DNA of 64,000 nt from Bdellovibrionales bacterium (GTDB taxonomy: Bacteria; Bdellovibrionota; Bdellovibrionia; Bdellovibrionales; UBA1609), in the NCBI GenBank assembly GCA_019695175.1, contig JAIBAM010000006.1:1-64000 (forward strand), in the 5' to 3' direction. Shown piece after piece: positions 1-64,000 of this stretch. Every line of letters begins with the position of its first letter. Positions within the stretch are counted from its first letter, which is position 1. The position numbers and the translations under genes were made by a program. Below the pieces are notes generated by a model. That model was not told where the DNA came from. It searched no databases and saw only the letters and a program-made list of their open reading frames with translations.

Positions 1-35
1 AATAATAATTTTATAGAAACAAAAATTGTTTTCAT
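1..35 (-). CDS. kdpC: KdpC, K+-transporting ATPase subunit C (N-terminal fragment)
   Basis: Only the first 11 codons lie in the window ([11 protein letters not shown]...). The ATG overlaps the stop codon of kdpB (TAATG), as expected for the next gene of a kdpFABC operon. KdpC is the single-span periplasmic subunit that stabilises the KdpA-KdpB pump, and the hydrophobic start fits its N-terminal membrane segment. The identification rests mainly on position and coupling, because too little protein is visible for a family match. Confidence 0.72.
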   Translation of the reverse strand, partial: MKTIFVSIKLL

Positions 36-2101
36 TAAACAGCCCCTATAAAAACAATAAATAGATCAATCGCCTTAATACCGATAAAGGGAACGATAAT
101 CCCGCCCAACCCATAAATAAACAAATTTCTGCTTAATAAAGCTGAGGCCCCTAAAGCTCGGTAAGAAACTCCTTTAATCGCTAAGGGCATCAATAAAATT
201 ATAATTAAAGCATTAAAAATGACTGCACTGAGTATTGCACTCTGTGAGGAATGTAATTTCATAACATTGATCGCATTTAAGGGTCCGGGTTCAGAACCCC
301 TGGCATAAAGGCTGATAAAGAGGGCCGGAATAATTGCAAAATATTTTGCCACATCGTTGGCCACACTAAAAGTGGTTAGGCTACCTCTTGTCATTAAAAT
401 TTGTTTTCCCGTTTCGACAATTTCGATTAGTTTTGTTGGATTGCTATCTAAATCAATCATGTTACCTGCTTCTCTTGCAGCTTGAGTCCCTGTGTTCATT
501 GCCACACCCACATCCGCTTGAGCCAAAGCCGGTGCATCGTTGGTTCCATCACCGGTCATAGCCACCAGATATCCTTTTGCTTGCTCTTCACGTATTCTTT
601 TTAATTTTGTCTCGGGTGTAGCCTGAGCCATAAAGTCATCCACACCCGCTTCAGCTGCAATCGCTGCTGCGGTCAAGGGATTGTCTCCGGTTATCATAAC
701 TGTTTTGATCCCCATTTTTCTTAGCTGCGCAAATCGTTCACAAATGCCACCCTTTACAATGTCTTTTAAATAAATCACCCCTAAAACTCGGGATTGTTCA
801 CAAACGACCAATGGCGTTCCCCCTTTTTTTGCAATACTTTGGGCCTCTCTTTCCACATCATCTGGCAGAGTTCCGCCCAAGGATTCCACGTGATTTTTGA
901 TGGCATCTAAAGTCCCTTTGCGTATGATATTTTGTCCCTGATTAATTCCACTCATCCGAGTTTGAGCACTAAACGGAATAAATTCAGTTTCTTTTGAAGA
1001 CTGAGTTTGAGTCCTTAAGCCAAACTTTTCTTTAGCCAAAACAACGATGGAACGCCCTTCTGGAGTTTCATCACGCAAAGAAGCCCATTGGGAAATTTTG
1101 GCTAAATACTGCGGTTCCACGCCCAGAGCGGGAACAAACTCACTCGCCATTCGGTTACCCAAAGTGATCGTTCCCGTTTTATCGAGCAATAATATATCAA
1201 TATCACCGGCAGCTTCTACAGCTCGCCCACTCATAGCTACCACATTTTTTTGAATCAAACGATCCATTCCACTAATTCCAATAGCACTCAATAAACCTCC
1301 AATGGTGGTTGGGATCAAACAAACCAATAAAGATATGAGCACCGGTACTGTGATAATTTGAGTAAGGTCTTGTCCCGAACTCTGGGAAGAGTAGTCTGCA
1401 AAAAACTTTAAGGTCACAACGGCCAGTAAAAAAATAATGGTCAGACCCGAAAGTAAAATAGAGAGAGAAATTTCATTGGGAGTTTTACTCCGTTTTGCTC
1501 CTTCGACCAACGAAATCATCCGATCCATAAAACTGGAGCCAGGTTCAGCCGTGATTCGAATTAAAATTTGGTCACTAATAACTTTAGTCCCTCCGGTCAC
1601 AGCGCTACGATCCCCACCACTTTCTCGAATCACTGGCGCCGATTCCCCAGTAATAGCTGACTCGTCCACTGTGGCAATCCCCTCAATGACTTCCCCGTCC
1701 CCAGGAATGGTTTCGCCTGTTGAACAGGCCACAACATCTCCTTTCTTTAGGTTCAAGGCATTCATAATCTCTTCACCACCTCCCACAAGTTGCTTTCGAG
1801 CCATAGTGTTGGTTTTGGATTTCCTTAAACTTTCTGCTTGAGCCTTACCTCTACCTTCAGCAATGGCCTCAGCAAAATTTGCAAACAATACGGTAAACCA
1901 AAGCCAGATTGCAATTTGCAACTCAAAACCAGAAAATTGTCGATGCAAAGTGTTTACTAATACCGCAACGGTCGACAGTAAAGCACCCACCTCGGTGATA
2001 AACATCACTGGATTACGGATTTGATATTTGGGATGTAACTTGATAAAGGCTTCCCAAATAGCATTTTTAATTAGATTTTTTTGAAACATTTTTTTGTTCA
2101 T
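35..2101 (-). CDS. kdpB: KdpB, K+-transporting P-type ATPase subunit B
   Basis: This is the ATP-hydrolysing subunit of the inner-membrane KdpFABC potassium pump. The sequence shows the TGES actuator motif, the DKTGT phosphorylation site near residue 310 and the [10 protein letters not shown] hinge motif, with hydrophobic segments in the usual places. At about 688 residues it is close to the normal family length. The open frame extends to a TTG at 2116, but the ATG at 2101 is preceded by GGAG at a good distance and gives the expected N-terminus. It lies between kdpA and kdpC on the same strand. No kdpD or kdpE is visible in this window, so how the pump is controlled cannot be read here. Confidence 0.97.
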
Positions 2102-2180
2102 AAAAAGATACTCCAAAAGTATTTAAAGTCCGGACTCACCAGATTTCTTTCAAAAAAAACGCCCTCTCTGGGACTCACTC

Positions 2181-3869
2181 TTAAAAAGTTCGCCCTTGAA
2201 TCATTAAAATTTGCTCCACAATAGGACCAAGAGCTAGTGCTGGAAAAAAAGTTAAAGCACCCACAATAAATATAACCCCGATAAGCAAAAGCGCAAAAAG
2301 AGTGTTATCGGTGTTAAACGTTCCAAAGGAAGGTTGTGCGATCTTTTTTTGAACCATATTCCCTGCAATCACCATTACGGGTACGAGAACCGCAAATCGA
2401 CCGACCAACATGACGCAACTTAAAAGCAAATTATAGTAAAGGGTGTTGGCATTTAAACCCGCAAAGGCGCTACCATTATTACCCCCAGCAGAGGCAAAAG
2501 CATAAATAATTTCTGTTAATCCATGGGGTCCTTTGTGACTTAAGCTAGAGAGACCTTCTGGTAACACTGCCGAGATTCCAGCTCCCAACAAAATAAACGC
2601 ACTAGGTATGAGAATCGCCAATGTAGTCATTTGAATATCTTTGGCTTCAATTTTTTTTCCCAAGTACTCAGGAGTTCGCCCCACCATAAGCCCTGATAAA
2701 AACACTGTTAGTATGACAAATAAAATCATTCCATAGAGTCCGCAACCCACTCCTCCAAAAATAATTTCTCCTAAAACGATATTAAGTAAAGCAACTCCTC
2801 CTGAGATTGGCGATAGAGAAGAATGCATGGAATTCACCGACCCATTACTCGCTGCGGTTGTTAAAACAGACCATAAAACCGAATTCGTAATACCAAAACG
2901 TGTTTCTTTCCCTTCCATAATCGTCCCATTGAAAACAAGATTAGTTGAGTATTCCGACCTTAAACTTAAACCCAACCCCACAAGCAATAACACCATCATT
3001 ACGGCCCAAAGCACCCAACCTTGTTTTAAATTTCCCACCATTTTTCCAAACATATATGTCAATGCCGAAGGGATAAGGATCAAAGCAATCAACCCTATAA
3101 AATTCGAAAAAGGTGTGGGATTTTCAAAAGGATGCGAACTGTTTGCATTAAAAAAACCTCCTCCGTTGGTTCCCAATTGTTTAATGGCAATTTGAGAAGC
3201 TGCTGGTCCCAACGGAATTTTTTGCTGTCCCCCTTCCACTGTAGTTACAGTCTGTGTTGGGGCAAAATTTTGCACTACACCCTGACCTGAGAGCAGCAAA
3301 GCATAAACTAAGGAAAGCGGCAGAAAAACATACAAAATCGATTGTGTAGTATCCTTCCAAAAATTCCCCAAACCCTCTGTAGTCCTTTGAGATAGACCCC
3401 GAATAAAGACGAGTAAAACCGCCAATCCTGTGGCCGCTGAAAGAAAGTTTTGCACGGTTAAACCTACCATTTGGGAAAAATAACTCAGGGCAGTTTCCCC
3501 GGAGTAAGATTGCCAATTGGTATTAGTCATAAAACTAATAGCAGTGTTGAGTGCCAGGTGCCAACTCAGTCCGGAAATTCTTTGTGGATTTAGGGGTAAA
3601 CAACCTTGAAAAAGCAAGAGCGAAAATAACAATAAAAAACCCAAAAAATTAAAGACGAGTACCGCCCTTAAGTATTCTTTCCAATTCATCTCTTGGGTCG
3701 AATCAACTCCGATGATTTTATAGATTAATTTCTCAAAAGGTTGACCCCAACAAGCAAGTAAATGATTTTCCCCCATAAAGACTTTTGCCATATAACCCCC
3801 AAGTAAAGGGGTCCATATCAGAATCAACGAAAACAAAACGATGATTTGTAAAATATCATATGAGTTCAT
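2181..3869 (-). CDS. kdpA: KdpA, K+-transporting ATPase subunit A (channel-like)
   Basis: This is the K+-binding, channel-like subunit of KdpFABC, related to the SKT transporter superfamily. The 562-residue length is normal. The four selectivity-filter regions can be seen: TNTNWQSYSGE near residue 115, NGGGFFNANS near 235, TAASNGSVNSM near 340 and AGGNNGSAF near 465. About ten hydrophobic spans are present. The ATG at 3869 follows AGAGGAC and sits 7 bases after the kdpF stop. The genes lie in the order kdpF, kdpA, kdpB, kdpC, all transcribed leftward. Nothing looks truncated or odd. Confidence 0.97.
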   Translation of the reverse strand: MNSYDILQIIVLFSLILIWTPLLGGYMAKVFMGENHLLACWGQPFEKLIYKIIGVDSTQEMNWKEYLRAVLVFNFLGFLLLFSLLLFQGCLPLNPQRISGLSWHLALNTAISFMTNTNWQSYSGETALSYFSQMVGLTVQNFLSAATGLAVLLVFIRGLSQRTTEGLGNFWKDTTQSILYVFLPLSLVYALLLSGQGVVQNFAPTQTVTTVEGGQQKIPLGPAASQIAIKQLGTNGGGFFNANSSHPFENPTPFSNFIGLIALILIPSALTYMFGKMVGNLKQGWVLWAVMMVLLLVGLGLSLRSEYSTNLVFNGTIMEGKETRFGITNSVLWSVLTTAASNGSVNSMHSSLSPISGGVALLNIVLGEIIFGGVGCGLYGMILFVILTVFLSGLMVGRTPEYLGKKIEAKDIQMTTLAILIPSAFILLGAGISAVLPEGLSSLSHKGPHGLTEIIYAFASAGGNNGSAFAGLNANTLYYNLLLSCVMLVGRFAVLVPVMVIAGNMVQKKIAQPSFGTFNTDNTLFALLLIGVIFIVGALTFFPALALGPIVEQILMIQGRTF

Positions 3870-3876
3870 GTGTCCT

Positions 3877-3960
3877 CTAAAATTTATTTGGATTAAAAAG
3901 AGCGTAAAATAAATAAATTAACAATAATAAACTTAAAAACCCTGCTATTAAGAAACTCAT
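3877..3960 (-). CDS. kdpF: KdpF, small membrane subunit of the Kdp pump
   Basis: A 27-codon gene directly upstream of kdpA, too short for most gene callers. The product begins MSFLIAGFL, continues with a run of Leu and Ile, and ends YLFYALFNPNKF. That is the single transmembrane helix and YxxYALxxxxxF ending typical of KdpF (about 29 residues in E. coli), which stabilises the KdpABC complex. Its ATG is preceded by GAGGAGTT, a strong ribosome binding site, and its stop lies 7 bases before kdpA. The position, length and C-terminal pattern together make the call strong. Confidence 0.9.
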   Translation of the reverse strand: MSFLIAGFLSLLLLIYLFYALFNPNKF

Positions 3961-4387
3961 CCTAACTCCTCATAGGTTGTCGTGATCAGATTTGTTTGGA
4001 GCTTGTTCAGAAAGTTTATGGTTCCGAACAGACGCTAAGTACAGCTCCTAAGTACAGATGCTAAGTCTCCCAACATAGGTTCTAAAGTTCACAACACATG
4101 ATTTATTCTATAAACTTAGGAATCAATTTTTGGTAAAAATTCGGGAGTGAAGAGTAAAAAAATAGTAAAAATCAGTTTTTTTAAATTTTGAAATTCAAGA
4201 CTTCTAACTAATTCTCATTAAGTTTGACTGTTATTTCTATTTCTGTCGGAACAATTGCTAAGACCTTCTAAGGCCTTTGCAAAAACCTTCCGACGCAGCC
4301 TCTCGGGCCCACCCTCAAAAAGATGGTTCTAAAAATTAAGCTGGTTTTTGTTGCACTCTCGCTTTTTTTTTGGCTTAAATCGAACTT
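3961..4387. other. Divergent intergenic region between kdpF and the MFS gene
   Basis: This 427-bp AT-rich gap separates leftward kdpFABC from a rightward exporter and should hold both promoters. The kdpF ribosome binding site (GAGGAGTT on the minus strand) is at its left edge. At about 4033-4064 the motif CTAAGTACAG recurs in short, imperfect direct copies, which could be a regulator site. I could not define -35/-10 elements or a riboswitch with confidence. Confidence 0.4.
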
Positions 4388-5608
4388 ATGCCCATTCAGT
4401 TTAAAAAACTTATGAGCGCCAGATTTCTCTTTACCTTTGGCGTCCAAATGCAAGCCGTTGTTGTGGCTTGGCGAATTTATGATCTCATGGGGGAGCCCCT
4501 GTATCTTGGTTTAGTTGGGTTAGCGGAGGCCATTCCCGCGTTAGGACTCGCTCTTTTTGCCGGACATTTGGTGGATCACGGTAATCCTTTAATCATTTAT
4601 CGCAGAGTTCTTTCTTTGAGTTTTTTTTCTGGACTGATCGTTTATAGCGCTCACTCTGTTCCCCTGCTTTTCCAACATCAAGTATTTGCACTGTATTCTG
4701 CTTCTGTTCTAACCGGAATTGCCAGAGCCTTTTCACAACCCACGATATTCGCTATAGTACCCCAACTCCTAGATCGGGACAAAATCAGTCGTGGCGCCGC
4801 CTGGATGAGTTCAAGTATGCAAGTGGCTCGTATTGCTGGCCCCGCTGTTGGAGGGTTGGTTTTTGGTTGGTTGGGAGTCACGGTGTCCACTGCTGTTATC
4901 GCTCTCCTCCTTTTAGGCGCTGCACTGACTCTTTCCACGATCCATCCGCTGCCAACTCCCTCTCCACAACCTACGACACCCCTCACTGAAAAATCCAGCC
5001 TCAGAGAGAGTTTACTCTCAGGGGTTCAATTTGTTTTTAATCACGAAATTTTATTACCCGCACTTTTACTGGATATGCTCTCTGTACTCTTTGGAGGGGT
5101 CACAGCTCTTCTCCCTATATTTGCTAAAGATATTTTATTTATAGGTCCAAAAGGTCTTGGTCTATTAAGAGCCACACCGGCCCTAGGGGCTGCACTCATG
5201 GGAATTTATTTGGCCAATCGCACTCTGGGAGCTCGTGCTGGAAAAATTCTACTTTATGCCGTCGCTGGCTTCGGCATTTGTATTATCATTTTTGGACTCA
5301 GCCAAAACCTAACACTTTCTCTTACAGCACTTTTTTTAAGTGGCGCCTTCGATAGTGTTAGCATGGTCGTTCGCGGTACTGCGGTACAACTGTCCTCTCC
5401 CAGCCATATGCGGGGACGAATTTCTGCCGTTAATTCAATTTTTATTGGCTCCTCCAACGAACTTGGTGAACTTGAGTCAGGTCTTGTCGCTCAATGGATT
5501 GGCCCAATAAGAACAGTTCTCTTTGGCGGCGTTGCCTGCCTTTTGATTGTCGCCACTATAGCTTGGAAATCCCCGGCACTTAGAAAAATGAATTTAAAAG
5601 AGCTGTGA
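4388..5608 (+). CDS. MFS transporter, EntS/MFS_3-like (DHA3 group)
   Basis: An inner-membrane major facilitator of 406 residues with about 12 hydrophobic spans. The N-terminal pattern resembles enterobactin-exporter (EntS)-like MFS_3 proteins: YLGLVGLAEAIPALGLALFAGHLVD, seen here in pieces, with the loop IYRR. The C-terminal RGRISAVNS...SNELGELESG block near residue 340 is also characteristic of this group. An in-frame TAA three codons upstream fixes the start at or after 4388; the ATG at 4412 is an alternative. Substrates in this family include siderophores and drugs, and no neighbour points to one. It is transcribed away from kdp. Confidence 0.85.
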   Translation: MPIQFKKLMSARFLFTFGVQMQAVVVAWRIYDLMGEPLYLGLVGLAEAIPALGLALFAGHLVDHGNPLIIYRRVLSLSFFSGLIVYSAHSVPLLFQHQVFALYSASVLTGIARAFSQPTIFAIVPQLLDRDKISRGAAWMSSSMQVARIAGPAVGGLVFGWLGVTVSTAVIALLLLGAALTLSTIHPLPTPSPQPTTPLTEKSSLRESLLSGVQFVFNHEILLPALLLDMLSVLFGGVTALLPIFAKDILFIGPKGLGLLRATPALGAALMGIYLANRTLGARAGKILLYAVAGFGICIIIFGLSQNLTLSLTALFLSGAFDSVSMVVRGTAVQLSSPSHMRGRISAVNSIFIGSSNELGELESGLVAQWIGPIRTVLFGGVACLLIVATIAWKSPALRKMNLKEL

Positions 5609-5818
5609 AAAAAATAACCTGAAGTAAATCGAAACTCGAACCACAAGCTCATGACAGAGATGAGAACCTGTTCAAAAATGAGGTTTTAGCTGAAACTCCA
5701 GACACGAACTTAGAAAACATTACATTCATTACACTTAAAATATTAATTCTCGCAATTGATTTGAATTTCAATTAAACCTTCAGCATTCATTAAATTGTTT
5801 TATTTTTAAAGGTCGACC

Positions 5819-7810
5819 ATGTCTTCACAACAAAAAAAAATCCCAACAAGAATCTACTTAAAATTAAAATGGATTGCGAGTTTAATTTTATTTTCCTTTT
5901 CTGCTTTTCCTTCGCTTTCAGCTTCCAGTATTCAATTAAGTTCAGATGATAGTAATTCAAATCAAAATTACTGCTTGGCACTTCGCGGAAATGGAGAGTT
6001 AGCCCCAGCTCACTGGGGTGCTTTAGCCCGCGCTGTTGAAGTCATGGGTTTTCCTGTTGCAATGTCAGGGGGTAGCTCTGCAAGTATAACCTTGTTTTTA
6101 CTTGAAAGCATCGCGATAAACCCTGAAGTGCAATCTGTTGCTGACCCTCAAGTTAAAAATGCCAGAGCCAGTCTTTTGATTAAATCCTTGCAAGGTTTTC
6201 TTCAATTCATTGAGGAGGATAATCTTCAACTCAAAACACTAAAAAATATTGCTCATTATTTAAAAATGTCTTTGGATTCTGCTAAAGGGAACCAAACTTT
6301 AGACCTAAAGGTACAAGCACAAAAACTCGCTCAATTGTCAGATGGTTCATTTTTGAAAACTTATGAAAGTAATAAAGAAAAAATACATGCCGCGCTTATT
6401 TTTGCGAAAGACAATCTCCCATTCATCAATCCAGAACTTCTCGATCCACTTCAGCACGCCTTAAATGATTTAGATGTTATCCTGGAAAAAGAACCGCCAC
6501 ATTCAAAATCCGAACTCAGTTTAGTCCAAAAAAGAGTTCAATTTTATGCCAATGAGATTTTTGTATCTCTGGAAAAATTTGGCTCTTTTGATTCCCTGGG
6601 GGATGACAATCTTTTTTTCAGACCCGGACTGTTAAACTTTAGTTATTTAGCTGACAGCTTTGGAAAAGTAGCCAACTTTTATGCGGGAATAGGAATGGAG
6701 GAAGGGACTCAAAAAAAGTTACAAACTTTTTTAAATACTTGCGCCTCCCCCGCTTTAGATTCAACCTGGGACGAGTTGATAAGAAATTTTACCTCACTAT
6801 CCTGTGACGTTCTTTTTAAACAAATTCTATCCACTTACTTCAGCAAAAATCCTTCTTTAAAGTCTTCAAGAGAAATGGATACTATTGGCAGATTTATCCC
6901 TGCATTTATTTCCACGGCTGTATTTAGCGGAAAAAACGCCTACCAACGCATCGAAGATGCGTTTCTCAGCTACAAACAAAGTATGACCCTCACTTTTGGT
7001 CACGACTTTCAATTCCCTTCCCAAGATCTAAAATTTGGTTACTGGGGTCCAGCAGATCAACTTCAAAAAATTAGTGACAACCTGAAAAGACCCTTCCCAG
7101 TAAATCGGTCAATTGAGGAATATGGTCACCAAAAGATATGGGATTTTTCCGCAGATAAAAAAAGTTCTCTGTTCCTTCCTTTAGGCCCGACCAATTGGAA
7201 GACAGCTATGAGCTTATCTCCTGCTGAACCTGGCTTAGCCAATTTACAACCATTTCAAAAAAATGATGACGAGAAGCTCTATTCTGCGGGCGGTTGGGCT
7301 GATTTAAGTCCCGGCGCTGTACTTAAAGCTTATGGCTGCGAACAAGTCATCTATATTACAAGAAGAGGGGGAGAGTCCCTATTTGCTCAAGGGACTGCCA
7401 AACGATTATTCAAGCTCGATGAAATTTCTCCTGATCGATTGGACACGATAACTCCTGATGACCAAAAAATGAAAACAATCAAAATAGCAAATAATAATGG
7501 TGACCCTTCAGATAAATCATCATTGTGGAGTCAACTTTACAATCTTGCCAATCCAACGAGTTCATTTAATACGGCGCTCAATTTATTTGATGCAACAATA
7601 TGCACCAACTGGAATGCTTATTCGATAAAAAACCCAGGAAGTGTTTCCGATTTAATCTTAGATGCTTACAAAGCACCCTGGACTTTTATCTCAAATAGTT
7701 CCTTAGCTGCTAAATTAAAAAAACAAAAACTATCCGTGGTAACCTCAGCAGAAAACCAGTTCGACTCTGCCTTAGGATATCGCCCTTATGCGGGTTGTTT
7801 GCCGTTTTAG
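5819..7810 (+). CDS. Secreted patatin-like phospholipase domain protein
   Basis: A 663-residue protein with an N-terminal signal peptide (hydrophobic core near residues 17-35, AxA-like end around SLSAS). Just after it comes LRGNGELAPAHWGAL, which matches the oxyanion-loop region of patatins. SGGSSASI near residue 80 fills the place of the GxSxG nucleophile elbow. Late in the protein GGWADLSPGAVL could supply the Asp of the Ser-Asp dyad. The long central part is helical and unlike plant patatin. The family cleaves lipid acyl esters; activity here is inference because both motifs deviate from consensus. It is followed 60 bases later by another exported protein. Confidence 0.6.
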   Translation: MSSQQKKIPTRIYLKLKWIASLILFSFSAFPSLSASSIQLSSDDSNSNQNYCLALRGNGELAPAHWGALARAVEVMGFPVAMSGGSSASITLFLLESIAINPEVQSVADPQVKNARASLLIKSLQGFLQFIEEDNLQLKTLKNIAHYLKMSLDSAKGNQTLDLKVQAQKLAQLSDGSFLKTYESNKEKIHAALIFAKDNLPFINPELLDPLQHALNDLDVILEKEPPHSKSELSLVQKRVQFYANEIFVSLEKFGSFDSLGDDNLFFRPGLLNFSYLADSFGKVANFYAGIGMEEGTQKKLQTFLNTCASPALDSTWDELIRNFTSLSCDVLFKQILSTYFSKNPSLKSSREMDTIGRFIPAFISTAVFSGKNAYQRIEDAFLSYKQSMTLTFGHDFQFPSQDLKFGYWGPADQLQKISDNLKRPFPVNRSIEEYGHQKIWDFSADKKSSLFLPLGPTNWKTAMSLSPAEPGLANLQPFQKNDDEKLYSAGGWADLSPGAVLKAYGCEQVIYITRRGGESLFAQGTAKRLFKLDEISPDRLDTITPDDQKMKTIKIANNNGDPSDKSSLWSQLYNLANPTSSFNTALNLFDATICTNWNAYSIKNPGSVSDLILDAYKAPWTFISNSSLAAKLKKQKLSVVTSAENQFDSALGYRPYAGCLPF

Positions 7811-7870
7811 TGCTATGAAATCAACAATGACCTAATAGTATTTTAGTGACGATTTGAAAGTTGAAGGGAT

Positions 7871-8953
7871 ATGGAGGGGGTTTTGTTTCATTTTTTCTTT
7901 ATATTCACAGGCTTATTTTTTATGTTTGAAATGGATTCCATTTTTGGCTGTAAAATGGTTTATGCCACAGAATCTTCACAAAAAATTTTAATTCTGAGTG
8001 AGTTTTCCCCTAAGCTCATCCTGGAATTTGCTGGGTGTCAAGGTGCTAAAATATTTCAGGATTCCTTTCACGAGTTTTATAAAAGATACGATCCTATTGA
8101 TAAATGTGAACCAGCTTTACTAAGTTACAGCTCAAACTGTCGATTTGATTTTACATCCTGCATTCCACAGCCCATACGAAATATTTTTCAACAGAATTTT
8201 GCAACGAATGGACCCAACTGTTTCAACTTTGCCCTTTACGTTTCTCGTTTGGTAAATACAATTAGATTTGTAAATTCCAATGAATTTAAAGATAAGATAT
8301 CTGAAAAATGCCTTCAATTAAATGAAGGTGATCTCCGACTCCCAGGGGATATTGGAATCATTGCTACTGCTTATCCACAATCTCACTTCACTTTAAAACA
8401 AGAGATAAAATTAGCTCAGGTAAAACCTCTACATGCCTTCATTTACTTTTCAGAAGAATTTTCTTTTTCAAAGGCTGCTATGTTTAATGAGTTTAAATCT
8501 GAGTTGATTTCTAATAACTTTATGTTTGACACTCCAGATTACTTCGTTCCCAAAGAACCAACGTGTAGAACAAACATTTTTAGTTTGAATTGCAAAAACT
8601 CAACGGCTTATTTTCGTTGTCACAACCCTCAAAACAAAACAGATTCCTTTGAGAACGATTCAAAAGATTCAACACTTTCCCTTTTATTGTCTTTGGAAAA
8701 ACAAGTTAGTGAAGCTTTGCTAAAAGCCAATAACTTTAACAAACATGAAATGACTCAAACCCTTGAAGAGTTAAATAATATTGTTTCTATGAGTTCCGTA
8801 GAATTAAATATCTTTCGCTCACTTTTATTTCAACTCAGTTTATTTGAATTTGCTTTTCAATATAGAATTCCCTCCCCTGTCTTAAAAAAATTCTATCCCG
8901 ATTTACTAGCTAACGAATCCAGTCCCGACAATGGGCCCAGTAAGTACTATTAA
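7871..8953 (+). CDS. Exported protein of unknown function, possible papain/NlpC-like fold
   Basis: A 360-residue protein with a hydrophobic N-terminus consistent with a signal peptide. I do not recognise the family. GPNCFNFAL near residue 115 has Cys followed by small and aromatic residues. About 40 residues later comes LPGDIGII, then LHAFIYFSEE, which resembles the Cys, PGD and His arrangement of NlpC/P60 or papain-like amidases. This is a weak resemblance. The protein contains several further cysteines that could form disulfides outside the cytoplasm. The start is uncertain: the ATG at 7871 has GAAGGG very close upstream, and a TTG at 7883 follows GGAGGGGG. It may be co-transcribed with the patatin-like gene. 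Confidence 0.55.
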   Translation: MEGVLFHFFFIFTGLFFMFEMDSIFGCKMVYATESSQKILILSEFSPKLILEFAGCQGAKIFQDSFHEFYKRYDPIDKCEPALLSYSSNCRFDFTSCIPQPIRNIFQQNFATNGPNCFNFALYVSRLVNTIRFVNSNEFKDKISEKCLQLNEGDLRLPGDIGIIATAYPQSHFTLKQEIKLAQVKPLHAFIYFSEEFSFSKAAMFNEFKSELISNNFMFDTPDYFVPKEPTCRTNIFSLNCKNSTAYFRCHNPQNKTDSFENDSKDSTLSLLLSLEKQVSEALLKANNFNKHEMTQTLEELNNIVSMSSVELNIFRSLLFQLSLFEFAFQYRIPSPVLKKFYPDLLANESSPDNGPSKYY

Positions 8954-9136
8954 TACTCATTTTGAGATTTAAAATCACATTGCAATTCCAATTTGACGGG
9001 AAGTCCTCCAATGCCAGCTCTGTAAAAATGCCATTGAATACTCTTGTGAAAGCAAAAAATCTTGACGATTCTACAAAAATAGTTGATCACCGTCCGTTTT
9101 AACCAAAGACATTCATTCTTCATAAATAGGAACTCT

Positions 9137-10498
9137 ATGAATAGCAAAAAACACTCTGGATCCCATCAAAGTCATGAACTTAAACGCGAACTTGGCTTCT
9201 GGGCGGCCTCAAGCATCGTCATCGGATGTGTCATAGGTTCTGGAGTTTTTGTGAAACCTGGAAAAATACTCACCAGCATTGGAGGTTCCAATGCTGCCCT
9301 TTTGGCGTGGCTACTCGGCGGAATCATATCCATTGCTGGGGGACTGACCATTGCAGAAGTGGCCGCACGGATCCCAAAAACGGGTGGAGTCTATACCTAT
9401 ATCGAAGAAATTTATGGCAAAACGTTTGGCTTTCTATGCGGGTGGGTACAAACCGTTATTTACGGACCGGGGCTTATGGCCGCTTTAAGTCTTTATTTTG
9501 GAATTTTAGCTCAACCCCTATTGGGATTGGAAAAAAATAGTCAAACTCCCATTGCTTTTGGGGCTCTATTCTTTCTTGTACTGATAAATTGTGTTGGCGC
9601 AAAATATGCGGGTCGAGTTCAAGAACTTACCACAGTTATAAAATTAATCCCCATATTTATGATTTCCGTATTTGGATTAATTTGGGGAACCCATCCAACT
9701 TTTAATGAAATTACAGGAATTGCTGCGACTGGCTCTTTAGGAGGTGCGGTTTTGTCCACTCTTTGGGCTTATGACGGTTGGATGCAGGTAACAAATATGG
9801 CCGGAGAAATGAAAAATCCTTCCCGAGATCTTCCTCGCGCCATTATTTTTGGTTTAGCCGTTGTTGCTTTGGCCTATTTAGCTGTAAATATTTCCCTTTT
9901 AAGAACTCTTTCTACTTCCGAAGTGGCAAAACTTGGGGAAGACGCCGCACGCATGGCTTCTGTTACTTTATTTGGCCCATGGGGAGGAAGCTTAGTAAGT
10001 ATCGGAATTGTGATTTCAATTTTTGGTTGCCTTAATGGAAATATTCTCAGTAATTCCCGTGTGCCCTATGCTATGGCTCTTAGAAAGGAACTACCTTTCT
10101 CCAAGTGGATAGGATCAGTTCATCCTAAATTGGGAACTCCAAATAACGCTATCATTTTACAGACTGCAATTGCAGTAGCCCTCATGCTTTGGAGTGAAAT
10201 TGATCTCATCACAGACTTGGCTATTTTTAGCATATATATATTTTTTACACTCGCATTCATTGGCCTTTTCATTTTGAGAAAAAAGAGAGTGTCGCACAAT
10301 CACGCTACAGAGAACTCAAAACACCATCTTTACCAAACCCCCTGTTTTCCTTATGTGCCATTGATTGCAATTGGAGGCTGCGCTTTTATGTTGATCAGTA
10401 AACTCTTTGATAATCCACAGTTGGCGATTTACTTTTGTGTTTTCACCGCCATCGGTATGCCACTAAAATATTTCATTAAAGGTTCAAAAAACTATTAG
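9137..10498 (+). CDS. APC-superfamily amino acid permease (LAT/SteT-like)
   Basis: An inner-membrane amino acid transporter or exchanger. The first span has the APC signature VIGSGVFVKPG, and the third region has PKTGGVYTYIEEIYG, both typical of the L-type/SteT branch. About 12 transmembrane segments are visible over 453 residues. The frame is open from 9083, but the ATG at 9137 is preceded by AGGAACT and gives the normal family start. Transported substrates cannot be deduced; Ser/Thr exchange is known for SteT. A strong hairpin terminator follows at 10580-10611. Confidence 0.88.
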   Translation: MNSKKHSGSHQSHELKRELGFWAASSIVIGCVIGSGVFVKPGKILTSIGGSNAALLAWLLGGIISIAGGLTIAEVAARIPKTGGVYTYIEEIYGKTFGFLCGWVQTVIYGPGLMAALSLYFGILAQPLLGLEKNSQTPIAFGALFFLVLINCVGAKYAGRVQELTTVIKLIPIFMISVFGLIWGTHPTFNEITGIAATGSLGGAVLSTLWAYDGWMQVTNMAGEMKNPSRDLPRAIIFGLAVVALAYLAVNISLLRTLSTSEVAKLGEDAARMASVTLFGPWGGSLVSIGIVISIFGCLNGNILSNSRVPYAMALRKELPFSKWIGSVHPKLGTPNNAIILQTAIAVALMLWSEIDLITDLAIFSIYIFFTLAFIGLFILRKKRVSHNHATENSKHHLYQTPCFPYVPLIAIGGCAFMLISKLFDNPQLAIYFCVFTAIGMPLKYFIKGSKNY

Positions 10499-10579
10499 AA
10501 CTTTGACAAAATGGAAACAGCGGATGGACCCACTGATCATCCCCTTTCCCTTAACTCCGAAGAATCAATTCTTAAAATA

Positions 10580-10611
10580 AAAGAGTCCAACTACTTCTAG
10601 CTGGACTCTTT
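10580..10611. terminator. Bidirectional rho-independent terminator
   Basis: A perfect 10-bp stem (AAAGAGTCCA / TGGACTCTTT) with a 12-base loop, A-rich on the left and T-rich on the right. It lies between the convergent permease and subtilase genes and can serve both. Confidence 0.85.
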
Positions 10612-10645
10612 AATAGAACAATTTAAAGATTCAATCTTTAAAAAA

Positions 10646-12457
10646 TTAGAATCCGGAAGCCACACCAGGATCAGCAGGGTCAATGGGATCTGCAGATTCA
10701 GCAGGATCGGCGGGGTCAATGGGATCTACAGATTCAGCAGGGGCAACTGGAGTTGTGATTTTCGCCTTCTGAACTGCAGCGAAGGCATCCACCAAACCAG
10801 TTCCGTATTCATCTGCATTACCAATATTTACTGAAGTTTGAGCCAAAATATCTCTCACTTGAACCGCAGAAATTTGTGGATTTATGGATCTCACTAAAGC
10901 AACCACACCTGCAACGTGAGGAGTCGCCATAGAGGTACCATCATATGAATCGAAATCCGATCTTTCTGTAACAATAGAAGCAGTCACAACTCCACCACTT
11001 GAAAGTTGAGTTCGAATTTGCTCCCCTACACTTTTTTCAATCATCGCCACAGGAATACTTATACTTCCATCTTCACCCAAACCACCACGGGCCAATCCCT
11101 CTTCGTGGTTGAAAATAACCACACCAGTGGCTCCTGCACCCAAAGCATTTACAACTTTATCTTTAAAAGTGATTTCTCCCCTTTGTACAAGAGCGAATTT
11201 TCCTTTTAAATCAACAGCTTTTACATCTTCTGGTTTGCCCAAACCAACAAATACCAACTGTCCAGATATGGGGGTACTATTCTGTAATGCCCCAGAAAAA
11301 GATGTGCTCTTTACTGGAGTTGCCTTGCCATCACCAAAATCCATGCTTACAGAAGAAACTCTTCCAAATCCCATAGGAACAGTGGAAACCACGTCCACCC
11401 CGGGGGCTACAATATCAAGTCCTTGGCCATACTGAGAAAAATTAGCTCTTTTGAAAGTGCCATTTTCTTGAGCCACAGCTCCCACTGCAATCACTGAGGG
11501 GTAAGCTGCTGGATAAGAAATTCTACGAACTCCATCGTTACCACTTGCTGCCACAACTACAACGTTAGCTTGTTCTGCACGTAAAACAGCTCGTTGTTGA
11601 GAAGGAGTTGTTAATACCCCGCCCAGACTCATTGAAATAACTTGCACGTGTTCCGCAATCGCCCAGTCAATACCGGAAATTATAGCTGCAGTTCCACACC
11701 CTCCTTCATCACAAACTTTACCCATCAAAAGTTTTGCTTTAGGAGCCACTCCAGAAATACAAGTCCCATCAGCAGCTATCGTTCCAGCCACATGAGTTCC
11801 ATGCCCAATTTTATCTGAGTAATCGCCATTTAATTCAGCATCGCCAGAGTGGGGACCACCAAAGGCAAATCTTGATGAAAAATCACGTCCTTTCTCAAAT
11901 CGACTCGCAAGGGCAGGATGAGTAGCATCAATTCCAGTATCAAGAATAGCAACCCTCGACTGTTCCCCTTGAGTTAAGGTCCAAGCTTCTTCTGCTTTGA
12001 CGGCACTAATTCCCCATGGGGTTTTGTTGGGGCATTTTAAACTTTGATTGTAATCACCTAAAATTCTTTGAAATCCATTTACAGGTACTGGTGACTTCAA
12101 AATGACCTCTTGCTCCACATCTGCAACTGCGGGGTGGTTTAAAAGTTGGGCAATAATATTATCCTGTTCTGATTCAATTACGATCATTTCTAAATGATCT
12201 AAAACGGCCAATGGTTTTGCATTGGTATTCAAAAAACGAGTGTCTGATTCTCGAGACTGACCTAATCCCAGCTCGGCCAATTTTTTGGATTTTCTGACTC
12301 CCGATTTAACAGACATAAATTTTTGTGTGTTTTTGAAAGTAACAATATATTTTTTACTGTCAGCAAATCCATTAAATCCAAATAAAAATCCTAAAGCCAA
12401 AATAACGCCCATCATCAAAGGCTTAAGGCTTAGCGGTTTATTGCATTTTGCATCCAT
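10646..12457 (-). CDS. Secreted subtilisin-family serine protease (S8) with PA insert
   Basis: An exported endopeptidase. In order it shows a signal peptide (ending near GFA-D), an I9-type propeptide (YIVTFKN to about residue 115), and then the catalytic domain. The active residues are Asp in ILDTGIDATHP (near 172), His in GHGTHVAGT (near 220) and Ser in GTSMATPHVAG (near 510). A protease-associated insert occupies roughly 385-495. The C-terminus ends in an Asp-Pro-rich repeat. The frame opens at 12508, but the ATG at 12457 follows AAGGGGGT and starts the signal peptide. A secreted degradative or predation role is plausible but inferred. Confidence 0.93.
   Translation of the reverse strand: MDAKCNKPLSLKPLMMGVILALGFLFGFNGFADSKKYIVTFKNTQKFMSVKSGVRKSKKLAELGLGQSRESDTRFLNTNAKPLAVLDHLEMIVIESEQDNIIAQLLNHPAVADVEQEVILKSPVPVNGFQRILGDYNQSLKCPNKTPWGISAVKAEEAWTLTQGEQSRVAILDTGIDATHPALASRFEKGRDFSSRFAFGGPHSGDAELNGDYSDKIGHGTHVAGTIAADGTCISGVAPKAKLLMGKVCDEGGCGTAAIISGIDWAIAEHVQVISMSLGGVLTTPSQQRAVLRAEQANVVVVAASGNDGVRRISYPAAYPSVIAVGAVAQENGTFKRANFSQYGQGLDIVAPGVDVVSTVPMGFGRVSSVSMDFGDGKATPVKSTSFSGALQNSTPISGQLVFVGLGKPEDVKAVDLKGKFALVQRGEITFKDKVVNALGAGATGVVIFNHEEGLARGGLGEDGSISIPVAMIEKSVGEQIRTQLSSGGVVTASIVTERSDFDSYDGTSMATPHVAGVVALVRSINPQISAVQVRDILAQTSVNIGNADEYGTGLVDAFAAVQKAKITTPVAPAESVDPIDPADPAESADPIDPADPGVASGF
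10668..10739. repeat. 36-bp tandem repeat, two copies, in the subtilase 3' end
   Basis: Two adjacent 36-bp units (10668-10703 and 10704-10739) differ at three positions. They encode repeated Asp-Pro-Ile-Asp-Pro-Ala-Asp-Pro-Ala-Glu-Ser motifs at the protease C-terminus, so unit changes keep the frame. Confidence 0.9.
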
Positions 12458-12508
12458 GTAACCCCCTTCGTTTTCAGTTTTTAGTGAATCCTTTGCCACT
12501 CCAACCAA

Positions 12509-12871
12509 ACGTCCCGCTTGATTGATTTTGGAAAATATTCAAATCTTAATGTAATTTTTTTGCAATTCTATTCAGTTCCAAATTGGAACTATTTTATTAA
12601 TTTTATAAGATATTAAAATTATTGGATTTTATTAATTTGCTATGCGTTATTTTTCTTGATTTTTTAAAATTTACCCTTGAATTAATTTGTAATTATTATA
12701 GTCAGTATAAAAAAATTATATCGAACTACACTCTTTTAACTATCGACGCTCCAGAAAATGCACATTTTTTGGACATCAAGTTTTCAATTCTTTCTTCCGA
12801 TCTCAGTAAAAGTTGAACTCATTCTCAAGGGTTAAAATTAAGTGCTTAAAGAGTGACGTGGAGGTCATGCA
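12509..12871. other. AT-rich divergent region between the subtilase and ExbB-like genes
   Basis: A very AT-rich 363-bp gap that should contain promoters for both flanking genes. The clearest element is the dyad at 12574-12590. A 64-codon open frame at 12622-12816 has no ribosome binding site and skewed composition, so I do not call it. GTGGAGG just before 12872 is the ribosome binding site of the next gene. Confidence 0.4.
12574..12590. promoter_or_regulatory. Perfect dyad, candidate operator
   Basis: AGTTCCAAATTGGAACT is an 8-bp perfect inverted repeat around one central base. It sits about 115 bases upstream of the subtilase start and 280 bases upstream of the exbB-like gene. The regulator is unknown. 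Confidence 0.4.
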
Positions 12872-13585
12872 ATGAGTGGTATAATGGGATTCTTGGTTGA
12901 TTATAAAGTCGTGGATATGATCATTGCAGCGGTAGGCTTATTTGCCTTTGGTCTTTTGTTTGATAGATTTAAGGCCTTATTTTGGGACCTTCCCTTACCA
13001 GCCGAGCCTTTTACTCGACAAGTACTTAGCTTAATTGAACAAGATAAAATTGAAGAGGCGATCACATTTTGTACTGCCAACGAAAAAAAACCTTTGGCCT
13101 TCGTCATCAAAAGCATTCTTTCTAAATCAGACCGGGATGAAACTGCCATTGAAAATTCGCTTGATATTGCAGCCGCTGAAATGGCACCTAAACTCACCAA
13201 AAGATTAGGGCACCTACCTATGGTCGCCAACGTTGTGACCATGATTGGGCTGTTTGGTACTGTTATCGGTTTAATTGTGGCCTTCCGCGCCGTAAGTTAC
13301 GCTGATGTTTCTCAAAAACAAACTTTGTTAGCCCAGGGAATTTCCATGGCAATGACGGCAACCGCAGGAGGACTGGCCGTTGCAATCCCAACTATGTTTA
13401 TTTATAGTTTTTTACAAGCAAAACAATCCAGTCTTTTTGCTGAAATAGATCGTCATTCGCAAATTATGCTGGATGCATTAAGAACACGTAGTTATTTGCC
13501 ATTTCAAAGTTCAAACACATATCCTTCAAGCCAAAAAATAGATCCGACCCAAAAAAGTGTTTCTTCTACTTCAAAAGTGTCTTGA
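12872..13585 (+). CDS. MotA/TolQ/ExbB-family proton channel protein
   Basis: An inner-membrane subunit of a proton-driven motor of the TolQ/ExbB type. It has an N-terminal span, a cytoplasmic helical part, and the family block LPMVANVVTMIGLFGTVIGLIVAF, seen here in pieces, near residue 115, followed by QGISMAMTATAGGLAVAIPT. The length of 237 residues is normal. The ATG at 12872 follows GTGGAGG. Two ExbD/TolR-type genes follow, so the three likely form one stator complex. The partner could be a Tol, Ton or gliding (AglRQS-like) system, and nothing here decides which. Confidence 0.9.
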   Translation: MSGIMGFLVDYKVVDMIIAAVGLFAFGLLFDRFKALFWDLPLPAEPFTRQVLSLIEQDKIEEAITFCTANEKKPLAFVIKSILSKSDRDETAIENSLDIAAAEMAPKLTKRLGHLPMVANVVTMIGLFGTVIGLIVAFRAVSYADVSQKQTLLAQGISMAMTATAGGLAVAIPTMFIYSFLQAKQSSLFAEIDRHSQIMLDALRTRSYLPFQSSNTYPSSQKIDPTQKSVSSTSKVS

Positions 13586-13627
13586 GGAATTTGTTTAAAG
13601 AAACTTTATACCAAAGGTAATGTAGCC

Positions 13628-14176
13628 ATGCGGATAGCAAAGACAAGATTATCGGACTCCACATTTGAGATCAATCTTGCCCCTTTTCTGGATATTGTGG
13701 TGTCTGTTGTCCCCTTGCTTCTCCTTAGTGTGGTTTTTGTAGAGATCAAAATGATTGAAACCCCTATCCCCCAGGTGGTGCAAGAAGCCATAGAAAAAGA
13801 TCAAAAAAATCCAACCCCCGAGGTCACACTTCAACTTAAAGTGGATAAAGAAAAAGGATTTACTTTTATCATCACTTACCCTGATAAAAAAGAATCCGAA
13901 TTAATCAATATACCCACAAGTCATGGTGAGTTCGACTTTGCAGAACTCAATAGAAAATCTTCAGGATTAAAATCTAAACACCCCAAAATATTTAAATTAG
14001 GTTTACTTCCGGAGGAAAATGTTCCACTCAAAATCATAATCAAAGTCATGGACACTGTTCGTCGACAGACTGATGGTGGACGTAAAATTGCTTTTGTGGA
14101 GCCGGATTCAGGTCAGAAAGTGGAAACAGATTTGTTGTTTCCCAATGTAACGTTCAGCAATGTGGTGGAAGAATAA
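13628..14176 (+). CDS. ExbD/TolR-family protein, first copy
   Basis: A 182-residue single-span protein. The N-terminal region FEINLAPFLDIVVSVVPLLLLSVVF carries the Asp (LD) of the transmembrane helix that TolR/ExbD proteins use for proton conduction. A periplasmic domain follows. The gene lies 42 bases after the ExbB-like gene and its stop overlaps the next start (TAATG), so it is translationally coupled to the second ExbD. The periplasmic part is variable in this family and gives no target. Confidence 0.87.
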   Translation: MRIAKTRLSDSTFEINLAPFLDIVVSVVPLLLLSVVFVEIKMIETPIPQVVQEAIEKDQKNPTPEVTLQLKVDKEKGFTFIITYPDKKESELINIPTSHGEFDFAELNRKSSGLKSKHPKIFKLGLLPEENVPLKIIIKVMDTVRRQTDGGRKIAFVEPDSGQKVETDLLFPNVTFSNVVEE

Positions 14177-14691
14177 TGGGACGAAAACGCAGTCTACGCA
14201 GATTCATGAATACCCGTGGACAAACCTTTAAAATCCAAATCACCTCTATGGTGGATATGTTTGTTATACTTCTTGTTTTTTTATTAAAAAGCTATTCTAC
14301 CAGTCCAGTGCAAATTAATCCCAGTTCCAAGCTGACTCTTCCCGAATCAAATTCAGTAAAAGATCCTGAAGATATTTTAAAAATTATTATTTCACAAAAT
14401 GCAATTTTTATTGAAGAACAAAAAATTATGGATTTGAAATCTGGAAAACTCAAAGAAGAAGACCTAGATCAAACAGACCCACAGTTCATCAGTAAGTTAT
14501 TTAAGGCTCTTGATAATCAAGCAAAAAAAACCCGAAATATTGCCGCTGTTAATGACACAGTCAATTTTGACGGAAAAATACTCATGCAAGCAGATCGTGA
14601 TCTCCCCTATGCTATCCTCCAAAAGATTATGTACACAGCCATGCTCGCTGGCTACGCGGACATGAAACTTGCCGTCATCAGCAAGCCCTAG
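14176..14691 (+). CDS. ExbD/TolR-family protein, second copy
   Basis: A 171-residue single-span protein with the N-terminal pattern FKIQITSMVDMFVILLVFLLKSY. It contains the membrane Asp (MVDMF) conserved in TolR/ExbD, followed by a periplasmic domain. The start overlaps the previous stop. The N-terminus is arginine- and lysine-rich before the helix, as expected for cytoplasmic retention. With the upstream genes it completes an ExbB-ExbD-ExbD set, a layout known from gliding and Tol-type motors in deltaproteobacteria-like organisms. The two ExbD copies are only distantly alike, which suggests a hetero-oligomer. Confidence 0.86.
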   Translation: MGRKRSLRRFMNTRGQTFKIQITSMVDMFVILLVFLLKSYSTSPVQINPSSKLTLPESNSVKDPEDILKIIISQNAIFIEEQKIMDLKSGKLKEEDLDQTDPQFISKLFKALDNQAKKTRNIAAVNDTVNFDGKILMQADRDLPYAILQKIMYTAMLAGYADMKLAVISKP

Positions 14692-14805
14692 ATAGATATT
14701 GCCGCATGTTCGACATCACTTCACGAAAGTGGCTCCCAAATTCAATCAAAAATGAGATCTCTCCATTTGAGTGGACCAAAAAAACCTCAACTAAAAATCA
14801 AAAAA

Positions 14806-15432
14806 ATGATGTGTTATAAACAATTTTTTGAACTTATGTCCACTTGGCTCATAGTACTCTTAATCCCAGGACAAGATATGGCGTTGATCCTAACGACTAC
14901 AACTTTATTTGGTGCAGTCCAAGCCATGAAATTAGTAGCAGGTATTTGTTTTGCTCTAGCTCTTTATATTTTAATCACTTCATCTAGCCTTGGAATTATT
15001 TTAGCTCAATCGCCAAAATTTTTTCTTATTCTTCAAAGATCTGGGGCAGCTTACCTTACTTATCTTGCAATTTTACTTCTAAAAAATTCTTTCCAACGAA
15101 AAATCATTGCAACCAAAGATTCAAACTCACAAATCGATACTTCTCATTTCCAATGGGTGCGGGTTGGTTTTACATCAACCATTTTAAACCCAAAGGTACT
15201 TATATTTTTTATAAGCATTTTTTCCGTTTTCATGACTAAGGACACTTCCGTTTATTGCACCCTTTTTAAGGGAATTGGAATTCTCCTACAGACCTATATT
15301 TTCTACTGGATTTTTACAAAATTTTTGTCATCCAAAAACGTTGGTTATTTTTTGAAAGAGCAGTCTCGAAAAATAGAATTTATCTCTGGAATCATTTTGC
15401 TATTCATTGCTTTTAAAATATTTACCCATTAA
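14806..15432 (+). CDS. LysE/RhtB-family amino acid exporter
   Basis: A membrane exporter of about 208 residues with five to six hydrophobic spans. The segment LIVLLIPGQDMALIL corresponds to the family start motif (TPGPDM), and LNPKVLIFFISIF near residue 145 matches the second conserved block. The frame opens at 14752, but the extra 18 basic residues do not fit the family; the ATG at 14806 is the more natural start, although no clear ribosome binding site precedes it. The family exports lysine, homoserine or threonine, and the substrate here is unknown. Confidence 0.8.
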   Translation: MMCYKQFFELMSTWLIVLLIPGQDMALILTTTTLFGAVQAMKLVAGICFALALYILITSSSLGIILAQSPKFFLILQRSGAAYLTYLAILLLKNSFQRKIIATKDSNSQIDTSHFQWVRVGFTSTILNPKVLIFFISIFSVFMTKDTSVYCTLFKGIGILLQTYIFYWIFTKFLSSKNVGYFLKEQSRKIEFISGIILLFIAFKIFTH

Positions 15433-15493
15433 ATGAGAATTCATTTCCTAAAATAAATAAAATATATCTTATTTTCCTAATTTAACAAAATCC

Positions 15494-16321
15494 TTAATTT
15501 GAAATTCTGCTCTGATCCCTCAAATATTTCTTCATTTGATGATTGATTGTCTCACAAATAACTTTATCACTCTTTATAAGGGCCATTTTATTATCAACGT
15601 TTCCTTTGTAAGGTGAAGAATTAAAGATAGTTTTTGTAGTGGATTGTGAAATAGGAAATTCTTCTTTTACTTCCACACTATTCTCTAGGTTTACTTCTAT
15701 CCCACTAAAAAAATATCTATTCAATTTTAGAAAAATACTTTGAGGGTTCTCCCTTAAAATAGGACCGAAATTACTTAATTCGCTACCTTGATTATATTCA
15801 GAATAAAATTTCTGTTCATGGGTAAAAATATCGTAATTCTCCTTTCCACAATTAAAGAGCTGTTCAGGCAAAGGGCTTTCTTGATTCCATCCGTCTTTGA
15901 TTAAGTGAGGACCACCATGATAAAAACAATCATAGGTTTCATACTGTTCAGAAGCTCCATTTTTTTTAAAAAAAATCGTAGACGTTCCATAATAGGTGGG
16001 CGTTGAACTTAGACTAAAATTTGAAAATTCATACTGTGAATACCTAATTTCCTCTTCTCCCTTACCGCAAACAAATCGAATAGACTTCAAATATTTTCCA
16101 CTCTTTTTTATTGGAGCTTCATAAGTTAAAGTAACATCTTCGCCATTTAGGTAAGGATTCTGAATAAAGGCGATTTCCATTTCCCTCTCACAATCAACAG
16201 TCTGTAAAAACTTAAAACTCATTGAACCACAATGCGAGCTTATAAACCCTTCCTTAGCAAATAAATTTTGAAACGGAACAAAAAAGGAACATCCTAAGAA
16301 TGCAAATAGTAAATATTTCAT
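15494..16321 (-). CDS. Exported protein of unknown function
   Basis: A 275-residue protein with a clear signal peptide (MKYLLFAFLGCSFFVPFQ, cleavage near LFA-KE). The mature part is rich in Ser, Tyr and Phe and has eight or so cysteines, including CGKGEEEIRY, DCFYHGG and FNCGKENYD, suggesting disulfides in the periplasm or outside. I recognise no family. The ATG follows AGGTTTGAG. It stands alone: 319 bases separate it from the next minus-strand gene, and it faces the LysE gene. Confidence 0.65.
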   Translation of the reverse strand: MKYLLFAFLGCSFFVPFQNLFAKEGFISSHCGSMSFKFLQTVDCEREMEIAFIQNPYLNGEDVTLTYEAPIKKSGKYLKSIRFVCGKGEEEIRYSQYEFSNFSLSSTPTYYGTSTIFFKKNGASEQYETYDCFYHGGPHLIKDGWNQESPLPEQLFNCGKENYDIFTHEQKFYSEYNQGSELSNFGPILRENPQSIFLKLNRYFFSGIEVNLENSVEVKEEFPISQSTTKTIFNSSPYKGNVDNKMALIKSDKVICETINHQMKKYLRDQSRISN

Positions 16322-16640
16322 ATTAAACTCAAACCTAGAACCTTTTTGAAGATACTGTGTCGCCTGAGAACAGTCACAAAATTCTTACAATGTCTCTATT
16401 CTCAAGCTTTATTTTTCTCCTTGACTGGAAAAACTAACGCTCCCTCTCGCTTAGACACAGAACTTCAGAAAAAAAATTATTTTGATTTCAGTCTACTAAC
16501 ACAAAAAAGGTAGAGAACCCTAGTTTTATTTTGGACTTATGATTCTTTATTCAGTGAAATTAAAAACAGCTTTTTTCAAAAATGAATTTTTAGATATAAA
16601 ATTGTCTAATTTCCAAAATAAACCAAAAAATTATTTATAT
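16322..16640. other. AT-rich gap with no gene seen
   Basis: This 319-bp region between two minus-strand genes has no convincing open frame, repeat or strong hairpin. It must carry the promoter of the 275-aa exported protein to its left, but I cannot define one. Confidence 0.4.
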
Positions 16641-18779
16641 TTATAAAGCATAATTGAAAAGGGCATTCGCCATTATTGAATATTTATTATAGGAACTTGC
16701 CGCTTCGGAGGAAATATTGGTTGAGTAAGTTCCTGAGACATTCCAGCTCCACCATGGTTTTACCGGTTTGGTGATGCCAGTGGATACCGTTGTATTATTA
16801 TCCTGCCGAAACTCAGTCCTTTTAGAGTATTCAACTAAGTAATAATTTATACCCAAATTAAATGAGGCCGCCCCTTTAATAACAGGACGAACATAGAAAG
16901 CGCCAACCTCATACCTAGAATAATATTTATTATTTCCTTTAGCATTGTTGATAACGTAACCCGCTGAGGCCGCCAAAACCTCTTTGGCACTTTGATCCAG
17001 TAAAAAGGTTTGCAGGGTCTTAAGCGATATTTTAAGCGCATCTGCATTATCCTCACCCAAGGAGCTAGCACTTAAAGAGTCATCATTACGAAACTCTAAA
17101 AGATAAGATGAAAACCAGTTTTTATGCATTAAAAATGTATGATCAAGATTTACAATGGATGATTGTAAAACCAAATCTCTGGTTCCATCGGAATTTTCAT
17201 CCATGTATAAAACTTCGTAGGATGGCTTCAAACTAAATTTATAACCTTTTCCAAAAGCCATGCCCTTATAGGAATAGGGAATAGCCACATTCCATAAAAG
17301 AGGATCGGCCAAAGACACATCTTCATGTGACGAAAAGAGATAATAACCTGAAGCTTTAACGCCCAACTCATGGCTTAAGTTATAAAGTGGACGATATTCC
17401 ACATCTCCAGCCAAGGAGTAACGCAAATCACCTTTTTTAGTAGCGGAGCCCTGTAGAGTTTCCGTGTCGGGTGCTAATAACACATTCGAATCGTACATAA
17501 GCCCCGCACTTCCATTAACAAATATTTTTTTTGCCATGGCTTTTTTTTGTTGAATCAAAATTACTAGGCGATCCAAATACTCTTCAGCTTGCTGGTCTAA
17601 CTTGGGGTCGCTCGAAACATCAATGACCTTTTCAAAGGGAGATCTTGCTGACTCATAATCCCCTTTTCCAAATAATATAATTCCTTGATAAAACAAGGCC
17701 GAAGGAGCCAAGGGCGAATCTTTAATTTCACCCACTTCTTTTAAAAAAGACATGGCCAAATCTGGTTCATTTAATCGCATGTGACAGAGAGCCATGTAGT
17801 ATTTTTTTTCCAGTAAAATATCAGGGGTGTCTGGGGTTAATTTTAAAGTAACCAATGCTTCATTGAATTTTTCATTACGGTAAAGTGTCACTCCAAAGCG
17901 AAAATAATAGGAGGTTTCGCTTGCGTTGAGTTCAACGCTTTTATGAAACTTCTCTTCAGCTTCTTTAAACCGTCCATTTTGGTAATCCTCTAGTGCTTCT
18001 TTGGCAATTTCTTCTGCTTGTTTTTGACGAATTTCTTTTTGTTTTTCACTCATAGCCTTGAGCTGTCTTTCTCTTTCATCATTTTTTTGTCTTTCAATTT
18101 GTTCCAATCGAATTCTATCCAACAATCTCTTTGCGGCTTGGGCTGCCATTTGATCAATTTTTTTTGTTTGCTCTACTTTTTTTGCGACCTCCAATTCTTG
18201 CTTTTTTAAAAAAGGTTGTATTAAATTTTTTTTATCCCCAAGGTTATTTTTAATTTTTTGTTCTTCCGCATAGGCCTGTCGAGCTTGATTTACCTGTTCT
18301 TCCGTATCATATACATCAATAATTTTTATTTTATTTTCCCCTTCTTTATACAAAAAGGGCTTAGGTTTGATTTGATTTTGGGTCAAAAGCTGGTTGAACT
18401 TCTTTATGGCCTGTTCATTGTCTTTCATCGTCCGTAAGGGAATATATATTTCAGGGTTGATAGCAGCTCCTGAACTGTCGAGATTGACAATAAATTGACC
18501 TTGAAAAACAGAGGAATCTGGTTCGGACTCTTCCAATTGAATTTTCACTACCTTACCGGACTGAAGATCCCGTAAGAACAAAAAGGCCGAGTCTAAAATA
18601 GCACTGTTAGTGTTCCAAGCAGAGGATCCATAGATAATTTTTAAGTTTTGTTCCTTAATCTCATTTTTCATATAGCTGTCGAGAGCTAAAGAAGGCGATT
18701 GTGGGAAAACCACAGCAATAAAAATATATAAATTAAATATATTTATAATCCATGAAAGAATATTTTTACCATGGGCCAT
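16641..18779 (-). CDS. Exported TPR protein with C-terminal outer-membrane barrel-like domain
   Basis: About 712 residues. After an N-terminal export signal comes a domain of unknown type, then a highly charged coiled coil rich in Lys, Glu and Gln (about 165-265). Several TPR motifs follow, for example ALEDYQNGRFKEAEEKFHKS and MALCHMRLNEPDLAMSFLKE. The last 290 residues alternate polar and aromatic residues as in a beta-barrel and end NALFNYAL. The layout resembles TPR-barrel outer-membrane proteins. The start is uncertain: the frame opens at a TTG (18836), and the ATG at 18779 gives the best signal peptide but has a poor ribosome binding site. It follows the FecR gene on the same strand. Confidence 0.75.
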   Translation of the reverse strand: MAHGKNILSWIINIFNLYIFIAVVFPQSPSLALDSYMKNEIKEQNLKIIYGSSAWNTNSAILDSAFLFLRDLQSGKVVKIQLEESEPDSSVFQGQFIVNLDSSGAAINPEIYIPLRTMKDNEQAIKKFNQLLTQNQIKPKPFLYKEGENKIKIIDVYDTEEQVNQARQAYAEEQKIKNNLGDKKNLIQPFLKKQELEVAKKVEQTKKIDQMAAQAAKRLLDRIRLEQIERQKNDERERQLKAMSEKQKEIRQKQAEEIAKEALEDYQNGRFKEAEEKFHKSVELNASETSYYFRFGVTLYRNEKFNEALVTLKLTPDTPDILLEKKYYMALCHMRLNEPDLAMSFLKEVGEIKDSPLAPSALFYQGIILFGKGDYESARSPFEKVIDVSSDPKLDQQAEEYLDRLVILIQQKKAMAKKIFVNGSAGLMYDSNVLLAPDTETLQGSATKKGDLRYSLAGDVEYRPLYNLSHELGVKASGYYLFSSHEDVSLADPLLWNVAIPYSYKGMAFGKGYKFSLKPSYEVLYMDENSDGTRDLVLQSSIVNLDHTFLMHKNWFSSYLLEFRNDDSLSASSLGEDNADALKISLKTLQTFLLDQSAKEVLAASAGYVINNAKGNNKYYSRYEVGAFYVRPVIKGAASFNLGINYYLVEYSKRTEFRQDNNTTVSTGITKPVKPWWSWNVSGTYSTNISSEAASSYNKYSIMANALFNYAL

Positions 18780-18929
18780 TCGACGATAATACAGATTGCA
18801 CAAGATGACCACCCTTTCCCTGATTGTCCAACTCAATTATATGTGGACCAAGAAAAAAAATGGATCATAAATTAACAATCCCAGACAAAAAGAGAGTGAA
18901 AATAGATATGTGGGGACTAAAGGCTCGAA

Positions 18930-20315
18930 CTATTGATTGTTCACACGAATCATAACACTCGATTTACCATCCTGAATTATTTGGTTACAAAAATCACACA
19001 CAGGCATTGGATTCGCTGTCGTGGGCGGTAAAATCTGCATTGGGGGCATTTGCGGTTGAGTTAAATTTGGCATCACTACATTCGTCGGAACCCCAGCAAA
19101 ATCTTCAGGACGAATCATGGATCCAGGACTTAAAACGGGAGTCGTCGTTGATGACGGAATCGTAGGATTGTTTATCCCTTGACGAGGCAACCCTCCAGGC
19201 ATGGATCCAACAGATCCTGGTTCTCGATTCGAACCTGTTTCCCTGGCGCTTGTTTCCGAGGAGTTTCTACCCGTTCTTGTTGTTGACTCATCCGAAGAGC
19301 CACGTTCCCCTCTTCCCAACCCCCCCCCACTCATTACACCGCCGCCGCCACCAGCACCGCCACGGGTGTTTGCAGAGTTTTTACTTCCATCACTGGTGTT
19401 TTCATTGCGTCCATCTCTTCCCTTACCTTCATCCCTTTTTTCAGTATCCCTACCCGCTGACTTTCCATCCTCATTTTTTTCTGCATGATTCCCGTTAGAC
19501 TTTTTTGTATCCTCTTGATTTTTATTTTCACCCTCTTTGGTACTGGCCTTATCCCCATTCTTTGATTTTTCTCCCTCATTAGAATCGGACTTATTCCCTT
19601 CCTCTTTACTATTATTATCCTTCTCTTTTTGGCGCAGCCCTTCAGATTTGTTACTATCCGATTTGGCCGGTGAGTTTATTTCAGCCTGACTTTCCCGATC
19701 TAAATTGGCTAACTGTTGTGGTGGCATGGGTCGAGGGGACTGAGGCGGCGACATTCCGTTTGTTTGTGTAAACTGCCCAGGTGTCACCGACACTGAATTC
19801 AAAATAGTTCCTCCGGGTCCAGGTTGACCTACCGCTACTTCCCCGTGAAATGTAACAACTTGTGACATTCGATCTGAAACAGAAAAGGATGCTAAAAAAT
19901 CCGTACCCCGAACCCCTGCAACCGCCGTCGGTGTCTTAACCTGGAACTTAGTTGTTTTTCCATCATATTTCTGTTCCACTTTGGAACGAATTTTTCCATA
20001 AATAACGTTTAATAAAACATCCTTCTTTCCCTGATCCGGAGCATAAACATAATTTTGTATTACGATTTGTGTTTCCGGAGAAATATTTAATACATTGTTA
20101 TCTACCATTACCACTTTAGCACGGGAATCCTTCCCTGTTACTATAGCGTCTTTTGGATAAACTTTACTTCCCACCTTAGCCCGAATGGTTTGCCCATCCT
20201 TTGCAGATTTAACTTTGACATCCCCCTTTACCACCTGAAGCACGCCGTGCGTTTCGGCAGCAAAGGATTTACAAGAAAAAACAAGAGTAAAGAGAATATG
20301 AATAATGTTAAGCAT
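18930..20315 (-). CDS. FecR-domain exported protein with long disordered tail
   Basis: A 461-residue protein. A signal peptide (ending near SFA-AE) is followed by a FecR domain at about 25-160. This is recognisable from GVLQVVKGDVKV, the VYPKDAIVTG turn, VDNNVLNISPETQI and TPTAVAGVRGTDF. From about 200 to 370 the chain is a low-complexity run of Ser, Asn, Lys, Glu, Asp and Gly with no folded domain. The last part is Pro-rich and ends with a CDFC pair. In many delta-like bacteria, FecR domains of this type occur in periplasmic or surface structural proteins rather than iron signalling. Its downstream neighbour is a TPR-barrel protein, which suggests they act together. Confidence 0.82.
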   Translation of the reverse strand: MLNIIHILFTLVFSCKSFAAETHGVLQVVKGDVKVKSAKDGQTIRAKVGSKVYPKDAIVTGKDSRAKVVMVDNNVLNISPETQIVIQNYVYAPDQGKKDVLLNVIYGKIRSKVEQKYDGKTTKFQVKTPTAVAGVRGTDFLASFSVSDRMSQVVTFHGEVAVGQPGPGGTILNSVSVTPGQFTQTNGMSPPQSPRPMPPQQLANLDRESQAEINSPAKSDSNKSEGLRQKEKDNNSKEEGNKSDSNEGEKSKNGDKASTKEGENKNQEDTKKSNGNHAEKNEDGKSAGRDTEKRDEGKGRDGRNENTSDGSKNSANTRGGAGGGGGVMSGGGLGRGERGSSDESTTRTGRNSSETSARETGSNREPGSVGSMPGGLPRQGINNPTIPSSTTTPVLSPGSMIRPEDFAGVPTNVVMPNLTQPQMPPMQILPPTTANPMPVCDFCNQIIQDGKSSVMIRVNNQ

Positions 20316-20416
20316 ATAGTTATTTCGGTAAAAAAACTGTGGAACTTAATTCCATTCTCCAAACAACACAAAGTATCAATTAGATCCAGATCAAAAGGGC
20401 TTTGCCTATGTTGTGG

Positions 20417-21709
20417 TTAATGCCCACCTTCTAAAGGAAGGTCGATGGTGGTCACATTTTTCCCTACACCTGAACCACTCGTTACATCTGAACCACTCGT
20501 TACAAATTGGACTGTGATATAAGAACCTTCTCTTCCGGTGGTCACAGTGGCGTCCAAAATTGGTTCACCAACAAATTCTTCAGGGATTCTCCAACCCATA
20601 GGCTTACCTGTTTTTGGGTCTACAACATAATCAATTAAAGAGCCTTGACCAAGTAGCATGGATCGGTCAATCATTCGAACGGACCCTGTACTTAAAATAA
20701 CCGCGACCTTATCTAGTCCTTGTGGTTTCATATCGATCATGGCGTCCACCCCCAGATCGACTGAATAATGATCCATACAAAACTCTAAACATTTGAAAGC
20801 AACTTCTCTTTTTTTAAAATCTATAACAGCAAAGTTCCCTTTAAGGGCCAATAGGACCTTCCCCTCACCAAATAATCTTATTGCAACTATACCTCTATCA
20901 GAGAAAACAAAATCTTGACCAATTTGAATTGTGTCTAAAAAATCATAAGCACGAGTTCGTTGTTCTGCATATGTTCCTTGACTTGCATTATCTCTACTTT
21001 GACTAAACATTACAAAATCTAGTTGACTAACATGAAAAAAAGTATACGCATCTAAATGCTGACTTGTACTACCCTCGATAACTATCATCCTATTAGTAGT
21101 TAAAGACCCCCATACTTTATAAGTTGGTTTAAAATTCAGTCTAAATGCTATCCCATCTTTCCTTACTAATATTGCGACGGTTTCATTAAAATCGTTATTA
21201 AATACAAAAAAATTTTCGATTTGATCAGGCTGCAAAGAGATTATTTCTATCGGTAAGGGGAGGACAAAGCCAGAACTATCAACCACAATAAGGCCCACTT
21301 TCGGATGGACAATCAAGTGCAATACACCAGTACATGGCTCAAACTTAGTATCTCTAATTCTACTAGCAGTACTTAGGAAGAACTGTCTTTGACCGGTATC
21401 AACAGTTATGACTTTACTACTCTCGTTAATAAAAATAGGATTCAAATTTATTTTTGGATAAGGATCACCACCGCCAGGTATAGTCAGTGTTTCTCGACCT
21501 ATCTTGACTTGTAAATCACTACCCCTTACTTCAGCTGTTACTCTCGTTTGACTTCTCTTCGTTGAAAAAAAAGTTGGAGCTGAAGTTAATGCCGTTTCAT
21601 CATCACTCCTTGTTGCTACAAATTCACGGCATCTGACACTGCCATGGACCTGGGCCGAAGTGAACAAGAAGAAGCTAACAATCTGACAAAAAACGATAAA
21701 TCTAATCAT
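20417..21709 (-). CDS. Exported protein of unknown function, beta-rich
   Basis: A 430-residue protein with a signal peptide (MIRFIVFCQIVSFFLFTSAQVHG). The mature part is almost entirely short beta-type strands with repeated patterns such as KVGLIVVDSSGF, EGKVLLALKGNFAVIDF and DKVAVILSTGSVRMID, which could form a beta-propeller. No catalytic motif is apparent. The C-terminal VTSGSDVTSGS comes from an 18-bp tandem repeat (20470-20505). The ATG follows CGGAGAC. It lies 101 bases upstream of the FecR gene on the same strand and may be transcribed with it. Confidence 0.65.
   Translation of the reverse strand: MIRFIVFCQIVSFFLFTSAQVHGSVRCREFVATRSDDETALTSAPTFFSTKRSQTRVTAEVRGSDLQVKIGRETLTIPGGGDPYPKINLNPIFINESSKVITVDTGQRQFFLSTASRIRDTKFEPCTGVLHLIVHPKVGLIVVDSSGFVLPLPIEIISLQPDQIENFFVFNNDFNETVAILVRKDGIAFRLNFKPTYKVWGSLTTNRMIVIEGSTSQHLDAYTFFHVSQLDFVMFSQSRDNASQGTYAEQRTRAYDFLDTIQIGQDFVFSDRGIVAIRLFGEGKVLLALKGNFAVIDFKKREVAFKCLEFCMDHYSVDLGVDAMIDMKPQGLDKVAVILSTGSVRMIDRSMLLGQGSLIDYVVDPKTGKPMGWRIPEEFVGEPILDATVTTGREGSYITVQFVTSGSDVTSGSGVGKNVTTIDLPLEGGH
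20470..20505. repeat. 18-bp tandem repeat, two copies
   Basis: CTGAACCACTCGTTACAT and a copy differing only in the last base stand side by side inside the 3' end of the 430-aa gene, duplicating a six-residue Val-Thr-Ser-Gly-Ser-Asp type motif. Confidence 0.85.
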
Positions 21710-22073
21710 CGTAGTCTCCGAGATATTAAAAAAATCAATCTAGAAACTACTATTGCAATTAGTGGTCCATGCGCATATGCAGTTGCGTGATCTTCGCGGC
21801 GCCAAGTAAATCCTTGAATAAGGCCAAATATTTCATTGTCTTACTGAGGTTTCTGTTTACGACATAGTTTTCCATTACAGAATGTCGTGCCCAAATATGT
21901 CAGTTTGACTTCGCAGTTCGTTTACAACTCTTTTTTGACCCCATGCGGGAGCACTGACTAAAATTAAAGGTAACTTTGGCAGGTTACAGGGTTTTGAGTC
22001 AGTTGCGATGAATCGTTGGCATCTTACTTTAGATTGATTTTATCACAAATCAATCTTCAAAGAAGGGTCGACA
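21710..22073. other. Intergenic region, possible insertion-sequence end
   Basis: A 364-bp gap between the leftward 430-aa gene and the transposase remnant. No gene is seen. GGTAACTTTGGCAGGTTAC at about 21969-21987 is an imperfect dyad. Because the next feature is a transposase N-terminus in the plus direction, part of this stretch is probably the left end and promoter region of the lost element. The exact boundary cannot be placed. Confidence 0.4.
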
Positions 22074-22190
22074 ATGAGTCATATCGCAAGAAGACAGTAC
22101 CTCATCGCGATAATGGAGCGGTATCAAAATTCAAGAAAACATGAAAAAAATCAGATCTTAAATGATTTCTGTGCTGTATGTGGGTTAATT
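22074..22190 (+). pseudogene. Transposase N-terminal remnant (integrase-core IS family)
   Basis: About 38 residues starting MSHIARRQYLIAIMERYQ and running to ILNDFCAVCGL match the start of DDE/integrase-core transposases that begin RR-Y-L-AI--RY and contain EK--IL-EFCAVCGY-RKYAIRLL. After CGL the match ends and the frame reads into the tail of the oppositely oriented HAD gene. Everything past the N-terminus, including the catalytic domain, is missing. The break coincides with the HAD stop codon at 22189, so the element was cut, or recombined, exactly there. Confidence 0.7.
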
Positions 22191-22722
22191 AATCAGAATA
22201 TTTCACAATTTGCTGAGCCACTTCCAAAAGTGTCTCAGCATAAATTTCAGGTGATCTAAATTTAGTATGTTGAGGCGATTCAGTAAATCCAACCATAGCA
22301 CTGCGGCAACCCGCACGATGACCCGCCTCCACATCAATCATTCGGTCCCCTACCATCCAACTTTTCTTTAAATCCAAATTATAATCATATGCAGCTCGTA
22401 AAATCATTCCGGGCTGAGGTTTTCTGATAAAATGTTTTGTTTCTGTCATATAAGGGGCATAATAAATTTCCCGAAAATCAATTCCTTCATAAGCCATGTC
22501 CGCTCGAATTTTTTCATGAATTTGGTACAACTTATCAATTTCAACCAAACCTCTCGCCACACCAGATTGATTGGTTGCTCCAATGAATATAAATTGATGA
22601 TCCCTTAGCAACCGTAAAGCTTCAAAGACATCTGGATAATAGAACACCTGTTTGGGATCATTTAAATAGATTTTATCTATAATTAACGTTCCATCCCGAT
22701 CCAATATGACAGCTTTTTGCAT
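22189..22722 (-). CDS. HAD-IIIA phosphatase, GmhB/HisB-N-like
   Basis: A 177-residue cytoplasmic phosphatase of the D,D-heptose 1,7-bisphosphate phosphatase group. It shows the nucleophile motif DRDGTL (motif I), GATNQSG (motif II), RKPQPGM with the motif III Lys, and GDRMIDVEAG (motif IV). In GmhB the loop before RKPKPGM carries cysteines that bind zinc. Here that loop is YYAPYMTETKHFIRKPQPGM and has no Cys, so it is a zinc-free variant. Heptose synthesis for LPS is likely but not proven, since no other heptose gene is near. The ATG follows CAGGAG. Confidence 0.82.
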   Translation of the reverse strand: MQKAVILDRDGTLIIDKIYLNDPKQVFYYPDVFEALRLLRDHQFIFIGATNQSGVARGLVEIDKLYQIHEKIRADMAYEGIDFREIYYAPYMTETKHFIRKPQPGMILRAAYDYNLDLKKSWMVGDRMIDVEAGHRAGCRSAMVGFTESPQHTKFRSPEIYAETLLEVAQQIVKYSD

Positions 22723-22825
22723 CTATGAAACTCCTGTAATTTTTAATTATTTAATGACACCCACAGAGGAGACCCGACATTGTGGACACCACATTGAAGC
22801 ACTTCTTGATTAACACATTTCAGTT

Positions 22826-23791
22826 CTATTTCTTACTGTTTCCTTCACCTAAAGGGTGAAATTTTTCTAAAGATCGAGCCAGGTGATCAACAGAAAGGTG
22901 GGTGTATTTCTCAGTGGAGCGAAGGGAAGAGTGTCCTAACAAATCTTGCAAAATTCTTAAATCCATCCCGCTACTTAAAAGGTGGGTGGCGTAGGAGTGG
23001 CGCAACGCATGAGGATGAAGGGGTTTCAGCAACCCTGCCTGCACTCCAGACTCTCTCACAATCTGATAAGCTTTCCGAGAAGACATTGGCTTTTCACCAA
23101 ATATATACTGTTTATATTTGGTGACCTCTTTAAAAGCCCTTTCACAAACCTCTGGTAGCACCACCCATCTTTCTTTATCACCCTTTCCTTTCACACGAAG
23201 ACAACCCTCCTTGAGATCTGACCATTGCAGTTGACAAGCTTCACTCACTCTCAATCCGCCACCATAAAGTAAAATAACTAAAAGAAAGTCACGGGGAGCC
23301 CGATCGTCATTTCTCTGCCTCAAAGACTGTAAAAGTGAAATTACTTCATCCACAGAAATAAAATGGGGAATCTTAACTGGAACTTTAGGAAAATAAATTT
23401 GAAGGGCTAAATCATGTTGAATTAATTTTTGTTTGTAAAGCCAACTAAAAAAACCTCGAATGCAGGCTAATTTTCGGCACCGCGAAGACTCTTTTAGGCA
23501 ACCCCATTTTTTCAGTGCCTGACTCAATAAATTTAATAACAAACGTTCTAACTCAGTAAAATCATGTAAATATTTCCCATTTAAATGGGTTCTTTTTGGC
23601 GCCAAAGCAGTGCAATTTTGGTGATCTTCGGAGATATATAAATTTTTTTCACAGCCATAAAATCCACAAAATTGCTTTAAATCTGTGGCATAACTTTTGT
23701 ATGTATTATGTGATGCAGTTGTTGTTAACTGCAGATGTTTCAAATAGTTAGCTGAAATTTGAACTAATTTTTGGCAATCTTTAAGTGACAT
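22826..23791 (-). CDS. Tyrosine recombinase, XerC/XerD-like
   Basis: A 321-residue site-specific recombinase. All catalytic residues of the family are visible: Arg in GGLRVSEAC (near 180), Lys in VKGKGDKERWV (near 205), His and Arg in HALRHSYATHLL (near 260), His in LGHSSLRSTEKY, and the nucleophile Tyr in EKYTHLS (near 295). The N-terminal SAM-like DNA-binding domain contains an extra stretch of about 35 residues (around 50-85) compared with E. coli XerC/D. It is probably the chromosome dimer resolvase, although a phage or island integrase cannot be excluded. No dif-like site is evident next to it. Confidence 0.85.
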   Translation of the reverse strand: MSLKDCQKLVQISANYLKHLQLTTTASHNTYKSYATDLKQFCGFYGCEKNLYISEDHQNCTALAPKRTHLNGKYLHDFTELERLLLNLLSQALKKWGCLKESSRCRKLACIRGFFSWLYKQKLIQHDLALQIYFPKVPVKIPHFISVDEVISLLQSLRQRNDDRAPRDFLLVILLYGGGLRVSEACQLQWSDLKEGCLRVKGKGDKERWVVLPEVCERAFKEVTKYKQYIFGEKPMSSRKAYQIVRESGVQAGLLKPLHPHALRHSYATHLLSSGMDLRILQDLLGHSSLRSTEKYTHLSVDHLARSLEKFHPLGEGNSKK

Positions 23792-23956
23792 TTTTAGGCC
23801 TTACTTTGGTTTAAAAAAGATTCATAGTTATTTGCAAAAAATTATTGCTCATAATTCGGGCATCTGTTAGAACACATCTTCTATATCAATCGCTACAAAA
23901 AGGCTTTGAAAGCCTTGATGGGCCTTAATTACAACCTTAGCGAAGGGGCTGTACGT

Positions 23957-25036
23957 ATGTCGGGAATGGATAAGACCTCACTACTGGCAAAAAACGATGG
24001 GCAAACACTTCCTAGTTCTTCAACCGCATCTGTCACTGGTACTATGGTAGACAACAAAAAGATTATCTACAAATCAGAAATTATGCGTCAGCTGATTCGC
24101 ATGGTAGACCGGGTGGCCCCCTCCAACGCTACTGTTTTAGTTCTCGGTGAAAGCGGAACCGGTAAGGAACTTATCGCCAATGCGATCCATGAAAGGAGCT
24201 CAAGACGCTATAAGCCCTTTGTTGCTATCAACTGTGGTGCGCTAAGGGAAACTCTTCTAGAAAGCGAATTGTTCGGTCATGAAAAAGGTGCTTTCACGGG
24301 TGCCTACTCACGAAAAATTGGTTTGGCAGAAGTGGCTACAGGCGGAACCCTTTTCCTTGATGAAATTGGTGAATTGAGCCCTGGAATTCAATCTAAACTG
24401 TTACGATTTCTGCAAGAGGGTGAAATTTATCGCGTGGGAGGAAAAGATCCCATCAAAGTGGATATTCGACTGATCAGCGCAACAAATAAAGAACTAGATA
24501 AAGAAGTGGTCCGTGGCAATTTTAGGGAAGATCTTTTTTACCGTATCAACACCATTATGATTCACTCCCCTTCCCTAAGAAAACGCAAAGAAGACATCCC
24601 CTATTTGGTGGAACACTTTTTAAGTACCAATACAAATGGCTTACTTAATAGGGGTCGACAAATGTCAGAAGACGCACTGAAGCTTTTAATCAAATATGAT
24701 TGGCCGGGAAACATCCGTGAGCTGCAGAACGTTTGTGAGCGATTGCAAATTCTAGCAGAAGGTCATTTGATTGTTCCCAATGATTTACCTGATCATATTA
24801 AGAGTCCAGATCAAAAGATCATTATGGAAGATTATGACCCGTCCCTGACTCTGCATGAACTGGAGAGGCGATATATACTTAAAGCTTTAAGTTATTTTGA
24901 TGGTAACAAAACTCAGGCGGCCAATGCTTTAGGAATTACGATTAAAACTTTATATAATAAATTGCATGAGTATGGTGAGTTTGATCGCTTTGCAGTTCAT
25001 ACCAAACCACTACCTTTAAAAACCTTTCCTGCCTAA
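23957..25036 (+). CDS. Sigma-54-dependent activator (AAA+ with Fis-type HTH), no receiver domain
   Basis: An enhancer-binding protein that opens sigma-54 promoters. The AAA+ domain starts almost at the N-terminus. Walker A is GESGTGKE (near 65), the sigma-54 contact loop is GAFTGA (near 112), Walker B is GTLFLDEIGEL (near 130) and the arginine-finger region is FREDLFYRIN. The C-terminal Fis-like helix-turn-helix is at about 315-345 (GNKTQAANALGITIKTLYNKL). There is no response-regulator or GAF domain; only about 45 residues precede the AAA+ part. The frame opens at a TTG (23906), but the ATG at 23957 follows AAGGGG at the proper distance. How it is controlled is unknown. Confidence 0.93.
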   Translation: MSGMDKTSLLAKNDGQTLPSSSTASVTGTMVDNKKIIYKSEIMRQLIRMVDRVAPSNATVLVLGESGTGKELIANAIHERSSRRYKPFVAINCGALRETLLESELFGHEKGAFTGAYSRKIGLAEVATGGTLFLDEIGELSPGIQSKLLRFLQEGEIYRVGGKDPIKVDIRLISATNKELDKEVVRGNFREDLFYRINTIMIHSPSLRKRKEDIPYLVEHFLSTNTNGLLNRGRQMSEDALKLLIKYDWPGNIRELQNVCERLQILAEGHLIVPNDLPDHIKSPDQKIIMEDYDPSLTLHELERRYILKALSYFDGNKTQAANALGITIKTLYNKLHEYGEFDRFAVHTKPLPLKTFPA

Positions 25037-25368
25037 AAGAAAACCGTTAGTTCTTTCTTTCAGGAACACTGTTGCATATGAACTGACGGCTCTTGACGGA
25101 TTTTTATTGTCCATCAGGAGCTTCAGGGTGCATCTCCAGTAAATCTGACTCTCCGATTTATCTAAAAAATTACTCTTAATGATACAAAGTCTTCGAGCCC
25201 TTTCTTAGGGATTTAGGAAATGATCTATCCATTTGAAAGCGAGGACAAAAAGCAACAATTGCGGCTACTTGCGTAAAAATTACGATTTCCATTGAAACAA
25301 GTTATGGAGCTTATTAGCCTTTTAGTGTTCGACAAAAAAAGTTTCATTAACACACAAGGAGAAATCGT
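25037..25368. other. Intergenic region upstream of the barrel gene
   Basis: A 332-bp gap. Just after the activator gene, CCGTTAGTTC and GAACTGACGG (25045 to about 25089) could pair with one mismatch, a possible weak terminator without a T-run. A perfect 13-bp dyad CGTAAAAATTACG lies at 25272-25284, about 85 bases before the next ATG, and may be an operator. AAGGAG before 25369 is the ribosome binding site. Confidence 0.4.
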
Positions 25369-26280
25369 ATGAAAAAAACTTCCTTGGCAATTATTGCCAT
25401 GGCTTTTGTTGGTTCTGCCCATGCAGGAACAGCAGCTAAATCAAAGTACTTTTACCAGACAGATGCACAAAAACACCAAGTGACTCCCACACTGTCACAT
25501 ATGAACAACCGCATGAAATTTGGTAACAGTGTCGGTACAACAAGCACACGTGGAAACGGACTCGATGTTAAGTACGAATATGGTTTTAACGATATGTTCT
25601 CAGTGGGCGCCTCCATCGGTTACCAAAGTGCAAAGATGGAAACTGCAGGATCCACAACCAAAACAGACATTAAGGGTTTGTCCGATTTAGATTTATTCTT
25701 TAAAGGTCAAAACACTCTTATTGAAGGTTCTAGTTTGCACTATGGAGCTGATTTGACTGCAAGTCTTGGTGATGGTTCTAGAGATACAGATAAACAATCT
25801 GTTATGACTGGAGGATATGCTCTAGTTCCTTACTTAGGTTATCAGTGGATGATGGGACCTTGTATATTTGGTGCTAAAGTTTCTACTGAAATGGACTTAG
25901 GTAAACGGTCCTACAAAAACAAAGCAACCGCCGGTGGAACCTATAAAGATAAAGGGTATAACGACACCACCTTGGCTGCATTTTATGAACATCATATGGA
26001 TTCAATTGTTTTGGGAGCAGAACTTTCCTACACTTCCAGAAGCAGTTTGGAGTCAGAACTCAATGGTACAACAACAACCACTTCTGCTGGAAACTTGATG
26101 GGAATTAAACTCTATCCCACTTATATGCTAAACGAAATGGTTACCTTGGTTGGCTCTGTCTCTTATCAAAAACATATGGAAGACGGTCAGACCAGCTGGA
26201 ACGGAACAAGCGGATCAGCCACAACTATCGATTCAGCTTCTGATTACCAAGTTTCTCTTGGTGGCCGTTTTACATTCTAA
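25369..26280 (+). CDS. Outer-membrane beta-barrel protein
   Basis: A 303-residue protein with a signal peptide (MKKTSLAIIAMAFVGSAHA). The rest is amphipathic strands with Gly and aromatic girdle residues, such as YEYGFNDMFSVGASIGYQS and HYGADLTASLGDGS, ending in VSLGGRFTF. The terminal Phe is the usual BAM-recognition residue. Size predicts about 12-14 strands. The family name and cargo are unknown. A strong ribosome binding site (AAGGAG) and an efficient terminator downstream suggest a single, well expressed gene. Confidence 0.82.
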   Translation: MKKTSLAIIAMAFVGSAHAGTAAKSKYFYQTDAQKHQVTPTLSHMNNRMKFGNSVGTTSTRGNGLDVKYEYGFNDMFSVGASIGYQSAKMETAGSTTKTDIKGLSDLDLFFKGQNTLIEGSSLHYGADLTASLGDGSRDTDKQSVMTGGYALVPYLGYQWMMGPCIFGAKVSTEMDLGKRSYKNKATAGGTYKDKGYNDTTLAAFYEHHMDSIVLGAELSYTSRSSLESELNGTTTTTSAGNLMGIKLYPTYMLNEMVTLVGSVSYQKHMEDGQTSWNGTSGSATTIDSASDYQVSLGGRFTF

Positions 26281-26310
26281 GGTAAATTATTTATTTAGCT
26301 TAAATAATGA

Positions 26311-26340
26311 AAAGGCGAAGAATTTATCTTCGCCTTTTTT
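26311..26340 (+). terminator. Rho-independent terminator of the barrel gene
   Basis: An 11-bp perfect stem (AAAGGCGAAGA / TCTTCGCCTTT) with a 5-base loop, followed by a T-run. It lies 31 bases after the stop codon. Confidence 0.92.
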
Positions 26341-26426
26341 TGGACTATGTTTAGCTGACTTTTCTTTGGAGTCTATTACCTGACATGTTCTAACTCGTGT
26401 TAGCTGCAGTCTCTCCAAAAAAACTC

Positions 26427-28607
26427 TTAGGGAAAATGGATTTGATACCAAAGGGGTAAAGCGCCACTTGAACCCGTAAGATGGGTCGGTCGATTGTCAT
26501 CAAAACCCACCCAAACCAAAGTGAGTTGATCTTTAGTAAACCCAGCAAACCAACTGTCTTTCGTATCGCTGGTCGTTCCAGTTTTACCGGAGGGCCAAGG
26601 CAAAGAATTATCTTTAAGCTCTCCCTCCCCTGAAACCCCCACCCACAGTTTGTTCCTTAATCCCCAATCTTGAGTGACTTTTGCAGTTCCAGAAATAAAA
26701 GTTTCTTGCATCATTTTTTGTAACTCTTGAACCACAGAAGTTTCTACAATAATTTGGGGATCGGCTTTAAATTGATAAACTGGGGAATCATCTAAACAAG
26801 TTACTTTAGTAAGAAAGTGCATGGGATAATGGGATCCACCTCGAGCTAAGGTCAAATAAGATTGACTCAGTTCCCAAGGGGTCACTTCAAAGGCCCCAAG
26901 GGAAAGGGATGGCAAAGCTTTTAATTCAGATTGAATTCCCAATTGATGGGCCAAATTTATGATTTTATCTAACCCCACCTCCACGGCCAACCGGGCTGTG
27001 GGTATATTTAAAGATTGGGAAAGGGCTGTTGTTAATGTCACCTCCCCTCGATAAGCTCGATCATAATTTTGGGGCTGCCACAACTGACCTTCGTATTTAT
27101 AACTCCAGGGTTCATCCTGTAGAATTGAAGTTGAACTGTACTTTGTCGACTCCAAAGCAGCCAAATAAACCACGGGCTTAAACAATGAGCCTGGCTGGCG
27201 GTGACTGTTCATGACCCTATTAAATTGATTTTGTTTATATTTTCTTCCCCCTACCAGAGCTTGAACCTGGCCGCTTTCCACCTCCACACTTAGAACTGCG
27301 GCTTGCAGGACGGCATGTCCCTTGGGATTTTTATCCACCAAGCGAGGGTATCGCTTCTCTAAGTTTTGCAAATGTTGGATCACATCCACCTGAACTCGTT
27401 CCTGGAGCTCTGGATTTAATGTGGTATAGACCTTTAATCCCTCCTCAGAATCAATACCCAATTGCTTTAATTGTTCAAAAACGGCAGCCACAAAATAAGG
27501 TGCTGGCTCCGAGAGTAATCTTTTCGATCGAATACCCAGGTCAGTACCTTGGGCCTTTTTAACCATGGAAGAGTCGATCATCCCCTGCTCCCCCATCCGC
27601 GATAAAACCAAATTGCGTCGGGATAGGGCTTTTTCCGGGTGGACCAAGGGATTGTAGCGACCGGGATTGTTGATCATGGCCGCCATAAGGGCACACTCAG
27701 GAAGCTTTAAATCCCTCAACCTTTTGCCAAAAAAATAATCTGCTGCGGCCCCCAATCCACGAATTTGAAATACACCATCCTGCCCCATATAAACAATATT
27801 TATATAATTGCTTAATATGGAATCCTTATCCGAACGTAACTCTAATAGTAAAGCCATCAATTGTTCTTTAATTTTTCTTTTTATGGTTTTTTCAGGGGTA
27901 AGAAAATAATTTTTAACCAGTTGTTGGGTGATGGTGCTAGCCCCTTCGGCAAATCGACCTCGAGCCACATTTCTACCGAAGGCCCTTAAAATTCCAGTAA
28001 TGGAAATGCCGGGATGGGATAAGAAATCGACGTCTTCTATCGCCGTCACTGCTTGAGAACACTCCAAAGGAACCTCAGCTAAATCAACCACATTTTGCAA
28101 AATGGGTTGGCCGTTGTGGTACTGGGCAAATTTTTCTCCGGGAAGTTCCACCCAATCCCCCCCAGGTTGACTGCCAGAAAATAAAGCGACCACGGTTTCA
28201 CCATGCAAAGCCAACCAGTGGGGCTCTGACAATTGCGGATCCCAAAAACCTAAACATCTTTCCAACTCAACGGGCCACTCCCGATCTCCCATCTGCTCAC
28301 GACAATCTGAGTCGGGAATGACTTTCCAATCACCTGGTCGCAAAGATAAAGTAGCTTCCCTTTCCAACCAATTATGCCGTTGCATCAATGCTGAAAATTT
28401 ATTCAATGACACCTTTTGTCCCACTTTAATCTTCAAAGGTGCGGCATAAAACTCCACGGGAGGTAAAAACCACCCCTTCTTTAAACGAGAATCCATTTCC
28501 TGACTTAGCTGACTCGCCCACAAGAATGCGCTCGTTAATAAGATTGTAATCCCGATAAAAAGTAACTTTATCATTTGCCATAATTTATTTTTTTTTTGCA
28601 TATTCAT
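26427..28607 (-). CDS. mrcB: Bifunctional penicillin-binding protein 1B (glycosyltransferase/transpeptidase)
   Basis: A peptidoglycan synthase anchored by one N-terminal span. Residues about 50-160 resemble the UB2H domain of PBP1b (EFYAAPLKIKVGQKVSLNKF). The GT51 domain follows with EDVDFLSHPG (near 190, catalytic Glu) and EGASTITQQLVKN (near 225). The transpeptidase has SLFKP (SxxK, near 472), SQSLN (SxN) and KTGTT (near 672). About 20 residues before KTG there is a short insert (VGVSGEGELKDNS). At 726 residues it is somewhat shorter than E. coli PBP1b. In E. coli, PBP1b is activated by an outer-membrane lipoprotein; no candidate partner is adjacent. Confidence 0.9.
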   Translation of the reverse strand: MNMQKKNKLWQMIKLLFIGITILLTSAFLWASQLSQEMDSRLKKGWFLPPVEFYAAPLKIKVGQKVSLNKFSALMQRHNWLEREATLSLRPGDWKVIPDSDCREQMGDREWPVELERCLGFWDPQLSEPHWLALHGETVVALFSGSQPGGDWVELPGEKFAQYHNGQPILQNVVDLAEVPLECSQAVTAIEDVDFLSHPGISITGILRAFGRNVARGRFAEGASTITQQLVKNYFLTPEKTIKRKIKEQLMALLLELRSDKDSILSNYINIVYMGQDGVFQIRGLGAAADYFFGKRLRDLKLPECALMAAMINNPGRYNPLVHPEKALSRRNLVLSRMGEQGMIDSSMVKKAQGTDLGIRSKRLLSEPAPYFVAAVFEQLKQLGIDSEEGLKVYTTLNPELQERVQVDVIQHLQNLEKRYPRLVDKNPKGHAVLQAAVLSVEVESGQVQALVGGRKYKQNQFNRVMNSHRQPGSLFKPVVYLAALESTKYSSTSILQDEPWSYKYEGQLWQPQNYDRAYRGEVTLTTALSQSLNIPTARLAVEVGLDKIINLAHQLGIQSELKALPSLSLGAFEVTPWELSQSYLTLARGGSHYPMHFLTKVTCLDDSPVYQFKADPQIIVETSVVQELQKMMQETFISGTAKVTQDWGLRNKLWVGVSGEGELKDNSLPWPSGKTGTTSDTKDSWFAGFTKDQLTLVWVGFDDNRPTHLTGSSGALPLWYQIHFP

Positions 28608-28883
28608 ATTTAAGGTCTCTTCGCCAACACGCTAAATGAGGACAAGAATTAAAGTCAAAGCAATGCTGATAAAGACTTCGACTTTTACTTCTGCATACAA
28701 TAACGTATCTGAAAGTTGGGTCATAAATAAAGAGTTGAAGAGAAATTAATGATTCCAAGGGAGCGGTTCGGGGGAAGTTGCATCTAGATACCTATTCGGA
28801 TTTGTTGCGTCGAAACATGACGAAACAAAAAACTCTTAAAGATCGAAGTGAAAGCTTAGATCCTGGCGGAAGGAGAAACGGTT

Positions 28884-29162
28884 ATGAAACCCACAGAGCG
28901 ACAAATGCAAAGACTTGTACATTATGTGCTTCAAGAACTTAAGGCACAAAACATTTTAACTTTTAAAGTAAAAGAGGAAGAAGTGGAAAAGAAAATGATC
29001 CACTTGATCAAAGCAGACTATATTAGGGAACACTCTTTAGACTTGGAAGTAAATAAAATGATGGACGATTTAGAAAGAAAAAATCCTGGAACTTTTCAAA
29101 GATATAAAATGTTCCCGCTTTTAAAAAAGCGCTTAGCCCAAGAGAAAGGAATTATTCTATGA
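28884..29162 (+). CDS. DUF507-family protein, first copy
   Basis: A 92-residue, highly charged helical protein without signal or membrane segment. Size, composition and the paired arrangement match DUF507, which occurs as adjacent duplicates in Bdellovibrio-like and Aquifex-type genomes; its function is unknown. A strong ribosome binding site (GGAAGGAG) precedes the ATG. The stop overlaps the start of the next gene (ATGA). It opens a three-gene unit that continues with a second DUF507 and a GroES-like gene. Confidence 0.72.
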   Translation: MKPTERQMQRLVHYVLQELKAQNILTFKVKEEEVEKKMIHLIKADYIREHSLDLEVNKMMDDLERKNPGTFQRYKMFPLLKKRLAQEKGIIL

Positions 29163-29437
29163 TGATATCCGAAGATCGCCAAAGTCATTTCGCTCGAATT
29201 TTAGTTGATGGAATATGGAACGACGATTTGGTTGATTTCACCGATGATGAGGCCGCATTGCGAGCCGCTAAAAAAGGCATTTCTCAATTTGTACGTGATA
29301 TTCAAGAAATTGACAAAAAGGTCCGTGAAAAGATAGCTTCCCTATCCCGTGGGGTTGTGGATAATAGCTCCGAATGGGAAGTACTATACAATAAATATTT
29401 TGAAGAGGAGAGCGCTCGTCGTGGCACTAAAAAGTAA
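29159..29437 (+). CDS. DUF507-family protein, second copy
   Basis: A 92-residue acidic helical protein, a diverged partner of the gene just upstream, to which it is coupled by an ATGA overlap. The segment DIQEIDKKVREKIASLSRGV is the clearest family-like helix. The C-terminus EWEVLYNKYFEEE followed by a basic end is typical. Function is unknown. Its last 17 bases overlap the GTG start of the GroES-like gene in another frame, so translation of all three is probably linked. Confidence 0.72.
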   Translation: MMISEDRQSHFARILVDGIWNDDLVDFTDDEAALRAAKKGISQFVRDIQEIDKKVREKIASLSRGVVDNSSEWEVLYNKYFEEESARRGTKK

Positions 29438-30050
29438 ATCAAAAAAACAAACCAAACTTAAAAAAATATCCCAAACTCAAAAAACTACAAAAAAAAAATC
29501 TGTGGCATTGAAAAAAACTCTGCAGTCAAAGTCTCAGAAACCAAAGACAAAAATAAATTCCCCTGAAACCAAGAGCTCCATAAAAAAAACGAAAGTGACT
29601 GCTTCAATAAAAGCAAAGTCCCCCAAGAAAGCAAAGTCATCTCCCCTCAAAACGGTAAAAGAAAAAACCTCTCCGACTCCAGTGGTTCGAAATAAAAAAG
29701 TTGCTAACAAAGTTGAGTCCATTCCTACCAAAAAAAATACGAAATCAGCGCTTTATCAATTTATCACTCCTTTGGATGACCGTTTGGCATTGAGCCTAAA
29801 AAAAATTGAATTGCGCACCCCGGGAGGTCTTTTTATCCCTGCAACGGCCACAATCACAGAGGGACTCAAACAAGGGGAAGTCATCGCGGTGGGTTCCGGT
29901 CATAAAGATAAAAAGGGGAAAATTCGTCCTATGGATGTAAAGATTGGAGATCAGGTTTTATATTCAAACTATGCCGGATCTACGATCACCTTTATGGAGC
30001 AAGAAATCATTATTCTTCGTGAATCAGATATCCTTGGTGTGGTTTCCTAA
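29421..30050 (+). CDS. GroES-like co-chaperonin domain with a long lysine-rich N-terminal tail
   Basis: A 209-residue protein in two parts. Residues about 1-105 are mostly Lys, Ser, Thr, Pro and Ala with KK repeats, like histone H1-type tails. Residues about 113-209 look like Cpn10: TPLDDRLALSL, a GGLFIPAT mobile-loop region, GEVIAVGSGHKDKKGKIRPMDVKIGDQV in pieces, and the ending RESDILGVV. I choose the GTG at 29421 because GAGGAG precedes it and the extra upstream residues lie inside the DUF507 gene. No groEL is adjacent. A co-chaperonin with a nucleic-acid-binding tail is one reading; whether it binds GroEL is unknown. Confidence 0.8.
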   Translation: MALKSKSKKQTKLKKISQTQKTTKKKSVALKKTLQSKSQKPKTKINSPETKSSIKKTKVTASIKAKSPKKAKSSPLKTVKEKTSPTPVVRNKKVANKVESIPTKKNTKSALYQFITPLDDRLALSLKKIELRTPGGLFIPATATITEGLKQGEVIAVGSGHKDKKGKIRPMDVKIGDQVLYSNYAGSTITFMEQEIIILRESDILGVVS

Positions 30051-30091
30051 GATTCAAAATGCTCGGCAACAATCTCTAACGTGAGGACCTT

Positions 30092-31555
30092 ATGAAAGCT
30101 TTTTTTAAAGGAATGTTTTTTTCTGTCATTCTTTGTGTTTTGACCCCACCCAGTTGGTCTGCTGACTTTGAATGGTCAGGGGTTTACCGCATTGAAGGTA
30201 TTCACTTGAATAATGCCGAGTTGAGTGGAGCAAAAAACAATAAAGATTATGGATTGCACCATTTATCACTGCGACCCAAAATCGTGGTCGGAGATGGTGT
30301 GACCATTCATGGTCAGATGGAGTTATTAAATAATTCTACCTACACCAACTCCCAACTGGGTCAAACTTTTGGTGGAGGAGTGAATTCCACCCCTTCCACA
30401 CCAGGTACTGACGCAGATTCTTCCAATAGTCTTTCTTCAATGCAAGAATCCAACACCCTGCGAGTGTCCCAACTTTATCTGAATTGGGTGCACGAATATG
30501 GCTCTCTGATTGTAGGACGGGCCCCCATCCAATTTGGAATGGGAATGAGCTACAGTGCGGGGAAAGGTCTGTTTGATCATTGGTTTGATACTCGTGACCT
30601 TGTGGGATATAAAATTGTCGTAGGAAATTTATTTATACTTCCCATGTATGGCAAGGTAGCAGAAAATACTCTTCACCACAGTGATGATGTGGTCGATTAT
30701 ATGGCTCAAGTGCAATATGAAAATCCTGAAACTGATTTGGAAATCGGAGGATTTTACAGAAGGAGAAGATCAGGGGCTGGCGGTTCAGATACCCCTCGAG
30801 GATCTGGAACCCTTGGCAGTGTGGATGGGTCAGGCAATTCCACTTCAAATTCTTCTAGTATGGATATGAGTCAAATTAACATCTACGTTGGAAAAGACAC
30901 CCCTGAGTACCGCATTGCCGTGGAAGCTGGATTTTTAAAAGGGGATATGGGACTTTTCACTGAAAACGGGTCGGGTGATAAAGTCACTGCTGATGGTTTT
31001 GGCTTGGCCGCAGAACTAGAATGGCGACCCCTGGAATCTAAATGGAAGTGGGGTCTTAAAACGGGACGAGCCTCGGGTGATAATCCCAACTCAACCACAA
31101 AATATGAAGGTTTTGCATTTAATCGGAATTATGATGTCGCCCTACTACTATTTAATCAATCCTTAGGTAGGAATGATGTTTTTAGAACAGCTGTCTGGGG
31201 CGGCGGACCTACAACAAACAGTGGTGCTCCTCCGGAACAAACCAAACCAGATGTGGAGTCCTTAAGTAATGTGCTCTACTTTGCTCCCTATTCCAAGTAC
31301 TCTTGGAACGACCGTTGGTCTTTAACTGGAGTATTGGCGACCGGAAGACTGGCTACAAATCCTCTGAGTAGTGGGGCCAGTGTTGGAAAAAGTCTGGGGT
31401 TTGAAACTGACTTTTCCTTAACTTACACCCCCAGAAAAGGTGTGGAATGGATCAATCAAGTTGGAATTTTATTTCCAGGCGCGGCCTTTACTTACAACGA
31501 CGATAAAGCTGGAATGGCCTACGCTATCGTATCCAAAGCAGCCTTTTCGTTTTGA
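30092..31555 (+). CDS. Outer-membrane porin-like beta-barrel protein
   Basis: A 487-residue protein with a signal peptide (ending PSWS-AD) and many amphipathic strands, for example LSLRPKIVVGDGVTIHGQMEL and GSLIVGRAPIQFGMGMSY. Ser/Gly/Thr-rich loops lie between them, and the protein ends in IVSKAAFSF. The terminal Phe marks it as a BAM substrate. The size fits a 16-18-strand porin. The motif GRAPIQFGMGMSYSAG resembles strand patterns in phosphate- or sugar-type porins, but I cannot assign a substrate. The ATG follows GTGAGGAC, 41 bases after the GroES-like gene. Confidence 0.8.
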   Translation: MKAFFKGMFFSVILCVLTPPSWSADFEWSGVYRIEGIHLNNAELSGAKNNKDYGLHHLSLRPKIVVGDGVTIHGQMELLNNSTYTNSQLGQTFGGGVNSTPSTPGTDADSSNSLSSMQESNTLRVSQLYLNWVHEYGSLIVGRAPIQFGMGMSYSAGKGLFDHWFDTRDLVGYKIVVGNLFILPMYGKVAENTLHHSDDVVDYMAQVQYENPETDLEIGGFYRRRRSGAGGSDTPRGSGTLGSVDGSGNSTSNSSSMDMSQINIYVGKDTPEYRIAVEAGFLKGDMGLFTENGSGDKVTADGFGLAAELEWRPLESKWKWGLKTGRASGDNPNSTTKYEGFAFNRNYDVALLLFNQSLGRNDVFRTAVWGGGPTTNSGAPPEQTKPDVESLSNVLYFAPYSKYSWNDRWSLTGVLATGRLATNPLSSGASVGKSLGFETDFSLTYTPRKGVEWINQVGILFPGAAFTYNDDKAGMAYAIVSKAAFSF

Positions 31556-31587
31556 AGCCGACAAATTTAAGTTGAGCGGCTTCAAAA
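31550..31587. terminator. Bidirectional terminator between convergent genes
   Basis: An 11-bp perfect stem (TTTTGAAGCCG / CGGCTTCAAAA) with a 16-base loop. The left arm contains the porin stop codon; the right arm lies 15 bases from the end of the convergent gene. Confidence 0.8.
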
Positions 31588-31601
31588 TATTAAATAAAAA
31601 C

Positions 31602-32849
31602 TTATATAGCTCCGCTCTCTGGGCCTGAAAAGGGGCCCGGGCGGCGCTCTTCTGGTCGTCTTCGTGTTTCAACCTGAGGCCCTCCTACATTACAGGCGGA
31701 CATAGCGCTTCGTGAAGACAGGTTGCAAACCGTACCTGTACGAGTAGTACTGACCCCAGGGAGAAGGCTTGCGCCAGTCCCAGCTCCATTGATGAGGGTA
31801 TTGCCTCCTCTTATTCTACTAATTGCCGCATCCACTCCATTAGCACTCTGTAAGTAAGAATCACTGTAGAAGCTTAATCCTTCTTGTCTACCATTACCCA
31901 GAAGGGCCAAATTATCTTCTGTGGAAAAGGTTGGGTACAGAGCCAAATCTCGCCACTCATTTTCGCCATAACCAACATTCAGATAAGCATTACTTATAAC
32001 ACTCTGAAGCGAAGTCCTTTGCTGTACAAGATAATTCCTGTAAGCCACATCCCCAGGGGCTAGGGTAGCTATTTGTTCATCTAATGATTTGACTTCATGC
32101 ACAAGGGAAGCACTTACCCTCATTTTCTTTAATGCTGGACTAACGAGACTTGGATTCAATCCGTTGAGCGATGCCAAAGCTTCCTCTCTCTCTTCCCTAT
32201 CACCATTACGCATCACTGATAACATGGTTGAATTAAGTAAAGTCACTAATTTGGTTCTTTTTACCCGGCCAGCTCTACCATCATCGGAAGACTCTATTCT
32301 GTCGATTAAGCATTCTACCCTATCTTGACCTAATATTTTATCACCTTCACTATCTACTTCACACCTGTTCCGTTTAGCCTCCATTTTTTCCGCCTCCTTT
32401 TTTTCATCTGTTTTTCTATTCATTTCCTCTTGAACCTCTTCAACTTTAGTTTTTATTTGATCTAAAACTTCACTGGTAATTGGTTTAGAACCCCCACTTG
32501 GAAGCTCCAAATCATCAATGATAACCACTCTTGTGCTGGGGGCACAATCCTTACATTTTTTATCACTAACCTTAATGTCAGCATTTAACTCGAATTTATT
32601 ACTCTTCTTCGTCACCCGGACAGTCACTTCCGTCTTAACCTTAGCAACAGTAGAATTACATTTGACTTGGTTGTTAACTTTTATCTTAATTTGACTCAAA
32701 CAAGTCTCTAAATCCGACGCCAGAGAGGCTAAGTCCAGATTTGAGTTCTGCAAAATCATTCGACTTCCCAAGTCCAATGAGACTATTAACATGAGAAGCT
32801 GTAACCAGATTTTGTGGCGTTGGTTTTGTTTTTGCTTTGCTAGGGACAT
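31602..32849 (-). CDS. Membrane-anchored or exported coiled-coil protein of unknown function
   Basis: A 415-residue protein. Basic residues and a hydrophobic stretch (IWLQLLMLIVSLDLG) at the N-terminus suggest an anchor or signal. A beta-rich part with conserved-looking Cys pairs (CKDC) is followed by a helical coiled coil around 140-180 (EVQEEMNRKTDEKKEAEKME) and further helices. The C-terminus is low-complexity and Arg/Pro-rich. I recognise no family. The ATG follows GAGGAG. It faces the porin and shares its terminator. Confidence 0.6.
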   Translation of the reverse strand: MSLAKQKQNQRHKIWLQLLMLIVSLDLGSRMILQNSNLDLASLASDLETCLSQIKIKVNNQVKCNSTVAKVKTEVTVRVTKKSNKFELNADIKVSDKKCKDCAPSTRVVIIDDLELPSGGSKPITSEVLDQIKTKVEEVQEEMNRKTDEKKEAEKMEAKRNRCEVDSEGDKILGQDRVECLIDRIESSDDGRAGRVKRTKLVTLLNSTMLSVMRNGDREEREEALASLNGLNPSLVSPALKKMRVSASLVHEVKSLDEQIATLAPGDVAYRNYLVQQRTSLQSVISNAYLNVGYGENEWRDLALYPTFSTEDNLALLGNGRQEGLSFYSDSYLQSANGVDAAISRIRGGNTLINGAGTGASLLPGVSTTRTGTVCNLSSRSAMSACNVGGPQVETRRRPEERRPGPFSGPESGAI

Positions 32850-33156
32850 ATTATTCTCCTCAGAAACTTTTTAATTCCTCTGTTCTTTAAAATTAAAATC
32901 CAAGAATCCAGCCAGATTTCGCTACAAGTATAACTTTTTGTTTTTATTAATTATTTTAGAGATTCCAATCTTCTAGACTCTGCAATTCCAACGTCCAAGG
33001 TTTAGTCAGTCCTTTAAGGGACCAGCAAAATCCTTACAAATTCCAAAGGGTTTCGTATGGATTACCCAGTGACAGGATTTAGAGACAAAAATCTGTTGCT
33101 TTTAAAAGCACTTGGCACAAAGAATGCCCCTTTATTTTAACTTTAAAGAGTTTGCC
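32850..33156. other. Divergent region with a candidate sigma-54 promoter
   Basis: A gap of about 307 bp between the leftward 415-aa gene and kamA. It includes GAGGAG for the leftward gene at its left edge and the -24/-12 type element at 33112-33128. No gene is called. TTG (33112) and ATG (33124) codons in the kamA frame exist here but would overlap the promoter element. Confidence 0.45.
33112..33128 (+). promoter_or_regulatory. Candidate sigma-54 (-24/-12) promoter
   Basis: TTGGCACAAAGAATGCC has a full TTGGCAC -24 half and GG-N10-GC spacing to the -12 GC (33126-33127). Initiation would fall near 33138, 19 bases before the kamA ATG at 33157. A sigma-54 activator is encoded at 23957, but a link between them is only inference. 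Confidence 0.5.
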
Positions 33157-34272
33157 ATGAGTCGATTGAAAAATTTAATCAAAACCTGCCCAGAAAATAT
33201 CCTAGCTTCCGATTGGATGAACTGGCACTGGCAACTGCGACATCGTCTGCATCAACCAGATGATTTTAAACCTTATCTTGATTTGACCGCAGAAGAACTT
33301 GGCGCCTTTAAAAATACACAAAAATTATTTAAAATTCAAACCACACCTTACTATGCCTCTCTCGTGAACAGAAAAGATCCCAAGGACCCCATTCGTAAAA
33401 TACTAGTACCTCACACAAAGGAGTTATCAAGCGGGGCTCAATCCATGTCCGACCCTCTAGGTGAAAGAAGACATTCCCCCTGTCGAAGAGTAGTTCACCG
33501 TTATCCCGATCGAGTTTTATTTTTAATTACAGACACCTGCAGTGTTTATTGCAGATATTGTTTACGCAAATACTTTACAGGAAATGATGAGGCCTTTATT
33601 TCCCCCAAAGAATATCAAGAGGCTCTGAATTATATAAACCAAACTACTTCTATCAAAGAGGTGATTCTTTCCGGAGGAGATCCCATGACCTTGGGGGACG
33701 CTCGTCTGATTCAAATCCTGACCGACATTCGCAATATAGATCATGTGGAGATCATTCGCATTGCCACCCGAATGCCGGTCGTGTGTCCCATGCGTTTCAC
33801 TCCCGAGCTTTTAAATAAATTACGTTTATTTCACCCTCTCTTTATTATGACTCACTTTAATCACCCCCAGGAAATCTCCTTCGAGTCCGCCCAGACTTTG
33901 GAACTTTTGGTGGACCATGGCTTCCCAGTATTTAACCAAATGGTTTTACTTAGAGGGATCAACAATGATGCCCTTGTTGTTCAGGAACTTTCCCGAAAGC
34001 TCTTAGCCCTCAGAGTAAAACCCTACTATATGTTCCAATGTGATCCCTCTGAAGGTACAGATCATTTTCGCACCTCCATAACGGAGTCCTTACAGATCCA
34101 AAAGGAATTATGGGGTAAAATGTCCGGTCTTGCTATGCCCAATCTCTCTTTGGACATACCTGGTGGAGGTGGCAAAATTGGCTTGGTGCCGGATTTTTGC
34201 ACTCATAAATCAAAAGAAAAATGGTCGTTCAAAGGATGGGACGGAATTGAGGGCGACTACATCAACCCTTAA
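33157..34272 (+). CDS. kamA: Lysine 2,3-aminomutase-family radical SAM enzyme
   Basis: A cytoplasmic Fe-S, SAM and PLP enzyme that moves the alpha-amino group of lysine to the beta carbon. The radical-SAM motif CSVYCRYC is near residue 128. The family N-terminus (WMNWHWQLRHRL), TPYYASL, SGGDPMTL and PYYMFQCD are all present. The two acidic positions that bind the lysine epsilon-amino group in known lysine aminomutases, in QCDPSEG and LDIPGGGGK, are kept, which favours lysine over glutamate. Length (371 residues) is slightly short. A role in beta-lysine synthesis or EF-P modification is possible; no partner gene is adjacent. The start is discussed under the promoter. Confidence 0.88.
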   Translation: MSRLKNLIKTCPENILASDWMNWHWQLRHRLHQPDDFKPYLDLTAEELGAFKNTQKLFKIQTTPYYASLVNRKDPKDPIRKILVPHTKELSSGAQSMSDPLGERRHSPCRRVVHRYPDRVLFLITDTCSVYCRYCLRKYFTGNDEAFISPKEYQEALNYINQTTSIKEVILSGGDPMTLGDARLIQILTDIRNIDHVEIIRIATRMPVVCPMRFTPELLNKLRLFHPLFIMTHFNHPQEISFESAQTLELLVDHGFPVFNQMVLLRGINNDALVVQELSRKLLALRVKPYYMFQCDPSEGTDHFRTSITESLQIQKELWGKMSGLAMPNLSLDIPGGGGKIGLVPDFCTHKSKEKWSFKGWDGIEGDYINP

Positions 34273-34328
34273 GAAGGTTTACCGAAAACGATCGAAGTTC
34301 CAAACACGATCGAAAACATAAGCCCTTT

Positions 34329-34883
34329 TTACTCCATGGTTTTACGACCCTTTAGTTTGGGGATTCCGGGGCTCTTTGGCTCTTGACTCAGCGATTTATT
34401 TTTTGTTTTAAGTGTCCCAGGCTCTGCTGTCTCAGCAGTTTTTGTGTTTTGCAAAGTGTAATAAGCTGTAGCTCCATATCGACCGTTTTCGGTAAAAGCC
34501 ATTGCCTTTAAATAAACTCTCACTTTCCCCATAGATTTTAATTTTAACCTGACCACTCTTTGTAAAGCTTGACCGGGTACAGGGAGCGACAGGTTTTCCT
34601 CTTGTTGTTGGCCTTCTATCAACTGAATGTTTGGTGAAAATGTCCAATGCAATTGCAATAGTTCAATGGATTCACCACTTTGAATGGTCCCATTTAAGGT
34701 GAACTCATCCCCAGCCCCTTGAGGATCGGATCCCTCCAGTTCCAAGTTCACCGTCAAATCACCACGAACTTTTTGCGTCATTTTAATTTTTTCAATTTTT
34801 TCAATTTTTTTTGCCTCAGAAGAGCAATAAACTAAAATTATTGATAAGCTCAGCAATAACATCACGGCAGAGCGGCTGGACAT
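34329..34883 (-). CDS. Putative lipoprotein of unknown function
   Basis: A 184-residue protein whose signal sequence ends in LVYCSS, a lipobox-like site, so it is probably a lipoprotein. The mature part begins with a short KIEKIEKIK repeat, continues with a beta-sandwich-like domain (VNLELEGSDPQG to TAYYTLQNT) and ends in a basic Pro/Lys tail. Its start overlaps the end of the upstream metalloprotease gene by 22 bases, and the ribosome binding site GGGAGTG lies inside that gene. Close coupling suggests a partner or accessory protein for the protease. Confidence 0.65.
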   Translation of the reverse strand: MSSRSAVMLLLSLSIILVYCSSEAKKIEKIEKIKMTQKVRGDLTVNLELEGSDPQGAGDEFTLNGTIQSGESIELLQLHWTFSPNIQLIEGQQQEENLSLPVPGQALQRVVRLKLKSMGKVRVYLKAMAFTENGRYGATAYYTLQNTKTAETAEPGTLKTKNKSLSQEPKSPGIPKLKGRKTME

Positions 34884-36655
34884 AAATCACTCCCATTAAG
34901 TTGCAGTTCATAATTGACTGGAGTCCCAATCACTCCAGAAACATTTGCTTTTACATTAATTAAATACTTTCCTGCGGACAAACTTTTAGTGATCGTTTCG
35001 GTTTCAGAAGTTGCCGCTGAACTGTCGGGTGAATGAACGCTGGATGCCACAATATCGCTGGCGTTACCGATCCTTGCATCTTCGTCATAGAGGTACAAAT
35101 CCAAATTAGCTTCGGTTCCAATACCGTTTTGATCGGAATAATTTAAAGTCAGAGTCACTGTTTGCACAGAAGTGATCCGCAAATATAAAAAATCATTGTT
35201 ATACAATAAATCAGATCCATCAGTGGCTGTTACCCCTGGTGACATACTATAAGTACAGCTTCCTGAGTTGGTTACATATTGACCGTAATCTGTGCTGTTC
35301 GCCAAGTGGCGTTCCATTGTTTGTAAAGGAGCCCAATTGGTTCCGAAAGTACTTTGAAACAAATGTAGCAAGCCAATTTGTTTAAAACCGGCTGAGGATT
35401 TCTTCCATCCATCGCTACTATTTAGGGAGTACCAAATCTCATTGAAAGTATTTGATACATTATCCACAGCCGCATGAATCGTGTCCACATTCGTATCAAT
35501 TGTGTCCCACAACATCCGGGTCACAGAAAACTCGCGGAAATTTCCCTCTCCCGCATTTTGTGGAGTGTCGTATCCTGAGGTTTGGTTTTCCAAATCCACA
35601 TCAAAAAATAAACTCGTTTTTGCACAAGTATTGTTTCCCTGCCCATCCACATTCCCTTCCGTATCCACATAGTAAGGATCATTACGAACGGCGGCTTGGA
35701 AAAAATTCCCCCATCCCTCACTCCAAGCCAATCGAGGATCTATAACTTTATCTCCCGAATGGGAACCACCAGGCGAGTCTGTAGTAAAATAATTGTCCTC
35801 CAAAAAATGACCATACTCATGAACAATAACAGAGTTATCAAAGTGATCCGTATCTGAATTATTCACATCCTCATCGATTCCCCCCAAAATAAAGATACGA
35901 TTGTATCCAGGTAAATAGTAACTACTTCCTGAAGTGCCGCCCTGATATTCAGCAGGGTTAAAACCAGGTTTCCAGTAGGCTGTCACTTTGGGAGCCACAG
36001 TAAAATCAAGACATCCGGTAAAGGTTCCACTGCAATTGCCCACTTGCGCCCTTAAATAAATATTAGCTTCCAAGATTTGATCGAAAATATTAAAGGCCCC
36101 GCCGAGGACCTCAGGACCGTCAACTGTGGCGTTCATGGTTGAGGCTGTTTTGTCACTATCAGGAGTCAAGTTGGTTGAGAGACTATAAGTATTGTTGAGT
36201 CTAGGATCATCATAAACATAGGCCCTAACATTAGTTGTATTGCCCCTGGCATTTACCGTGATCGTCAAAGCTCCAGTACCTTGGGGAATCACAAAGGTGT
36301 AGTGGCCACTCCCATCTGTTTCTGTACATTGAACTAGATTTCCCGAAGCATCCTTCACATTGACTTCAGCATAGCGTATGGGTCGAGCGGAGCCAGCGGC
36401 CCCAAGCCCTCCACAACCGGTAAAAAAAGGTTCACGCCTTTGAAAGGTCGCATCACCTTGAATGGTTACCGTTGTTCCTGAATAAGTGGTTTTACTGGCC
36501 TCACCGCAATAGGAAACTTCCGGACCCATATAAGTTGGAATGTAATCATCACCAGAAATAATAGTTGTTTCCTTGATCCCACAAGCAGAAAGTAAAACCC
36601 CAAGCAGTAGGATCCAGATGTTACTAAGACAATAGCCTATTCTCTTGTTGTCCAT
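34862..36655 (-). CDS. Lipoprotein zinc metalloprotease (gluzincin type)
   Basis: A 597-residue exported protein with a lipobox (LLSAC near residue 25), so probably anchored to the outer membrane. Residues about 85-150 look like a carboxypeptidase-regulatory-type beta domain (YAEVNVKDASGNLV, DGSGHYTFVIP). The catalytic motif is HEYGH near 280, with a downstream Glu in AWSEGWGNFF (near 311) giving the HExxH...E zinc site of gluzincins. The C-terminal part resembles a pre-peptidase C-terminal (PPC) beta domain, with LDLYLYDED and SAGKYLINVKA. The target is unknown; surface proteolysis is likely. Confidence 0.82.
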   Translation of the reverse strand: MDNKRIGYCLSNIWILLLGVLLSACGIKETTIISGDDYIPTYMGPEVSYCGEASKTTYSGTTVTIQGDATFQRREPFFTGCGGLGAAGSARPIRYAEVNVKDASGNLVQCTETDGSGHYTFVIPQGTGALTITVNARGNTTNVRAYVYDDPRLNNTYSLSTNLTPDSDKTASTMNATVDGPEVLGGAFNIFDQILEANIYLRAQVGNCSGTFTGCLDFTVAPKVTAYWKPGFNPAEYQGGTSGSSYYLPGYNRIFILGGIDEDVNNSDTDHFDNSVIVHEYGHFLEDNYFTTDSPGGSHSGDKVIDPRLAWSEGWGNFFQAAVRNDPYYVDTEGNVDGQGNNTCAKTSLFFDVDLENQTSGYDTPQNAGEGNFREFSVTRMLWDTIDTNVDTIHAAVDNVSNTFNEIWYSLNSSDGWKKSSAGFKQIGLLHLFQSTFGTNWAPLQTMERHLANSTDYGQYVTNSGSCTYSMSPGVTATDGSDLLYNNDFLYLRITSVQTVTLTLNYSDQNGIGTEANLDLYLYDEDARIGNASDIVASSVHSPDSSAATSETETITKSLSAGKYLINVKANVSGVIGTPVNYELQLNGSDLCPAALP

Positions 36656-36821
36656 GCTGGACTTATCGACAGAACTGGTGGGCTATTTTATGACTTTTAT
36701 CGAGGACTTAAAAAAATATTATGGCCTTTCTGCGTCAATGCTTATAATTGAGAGTCTGTTCGGAAATGATGCAATATATGGGGAACAACTGAACATTTTT
36801 AAATTGTAACAAAATAGAACA

Positions 36822-37121
36822 ATGAAAAACCAAAGTGAACAAATAGAAAAAGGATTTAACTCAGACATTATGGTTAATGGGATTCCTTATCATATTCAAA
36901 CCGAAGACTGGGGTCGGCAAAACCCCTTTTTTGTGAGTCGAGTTTTTTCCAATGGAGCTGTAATTAAAAGCATTAAAATGCCCTACTCGACCCTACTCAG
37001 CAAAGGAGCTCAGGCCGACCAGGAAGAAGTTCGTTTTGCCCTTCGCTGTCAACATGAACAAGTTCTAGACCTTCTGGTTTCTGGTCAATTAATCAATTCC
37101 ATGCCTACAATAAAAAGGTGA
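36822..37121 (+). CDS. Small conserved-looking protein preceding ftsE
   Basis: A 99-residue cytoplasmic-looking protein. The core (GFNSDIMVNGIPYHIQTEDWG, in pieces, then NPFFVSRVFSNGAVIKSIKMPY) resembles a group of uncharacterised proteins in delta-like bacteria with the pattern GFNTD...Y-VQTED-G--NP-----F--G. Function is unknown. The stop overlaps the GTG start of ftsE (GTGA), so the two genes are translationally coupled. That makes a link to FtsEX plausible. No ribosome binding site stands out before the ATG. Confidence 0.65.
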   Translation: MKNQSEQIEKGFNSDIMVNGIPYHIQTEDWGRQNPFFVSRVFSNGAVIKSIKMPYSTLLSKGAQADQEEVRFALRCQHEQVLDLLVSGQLINSMPTIKR

Positions 37122-37780
37122 TTTCTTTTTTACATACTTACAAAGTTTATCAAGGCAATGTGATTGCCCTTAGGGATGTTTCCTTACAAGTTGATAAGGG
37201 AGAATTTGTTTATCTCACCGGCCCCAGTGGCGCCGGAAAGACCACCCTTTTTCGACTTCTCTCCGCTTACGATCGCTGCAGTTCGGGACAAATTACTGTG
37301 GCCAACTACAACCTCAATAAAATCAAACCCCATGATATTCCCAAATTCCGTCGCAGCATTGGAGTGGTTTATCAAGATTTTAGACTTTTAAAAGATCGCA
37401 ATATCTTCGCCAATGTGGCCTTGCCCTTACAAGTTCAAAGTGAGTCACAACACTTGATTCAATCTCGTGTTTCCACTCTTCTCGAACAAGTTGGACTTAT
37501 GGCGAAATCCCATTTTTATCCTTCTCAGCTTTCTGGTGGAGAACAACAAAGAGTGGCCATAGCTCGAGCCCTCGTTCATCAGCCCTCCATTGTGATTGCT
37601 GATGAACCCACGGGAAATTTAGACAGTGATTTAAGTCGAGAAATTATGAATTTATTTGATCAAGTCAGTGCTCAGGGAACAACTGTTTTTATTGCAACCC
37701 ACGATCAGGAGTTGATTCGAACTAAAGCACGACGGGTGGTGAGAATCCAAAGTGGCTCCATTCTTCGAGATGAAAAATGA
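37118..37780 (+). CDS. ftsE: FtsE, cell-division ABC transporter ATPase
   Basis: The ATPase of the FtsEX complex that regulates septal peptidoglycan hydrolysis. The 220-residue protein shows Walker A GPSGAGKTT (near 35), the Q-loop QDFRLL, the ABC signature LSGGEQQR (near 139) and Walker B IVIADEPTGNLD (near 160), with an H-loop ATHD. The start is a GTG overlapping the previous stop. The end overlaps the ftsX ATG (ATGA). It is followed by ftsX and an EnvC-like gene, the expected partners. Confidence 0.94.
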   Translation: MISFLHTYKVYQGNVIALRDVSLQVDKGEFVYLTGPSGAGKTTLFRLLSAYDRCSSGQITVANYNLNKIKPHDIPKFRRSIGVVYQDFRLLKDRNIFANVALPLQVQSESQHLIQSRVSTLLEQVGLMAKSHFYPSQLSGGEQQRVAIARALVHQPSIVIADEPTGNLDSDLSREIMNLFDQVSAQGTTVFIATHDQELIRTKARRVVRIQSGSILRDEK

Positions 37781-38682
37781 TTTTTTGGTTCAACCAATAT
37801 ATTTTAAGAACCTGGAAAGAACATACCTCACTCCAACTAATGACCTTGGTTGTTTTGTCCGCCACTTTCACGATTTTCAGTGGATTTTTATTTATAAGAT
37901 CCAATTTGTCCTCATTGTTAACCCAATGGGGGGATCAAGTGCAGATCACTATTTTCTTAAAAGATGAAATTAAAAAGGACGAGCTTTCGGCGATCAAAAG
38001 TGTCCTTTTAGAAACTCCAACCCTCACTAAAACAAAATATGTTTCTAAGGTTGAAGCCACACAAAATTTTATAAAACAAATGGGTCATTATTCTTCTCAG
38101 CTACTGACAGATCCAGAGTTTGCCAACCCATTACCCGCCAGTTTGGAAGCTCAAGTCACGCAATACTCTGAACTCCCCCGACTGGTCTCGCAATTGATCC
38201 CATTACCTGGGGTTGAGGATGTTTCCTATGGGCAAGGATGGATTGAAAACTACACTTCCTTTACCCAATTGTTTTCCCAAATAAGTTTAGGTTTAATTCT
38301 TCTTTTACTTGGGGGAGGCCTACTCATAATCGGCAACGTCATTCAACATTCCATCATTCAACGTCGTGAAGAAATCGAGGTCCTTGAGTTAGTGGGTGCC
38401 ACAAGGCTCTTCATTCAACTTCCATTTATCATTAATGGAGCTTTGTTGGGATTTTTGGGCGCTGTTTTTGGTGTCTTGATCCTAAGTGGCTTGTATCTAT
38501 GGCAACAAAGTACTATGGGAACCACTTTGATTTTTGGGGGTGCGGGAATTAAACTGCAATTTCTCTCCCTCTTAGAAATCGTTACACTGCTGGCCTTGGG
38601 GCTCTGGTTTGGAGCCTTTGGATCCTTTTTATGCATTCGAAAATTCAATCATGGCTGGTCCGCATCTGAGGCCCACTCGTGA
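37777..38682 (+). CDS. ftsX: FtsX, cell-division ABC transporter permease
   Basis: The membrane subunit of FtsEX. Four hydrophobic spans surround a large extracytoplasmic loop after the first. QVQITIFLKDE, PLPASLEAQV and PGVEDVSYGQGW are typical of that loop, which contacts the amidase activator. The cytoplasmic coupling region RREEIEVLELVGAT is diagnostic. The start overlaps ftsE by an ATGA. The end overlaps the open frame of the next gene, but that gene's probable start (38708) lies beyond it. Confidence 0.94.
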   Translation: MIFWFNQYILRTWKEHTSLQLMTLVVLSATFTIFSGFLFIRSNLSSLLTQWGDQVQITIFLKDEIKKDELSAIKSVLLETPTLTKTKYVSKVEATQNFIKQMGHYSSQLLTDPEFANPLPASLEAQVTQYSELPRLVSQLIPLPGVEDVSYGQGWIENYTSFTQLFSQISLGLILLLLGGGLLIIGNVIQHSIIQRREEIEVLELVGATRLFIQLPFIINGALLGFLGAVFGVLILSGLYLWQQSTMGTTLIFGGAGIKLQFLSLLEIVTLLALGLWFGAFGSFLCIRKFNHGWSASEAHS

Positions 38683-38707
38683 CAACAAAAAAGCAAATGG
38701 ACCCTTC

Positions 38708-39838
38708 ATGAAATATTTTTTAGTCCTTATGATTGTTTCATGCTGGGGCAGTGAAAACAGCAAAGCCAATGATGACCTTTATCAAAAAACAGCTCAACAA
38801 TTTCAGCAAGTCAAAGAAGACCTTTTAAAAACTGAAAGTACGCAGCGGGAAATTTTAAGTTCGCTTTATTTAATCAATCAAAAAATGAAAGGTCTCTCCC
38901 GCCACAGAGATCGTATGACCAACCGTTTATTTGCTTCCCAAGCAGATGCCTCACTCATCGCACAGCAAGTGGTTCGACTGGAACGACAACTGGGATCACA
39001 AAAACAAATTTTACGCAAACGCTTAAGAGGGCTTTATTTATTTAGCGGACCTAGTGTTTTAAGAACTCTTTTTTCGTCTCAAAGTCCGACCCAACTGGAT
39101 AAAAATTTTAAATTTCTTAAAATACTTACGGAACGAGATTATCTCTTATTTAAAGATTATGAAAAAACTTTTCACACTTACCTCAGCAAAAAAAATAAAC
39201 TCACTCAACAGGTCCGAAGACTGACCCAACTACAAAAAGGTTTAAAGTCCAAAGAAACTGAAATCATAAATGAACAAAAGAAAAAACAAATTTTATTTTC
39301 TAAAAATGCGGACGCAAAAGAAAAACACTTGCAACAACTTTTAGAAATTAGAAAAAAGCAAAAAAACCAAATCGTCCCTGATCATAAAAATGGAGAATTC
39401 TCCACGGCTTTTTTTGAACAACGGGGTTCACTCGAACCCCCCGTTGAAGGTAATGTTGCTAAACATTTTGGATTCATTCAAGACCCCAAAGATCATTTTC
39501 GCTTGGCTCACAAAGGTCTCTTTTACCAAACAGTCAAAAATGCCCCCGTTCAAAACCCCTTCCAAGGTCGGGTCGCCTTTGTGGGAAAAATCCCGGGTTA
39601 TGGTGACACTTTGATCTTGGATCATGGTGATCATTATTATACCATCTACGGCCATTTAACTTCGGCATTTGTTAAAGCCAATGAATCCATTGCCGCGGGA
39701 AAAATCGTGGGAACAGCCGGTGGAAAATCCCCTCTCTTTGGCACAGGACTCTATTTTGAAATTCGTCATTTTTCTGATGCAGTTGACCCAGAACCTTGGC
39801 TTCGAAATAATCAATGGAATAAGACCAACAAAATTTAG
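38708..39838 (+). CDS. envC: EnvC-like murein hydrolase activator with degenerate LytM domain
   Basis: A periplasmic activator of cell-separation amidases. After a signal peptide (from the ATG at 38708) comes a long coiled coil (to about residue 230), including RGLYLFSGPS, which is typical of EnvC. A C-terminal M23/LytM domain follows. The metal-binding residues are lost: HKGLFY replaces HxGxD, and GTGLYFEIRH replaces the HLHFE motif. Such degenerate LytM domains activate rather than hydrolyse. The frame is open from 38609, but the upstream part lies inside ftsX. Position after ftsEX matches the known FtsEX-EnvC pathway. Confidence 0.88.
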   Translation: MKYFLVLMIVSCWGSENSKANDDLYQKTAQQFQQVKEDLLKTESTQREILSSLYLINQKMKGLSRHRDRMTNRLFASQADASLIAQQVVRLERQLGSQKQILRKRLRGLYLFSGPSVLRTLFSSQSPTQLDKNFKFLKILTERDYLLFKDYEKTFHTYLSKKNKLTQQVRRLTQLQKGLKSKETEIINEQKKKQILFSKNADAKEKHLQQLLEIRKKQKNQIVPDHKNGEFSTAFFEQRGSLEPPVEGNVAKHFGFIQDPKDHFRLAHKGLFYQTVKNAPVQNPFQGRVAFVGKIPGYGDTLILDHGDHYYTIYGHLTSAFVKANESIAAGKIVGTAGGKSPLFGTGLYFEIRHFSDAVDPEPWLRNNQWNKTNKI

Positions 39839-39849
39839 AGGAGCAATCG

Positions 39850-41352
39850 ATGAAAAAAGATTTTTTTTCCAATCTAAAAAGGCACAGTAAAAAAATCATT
39901 TTTACCAGCCTATTCCTCTTTGCTTTGTTAGCTTCCCAATGGAAAGCTCTTCATGCAGAAGTTAAAGAAAGATACGGGGATTTACAACTTTTTGCTAAAG
40001 TCCTTAATCTTGTTCAACAGTATTACGTGGAAGAGGTGGATCTTAAAAAGCTGATTTATGGTGGAATCAAAGGTCTCTTGCAAGTTTTAGATCCTCACAC
40101 CAGTTTTTTGCCTCCGGATATATTTAAAGAGTTCGAATCCGAAACTAGTGGTGAATTTGGTGGTCTTGGAATTGAAATCACCATTCAAAAAGGAGTTCTT
40201 ACCATCATTTCACCTATCGAGGACACTCCAGCATGGAAAGCAGGAATAAAGGCTGGCGATAAATTGATCGAAATCAATGGAGAATCCACAAAAGGTATGA
40301 GTTTGGCTGAAGCCGCTCAAAAAATGAAAGGAAAGATGAATTCGACCACAAACTTGGGAATATATCGAGAGGGATTTGATAAACCAAAAATATTTTCTAT
40401 CACCAGAGCCAAAATAAAACTCAAATCAGCCAAATACACCGACCTAGAGGATGGGTTTGCCTATGTCAAACTCACCAGTTTTATCGAAAACTCTTATAAT
40501 GATTTAGAAAAAGCCATTAAAGTCCATAATGAAAAATATAAAAAAATGACCGGTCTTGTTCTAGATCTTAGGCGCAATCCCGGTGGACTCTTAGATCAAG
40601 CCGTTAAAATCAGTGATCTCTTTTTGAATGAAGGAATTATCGTCAGCACCATGGGGCGGAGTAAAAAAGAAAAAGAAGTTCTCTATGCCAAAAAAAGTGA
40701 CACCTTGCCCTTTTTCCCAATGATAGTACTTATTGATGAGTATTCTGCCAGTGCCAGCGAAATCCTCGCCGGAGCTTTAAAAGACAACAAAAGAGCCTTA
40801 CTTATGGGGCAGAGGAGTTTTGGTAAGGGCTCTGTACAGCAAGTTATAAAACTGGGCGACGGCTCAGGTCTTAAGCTAACCGTGGCACGGTATTACACAC
40901 CCAGTGGTCGATCGATCCAGGCCGAAGGAATTTCACCTGATATTCTCATCGATGATTTGAATACAGAAGTTTTAGAACAGGCCCAAGAAAAAAAGCGAGT
41001 TCGTCGAGAACAAGACATTCAAGGACACCTCCTCGGTGAAGCTGAAGAAGAAACTGTGAAGAAAAAAGGTAAGGTTACAGAAAACAACGGGAAAGAAAAA
41101 ATGCAAATCTGGTGGAATGGCGATGGTGACGAAACTGAGACCAAAAAAGCTTATACCGCCAAAGAAAAGCTTTTCCATGAGGACTTTCAAGTAGCTCAAG
41201 CGTACAACTATCTTAAGGCTTGGAATACCTTAAATGGCTTAAAACCCATTGAACCCCAACAAAAAGAAACCCTCGCGAACCCTACCAACCCTGCAAACCT
41301 TACCAACCCTACAAACAAAACCAAAGAGCCACGGGCTTCTAAGCAAAAATAG
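39850..41352 (+). CDS. ctpA: S41-family C-terminal processing peptidase (CtpA-like)
   Basis: A periplasmic protease of 500 residues with an N-terminal hydrophobic anchor or signal. A PDZ domain (about 90-185, GGLGIEITIQ, GIKAGDKLIEINGES) precedes the S41 catalytic domain. The nucleophile Ser lies in SASASEILAGAL and the Lys in SFGKGSVQ. The last 100 residues are charged, then low-complexity (NPTNPANLTNPTN). It starts after AGAGGAG, 11 bases after envC, so it belongs to the ftsE operon. The final codons are part of an inverted repeat shared with the next gene. Confidence 0.93.
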   Translation: MKKDFFSNLKRHSKKIIFTSLFLFALLASQWKALHAEVKERYGDLQLFAKVLNLVQQYYVEEVDLKKLIYGGIKGLLQVLDPHTSFLPPDIFKEFESETSGEFGGLGIEITIQKGVLTIISPIEDTPAWKAGIKAGDKLIEINGESTKGMSLAEAAQKMKGKMNSTTNLGIYREGFDKPKIFSITRAKIKLKSAKYTDLEDGFAYVKLTSFIENSYNDLEKAIKVHNEKYKKMTGLVLDLRRNPGGLLDQAVKISDLFLNEGIIVSTMGRSKKEKEVLYAKKSDTLPFFPMIVLIDEYSASASEILAGALKDNKRALLMGQRSFGKGSVQQVIKLGDGSGLKLTVARYYTPSGRSIQAEGISPDILIDDLNTEVLEQAQEKKRVRREQDIQGHLLGEAEEETVKKKGKVTENNGKEKMQIWWNGDGDETETKKAYTAKEKLFHEDFQVAQAYNYLKAWNTLNGLKPIEPQQKETLANPTNPANLTNPTNKTKEPRASKQK

Positions 41353-41376
41353 ACCAAATTTTATTTTTGCTTAGAA
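41337..41376. terminator. Bidirectional terminator overlapping two gene ends
   Basis: A perfect 15-bp inverted repeat (TTCTAAGCAAAAATA at 41337-41351 with its complement at 41362-41376) and a 10-base loop. It contains the last codons of both converging genes, which therefore both end in Ser-Lys-Gln-Lys. Confidence 0.85.
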
Positions 41377-41819
41377 CTTGTGTTAGCTTTTATATGAGCA
41401 CATAAATCACGCAAAGCCGCCATCACAGACTGCAGGTCATCACTTTTTCTAAGTGTTCGTTGGCTCTCATAGTTGCCGTTTTTTATATCACCGATATAAC
41501 TTTCAATAACTCGGGCTGGACCTGCCACTCGGTGGGTCATATATAAAGCAAAACAAAATGAAAAAACCGTATTGATAACAAAAGCAATGAGCGTGTATAA
41601 AGATATGTCATATAACAAACTAGTGATAGCCGCCTCTGTTGCAAGATCTTGCCCTGAAAAAGAAACCATGTGCATTAACAAAGTATTAATGCGTTTGGTG
41701 ATGAACATAAACATAAGGCCCATGACCGCGACACCACTGGAAGCAAAATAAAAGGCATATTTAATTTGAAAATTTGAGTCCACTAACAAATTTTTTAACT
41801 TTCTATTTTTGCTACTCAT
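41361..41819 (-). CDS. Two-span membrane protein with HAMP-like domain
   Basis: About 152 residues. Two hydrophobic segments (near 22-44 and 70-95) flank a short extracytoplasmic loop. After the second, THRVAGPARVIESYIGDIKNGNY, in pieces, and the following heptads resemble a HAMP linker, but no kinase or methyl-accepting domain follows. It could be a stand-alone sensor or a membrane scaffold. The frame is open from 41870, but the ATG at 41819 is preceded by AGAGGGGTT and is preferred. It faces ctpA. Confidence 0.65.
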   Translation of the reverse strand: MSSKNRKLKNLLVDSNFQIKYAFYFASSGVAVMGLMFMFITKRINTLLMHMVSFSGQDLATEAAITSLLYDISLYTLIAFVINTVFSFCFALYMTHRVAGPARVIESYIGDIKNGNYESQRTLRKSDDLQSVMAALRDLCAHIKANTSSKQK

Positions 41820-41954
41820 GATGAACCCCTCTTTAAGTTTTAGAAAAACAATTTTATAAAGTTTTCTCAATTATAAAAAATATCTGATCTTTATTTCAAA
41901 ATTAGATTCTGCTATTTTGACAAAAATTTTTTATAAAGGGGAGGTAAAGATTTT

Positions 41955-42560
41955 ATGAGAGCTTTATTTGTATTTTCAACCTGGACATTCGTACTGTATC
42001 TACATTCAACTCAAGCCGAACAAGCTAATTCACCCTCATTTGATGGTGTCACCCAATTCCAAGTCCTACCAGTCTACGGGAGGCTTCAAATAACCTGCCA
42101 TCAGCGGTCATATCAACGTTCTAACCCTGCAGATCCCACCAAAATGGTTCTAACACAATGCTCAGATTCATTATTAAAACCATTTGAATTGGGTCACTTT
42201 AACTACGACCGAATTATTGATGCAGACACCGTTTTTATAGAAAACATCAGCAATCCTGACGCCCCAAAAAAGAGCTACGACTACAACGCTGAAACCATGA
42301 AAAGCAAAAGTCGAGTGAATCTTTGGATCAATTCACTGCTACAACGTGCCTTACTCACTCCAGGAAACAACAAAATCCATATTTCTTTTTTTAAAAAAGA
42401 TCGCTTACAATACGAAGATCAATTTGGCGTTTTTGTTGATAACACATCAGAGAAGGGTCAAACTTGCCCCTTAAAAACAATCAATTCCTTCGACATGAAT
42501 GATTGCTTCAATCCTCAAATGGCCTGTGAAAAATATTTTAACGGGCACTCATGCCTCTGA
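41955..42560 (+). CDS. Exported protein of unknown function
   Basis: A 201-residue protein with a signal peptide (to about residue 21, HSTQA-EQ) and a mature part with several Cys, including CHQRSY, LTQCSD, CPLK, DCF and a final CL. Disulfide-linked folding in the periplasm is likely. No family is recognised. The ATG follows GGGGAGG. Its last 12 bases overlap the end of the convergent trigger factor gene, with no separate terminator. Confidence 0.62.
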   Translation: MRALFVFSTWTFVLYLHSTQAEQANSPSFDGVTQFQVLPVYGRLQITCHQRSYQRSNPADPTKMVLTQCSDSLLKPFELGHFNYDRIIDADTVFIENISNPDAPKKSYDYNAETMKSKSRVNLWINSLLQRALLTPGNNKIHISFFKKDRLQYEDQFGVFVDNTSEKGQTCPLKTINSFDMNDCFNPQMACEKYFNGHSCL

Positions 42561-43892
42561 AGAAGAGGCCTTCGCTTTTACAACGACTTTTTCTAAAATG
42601 AATGCAAAAACTTTTTCTTCCAAAAAAGCTCTTCTCGCATCTTCTTTCTTTTTGGCATGTTTTTGAAAGTATTGTGTGACAACACTAGGATCCAATCCCT
42701 TATCAGAGAATTTTGCGGATATATTTTGCAACAGTTCATCATCAGACACATCTACGTTCAATTTATTTACCAAGTGATTCACTAATAATTGAGAGTGAAT
42801 ATAAAACTGTGCCGAATTATCCACATCCTCTTTATACTTCTCATATATATTCTTTTTTGCTTTTACTTTGTCTTCTGGGCTCATGTGTTGCTCTTCAAAC
42901 CGTCCATTAGCTATCCATTTCTTAAACATACTATTTATGATGGACTCTTTTTGAAATTGTACCAAAGTAGTTGGAATCAAAATGGAATTTTTTTCAGTCA
43001 ACGCTTTAAGTACGCTCACATGGAAATTCTCCACATCAGCCTCTTTCCTCTCTCGAATCAAACGATCTTTCACGTTCGACCGAAATACTTCCATATTTTG
43101 TGAGCCAAGAAATTTAGTGGCAAACTCATCATTCATTTCTGGTAAAACCTGCAATAATATGGCCTTAAGAACTACTTTAAAACATACACTTTTACCTCGT
43201 AAACTCTCCTGGGGTTGATCTTCAGGAAATGCAAGGGTAAACTCTTTAGAATCATTTACTTTCATACCCACAATCGCGTCCTCGAACCCAGGTAAAAATT
43301 CACCCTTGCCCAATACCACCCTATCCATCTGGGGTTGACTAAATTGAGGGGATTCACTTTCTCCCACGAGGTAAGAGGAGCTTTCTATCTGCACTACATC
43401 CTGAAGTTGAGCTGGACGCTCTTCACTGATGGGTTTGTACTCAGTAAATATCTCTTGAAAACGCTGAACAAACTCATCCACATCTTTTTCTGTAACCTCT
43501 GGTTTTGGCTCAAAATCAACTTCAAGTCCCTCATAAGAAACAGAATCAATTTTTGGGAAAGTTTCAAACTCAGCGGTGAAGTTAAAATCTGAACTCCCGT
43601 CAAACTGCTGTAAATTGACTTCAGGTGAATCTGTGGGAACCAACTGATGACGATCCATAGCCTCATCCATAGACGAATTCACAAGGGATCGAATGGATTC
43701 ACTCCGAATTTCATGGGCATATTGTGAACTCACTATTTGTAGAGGTGCTTTACCTTTACGAAAGCCCTTGATGGTGACCAAGTTCTTCCATTTTTTTGTC
43801 ACATTATCGATAGTTTTTTGAACTTGATCCGCAGGAACACTAATATTCAGACGGTGCTTTAAACCAGTATAGTTTTCAACTTCAATCTTCAA
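42549..43892 (-). CDS. tig: Trigger factor, ribosome-associated chaperone
   Basis: A 447-residue ribosome-bound folding helper. The N-terminal ribosome-docking signature GFRKGKAP is near residue 45. The FKBP-type PPIase domain spans about 150-240 (VLGKGEFLPGFEDAIVGMK, in pieces), and the C-terminal helical domain fills the rest. The open frame runs to 44003, but AAAGGAG followed six bases later by TTG at 43892 gives MKIEVENYTGLKHRL, the exact family N-terminus, so I place the start there. No clpP or clpX follows downstream within the visible genes, unlike many bacteria. Confidence 0.93.
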   Translation of the reverse strand: MKIEVENYTGLKHRLNISVPADQVQKTIDNVTKKWKNLVTIKGFRKGKAPLQIVSSQYAHEIRSESIRSLVNSSMDEAMDRHQLVPTDSPEVNLQQFDGSSDFNFTAEFETFPKIDSVSYEGLEVDFEPKPEVTEKDVDEFVQRFQEIFTEYKPISEERPAQLQDVVQIESSSYLVGESESPQFSQPQMDRVVLGKGEFLPGFEDAIVGMKVNDSKEFTLAFPEDQPQESLRGKSVCFKVVLKAILLQVLPEMNDEFATKFLGSQNMEVFRSNVKDRLIRERKEADVENFHVSVLKALTEKNSILIPTTLVQFQKESIINSMFKKWIANGRFEEQHMSPEDKVKAKKNIYEKYKEDVDNSAQFYIHSQLLVNHLVNKLNVDVSDDELLQNISAKFSDKGLDPSVVTQYFQKHAKKKEDARRAFLEEKVFAFILEKVVVKAKASSSEA

Positions 43893-44099
43893 ACCGAACT
43901 CCTTTATTGCATTTACATGGAAAATTATGTTCTTAACAAATCTCGGGTAAAAATCCTTCGAATGGGTGCTAAGAAATATCCTTGACTGTTTGACCCTCCA
44001 CACGTTCCTCTCTCAAACAAACCCCGGATATAGGCAGGACGAGTTATAAAGGCAAGCAGAATTTAATTTAAAGAGATCACTAAAAAGGAAAGTGTTGGA

Positions 44100-45044
44100 G
44101 TGAAAAGGGAAAATCAGGAAATTTTATTTATAACTGGAAAAGGGGGGGTGGGGAAAACTGCCCTTGCAGCCTCCCTAGCAAAAAGCAAGGCTCAAAATGG
44201 AAAAAAGGTGCTTCTCGTGGAGTTGGGTGAACGTAGCTTCCACCAATATTTATTTCCACAATCAGGGTCTTACGCTCCGAAAAGGATTTCTGGAGTTTTT
44301 AATTTCAAAACACCCTCTGATCTCACTGGCGAACTTTGGTCTTGCCGTTGGGATTATATTTCATGCCTTAAAGAATACTTTTCTCATATCTTAAAAATGG
44401 AAAAGATGGTCCATTTATTTTTTTCAAGCCAAATTATGGAAACCCTTTTGTCAGTGGCACCTGCATTAAATGAGTTGGCACTTTTAGGAAAAATAACCAG
44501 TGGGCTAAGAGGTGTCGGCCCCGATATGCCTTATGACTGCATTGTTGTGGATGCCTTCGCCACAGGTCACTTTAAAGCCTTACTTTTATCCCCCCTGGGT
44601 ATGATTCAAGCGGTTCATTTTGGGCCAATGGCGGAACAATGCCAAAATATGATCACTGTTTTAAAACAATCCCTACAAGTTCAATATTACATTGTATCTT
44701 TGCCCGAAGAATTGGCTTTAAATGAAGCCCAAGAACTCAAAACCTTCCTATGGGAGAATTTTAAGCAAAAAGGAACCCTTATTGTAAATAAAGTGCTCCC
44801 AATAAGTCCGGATTCAGCGGAGCCCCTTGAGCGCGAACTTAGAAATCTCTCTGGAAACGCGTTTGTAGACTTCACCAACTTCGTAAAACAACAGCATCGC
44901 CATTGGAACAACGCCAAAGCTCTCCTTAAAAGTTGGAAGGGTCCCTCCATTTGCATCCCTTATTATTTGACCCACAACGGAATTGAATTGATAGACCAAA
45001 TCAGTAGTACTCTCACTTCAAATCCAAAGGATTTCACCTCATGA
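44100..45044 (+). CDS. ArsA-like P-loop ATPase, first of a pair
   Basis: A 314-residue SIMIBI-class ATPase. GKGGVGKT near residue 14 is a deviant Walker A with its signature Lys, and VVDAFATGH takes the Walker B/switch place (normally VxDxxPTGH). The usual DPA after strand 2 is replaced (LVELGERS), so nucleotide sensing may differ. ArsA/GET3-type enzymes move anions or tail-anchored proteins; no arsenite genes are near. The GTG start follows AAGGAA. It overlaps the second ATPase by an ATGA. Confidence 0.78.
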   Translation: MKRENQEILFITGKGGVGKTALAASLAKSKAQNGKKVLLVELGERSFHQYLFPQSGSYAPKRISGVFNFKTPSDLTGELWSCRWDYISCLKEYFSHILKMEKMVHLFFSSQIMETLLSVAPALNELALLGKITSGLRGVGPDMPYDCIVVDAFATGHFKALLLSPLGMIQAVHFGPMAEQCQNMITVLKQSLQVQYYIVSLPEELALNEAQELKTFLWENFKQKGTLIVNKVLPISPDSAEPLERELRNLSGNAFVDFTNFVKQQHRHWNNAKALLKSWKGPSICIPYYLTHNGIELIDQISSTLTSNPKDFTS

Positions 45045-46078
45045 GGCCTTGGGAAAATAAAAATATTGTAGTTTGTATTGGAACCGGCGGTGTGGGAAAA
45101 ACCACCGTTTCGGCAGCCCTGGGTATGGCAGCTGCAAAAGGTGGCAAGCGCGTTTTGGTACTCACCGTAGACCCAGCCCAAAGACTAGCCGATGCTTTGG
45201 GTATTCAAAAAAATGGTGAAGATGTTGTCGTCGCCCATTACAAATCAGGATCGCTTTCTGCAGCCCTGGTTGATTCCAAACTTATTTTTACGCAATTTAT
45301 AGAAAAGTTTTCCTCCAACCCAGAAAGTGCAAAAAAACTCATAAACAATCGACTTTTTCAACAGCTCATGACCCACCTCAGTGGAACCCAGGAGTTTACC
45401 GCAATGGAAAGGCTGTTAAATTCCGTGACTCTTAACAAATATGATTTAATTATTTTAGACACCCCACCGACTCAACACGCCATTGACTTTTTAAACGCTC
45501 CAGAAAAAATCTTTCGACTTTTGCAAAGCCCGCTCCCCCAGTGGTTTTCCAAATCTCACTCCCTCGGTTTTTGGCAAAAAAAAATTATGCAAGGGTCAGA
45601 GAAATTGTTTCCTCTTTTGGAAAAGGTCACCGGCAGTCACTTTCTTACAGAATTAAAAGATTTTTTTGTTTCCCTCGGAGGACTCCAAGAAACCGTAGTT
45701 CAACATAGCCTGCAAGTTCATGGCCTTCTCTCTTCCCCCCAAACCTCCTTTATCTTAATAACGGCTCTGGACCAAATTAAGTTATTCGATGCCAAAGAGT
45801 TACTTCAAAGTTTGGAAAAGTCTGGACATAGAATTGAAGGAATCATAGTAAATCGAAGCACGCCTCTTTGGTCCAAAACAGTTCAAAACTCCGCTCAAAA
45901 TTTACGCCCCCCCTTTCTGGATTTAGTAAATTATCACAGAGAAAGTGAAACCCTTTTTCAAAATCAGATATTAAAATGGAATCTTCAGGTTCCAATTTTT
46001 TCCATCCCGGAAGAAACAGAGCCTTTAGATGGTCTCTCAGGAATTGAAAAAATCTCCAGTAACTTAGATCTTAATTAA
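45041..46078 (+). CDS. ArsA-like P-loop ATPase, second of a pair
   Basis: A 345-residue ATPase. The Walker A is GTGGVGKT, with Thr instead of the signature Lys found in the partner. LTVDPAQRLADALG and LDTPPTQHAIDFL are the expected DPA and switch motifs of the ArsA family. Translational coupling to the first gene suggests the two products form a heterodimer. The biological partner is unknown, and arsenic resistance is unlikely without arsB or arsR nearby. A TPR lipoprotein gene follows 148 bases later. Confidence 0.8.
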   Translation: MRPWENKNIVVCIGTGGVGKTTVSAALGMAAAKGGKRVLVLTVDPAQRLADALGIQKNGEDVVVAHYKSGSLSAALVDSKLIFTQFIEKFSSNPESAKKLINNRLFQQLMTHLSGTQEFTAMERLLNSVTLNKYDLIILDTPPTQHAIDFLNAPEKIFRLLQSPLPQWFSKSHSLGFWQKKIMQGSEKLFPLLEKVTGSHFLTELKDFFVSLGGLQETVVQHSLQVHGLLSSPQTSFILITALDQIKLFDAKELLQSLEKSGHRIEGIIVNRSTPLWSKTVQNSAQNLRPPFLDLVNYHRESETLFQNQILKWNLQVPIFSIPEETEPLDGLSGIEKISSNLDLN

Positions 46079-46226
46079 GACCGTTACATTTTAAACCTTG
46101 TTCGGGGATGCTGCGTCTAGGAAATGGTTCAGAGATATACTTTAAGACCATCTAATGATCAGATAAAATGTCACATTAACAAAATAAAAAAAGCAAAAAA
46201 TGCAGAAGCTTAATGAAGGTCATTTT

Positions 46227-47366
46227 ATGCACAGAAAAAAAAATTTCTCGCGTTCCAAAACTCTAATCACAATAGGGCTTATTTATTTTTTCATAGTTCT
46301 TGGGTGTAAAAATGCCCCTGAAATGACAGAGAATACGAATCTTCAATACAAAAATGACATTTTAAACAAAAAATTGGACCTCGGACTTAAAGCGCTGGAA
46401 GAGGAAAACTACAACCGAGCAAAAGACATCTTCAGCAAAATTCTTGTGCAAAGCCCCGCAACAGAATTGGATTTTGTTATTTTATTTAATTTAGCCAGCT
46501 CCTATGAAGGACTGAAAGATTGCAATAAAGCAACTGAGGTCTATCGCCAGATTGTAAACGGTGCGCTGGCTAAATTTGAACGCCTGACCGCGTACTCTTT
46601 ACTCCGTTTGAGTTACACCTATGAATGTTTAGGACAAGATCAAAAAGCGTTAGCAGCTCTTTTAGATGTAAGCAAAAAATCCACCCTACTCCAGGAAGAT
46701 ATGCAGAAAACGGATTTACCTTCCCGTCTTGCTTCTGCCTATGTCAAAGTAGGCAACCCCACAGAAGCCAAAAAATATTTTTTGCAAGCCTTAAATGGGG
46801 TTAAATTTTTACAAAATAAATATAAAGAGTCTAAAGTTTTATCCGACACCTTAGCGCGCACCTTGTATTTCATGGGCAAAAGCAATATCCCGCTTAATGA
46901 ATTCAAAAAAAATCCTACAGTTCAATTAGAAAACATTAGATATTTACAACTATATTTATTACAAGCTGTGGAGTTAAACAATCGTCAATGGTCCCCAAAA
47001 GCAAGTCAAGAAATTCTCCATAACTATCATCAGTTATGGAGTGTTTTATCAGAAAAAGTGGATTCGCAATCCTATAGATTGGATACGCTAAAATCAGCTT
47101 TGCAAACGGTTCGACAATTAAGAATGCAAAGAATTCCCAACCGTAATGAATCCCATTTAATAAAGAGTTTATTTGAAAACCTGGAGGAAGAAGAAAATAA
47201 AATAACCCTCGCCTTATCCTCACAACAACCCCTAATAGACTTGACTCCTCAAGAAAAAAATCGTCAATCCATTAAACAAAGTGGTAAAGTTGTGGCTCAA
47301 AAAGAATCTATTTTGGAAAAAAAAGCTCAGAGAAAAAAAATAGCACCAATACAAAATCCAAAATAA
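46227..47366 (+). CDS. TPR-repeat lipoprotein
   Basis: About 379 residues. The signal sequence ends at IVLGCKN, a lipobox, so the protein is probably membrane-anchored on the periplasmic side. Three or more TPR-like repeats follow, for example LDLGLKALEEENYNRAKDIF and YECLGQDQKALAALLDV. The C-terminus is basic (EKKAQRKKIAP). The ATG at 46227 follows GAAGG; the frame itself is open from 46200. TPR lipoproteins often scaffold envelope complexes. Its location after the ArsA pair hints at a shared function, without proof. Confidence 0.72.
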   Translation: MHRKKNFSRSKTLITIGLIYFFIVLGCKNAPEMTENTNLQYKNDILNKKLDLGLKALEEENYNRAKDIFSKILVQSPATELDFVILFNLASSYEGLKDCNKATEVYRQIVNGALAKFERLTAYSLLRLSYTYECLGQDQKALAALLDVSKKSTLLQEDMQKTDLPSRLASAYVKVGNPTEAKKYFLQALNGVKFLQNKYKESKVLSDTLARTLYFMGKSNIPLNEFKKNPTVQLENIRYLQLYLLQAVELNNRQWSPKASQEILHNYHQLWSVLSEKVDSQSYRLDTLKSALQTVRQLRMQRIPNRNESHLIKSLFENLEEEENKITLALSSQQPLIDLTPQEKNRQSIKQSGKVVAQKESILEKKAQRKKIAPIQNPK

Positions 47367-47391
47367 TTTAAAATAAAAATGGTGTCATATT

Positions 47392-48147
47392 ATGAATGGG
47401 ACAAAAAAAAATGACTTTGTGGGGGGATTGAAACTCTCACTTACTGGATATCTTTTCTTAAAAAAGAACCCGTCACTTTGGAAATGGATTTTAATTCCTT
47501 GGATTATTTCGGCTTTAAGTCTGATTCTCGGTTGGATCTGGGGATTTAAAAAAGTCCCCGGTTGGACTCATCATTTTTTACAACTTTTTAACTCGTGGAT
47601 TCCTGAATCTCTTACACCCTGGATACAAGTACCACTCAATCTCATTGTGGGGCTGCTTTTTTTTATGGTTTGGTTTTATTTAATTCTCGCTTTTTCCTCT
47701 CTCGTGTCATCGCCATTTTTAGGAATTTTAGCGGAGCGAACTCTTCAATTACAGAAAACCACTCTTCCGTTTTCCAAGCGACTCTCAAGTCGAATTTATT
47801 TTATAATTAAAATGCTATGGGTTTCTCTTTTAAAACTAATTATTTTCAGTTTTTGCGCTTTAATACTTCTTATTTTTTCTCTTCTTCCAGGCATTAATTT
47901 AATCATCAGTTTTTTGTTCTTGTTACTCTTATCTGCAGATATTTTTGATTACTCATTTGAGGCCTTGGGCTACAATATTCAGCAACGTTTACATCTGTGG
48001 AGACAACTTCGCATGGAGTTAACTGGGACCTCTGTCTTCCTAACATTGACTTCTCTAATTCCTGGTTTTACCGTCATATTTATTCCTTTGGCTGTTATAG
48101 GAGCCGCAAACTTACTCGCATTTAAACTTAAAATGGAGAACCAATGA
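47392..48147 (+). CDS. EI24/CysZ-like integral membrane protein
   Basis: A 251-residue membrane protein with six or so hydrophobic segments. The pattern GLKLSLTGYLFLKKNPSLWKW near the N-terminus and SSPFLGILAERTLQ around residue 105 match the EI24 domain, also seen in the sulfate transporter CysZ. The substrate is unknown; sulfate supply for cysteine would fit the downstream gamma-glutamylcysteine ligase, to which it is coupled by an ATGA. That link is inference. Confidence 0.76.
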   Translation: MNGTKKNDFVGGLKLSLTGYLFLKKNPSLWKWILIPWIISALSLILGWIWGFKKVPGWTHHFLQLFNSWIPESLTPWIQVPLNLIVGLLFFMVWFYLILAFSSLVSSPFLGILAERTLQLQKTTLPFSKRLSSRIYFIIKMLWVSLLKLIIFSFCALILLIFSLLPGINLIISFLFLLLLSADIFDYSFEALGYNIQQRLHLWRQLRMELTGTSVFLTLTSLIPGFTVIFIPLAVIGAANLLAFKLKMENQ

Positions 48148-49400
48148 TTCAAGACGAAATACATCGCCAAATTGTGGCTCATTTGGACAAAGTTGATTCA
48201 TGGTTTCGCAAGGAACGGCAAGGACTTTTTTTTCCATTTTATTCCAGTTTTGATATTCGAGACTCGGGTTTCAAAGTTGCACCTGTTGATGCCAATATCT
48301 TTCCTGCAGGAGTGAATAACATCTGTTCAACCGATTTGGAAAATGCCGTTGGTACAGTTAAGAGTTACTTCCAACGTCATTACCCCCACTACAAAGATAT
48401 TATCCTTTTAACCGAAGAACACACCCAAAACCCCTACTACTGGGACAATGTGAGAACACTATTTAACCTCCTTCAGGAAGCCGAGTTGAATGTGGTTGTG
48501 GCGATGCCTCGAAATTTAAGTCAACCCATTGTGGTACAATGTGCTTCAGGGACAATGCTCACCGTTTATGGATCCGAACGCAAAGGGGACCAAGTTATTG
48601 CCAACGGCAAAGTCGCTGATCTTGTAATTAGCAACAATGATTTTTCAGACGCCTATCGTGATTGGGTCCATGATCTGAGTACACCGATCAACCCTCCTCA
48701 CAGTCTGGGTTGGCATCAAAGAAAAAAAGATGAGTTTTTTAAAGAGTACAATCAGCTGGCAGATCAGTTTTGTCACCTCATAGGGGTGGACCCTTTATGG
48801 CTTACAGTGGAGACACAGGTTTTTAAAAGTTTCGATATCAATGATGAAAAATGTCGGTTGGAGTTGGCGGATCAGGTAGATGATGTACTCGCCAACTTAG
48901 AAAAAAAGTATAAACAAAGAAAAATCGATACAAAACCTTTTGTATTTATAAAGAACAATTCTGGAACCTATGGCCTAGGTGTAATTCAGGCAGAAACGGG
49001 GGATGAGATCCGAAGTTGGTCTTACAAATCTAGAAAAAAAATGAAAGCCGCAAAAGGCGGTCGAGACATTGAACAAGTCATTATACAAGAGGGAATCCCT
49101 TCCTTGCTAAAATCCGAAGGCGCCACTGCAGAACCCACTATTTACATGATTGGTTGCCAATTGGCGGGTGGTTTTTTAAGAACTCATGGTGATAAAAGTC
49201 CCAGAGAAAATTTGAATAGCCCAGGAGCGGTCTTTCGACGATTGTGCGTCTCTGATTTAAAAGTCAATGTGGCAGGTCATCCCATGGAAAATGTTTATGG
49301 TTGGGCCGCGAAACTAGGTTTCCTGGCCATTGCCCGGGAAGCAAAAATTCACCAAATCACCTGCCCTTCGTTCGTCTGTCATTCAAAAGAGGTCTATTAA
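48144..49400 (+). CDS. gshA: Glutamate-cysteine ligase, type III (GshA)
   Basis: An ATP-dependent enzyme that joins glutamate and cysteine, the first step to glutathione. The 418-residue sequence matches the third, Acidithiobacillus-type family of this ligase: KVAPVDANIFPAGVNN near residue 45, FVFIKNNSGTYGLGV near 265 (ATP-grasp-like), and ENLNSPGAVFRRLC near 355. No gshB is visible nearby. The start overlaps the EI24 gene, with GGAGA upstream. This family is unrelated in sequence to E. coli GshA. Confidence 0.87.
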   Translation: MIQDEIHRQIVAHLDKVDSWFRKERQGLFFPFYSSFDIRDSGFKVAPVDANIFPAGVNNICSTDLENAVGTVKSYFQRHYPHYKDIILLTEEHTQNPYYWDNVRTLFNLLQEAELNVVVAMPRNLSQPIVVQCASGTMLTVYGSERKGDQVIANGKVADLVISNNDFSDAYRDWVHDLSTPINPPHSLGWHQRKKDEFFKEYNQLADQFCHLIGVDPLWLTVETQVFKSFDINDEKCRLELADQVDDVLANLEKKYKQRKIDTKPFVFIKNNSGTYGLGVIQAETGDEIRSWSYKSRKKMKAAKGGRDIEQVIIQEGIPSLLKSEGATAEPTIYMIGCQLAGGFLRTHGDKSPRENLNSPGAVFRRLCVSDLKVNVAGHPMENVYGWAAKLGFLAIAREAKIHQITCPSFVCHSKEVY

Positions 49401-49401
49401 A

Positions 49402-50064
49402 ATGAATCAAAAAAAAATGACCCGCTTGGCTTTAGTGGTTTTTCTATCCTTTCTAGCAGTTGGAATTTATACAATCCACAATCGTCCCTTTGGCCTGGTG
49501 TTTGTGGAGCTGGGTAATGGCCGATCCCCTGCAGCCATAAAAAAAACCTATGATGTCTCCCAATTAGAGGGAATAGCTCTCTCCAAAAAGATTCAAGAGA
49601 GAGTCATTGGTGAAGCGGTCATCGTCCAACATTCAGAAAATATTGGAATCCAATTAGGTCAATTTGTTATCGAAGGTAACGAAAACAGAAAAATCCTCGC
49701 CTGCTCAGTCTACAATAAAGTGCAGTTAAAATTCATGGCGCAAGGCGAAGCCTCAGCAGGCGGGTCCCCCATGATGACTGTGGAAAGTGATTGTCGAATT
49801 TCTGAAGAAAATATTTTAATGATTCAACCCATTTGGGTTCCAACAAAAATAATTTTATTTAGCCCAACTTCTACAAAACATTTTTCATTTGAAGGAAGTG
49901 AACCTATCTCTATTGAATTTCAAGATATCAACGAGCAATGGCCTAGAAAGTGGATCCTGCAGTCTTTAAAAATGTACAATAGCGAAAACAAAGAACAGCA
50001 AATTTCCATTTCCAGGCAAGAGATTCTCCAGGTGGCACCCCACTCACTCGTGATGGAGTGGTGA
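49402..50064 (+). CDS. Exported or membrane-anchored protein of unknown function
   Basis: A 220-residue protein with one N-terminal hydrophobic segment (LALVVFLSFLAVGIYTI), then a beta-rich extracytoplasmic part. It has two Cys (LACSVYNK, ESDCRIS). No family is recognised. The ATG at 49402 lies one base after the gshA stop, with AGAGG inside gshA as ribosome binding site, so it is translated with gshA. The frame is open from 49330, but that part overlaps gshA. A redox or envelope role is only a guess. Confidence 0.62.
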   Translation: MNQKKMTRLALVVFLSFLAVGIYTIHNRPFGLVFVELGNGRSPAAIKKTYDVSQLEGIALSKKIQERVIGEAVIVQHSENIGIQLGQFVIEGNENRKILACSVYNKVQLKFMAQGEASAGGSPMMTVESDCRISEENILMIQPIWVPTKIILFSPTSTKHFSFEGSEPISIEFQDINEQWPRKWILQSLKMYNSENKEQQISISRQEILQVAPHSLVMEW

Positions 50065-50111
50065 GTTTAAAGGAAAGAGCTCTTCATAACAAAAGACCCT
50101 TACGAAATAAC

Positions 50112-50801
50112 TTATAGAATTTCTTTTAATTCACGATAAAAATCATTAGTTTTAATAAATCTCATCCCCGCCCCATTACTGTTGGCTTCATTTTTCCTTC
50201 GAAACCAAACCACTCGAGCAGTAATATTATGAGTTTTATTAATTTGATCCAAATCCACCCTAAGCCGGACCATTTCTCCCACATCGAATTTACAATTATG
50301 ATTGAACTCGCAATAGGCCCCACTCATGGAAAGATTAAACATCTCCACTTCAATTGCCTCTCCCGTCGTAAAAGTCTCAATTTGAGCCGACTGTCGAGTC
50401 GTAAAACGACGATGGATTTGCTGGGGAATACTTTTCTTTTGAATAAGTTTTTGAGTCAACCCACTTAGTGTTTTCCAATCATAGGGTTTTTCCAGATAAT
50501 GAACATTCAAATTATCATTAATAAGTTTTTTTTGATCTTCCAATGGAGCTGAGAGAAGCAACAAAGAGCGATCAAAGCCATCTTCGCGAATGTCCCTTAC
50601 CAAATTTAAATCTTTTGATGACAAAAGATCGGTTTCATACAACAATAGATTTGTTTTTTGCTGACTCAATAATTCTCGAGTTCTGTTCTGATCGAAAGAA
50701 ATCCTGACCTCATAGGGCAGCTGCGTTTCCATACTATGTTTTATTTTCTCACCTATCTCAATACTTCCGTTACAATGTATTAATAGTTTTTGCATAGACA
50801 T
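50112..50801 (-). CDS. PilZ-domain protein with degenerate receiver-like N-terminus
   Basis: A 229-residue cytoplasmic protein. Residues about 1-120 have the alternating pattern of a response-regulator receiver (LLLYETDLLSSKDLNLVRDI, LLLLSAP, LEKPYDW) but without an evident phosphorylation Asp triad. The PilZ domain follows, with RRFTTR (RxxxR) near 130 and NLSMSGAYCEF ([DN]xSxxG) near 157, the c-di-GMP-binding motifs. The target is unknown; PilZ proteins in predatory bacteria affect motility and envelope processes. It faces the previous gene. Confidence 0.82.
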   Translation of the reverse strand: MSMQKLLIHCNGSIEIGEKIKHSMETQLPYEVRISFDQNRTRELLSQQKTNLLLYETDLLSSKDLNLVRDIREDGFDRSLLLLSAPLEDQKKLINDNLNVHYLEKPYDWKTLSGLTQKLIQKKSIPQQIHRRFTTRQSAQIETFTTGEAIEVEMFNLSMSGAYCEFNHNCKFDVGEMVRLRVDLDQINKTHNITARVVWFRRKNEANSNGAGMRFIKTNDFYRELKEIL

Positions 50802-50891
50802 TTCTTCGGCAAAATCTAACTAAAAATAAACCTTCCTTTGTCAAAAAAATGATCTAATTTTTAAAAATTAAAAAACCCCTAACTAACTGTC

Positions 50892-51839
50892 TCACTTGGA
50901 TACATCTTTTTCAAAATGAGTCTCATTTTTGGCCAACTTAATAACTCGATCATTAACTTCCATAATTAGGAGAGTCACATCCCGATGATAGTTTTGATTT
51001 TGTGTGAATTGTGTGAATTTATTTAAGCGAAAAAGTATATCATTTCTGATTTCATGAACTTGGCATTTGGAGGTTTCTATCAGTACCTGGCACAGTCTCC
51101 CCAAACCAAAACTTTCTCCATCGGAATTTTTACTTTCTAAGATTCCCCGACTGCATAAGATAATCTTATCCTTAGGGTTTAACATTACCACTTCGGCTTT
51201 TGCAGGAGGGACAAAACCTTGTTCTAAAGCCTGGCCTGAAGAGGGCAATACAATAACTTCTCCAGTGGAAGCCATATGGTGAAGAGCTACGACTTGACCC
51301 TGTTTGCAGTAACTTAACTCGAAGTTTCGGCGATCCATGAAACCATAAAAAAGGTCTGCTTGAGCATTGGCCTCAATTTGAGTTTCCAACTCTTGAGATA
51401 TAAGTTGCACCACAAGATGAGGATCAGACCCTTTTCGTGACTCCATTTGCGAGGTTAGTTTTAACAAGACAGATAAAAATAATGCAGCCATGGAATGACC
51501 TGAACTGGAGGCCAAAATAAGTCCAAAACGCAAACGATCCTGATGGTTAAAAATGTCAAAGTAATCTCCGCCCATGACGTCACTTGGAATAAACTTACTA
51601 CTAAATTCAAAGCCAGAAATTTGTGGTAATTCTGTAGGAACTAACGACTTCTGAATCGCATGTACTACTTTCAGTTCACTCTTTAATTGTTTTATAAGTT
51701 GGTCCAATCTTGTATTGGCTTGGGAAAGTTCAGCACGATACTTCACCAAATCCTGTTCCCGCTCTTTCAACTCAGATTCAAGGACCAGATTTCTTTTTTT
51801 TAGCTCATCAATGATTTCATTTTCTAATATTTTAGGCAT
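50892..51839 (-). CDS. PP2C/SpoIIE-type phosphatase domain protein, possibly inactive
   Basis: A 315-residue protein. A coiled coil (about 5-70) precedes a SpoIIE/RsbU-like domain. The GGDYFD motif (near 115) is kept. The usual DxxGHG is ASSSGHS here, and the usual TDGxxE is CSRGILE, so two metal-binding Asp positions are lost; RDVTLLI near the end keeps one Asp. It may be a catalytically dead regulator. The ATG at 51839 follows GGAGGATTGAG; the frame is open from 51932. It lies next to a PilZ protein on the same strand. Confidence 0.75.
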   Translation of the reverse strand: MPKILENEIIDELKKRNLVLESELKEREQDLVKYRAELSQANTRLDQLIKQLKSELKVVHAIQKSLVPTELPQISGFEFSSKFIPSDVMGGDYFDIFNHQDRLRFGLILASSSGHSMAALFLSVLLKLTSQMESRKGSDPHLVVQLISQELETQIEANAQADLFYGFMDRRNFELSYCKQGQVVALHHMASTGEVIVLPSSGQALEQGFVPPAKAEVVMLNPKDKIILCSRGILESKNSDGESFGLGRLCQVLIETSKCQVHEIRNDILFRLNKFTQFTQNQNYHRDVTLLIMEVNDRVIKLAKNETHFEKDVSK

Positions 51840-51947
51840 GATCTCAATCCTCCTTGTTACGACTATATATGTCAAGGTGGCCTTTCTATTCATATAATTT
51901 GAATTGTTGATTGAATGTTTTTTAGGGTTCATTTACTTCATTTATTA

Positions 51948-52838
51948 ATGATACAATTTGAAAATACTCTGACATGGGAAAAGCTCTCCGTAGATTTGGA
52001 AATGTTAGCTGGTGACACAACTAACTTATTACAACTCCTCATCGACCTAAATATTTGGTTAAGACCGGAGTGGTCTTCAAATTGGGTTACCAAATCCATC
52101 CGTTTTATGATTTATGATCTTCAATCTCAGTGTGAAACCTTAACAGAACAAGATCGATTCCATTTACTCAAGGAAACTTTTTTCCATACAAAAAACTTTC
52201 AGATTCAAGAAAGCTACAATGAGGAGTGGCCCGAACAAAGTCTCCTCATTTGTCCTGTATTTGAAGCTAAATCAGGTCACCCCATTCTTATTTCACTGCT
52301 TTATCAACATTTAGCTTCATGTTTGAATCTTAATATTCATCGGGTTCAACTTAAAAACCAGCATCTTTTAAAGTGGATTTCAAATGAGAAAGTAAGTTAC
52401 TCAGATTTAACTACAAAAGGAAAAACACTGAATGAAGAAGAGCTTTTGGAAAGAATAAGTAAATCTAGTTTAGGTCACAAGAAGTTCGATAGCTTTCATA
52501 TCGCTCCCATCCGAAAATCATTTATTGTCTACGTTGAAGCTTTAATGAAAGTGTACGAAAACCAACCCCAACTCCATTTTAAACTATTATCAATCTACAA
52601 CATATTACTTAAGGTAGACCCGCAAAACTCCTACGTTCTGAGTAAGAGAGCTCAACTTTGCCTAAGGCTTGGTAATGAAAAGGCTGCTTACTATGATTTG
52701 AAAAGATATTTTTCCTTTGTTGATCCGACAAACACCTCAACAGAACTTATTGAAATTTTTAACCAACTCTCTTACCGCATTAAAGGGGAACAAAGTCATC
52801 TTATTCCCTCACCTGAAGCAAAATATTCTGAGCACTAA
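51948..52838 (+). CDS. SirB1-like (transglutaminase-like/TPR) protein
   Basis: About 296 residues. EAKSGHPILISLLYQHLASCLNLNIHRV, in pieces near residue 110, matches the ESRRGxPxSLxxLYxxLAxRLGL core of SirB1 proteins, although the typical Gly-Ile is changed. The last 100 residues include TPR-like helices (YNILLKVDPQNSYVLSKRAQ). The biochemical role of SirB1 is unclear; it is often found with PrmC or RsmJ-type genes. The start is uncertain: the frame is open from an ATG at 51915, and neither start has a good ribosome binding site. Confidence 0.68.
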   Translation: MIQFENTLTWEKLSVDLEMLAGDTTNLLQLLIDLNIWLRPEWSSNWVTKSIRFMIYDLQSQCETLTEQDRFHLLKETFFHTKNFQIQESYNEEWPEQSLLICPVFEAKSGHPILISLLYQHLASCLNLNIHRVQLKNQHLLKWISNEKVSYSDLTTKGKTLNEEELLERISKSSLGHKKFDSFHIAPIRKSFIVYVEALMKVYENQPQLHFKLLSIYNILLKVDPQNSYVLSKRAQLCLRLGNEKAAYYDLKRYFSFVDPTNTSTELIEIFNQLSYRIKGEQSHLIPSPEAKYSEH

Positions 52839-52869
52839 ATCTGGTAGAAGTTGCTCAAGAAAAAAATAT

Positions 52870-53646
52870 TTATTTTTCCAACCAAACATCGTAGCGTACA
52901 GATTTTCCCCTATACACAATATGTGGGGAAATCTCTGTGAGATTATCCGATACCGTGTGAAGAGGTCGTTTTAAAATAATTCTTTTATGCCCTCCTAAAA
53001 AAGCTGAGTCTAACAACAATTTCGGAGCCGCAATTAAGTCCTCCTCTTTTTCACACTGAACTTGCCATTTCTTCAACAATTGCATTTCTCCACCTGAAAG
53101 AGCCGATTTATTTTTTTCGGGGAACATGGGATCCAAAAAAATAGCTTGATTCCGGTCTGGTTTAATCTGTGGTAAAAGAGAAATCGCATCTCCATAAATT
53201 AAATGAAGCCTAGGGGAAACTTTTTCTTTCCATAGAATATTTTGTTTTGCTCTTTCTTGAGCCTCAAAGAGCAAACAATAAAGAATTTTATTTTTTTCAA
53301 TAGCTTCAACGGAACATCCCAAACGTAACAGTCGGGCTGTGTCTTGACCCAAGCCAGCCGTGGCATCAATCACTTTTCGAATCCCTTTACGATATCCCAT
53401 GGCTTTAGCAAATAAATCATTCTTTCCTAGGGGCGCTCTTTTCCAAGGAAGTAAAAAATCACCATATAACGGGTGCAACTTTAGTTCTCTATTATGAAAC
53501 TGTAATTTTTGACCCGTCCAACACAGTTCCCAAGCGGGGCTTGGACGGTTTTGGATCGGGATATCAAACCGTTCTATCAATTCCTCCAAGTAAATTGGAA
53601 TTGGCAACAAACTTTCATTAAAAAAGACCATCTTGTCCATTACCAT
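52870..53646 (-). CDS. rsmJ: 16S rRNA (guanine) methyltransferase RsmJ-like
   Basis: A 258-residue SAM-dependent methyltransferase. The SAM-binding motif VIDATAGLGQDTARLLRLGC (in pieces near 92-112), AIEKNKILYCLLFEA, and the catalytic-loop FLDPMFPEKNKSAL with the downstream IILKRP pattern match RsmJ, which in E. coli methylates G1516 of 16S rRNA. The N-terminal 85 residues vary in this family. Convergent with the SirB1-like gene. It lies downstream of a UbiA gene on the same strand. Confidence 0.83.
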   Translation of the reverse strand: MVMDKMVFFNESLLPIPIYLEELIERFDIPIQNRPSPAWELCWTGQKLQFHNRELKLHPLYGDFLLPWKRAPLGKNDLFAKAMGYRKGIRKVIDATAGLGQDTARLLRLGCSVEAIEKNKILYCLLFEAQERAKQNILWKEKVSPRLHLIYGDAISLLPQIKPDRNQAIFLDPMFPEKNKSALSGGEMQLLKKWQVQCEKEEDLIAAPKLLLDSAFLGGHKRIILKRPLHTVSDNLTEISPHIVYRGKSVRYDVWLEK

Positions 53647-53695
53647 ACCGCTGACTTTAAATTATTTCCGTCAAATTTAAAATAAAACCCAAATT

Positions 53696-54790
53696 TTAAA
53701 ACAAATAATAAATATTTATCACCATATTAAGAAAGAGAATCCCCTCATATAAGATCGCCTTTTTTCCAATCCCAATCAAACACGAAGAAAGTGGGGAACG
53801 ACTTTTTTTTAAAGTAAGTTGCAGTGGCAATTGCATCATGACTAAAAATAAAATAGAACCAACGAGCGATAATTTATTGGCACCAAACATGAGTAGAACC
53901 AAACCCCACACCACCGGCAGTGAGTACAACTCCACTCCAATATAGAACTTAGCCCGATCAAAACCGAGGCGACTGACTAAAGATCCTGTTTTTAGATTCC
54001 TCTCCGCAAATAAGGACTCGAGTTGCCGCAATTGAAAAACAATACTAACCATTAAACCCAAAGGAAGCCCAAGTAAGAAAAAATGGCGCATAAGATGAGG
54101 CGATAAAATAAGAGCGACAACCCAACTCTGCAATGGTCCCATACAAAGGCCAATCACCAAATCACCCAATCCTAAATATCTTAAATTTTTCCCTCGCCAA
54201 CTAAATCCAATAACAACTACTAGAATAAATAAAAATAATGGAATTAAAATCATGGGCCTAAAAAAAGCTAAATACACTCCACACAATAAACTCAGAAAAA
54301 TTCCTACATAAGACAGAAGCAATACTTGAGTTGCCTTTAACCAACCCTTTTGAATAACCTGACTTCCTTTGCGGAACTGAATTCGATCGAGCCCCTGCAT
54401 ATGATCAAAGTAATCATTGAGTCCAAAGGAGGCCATATGCAGTCCAACCAGAGCCGCAAAAATCAGTGCCGTAGGCCAAAATGCAAAATTATATCCCCAA
54501 AACTTAAGAGCAACCAGGGACAACAAAAATGGACCACACGTCATAGGCAAAAAGCCCAAGCGAAAAGCTTGAGCCAATCTGGAGAGCAGAGGTGGTTTGG
54601 CTATTTCCCCTTCAGGATAAAGTGCAAAGGTAATGCGTTCTTGATCCGTTTGTATATTCAAAGAGTCCACAGTCCGAATCGAAAATCCAGAAGGACCCAG
54701 ACCTCTTAGGTAACGATCACAAAGTGGGTCCTTACGCGGCAGAGTGAGCAATTGAGGGGCTATTTTTTTTTTATAATTTTCTAATTCCAT
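53696..54790 (-). CDS. UbiA-family prenyltransferase with N-terminal extension
   Basis: A 364-residue membrane protein. About 75 hydrophilic residues precede eight or nine spans. The prenyl-diphosphate motif NDYFDHMQGLD (NDxxD...D) near residue 128 is clear. The second Asp motif of the family (DxxxD in loop 6-7) is not evident, and EGEIAKPPLLSRLAQAFRLGF leads into the first span. The family attaches polyprenyl chains to aromatic rings. It lies just after a long-chain prenyl diphosphate synthase and near a separate, typical menA. So this protein is either a second quinone prenyltransferase or acts on another acceptor. Confidence 0.75.
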   Translation of the reverse strand: MELENYKKKIAPQLLTLPRKDPLCDRYLRGLGPSGFSIRTVDSLNIQTDQERITFALYPEGEIAKPPLLSRLAQAFRLGFLPMTCGPFLLSLVALKFWGYNFAFWPTALIFAALVGLHMASFGLNDYFDHMQGLDRIQFRKGSQVIQKGWLKATQVLLLSYVGIFLSLLCGVYLAFFRPMILIPLFLFILVVVIGFSWRGKNLRYLGLGDLVIGLCMGPLQSWVVALILSPHLMRHFFLLGLPLGLMVSIVFQLRQLESLFAERNLKTGSLVSRLGFDRAKFYIGVELYSLPVVWGLVLLMFGANKLSLVGSILFLVMMQLPLQLTLKKSRSPLSSCLIGIGKKAILYEGILFLNMVINIYYLF

Positions 54791-54853
54791 TTTTTAATGC
54801 AAAAGCAAACTTCCACACCTTAGATAAACTATTTAAGATCTGAAAATAAACTT

Positions 54854-55789
54854 CTAAACGCTTCTCCAATACAGTGGTTTTGGCAGTTGACAAAGATCTT
54901 TAATTAATTTTTTTTGGTCCCCAACCAAAAGTTCATTCAAGGAATTGGCATAGTGAAAATAAAGTTCAATAATTTTCCGATTCATTTCGTCAAAGGATTC
55001 CACCGCTTGATTAAAACGCTCACGACCCAAAAAGTCCCAAACCTGTTCAATGGTTTTGCAGTCCTTTATTTTTTGACGTTCTTTATCGACTAAATGTTGA
55101 GTTAAAAAGACCCCAAATGAATTTAAGTAACCCGATTTCAGATCTCCTAAAACTGCTTTTTTTTCTGTATTCCTCACGTCAAAATCAAGGAGATCATCGC
55201 TCCTTTGAAACAAAATCCCTAAAATTCCACCCAACTCTTCCAGGGTTTGATGAACCTGTTGCCTGGAATCCTCCGCACAAATAAAAGGGGCTCGCAAACA
55301 CCACTTAAACAAAGACGCAGTTTTTAAATTATGGACCTGATCTAATTCACCCAAACCAATTTCCACATCACCCACTAGGGAATCCTGTATCCACTCACCT
55401 TCCAATAAGTCGGAGATAATCTCACTGGTATATTGTATCAGGGAAAGGTTTCCGTATCTGGATAGATTAACCATAACTCGAGCTAACAAATAATCACCGG
55501 CTAATACGGCATATTCAGGGGAATATTTAAGCCAAGCCGCGGGTTTGTCCCTGCGCAGAGAGGAACGATCCACTAAATCATCATGAAGCAAGGATGCATT
55601 ATGAATAAACTCAATTGTTTGACTTAATAAATGAATTTGCTTCAAATTTAAACTCAGAGGTTCGGCAACGATTTGAATTAACTTAGAGCGAAAGCCTTTC
55701 CCAGATGAAAAAAGATCATCATAAAGTTGATTTAATTTTGGAAGATAGGAAGGGAAGTCCTTCTCACTAAATATTTTTAAGTTTTTCAA
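54854..55789 (-). CDS. Long-chain polyprenyl diphosphate synthase
   Basis: A 311-residue trans-isoprenyl diphosphate synthase. The first Asp-rich motif LHDDLVDRSSLRR is near residue 85 and the second SDDLLDF near 200, both with the DDxxD pattern, and KAVLGDLKSGYLN is near 215. The residues before the first motif (LLHDD) lack a bulky stop, consistent with long C30-C50 products for quinone side chains. The start is a TTG with CAGGAG eight bases upstream. It precedes the UbiA-like gene on the same strand, so the two may be a synthase-transferase pair. Chain length is not determined. Confidence 0.85.
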   Translation of the reverse strand: MKNLKIFSEKDFPSYLPKLNQLYDDLFSSGKGFRSKLIQIVAEPLSLNLKQIHLLSQTIEFIHNASLLHDDLVDRSSLRRDKPAAWLKYSPEYAVLAGDYLLARVMVNLSRYGNLSLIQYTSEIISDLLEGEWIQDSLVGDVEIGLGELDQVHNLKTASLFKWCLRAPFICAEDSRQQVHQTLEELGGILGILFQRSDDLLDFDVRNTEKKAVLGDLKSGYLNSFGVFLTQHLVDKERQKIKDCKTIEQVWDFLGRERFNQAVESFDEMNRKIIELYFHYANSLNELLVGDQKKLIKDLCQLPKPLYWRSV

Positions 55790-55983
55790 AAAATCAGCTC
55801 CTGAGGCCCTGGTCCAATGAATTTAGCACAAAATTTTTCACTTCAAAATAGACCCTAATTTCAACAAACCCCTATCACTAATTTAATAAAATGGGAATGT
55901 TGTTTGAATTAGGATTTAAAAAGAGACAATATAGGAGTATTCATTTGAATACACCCTTTCTTTTTTAATGGATCATCCTAAAG

Positions 55984-56199
55984 ATGGAATCAAAAATTGA
56001 TGAAAATGAGAAGGAATTTTTACATCAACTCTCTTCGCCGATTATGGTAGGTCAAGGCTGGCTGGAACGCTTGAAACTACGTCATCCAGAGATCATCAAC
56101 TGCCAGGAGTTTCTCCATTTGGAAAAACAATTGGAAAAAATAAAACAGTTAGTTATCAATCGACGTCAAATTCTTCACGAAAACAAAGGGGGAAATTAA
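55984..56199 (+). CDS. Small protein with a histidine-kinase H-box-like helix
   Basis: A 71-residue acidic and basic helical protein. FLHQLSSPIMVGQGWLE near residue 12-28 resembles the DHp helix 1 of histidine kinases (F-HELR-PL). The second half is a second helix (FLHLEKQLEKIKQLVINRR). No ATPase domain, sensor or receiver follows. It ends one base before the ATG of the thioesterase gene, with GGGGAAA as that gene's ribosome binding site. It could be a phosphotransfer or scaffold protein, or simply a chance match. Confidence 0.55.
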   Translation: MESKIDENEKEFLHQLSSPIMVGQGWLERLKLRHPEIINCQEFLHLEKQLEKIKQLVINRRQILHENKGGN

Positions 56200-56200
56200 T

Positions 56201-56614
56201 ATGGCTCCGTCACAAGTTGAATTAATGGTTTACTTTGATGATGCTGATCCAGCTGGAATTGTTTTTTTTGCCAATTACCTCAGACTGAGTGAGCGCGCCC
56301 TTGAGACTATTCTTATTAACGAAGGAATCCCCTGGACCGATTGGTTTGATCATCCAGAATGGGGAGCACCGCTTCGCCATGTGGAAGCGGAGTATATGAA
56401 CCCCCTCCGACCCGGCCAAAAGTGTGTGATCCAGCAAGGAGTGCTCCGACTGGGGGATTCCTCAGTGGCCCTCCAGAGTGAGATCTATTCCCATGAGAAT
56501 CAACTCTGTGCACGAGTCGTTACAACCCATGTTTTTGTGGATAAGGTTAAGCTCAAAAAAAGACCTATCCCTGACCATTTAAGAAACTTCCTCAAGGCCA
56601 AGTTGCTGTCTTAA
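56201..56614 (+). CDS. Hotdog-fold acyl-CoA thioesterase (4HBT type)
   Basis: A 137-residue thioesterase. VYFDDADPAGIVFFANYLRLSERA, in pieces near 9-34, holds the catalytic Asp of 4-hydroxybenzoyl-CoA thioesterase-like proteins (YxDxDxxGxVxxxxY). It lies head-on against menE, overlapping it by 36 bases, beside an operon that needs a 1,4-dihydroxy-2-naphthoyl-CoA thioesterase. That makes DHNA-CoA hydrolysis the leading guess; a general acyl-CoA thioesterase is the alternative. It is coupled with the small H-box gene upstream. Confidence 0.8.
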   Translation: MAPSQVELMVYFDDADPAGIVFFANYLRLSERALETILINEGIPWTDWFDHPEWGAPLRHVEAEYMNPLRPGQKCVIQQGVLRLGDSSVALQSEIYSHENQLCARVVTTHVFVDKVKLKKRPIPDHLRNFLKAKLLS

Positions 56615-57793
56615 TTGCTTTTGGTTGGTTTTACCCAAATCTGTTCGAGGGAAGTTCTCTACAAAAAAAATATCTTGAATTCTTTCATAGGGAAGAACTT
56701 GATGATTAAACTGCGCCTTTAATCCCTCGGCTAGTTCACCCTCATGATTTTTATTCCCGATCACGACGAGGGAAATTTTATTCTCTTTTCGCAAATCTGA
56801 ACTAAAAATAAGTTCCACTTTATCCAACCAACCCAGAGGGATGGCCAACTGCTGAACCAAATTTAAAAGTGGTTGTAAAAGTACCAACTCACCCATGATT
56901 TTTACTTGCTGTTGAATGCGACCCAGGGGAATAAGAAAATGACATCCTTGGGACTGCACAACTTGAGCACAATCTTCACTTAAATACCAACCGTTAACTT
57001 TAGGGTCACATACATCCCACTTTTCGTTTTGGTAAACGGCCAGGCAGGTTAATAAAGCGGGCGATCGAATCCATAGCTGTTGTTTTTCCCCCTGAGTCCG
57101 AACTTCCATATGACTTAATAATTGAAGCGGCGGCAAATAAATGGGCATGGAGGAAGTTGATTTAGTGAGGTTCGATTCTTTACTATCTACTTCCGAAAGA
57201 CTATTTATGTTGGCTGTAGCCACTTGAGAAGAACATTCTGTCATTCCAAAAGACGGCAACAAAGGCCATCCTAAAAGCCGCGCTTGTCGGTACAAATGAG
57301 ACGATAAACTCCCGCCCCCAACAATAATGGCCCTTACAGACGTTGGCGCCTTGATTTGTGCATTCACCAAATCAAAGATTTGGGTAGGTACTAGAGCGGT
57401 CAGACTGATTTGGTGGACCCTCAGCTGTTCCACAAACTGAAACACAGACCATTTACACCAAGAAAAATCTATAACTTTTGTTTGGCTTATAAAACCTCTT
57501 ACATGAACTCCAACTCCACCCACGTGGTGAAGAGGTAAAACATTGAGCCATCGATCGGTGGAATTCACTTGCAGATGCTGGTTCACTGCTTCGGCCGATT
57601 GAATCAAGCTCTCACAACTCAAACCAATCCATTTTCGATGTTGTGTCGTACCTGAGGTGGAAAACCAAATAAGAGAATCTTTTAACTGAACCAAGTTCAT
57701 TTCTGCAACACTCAACTTTACGAGTGGACTGTGGGCTATAAAACTTTGGTTCATTTTAAAATTTAAAAATTTTCTTAATTGAGCCTCTTCCAT
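56579..57793 (-). CDS. menE: MenE, o-succinylbenzoate-CoA ligase
   Basis: An adenylate-forming ligase in menaquinone synthesis. The AMP-binding P-loop region is WFSTSGTTQHRKW (near 40-52), with LPLHHVGGVGV, GGGSLSSHLY and PSFGMTECSSQVAT (near 195) following. The ending FPRTDLGKTNQKQLRQ contains the usual C-terminal catalytic Lys. It is 404 residues, shorter than typical MenE (about 450), because the N-terminus starts close to the P-loop. Its ATG lies 19 bases inside the menC gene, so the two are translationally coupled. Confidence 0.86.
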   Translation of the reverse strand: MEEAQLRKFLNFKMNQSFIAHSPLVKLSVAEMNLVQLKDSLIWFSTSGTTQHRKWIGLSCESLIQSAEAVNQHLQVNSTDRWLNVLPLHHVGGVGVHVRGFISQTKVIDFSWCKWSVFQFVEQLRVHQISLTALVPTQIFDLVNAQIKAPTSVRAIIVGGGSLSSHLYRQARLLGWPLLPSFGMTECSSQVATANINSLSEVDSKESNLTKSTSSMPIYLPPLQLLSHMEVRTQGEKQQLWIRSPALLTCLAVYQNEKWDVCDPKVNGWYLSEDCAQVVQSQGCHFLIPLGRIQQQVKIMGELVLLQPLLNLVQQLAIPLGWLDKVELIFSSDLRKENKISLVVIGNKNHEGELAEGLKAQFNHQVLPYERIQDIFFVENFPRTDLGKTNQKQLRQQLGLEEVS

Positions 57794-58698
57794 ACCAATG
57801 TCCTTAAATACTCATCCCCACCAAAACCCAATCCACGGGGAGCTAAAGTCACAGGTCCAAAATATTTTAAAAAACCAGGCCAAATATCTTCATCATAAAA
57901 CTCCAACCCTTGCAATCCACAAACCTGTTCACAGCCTGCCAATGTTGCTAAGGCCAAAGCCTGACTGTGCCCCAACGGATGTCCTAAATTATTTGTAAGA
58001 ATATCCCCTGAATTCAACACCTTTGGTATAACCTCAATTTCTGGTTTATAGACCTTGAGATTTTCTTTTGTATTAAGAGACCAATGTTTCAGTCGATCCA
58101 TTAAAATCTTTGGTAAAAAGTGTGATTTTATTTTTTTGCCATCGCATCTCACGTCTTCAACAAAATCCAACCGCGATGCTAACCAGGAACTATTGATCTC
58201 AAACCATGAAGAAAATTCAGTTAAGGAGATCTTTCCATTAAAATCCAACCGCCACATCAATGAAGAAAAATCCATAATACTTTTTTTTAAAAGTCGAGTT
58301 TCTTCTGGAAGATTTCTTCCCATTTTCATTTTTACTTTTTGATACCCTTTCTCCACCGCCTGAGCCAACCAACGTGGAACATTTCTTTTGGAGTCAGAGG
58401 AATTCATATCAAAGTTAGGCAACAGAAAATGACTTAAAGGAAGCTGACGCTTGCAAAAAGGTGTACCTCCCCGAGCTCTCCAATCGGCATCTTGATGAGC
58501 CAACCAAAGTGTACGATTCCAAAAAACGCCTCCCTTACGAAAACACTCCTTAAGCGTCGGATCACCCAATTCTGGCCAAGGATGAAGATCTGAGTGCCCC
58601 ACCTTTCCATCCATAAACTCCACCTTTAACAGAGCTCCTTCATGGGATTTTCCATGCCAAGAACTGCTCAAAGTATAAGGGCTCCAATAAATTTTCAA
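57775..58698 (-). CDS. menC: MenC, o-succinylbenzoate synthase
   Basis: An enolase-superfamily dehydratase in menaquinone synthesis. The catalytic KxK is in YQKVKMKMG (near residue 117), and the metal-binding Asp in MWRLDFNGKIS. A following Glu in DFVEDV (near 178) and a later Lys in YKPEIE complete the pattern. The family is highly variable, and context in a menB-A-C-E operon makes the call. The start is a TTG whose first bases overlap the menA stop (TTGA). Confidence 0.82.
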   Translation of the reverse strand: MKIYWSPYTLSSSWHGKSHEGALLKVEFMDGKVGHSDLHPWPELGDPTLKECFRKGGVFWNRTLWLAHQDADWRARGGTPFCKRQLPLSHFLLPNFDMNSSDSKRNVPRWLAQAVEKGYQKVKMKMGRNLPEETRLLKKSIMDFSSLMWRLDFNGKISLTEFSSWFEINSSWLASRLDFVEDVRCDGKKIKSHFLPKILMDRLKHWSLNTKENLKVYKPEIEVIPKVLNSGDILTNNLGHPLGHSQALALATLAGCEQVCGLQGLEFYDEDIWPGFLKYFGPVTLAPRGLGFGGDEYLRTLVWKRLN

Positions 58699-59558
58699 AA
58701 TAAAAGGCCTAAGGAAAGCGCCAGACCAAATCCTATAAGAACCAGGGAAGAAAGAGCTAAATATCGATTAAAAATTTTCCCTGGAAGTTGACGATGAATT
58801 CCCAGCATTACCTTCCATGCCACAGGAAAAGTTAAAAGCGGCAAAACGGCAGCCAACCAAAATCCTTTCCATAACCACCATCCCCCCAAAAAATAAGTTC
58901 CCACAAAAAGAACTGTGACTTCCCAACGCGAGAACACAGGCCCCCAACGCACAGATAAAGTTTTTTTATTTACTTTTATGTCCTGCTCCCAGTCACGAAA
59001 GTTATTAATAGCAATTAATACTGTTGATAGCATACCAATTTGCAGTCCCGCCACCAAAGCATCCGGGTGAAATTCCCCTGTATGTAAATAATAAACCCCT
59101 CCCACCGCCACCAAGCCAAAAAAAAGCAAAACAAAAAAATCACCCAAACCTTCATAGGCTAACGGAAAAGGTCCTCCCGTATAAGCATAGCCCAAAACCA
59201 AAGAAAGAACTCCAATTATGATAATGGGGATTCCCCCCTTAAAAATCAGTGGCAAACCAAAAGCTGCTGCTGCAAACAAACAAAGTACCGCTCCTAAAAA
59301 TACTTTTTGTTTATTTATCAAGCCCGATTGGGTAACCCTTAGGGGTCCTAAACGCTCTGAGGTGTCAGCACCCTTGTTAAAGTCAATAACATCATTAAAT
59401 AAGTTTGTAGCTATTTGAATAAATAACGTACTCATCAAAGCAAAAAAGAAAATCCAAACTTCAAAATGAACCCGACTGGCCAAAGCCGAAGCCACAACGA
59501 TCGGAACCACAGCCGCCGATAAAGTTTTAGGACGAACCGCTAAAATCCATGAATTCAT
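58695..59558 (-). CDS. menA: MenA, 1,4-dihydroxy-2-naphthoate polyprenyltransferase
   Basis: A membrane UbiA-family enzyme that attaches the polyprenyl side chain to DHNA. The 287-residue protein has about nine spans. The two Asp motifs are NLFNDVIDFNKGAD (near residue 58) and NNFRDWEQDIKVNK (near 185). RPKTLSAAVVP at the N-terminus is a family hallmark. It lies 5 bases after menB and overlaps menC. The separate UbiA-like gene at 53696 is a diverged paralog. Confidence 0.93.
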   Translation of the reverse strand: MNSWILAVRPKTLSAAVVPIVVASALASRVHFEVWIFFFALMSTLFIQIATNLFNDVIDFNKGADTSERLGPLRVTQSGLINKQKVFLGAVLCLFAAAAFGLPLIFKGGIPIIIIGVLSLVLGYAYTGGPFPLAYEGLGDFFVLLFFGLVAVGGVYYLHTGEFHPDALVAGLQIGMLSTVLIAINNFRDWEQDIKVNKKTLSVRWGPVFSRWEVTVLFVGTYFLGGWWLWKGFWLAAVLPLLTFPVAWKVMLGIHRQLPGKIFNRYLALSSLVLIGFGLALSLGLLF

Positions 59559-59563
59559 ATCTT

Positions 59564-60397
59564 TTAAGGTAACCTTGGAAATTTAGAAAAATCAGGAGGC
59601 CGTCGTTCTACAAAAGCATTCTTTCCCTCTTGAGCTTCCTCAGACATATAGTAGAGCATGGTGGCATCACCAGCCAGATCCAACAACCCAATCTGACCAT
59701 CACAGTCCGCGTTCAAAGCGGCCTTTAAACATCGCAATGCCAAAGGGGAATGGCGTAAAATTTCCCGTGACCATACTAAAGTTTCCTTTTCAAGTTCAGC
59801 TAGGGGAAACACCGCATTTACCAAACCCATATCCAAAGCTTCTTGAGCATTGTACTGACGACATAAATACCAGATTTCCCTAGCTTTTTTTTGCCCCACA
59901 ATCCGAGCCAAATAACTGCTACCAAGTCCGCCATCAAATGACCCCACTTTCGGACCGGTTTGACCAAACCGAGCATTGTCGGCAGCCAATGTCAAATCGC
60001 AGACCACATGTAGAACATGACCTCCGCCGATGGCGTAGCCCGCCACCATTGCAATAACTGGTTTGGGTAGAAAGCGAATTTGTTTTTGCACATCCAAAAT
60101 GTTGAGTCGGGGCACACCATCACTCCCAACGTATCCTGCCGATCCCCTTACTTTTTGATCACCACCTGAACAAAAAGCCTCCCCACCTTGCCCTGTTAAA
60201 ATCACCACGCCAATCTGCGAGTCTTCTCGGCAAATTTCAAAGGCACTCTTAAGATCTAAAACTGTCTGAGGTCTAAAGGCATTTCTGACCTCAGGTCTAT
60301 TGATGGTGATTTTAGCGATTCCATCATGAGTCCGCTCAAATTTAATATCTTGATATTCTTTAATTGGTTGCCAAACTTCTTGATTAAATGACGCCAT
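59564..60397 (-). CDS. menB: MenB, 1,4-dihydroxy-2-naphthoyl-CoA synthase
   Basis: A crotonase-fold ring-closing enzyme of menaquinone synthesis. The 277-residue protein shows [13 protein letters not shown] (near 35), [11 protein letters not shown] (near 75-85), [16 protein letters not shown] and [14 protein letters not shown] (near 150-163), which are specific to MenB rather than general enoyl-CoA hydratases. The ATG follows AAGGGAAAA. First gene of the menB-menA-menC-menE operon; menD and menF are not in the window. Confidence 0.95.
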
Positions 60398-60723
60398 GGA
60401 TGTTTTCCCTTATAGATTGCAACATCCCCCCTTCTAAAAAAAGCTCTGCCTAAGCTTCTTGCAATTTAAGGTGAAAATGTTGGTTTTATTCAATTCTTAT
60501 AAAATTGATCCCGTAAAAATGTCCATCAATTATTCTAGGCAACTCCACGCCGTGGCTAATGCTCACTGGTGGACGCGAAGTTAATGGAAAATTTAATTAT
60601 TACTATCTCTGCGGAAAAACAATGGACAAAAAATGTCTATAGTGGACCCCATTGTCTTGTCAATGGGGTCCACTATAGACAAGACATTCCACTCCGTCGT
60701 TATGATTTTAACAAACAAATTCG
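60398..60723. other. Region upstream of menB, mostly repeat copy 1
   Basis: No gene is called. The first 160 bp should carry the menB promoter. From 60559 onward it belongs to the direct repeat. It includes the long terminator hairpin and a 24-bp tandem duplication near 60699-60746 (CGTTATGATTTTAACAAAC...). A short 28-codon frame at 60559-60642 appears in both repeat copies but has no ribosome binding site. Confidence 0.5.
60627..60680 (-). terminator. Long hairpin terminator of the 62-aa gene, copy 1
   Basis: A perfect 20-bp stem (60635-60654 with 60661-60680) and a 6-base loop. On the minus strand it is followed by ATTTTTTG, a T-run, so it fits a rho-independent terminator for the leftward gene ending at 60724. 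The stem is unusually long. Confidence 0.75.
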
Positions 60724-60912
60724 TTATGACTTTAACAAACGAATGAATTCCTCTTTATCTATGGAAATAAGAAATTTAAAACCCCCCACAAAAACTTTAA
60801 CATGACCTTCTACCCTTTGACTGGCCGGCACCACCTCAAATGCAGAGATCGCTTCTTTACGTATCACCACAACGGTATTGTCTGTCGATTTGAGCTCAAT
60901 AAATTGTGTCAT
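60724..60912 (-). CDS. Small 62-aa protein, duplicated, copy 1
   Basis: MTQFIELKSTDNTVVVIRKE and the following beta-rich residues form a compact protein ending EEFIRLLKS. The alternating pattern (FIELKSTDN--VVVI--EAISAFE...) recalls FlbD-type small proteins, but I cannot assign a family. AAGGGGGG precedes the ATG, an excellent ribosome binding site. A near copy is at 62267, differing at 7 of 62 residues. Retention of both frames suggests that the product is real. Confidence 0.65.
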   Translation of the reverse strand: MTQFIELKSTDNTVVVIRKEAISAFEVVPASQRVEGHVKVFVGGFKFLISIDKEEFIRLLKS

Positions 60913-61157
60913 AAACCCCCCTTTTTCCTATGATTTTTCTTATTTCCAAACCGGCTCAAAAAGTTTATCTTTCCACACTTTTTTGGATAGCAGGAGTTTT
61001 ATTAACGATTCATAATCCAATTTATTCAAAAAGCTATACCCCCCTACAGCTGCATGTTCTTGAGGGCCATGGACTGATACCCTCTAGGCTCCCGACACTA
61101 CTGAACCTTCAGAAAAAAACTCAATTTAAAAATAAACTTAGCTCATTTATTTATTGT

Positions 61158-61856
61158 TCATTTTTGAACTTTAAAACACGAAAATGTAAATTCAAGCGAA
61201 GGAGTGTATGGCTCAAAACCTTTAAAACCGTCATTTCCAGTTTTTAGGGCTTCCGACGGAGACACTATATCAGTTCCGACACCATAACTGATAAATCTAG
61301 TTCGTTTCACTGCAAAAGTAAAGAGTTCGCCCTTCGCTTGACAAACAACGGGTACTTTTACCCGTTGACTATCAAAATATGCCCCTGTGTAGTCCACTTT
61401 ATGTACTTTAATAAGATAATCTGATCTATTTGAACCATCAACATCGACAAAAAATTTTTTGACTTCTTTTCTGTAATTTAAATCTTCAGGGTATGCCTTT
61501 TCCCAGTTCAGCCAATCAGTTTGCTGCTCCCGTGTGTCCGATGTGCGAGTCAATTCTTCGATTTCCCGCTCTTCCCCTTCTACTATTGCTTTAAGTGTAT
61601 TTGCTGTTAATTCAGTAATTTTAGCAGCGAACATACTTTTGGCCTTCGCTTTCACTTCATTCTCTTCTTCCAACCTTGCATCTTTTCTTTCCTTTTCAGC
61701 TCGCTCTTCAGCAGCCCTGCTCGCATTTTCGTAGTCTGATTCACCAGCCCACGCGTTTTGCAACCAAATTCCCATTCCACCAGTTAAAAAAACCAAGAGC
61801 ACAAAAAGGCTCTTAAGTTCTTTCAATGTCACTTCCTTAAATCGCCAGATTTCCAT
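61158..61856 (-). CDS. Exported coiled-coil protein of unknown function
   Basis: About 232 residues. The N-terminal hydrophobic segment (LFVLLVFLTGGMGIWLQ) ends in NAWA-GE, a signal-peptidase site. A charged Ala/Glu/Lys coiled coil follows (NASRAAEERAEKERKDARLEEENEVK, in pieces, about 45-75). The C-terminal domain is mixed, with DVDGSNRSDYLIKVHKV, which is a calcium-binding-like or structural pattern, and a late Cys. No family is recognised. The frame is open from a TTG at 61880, but the ATG at 61856 follows AAGG. It sits between the two copies of the direct repeat. Confidence 0.62.
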   Translation of the reverse strand: MEIWRFKEVTLKELKSLFVLLVFLTGGMGIWLQNAWAGESDYENASRAAEERAEKERKDARLEEENEVKAKAKSMFAAKITELTANTLKAIVEGEEREIEELTRTSDTREQQTDWLNWEKAYPEDLNYRKEVKKFFVDVDGSNRSDYLIKVHKVDYTGAYFDSQRVKVPVVCQAKGELFTFAVKRTRFISYGVGTDIVSPSEALKTGNDGFKGFEPYTPSLEFTFSCFKVQK

Positions 61857-61880
61857 GGCCTTGGTTCGTTTTCGAAGCAA

Positions 61881-62266
61881 ATCGATGTTGGTTGGAAATT
61901 CTACTTTTTCTCTAGCACTAACGTTTGATGTGTATAAATCCGTAACAAAACTGATTCATAACAAATTAAATTCAGGTAGATCTGAGATTGAAAAGGGACC
62001 TGCCCTCGCAATAGCATTTCTTAGAGTCGCAGCTGATGACAAATATTTAATGTTTGGAGTTTGATGCCGATATTGCACGTCTCATGAAAGACAAAGTAAC
62101 TCTCATTCCATCGAACAAGCCTTGAATATGCTCACTGATGGACGCGAAGTTAATGGAAAATTTAATTATTACTATCCCTGCGGAAAAATAATGGGCAAAA
62201 AAATGTTTCTGTAGTAGACCCCATTGTCTTGACAATAGGATCCACTATAGACATTCCACTCCGTCG
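61881..62266. other. Gap before repeat copy 2; decayed sequence
   Basis: A 386-bp stretch without a convincing gene. Bits of coding-like frame appear (for example SIEQALNMLTDGREVNGKF at about 62107-62163, plus strand) but lack a start with a ribosome binding site. They look like remnants that the repeat captured. From 62128 it is repeat copy 2, including a weaker terminator hairpin at 62212-62247. Confidence 0.45.
62196..62247 (-). terminator. Hairpin terminator of the 62-aa gene, copy 2
   Basis: Arms at 62212-62227 and 62232-62247 pair with three mismatches. A T-run follows on the minus strand (ATTTTTTTG). This is a degenerate version of the copy 1 terminator. Confidence 0.5.
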
Positions 62267-62455
62267 TTATGATTTTAACAAACGAATGAATTCCTCTTTA
62301 TCTATGGAAATAAAAAACGTAAAATCCCTACCAAAAACTTTAACATGGCTTTCCACCCTTTGACTGGCCGGCACCACCTCAAATGCAGAGATCGCTTCTT
62401 TACGTATCACCACAACGGTATTGTTTGTCGATTTGAGCTCAATAAATTGTGTCAT
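62267..62455 (-). CDS. Small 62-aa protein, duplicated, copy 2
   Basis: This is the paralog of the 60724 gene: MTQFIELKSTNNTVVVIRKE, then EAISAFEVVPASQRVE, and the ending DKEEFIRLLKS. AAGGGGG stands before the ATG at the same distance. Changes concentrate in the middle (GGFKFL becomes RDFTFF), while the N- and C-terminal parts are unchanged. The frame is intact. Confidence 0.65.
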   Translation of the reverse strand: MTQFIELKSTNNTVVVIRKEAISAFEVVPASQRVESHVKVFGRDFTFFISIDKEEFIRLLKS

Positions 62456-62543
62456 AAATCCCCCTTTTTCCTATGATTTTTCTTATAATTTTCGGTTTTG
62501 GCATATGCTACTAACTAGACACATAGTGATCTTCCCTCGAAAA

Positions 62544-63543
62544 AGTGGCCACGAAAACTTAAGCTTAGAGATCTATATTTCGTACTCTTCGAGACTCATG
62601 TACTCAAGACCTGATTGACGGCGATATCGATTGCACCAAACTTCGATCCATTCAAAAATAGACTGGTTTGCTTCTTCTCGGGTTTTAAAATTTTTTCTGT
62701 AGGCCAGTTCTCATTATTAAAATATGAAAAAAACTTTCCAAACGAGCACTATCGCAACAGTTTCCTTTGGCAACACGCTGGCCACAGTTCTCGCCACTGC
62801 AAGTTTCTGGCGATATTCATCAGCTGCATACTACGATCCCCGATCTGAGTGCGTCACCAGTTCACCATCGTTTATATCTTGGCACCCTAATGCCATGGAA
62901 AGGGCGTTGAGCACAAGCTATGTACGCCTGTTATCATCACACGAAAATCCACCCCCTTTACGATTAAAAAGAACTAAAAATAGCTAAACTTCCTCTGTTT
63001 CGATGTACAATCCGTACGGTTAAGCTGGCCTTCGCCAACTCTCGCTTAGACTCAGGTCTTCTTTTCCATGCATAGTATCCACTGCGACTCACCTGAACTG
63101 TGTCGTAAATTGATTTCACCATAACACCTTCGGTATGAAGAGACTCGGCAAGTTGAAATAAAGTTTCAACTCGCCCTGAGAGAAAAAAGCCGCCACCTTT
63201 TTTAAAATCATATTCACTTTTTTCAGCTCATCCCCTTCCTTCTGCAAACGACGATTTCCTTCCTCTAAATTTCGATCTTCGAACTTGGTTTTCGCTTTTC
63301 CAACTCCCTGGATTTCGAGCGTTGAAAATTAACTAGACTCACACCCAATTGTTCAGTCACTCGATTGACTCTAATTCGACTTGCAAGATCGGCAGTCCTT
63401 TGCCTAAACTCCAATGTGTAATGACTGCCTTTATCCACAACTTCCCCCTTCGGTTGTGAACACCATTGTTATCTTAAAAGACCTCTCTCCAACAAAGAGC
63501 CTCCGGTGGAGTATACCTTAGTTTACAATTTCATGTGGCCACT
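62544..63543 (-). mobile_element. Decayed IS3-family insertion sequence
   Basis: On the minus strand, IS3-type OrfA and OrfB pieces appear in order: RRLQKEGDELKKVNMILKKVAAFF (OrfA C-terminus, in pieces, near 63190-63260), VQVSRSGYYAWKRRPESKRE (near 63030-63090), HSDRGS*YAADEYRQKL (near 62815-62865) and REEANQSIFEWIEVWCNRYRRQSG (near 62605-62680). Stops and frameshifts interrupt the frame, and part of OrfB after KRRPESKRE is missing. AGTGGCCAC at 62544-62552 and its complement at 63535-63543 are likely terminal inverted-repeat ends. It is about 1.0 kb, so shortened relative to the usual 1.2-1.3 kb. Confidence 0.75.
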
Positions 63544-63637
63544 AAAACAAGGAAGGTTTATAGGTGTACTTTGATACATCAATGGAGCCTACTCCAAAGT
63601 CACTAAACCTAGGAACCATTTTGAAAAAAAATTAAGT

Positions 63638-64000
63638 TTAGTTTAAATTTATTTCTTCATTACATGAAAGATGAAAATAAATAGAAGGAGTGTTTGGTAG
63701 CAATACTAATCGCTTTTTTATTAAAAAATCATTTAACCTCTCGTTAAAATCAGTTATCTCTTTTAGAAAAGTAGTACGTAGATCTAGATTAGAAAATTTT
63801 CTTTCAGTAAAGGCCCTAAAGACGTCAAAAACAGACACTGACTCATTAGGTTTCGGTTCATTTTTTTTGAATGCATAAGTATACAATTTGGCATCAACTT
63901 GGCATTTTACTAATCCCACCGAATCATTTTTTTTTCTGAAATCACCAAAAAACTTGACCAGAATTGTTTTGATATAAATATCAAGTTTAACTCCAGAAAC
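63638..64000 (-). CDS. Unrecognised protein, C-terminal part, runs off the right edge
   Basis: The frame stays open from the stop at 63638 to the end of the window (about 120 codons), so the start lies outside. The visible part begins VSGVKLDIYIKTILVKFFGDF and continues through KNEPKPNESVSVFDVFRAF to FHLSCNEEINLN. It is a mixed alpha/beta, Lys- and Phe-rich sequence. No family is recognised. A run of nine A (minus strand, near 63930) may be prone to slippage. The GTG at 63919 could serve as an internal start but has no good ribosome binding site. Confidence 0.5.
   Translation of the reverse strand, partial: VSGVKLDIYIKTILVKFFGDFRKKNDSVGLVKCQVDAKLYTYAFKKNEPKPNESVSVFDVFRAFTERKFSNLDLRTTFLKEITDFNERLNDFLIKKRLVLLPNTPSIYFHLSCNEEINLN

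Follow-up and report, generated by a model that had tools for sequence, protein, structure and literature searches.

The gene at 29421..30050 of the window (the whole analysed stretch of 64,000 nucleotides, from a Bdellovibrionales genome of 2.6 Mb that is 97% complete) encodes a second GroES, GroES2, in which a long tail resembling that of histone H1 precedes a Cpn10 domain, and such a tail was found throughout the order. With a probability of roughly 0.5 we propose that GroES2 is an alternative GroEL lid that would use its seven tails and its basic roof to anchor the folding chamber on a polyanion, the nucleoid being the most plausible. That Bdellovibrio possesses a second GroES is already known, its tail having been noticed only as an annotation error; a tailed lid shared across the order, with the charge of its roof reversed, has not been described in the literature searched. 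The features of the locus are as follows.

26427..28607, minus strand: penicillin-binding protein (PBP; transglycosylase and transpeptidase), constant divergent upstream neighbour, from profile matches and locus comparison
28884..29162, plus strand: DUF507a, gene for the N-terminal half of DUF507 (PF04368 model 1-93, E=3.7e-8)
29159..29437, plus strand: DUF507b, gene for the C-terminal half of DUF507 (PF04368 model 95-181, E=7.7e-17)
29403..29410, plus strand: ribosome-binding-like AAGAGGAG within the final DUF507b codons, from the sequence and the conserved context gaagaggag...GTGGC
29421..30050, plus strand: groES2 coding sequence for 209 aa, comprising the H1-like tail and the Cpn10 domain, with a GTG start whose context is shared by orthologues
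29421..29762, plus strand: N-terminal lysine-rich tail forming aa 1-114, predicted to be disordered and with a net charge of +33, from composition, pLDDT and dN/dS of orthologue tails
29763..30047, plus strand: Cpn10/GroES domain, aa 115-209 (PF00166; Foldseek to GroES structures)
29817..29840, plus strand: mobile-loop core TPGGLFIP, the GroEL-binding segment, which aligns with residues 21-28 of E. coli GroES and is kept by both GroES2 and canonical GroES (GroES1)
29901..29930, plus strand: roof hairpin HKDKKGKIRP, basic in GroES2 versus acidic in the canonical GroES of the order (column statistics, 72 GroES2 and 30 GroES1)
30092..31555, plus strand: outer-membrane beta-barrel-like (OMP) gene, constant downstream neighbour, with a weak Alginate_exp match below cut-off

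The reading frame runs from GTG at 29421 to TAA at 30050 and confirms the extent given in the original prediction. Its start overlaps DUF507b by 17 nt and lies ten bases after a ribosome-binding-like stretch, GAAGAGGAG. A lysine-rich N-terminal sequence ahead of a recognisable Cpn10 domain had likewise been claimed, and both parts were recovered: the former comprises about 114 residues, and the Pfam profile PF00166 matches aa 115-208 over positions 2-93 of its 93 (E=4.9e-23; 81.4 bits against a cut-off of 21.1). In an AlphaFold model built on 31 orthologues, pLDDT is mostly 90-94 in the C-terminal half of the Cpn10 domain and 50-59 in the tail, where secondary structure is absent. The best Foldseek matches in the PDB were all Cpn10/GroES, and every match with E<=0.001 was a Cpn10-type chain; the solved sequences closest to GroES2 are the Cpn20/23 chains of a ClpP complex (7ekq).

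In composition the window tail (114 aa) is 31% K, 1% R, 26% S/T and 6% P, with only 3 acidic residues among the 114 and 6% alanine, a residue that ranges from 6 to 30% in orthologues. It can be called H1-like in being long, predicted disordered, far richer in lysine than in arginine and poor in acidic residues, DNA binding being putative. Across the 72 complete second-GroES genes, tails measure about 49-215 aa, some of these lengths being uncertain by a few residues where the start site was chosen by rule (the rule-picked start is probably too early in L039, L194, L198 and L203), and in those orthologues for which it was counted net charge lies between +18 and +99. Composition is thus retained over a more than fourfold spread of length, a pattern that a specific site would explain less well than bulk electrostatics. 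A search of the window genome for other proteins with such a tail, insensitive owing to low complexity, gave one marginal match (E 0.009).

Whether the tail belongs to the protein at all has been disputed for the orthologue in Bdellovibrio bacteriovorus HD100, Bd3349, which falls in the same clade (99/87) and stands at the same locus, flanked by PBP and OMP genes. Lambert et al. (2012), who named bd3349 groES2, judged the annotation of 224 aa to be wrong because of the repetitive sequence preceding the domain, and placed the start at an internal Met just before it, giving 117 aa (PMC3464611). The HD100-like genome G061 indeed yields frames of 224 and 117 aa from two starts exactly as discussed for Bd3349 (locus L167). 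However, most species of the genus, among them the very close L168, do not have that ATG, and no Shine-Dalgarno sequence precedes it, whereas the upstream start is conserved among orthologues as GTGGC or ATGGC with a Shine-Dalgarno sequence at a fixed place. In loci with DUF507b this sequence, gaagaggag, mostly lies in the final DUF507b codons and the GTG/ATG-GC start overlaps the end of that gene by 8-17 nt; in the genus Bdellovibrio, where DUF507 is gone, an independent ribosome-binding site, gaaaggatt, stands ahead of GTGGC. The best HD100-like start lies five residues further downstream than the one first annotated and gives 219 aa.

The coding statistics point the same way. Of 74 second-GroES loci read, two were cut by contig ends, and all of the 72 complete genes, the window included, carry the tail. 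The original prediction thus withstood both of its refuting conditions, a missing Cpn10 match and a tail lacking in every orthologue; it did not include the orthology with Bd3349 or the reversed charge of the roof hairpin. When 32 tails were pooled, the coding frame held 1744 AAR against 50 AAY codons and zero stops, whereas the two alternative frames contained 181 and 315. Tail dN/dS in unsaturated close pairs was 0.06-0.20; between the HD100-like L167 and L035, for example, 22 synonymous and 7 nonsynonymous changes were counted in 107 codons. Over nine pairs, 333 of 347 aligned tail lysines were kept, 70 of them with a switched codon, and differences at the three codon positions numbered 100/80/268. 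On these sequence comparisons the tail is a translated, conserved part of the protein under purifying selection, and we propose that selection keeps its composition rather than its exact sequence. A start at the internal Met was therefore rejected on the conserved start and ribosome-binding site, the reading-frame statistics and dN/dS, and we regard it as barely credible. The published Bd3349 is a 117-aa protein with its tail discarded, in contrast to the conserved, apparently translated and order-wide tail described here; HD100 resembles the window genome in that a second GroES exists beside one groES-groEL.

Canonical groES and groEL lie adjacent on another contig of the window genome (C15:179772-181646), and this groEL is the only one found there; as originally predicted, none stands beside groES2. 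A CIRCE heat-shock element was not detected within 3 mismatches before groES2 or groES1. Canonical GroES (that of E. coli and GroES1 of the same genomes) shares the Cpn10 fold and the mobile loop with GroES2. It differs in having about 95-105 aa and no tail, in adjoining groEL where checked, and in its acidic roof hairpin.

The shared and the divergent part of the domain were compared by column statistics on 72 GroES2 and 30 canonical GroES of the order. The GroEL-binding mobile loop is present with its hydrophobic tripeptide (TPGGLFIP in the window; L/I - Y/I/F - I in the 72 orthologues), and within GroES2 its residues are conserved at 94% for T, 90% and 98% for the two G, 99% for L or I, 93% for I and 94% for P. 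At positions 50, 51 and 55 (E. coli numbering), assigned from the GroES structure to the hairpin that roofs the dome, the mean charge is -0.97, -1.00 and 0 in GroES1 and +0.85, +0.94 and +0.81 in GroES2, the acidic E/D-D of the former being replaced by a basic K-K-G...R. From this switch the GroES2 dome itself is predicted to be basic, beyond the tails. Conservation of the GroEL-contact residues in GroES2 had already been noted (PMC3464611). Three loci of family f2 (L065, L059, L060) are among the most divergent GroES2; the mobile loop of L065 is without GG (EESKLIIIAE), so GroEL binding may be altered there. The GroES2 of L200 (G107) is perhaps decaying: no other tail is as short (49 aa), its domain contains an insertion, and a stop falls inside the profile match.

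The fusion recurs in other genomes across the order. A tailed second-type Cpn10 gene was found in 34 of 59 sampled genomes, to which G001, of the same genus, adds the start of a tail at a contig end, and it is near-universal in family f8, which holds Bdellovibrio. In 24 of the 59 relatives, mostly with small genomes, groES2 was not found, and it is therefore dispensable; genomes without it are smaller (median 2.25 versus 3.25 Mb; Mann-Whitney p=8e-6, uncorrected for kinship). One relative that is 99% complete (G003) gave no Cpn10 match, canonical or tailed, which reflects either an assembly gap or real absence. The other families of the phylum that were sampled yielded no tailed GroES, even their longest GroES reading frames being untailed, and of the best 80 matches in named genomes, those from outside the order all lack a lysine-rich extension. 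A tree of only 94 columns, with a bootstrap that had not fully converged, separates GroES2 from canonical GroES as a single clade (99% bootstrap, 87% SH-aLRT). A one-off fusion or an assembly artefact is ruled out by the 72 genomes and the single clade.

Gene order was compared between the window (26427-31555) and loci L033-L065, L067-L086 and L167-L206. Wherever the contig reaches, the succession of a divergent PBP gene, the DUF507 pair, groES2 and the OMP gene is almost perfectly kept across the order, and the locus was therefore taken to descend vertically from one ancestral locus; horizontal transfer or a mobile island is unsupported, the locus being syntenic throughout. The OMP family, with its weak Alginate_exp match, is present at almost all loci whose contig extends far enough. 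Two DUF507 genes had been predicted in the operon: two adjacent genes of 92 aa are indeed present, but each proved to be one half (1-93 and 95-181) of the DUF507 model of about 180 aa. Proteins of this family come in forms of about 90 and 180 aa and have no known function (PMC10439177). Elsewhere in the order DUF507a and DUF507b are two overlapping or abutting genes, and in G018 (L062:4552-5190) they are fused into one frame of 213 aa, like Aquifex AaDUF507. The DUF507 pair and groES2 drop out independently; the window copy keeps the pair upstream, whereas genus g38, which holds the HD100-like genome, is without it. This independence argues against a tight functional link, and a tie between groES2 and DUF507 is not needed, as each is lost without the other. 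In loci where the Cpn10 domain is missing, the tail was not found as a separate gene, and in most of them the OMP gene directly follows DUF507b. Further along the window, a 415-aa protein without convincing family (31602-32849, minus strand) adjoins a lysine-2,3-aminomutase-like radical SAM gene (33112-34272).

How such a lid might act can be outlined from these observations. GroES2, as a heptameric lid, would cap the single GroEL of the cell via the conserved mobile loop, as its conserved residues suggest; seven disordered tails and a ring of basic roof hairpins would, by the geometry of such a lid, render the capped end strongly cationic; and electrostatic attraction would hold the GroEL-GroES2 complex on a polyanion, with nucleoid DNA the most probable, and thereby place folding at that site. 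The heptamer, the capping of GroEL, the outward direction of the tails and the binding of a polyanion are what we infer. Among chaperonins, the GroEL1 paralogue of Mycobacterium tuberculosis is reportedly nucleoid-associated; it is a GroEL and not a lid, and is not known to carry an H1-like N-terminal tail. T4 Gp31 is like GroES2, in the role proposed, as a substitute GroEL lid, and is not known to have a cationic tail. Lambert et al. saw no special similarity between Gp31 and GroES2 (PMC3464611).

The nucleoid is favoured as the anchor because of the analogy with other H1-like tails. In Pseudomonas, the disordered tails of PhaF and AlgP are believed to attach granules to the nucleoid (PMC3574117, PMC9239181), and the C-terminal lysine repeats of actinobacterial topoisomerase I (TopA) have been reported to stabilise its complex with DNA (PMC7398561). 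PhaF and AlgP resemble GroES2 in joining a disordered tail rich in Lys, Ala and Pro to a domain with another job, but the tail is C-terminal, the cargo is a granule, a GroES domain is lacking and the proteins are not homologous as wholes. TopA, too, is a conserved bacterial protein extended by H1-like lysine repeats, although it is an enzyme already acting on DNA, and again the repeats are C-terminal. The nucleoid is a choice among several polyanions, and the binding of DNA, RNA or acidic proteins suggested in the original prediction is likewise putative. A disordered cationic tail might instead serve to keep proteins from aggregating, work on client proteins or associate with an acidic one.

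Lysine-rich tails do not discriminate between polyanions, which counts for a lid moored to RNA or ribosomes, its tails binding rRNA or mRNA and holding GroEL-GroES2 on polysomes while protein synthesis surges before prey lysis. The activation of groES2 during intensive protein synthesis (PMC3464611) and the action of GroEL/ES on ribosome-bound nascent chains (PMC12615815) agree with such a position; yet an RNA-binding domain was not found in the profile search and the tail is of the H1/AlgP/PhaF type (K, A, S/T, P and almost no R), and on balance we think it unlikely. Since AlgP, itself H1-like, associates with polyphosphate granules and needs its tail for their spacing (PMC9239181), the tails of GroES2 might also bind such granules and couple the chaperonin to starvation or differentiation. 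A gene for polyphosphate was not recognised in the conserved locus, however, and this proposal appears quite remote.

The tail may, on the other hand, tether nothing and act on the chaperonin itself, through affinity or turnover of the lid on GroEL, or bind acidic clients or an acidic partner complex; a sub-case is a lid for another complex, comparable to chloroplast Cpn20/Cpn23 on ClpP. The basic roof hairpin at the dome could act on clients, and the kinship of the nearest solved chains (7ekq) suits the sub-case. Against this stand the tail length, which varies more than fourfold at kept composition, and the retained GroEL-binding loop, and a role internal to the chaperonin seems improbable to us.

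The timing in B. bacteriovorus also counts for the nucleoid-moored lid. In HD100, groES2 is expressed only 2-4 h into predation, and its transcription is de-repressed without Bd0743 (PMC3464611); mooring would accordingly fall late in predation, at septation, when the published data place groES2 transcription. The main text of PMC6561027 contains no Tn-seq phenotype for Bd3349 in HD100 or 109J. The published model of Bdellovibrio GroES2 is corrected here: the 117-aa form, in complementation or as recombinant protein, would miss half the protein. As B. bacteriovorus is a genetically tractable predator kept in the laboratory, the question is directly testable there.

For the Bdellovibrionales we tentatively consider, at slightly less than even odds in our view, that a whole order may possess a dedicated nucleoid-bound (or RNA- or polyphosphate-bound) chaperonin, in which the single GroEL would be recruited by swapping in an H1-tailed lid with a positive dome, and the choice of lid would set where in the cell and when in the life cycle chaperonin folding takes place. 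Chaperonin lids are usually regarded as caps that can be exchanged for one another; were a conserved one to bear a tail of DNA-binding type, a bacterium could direct its folding chamber to a particular site within the cell.
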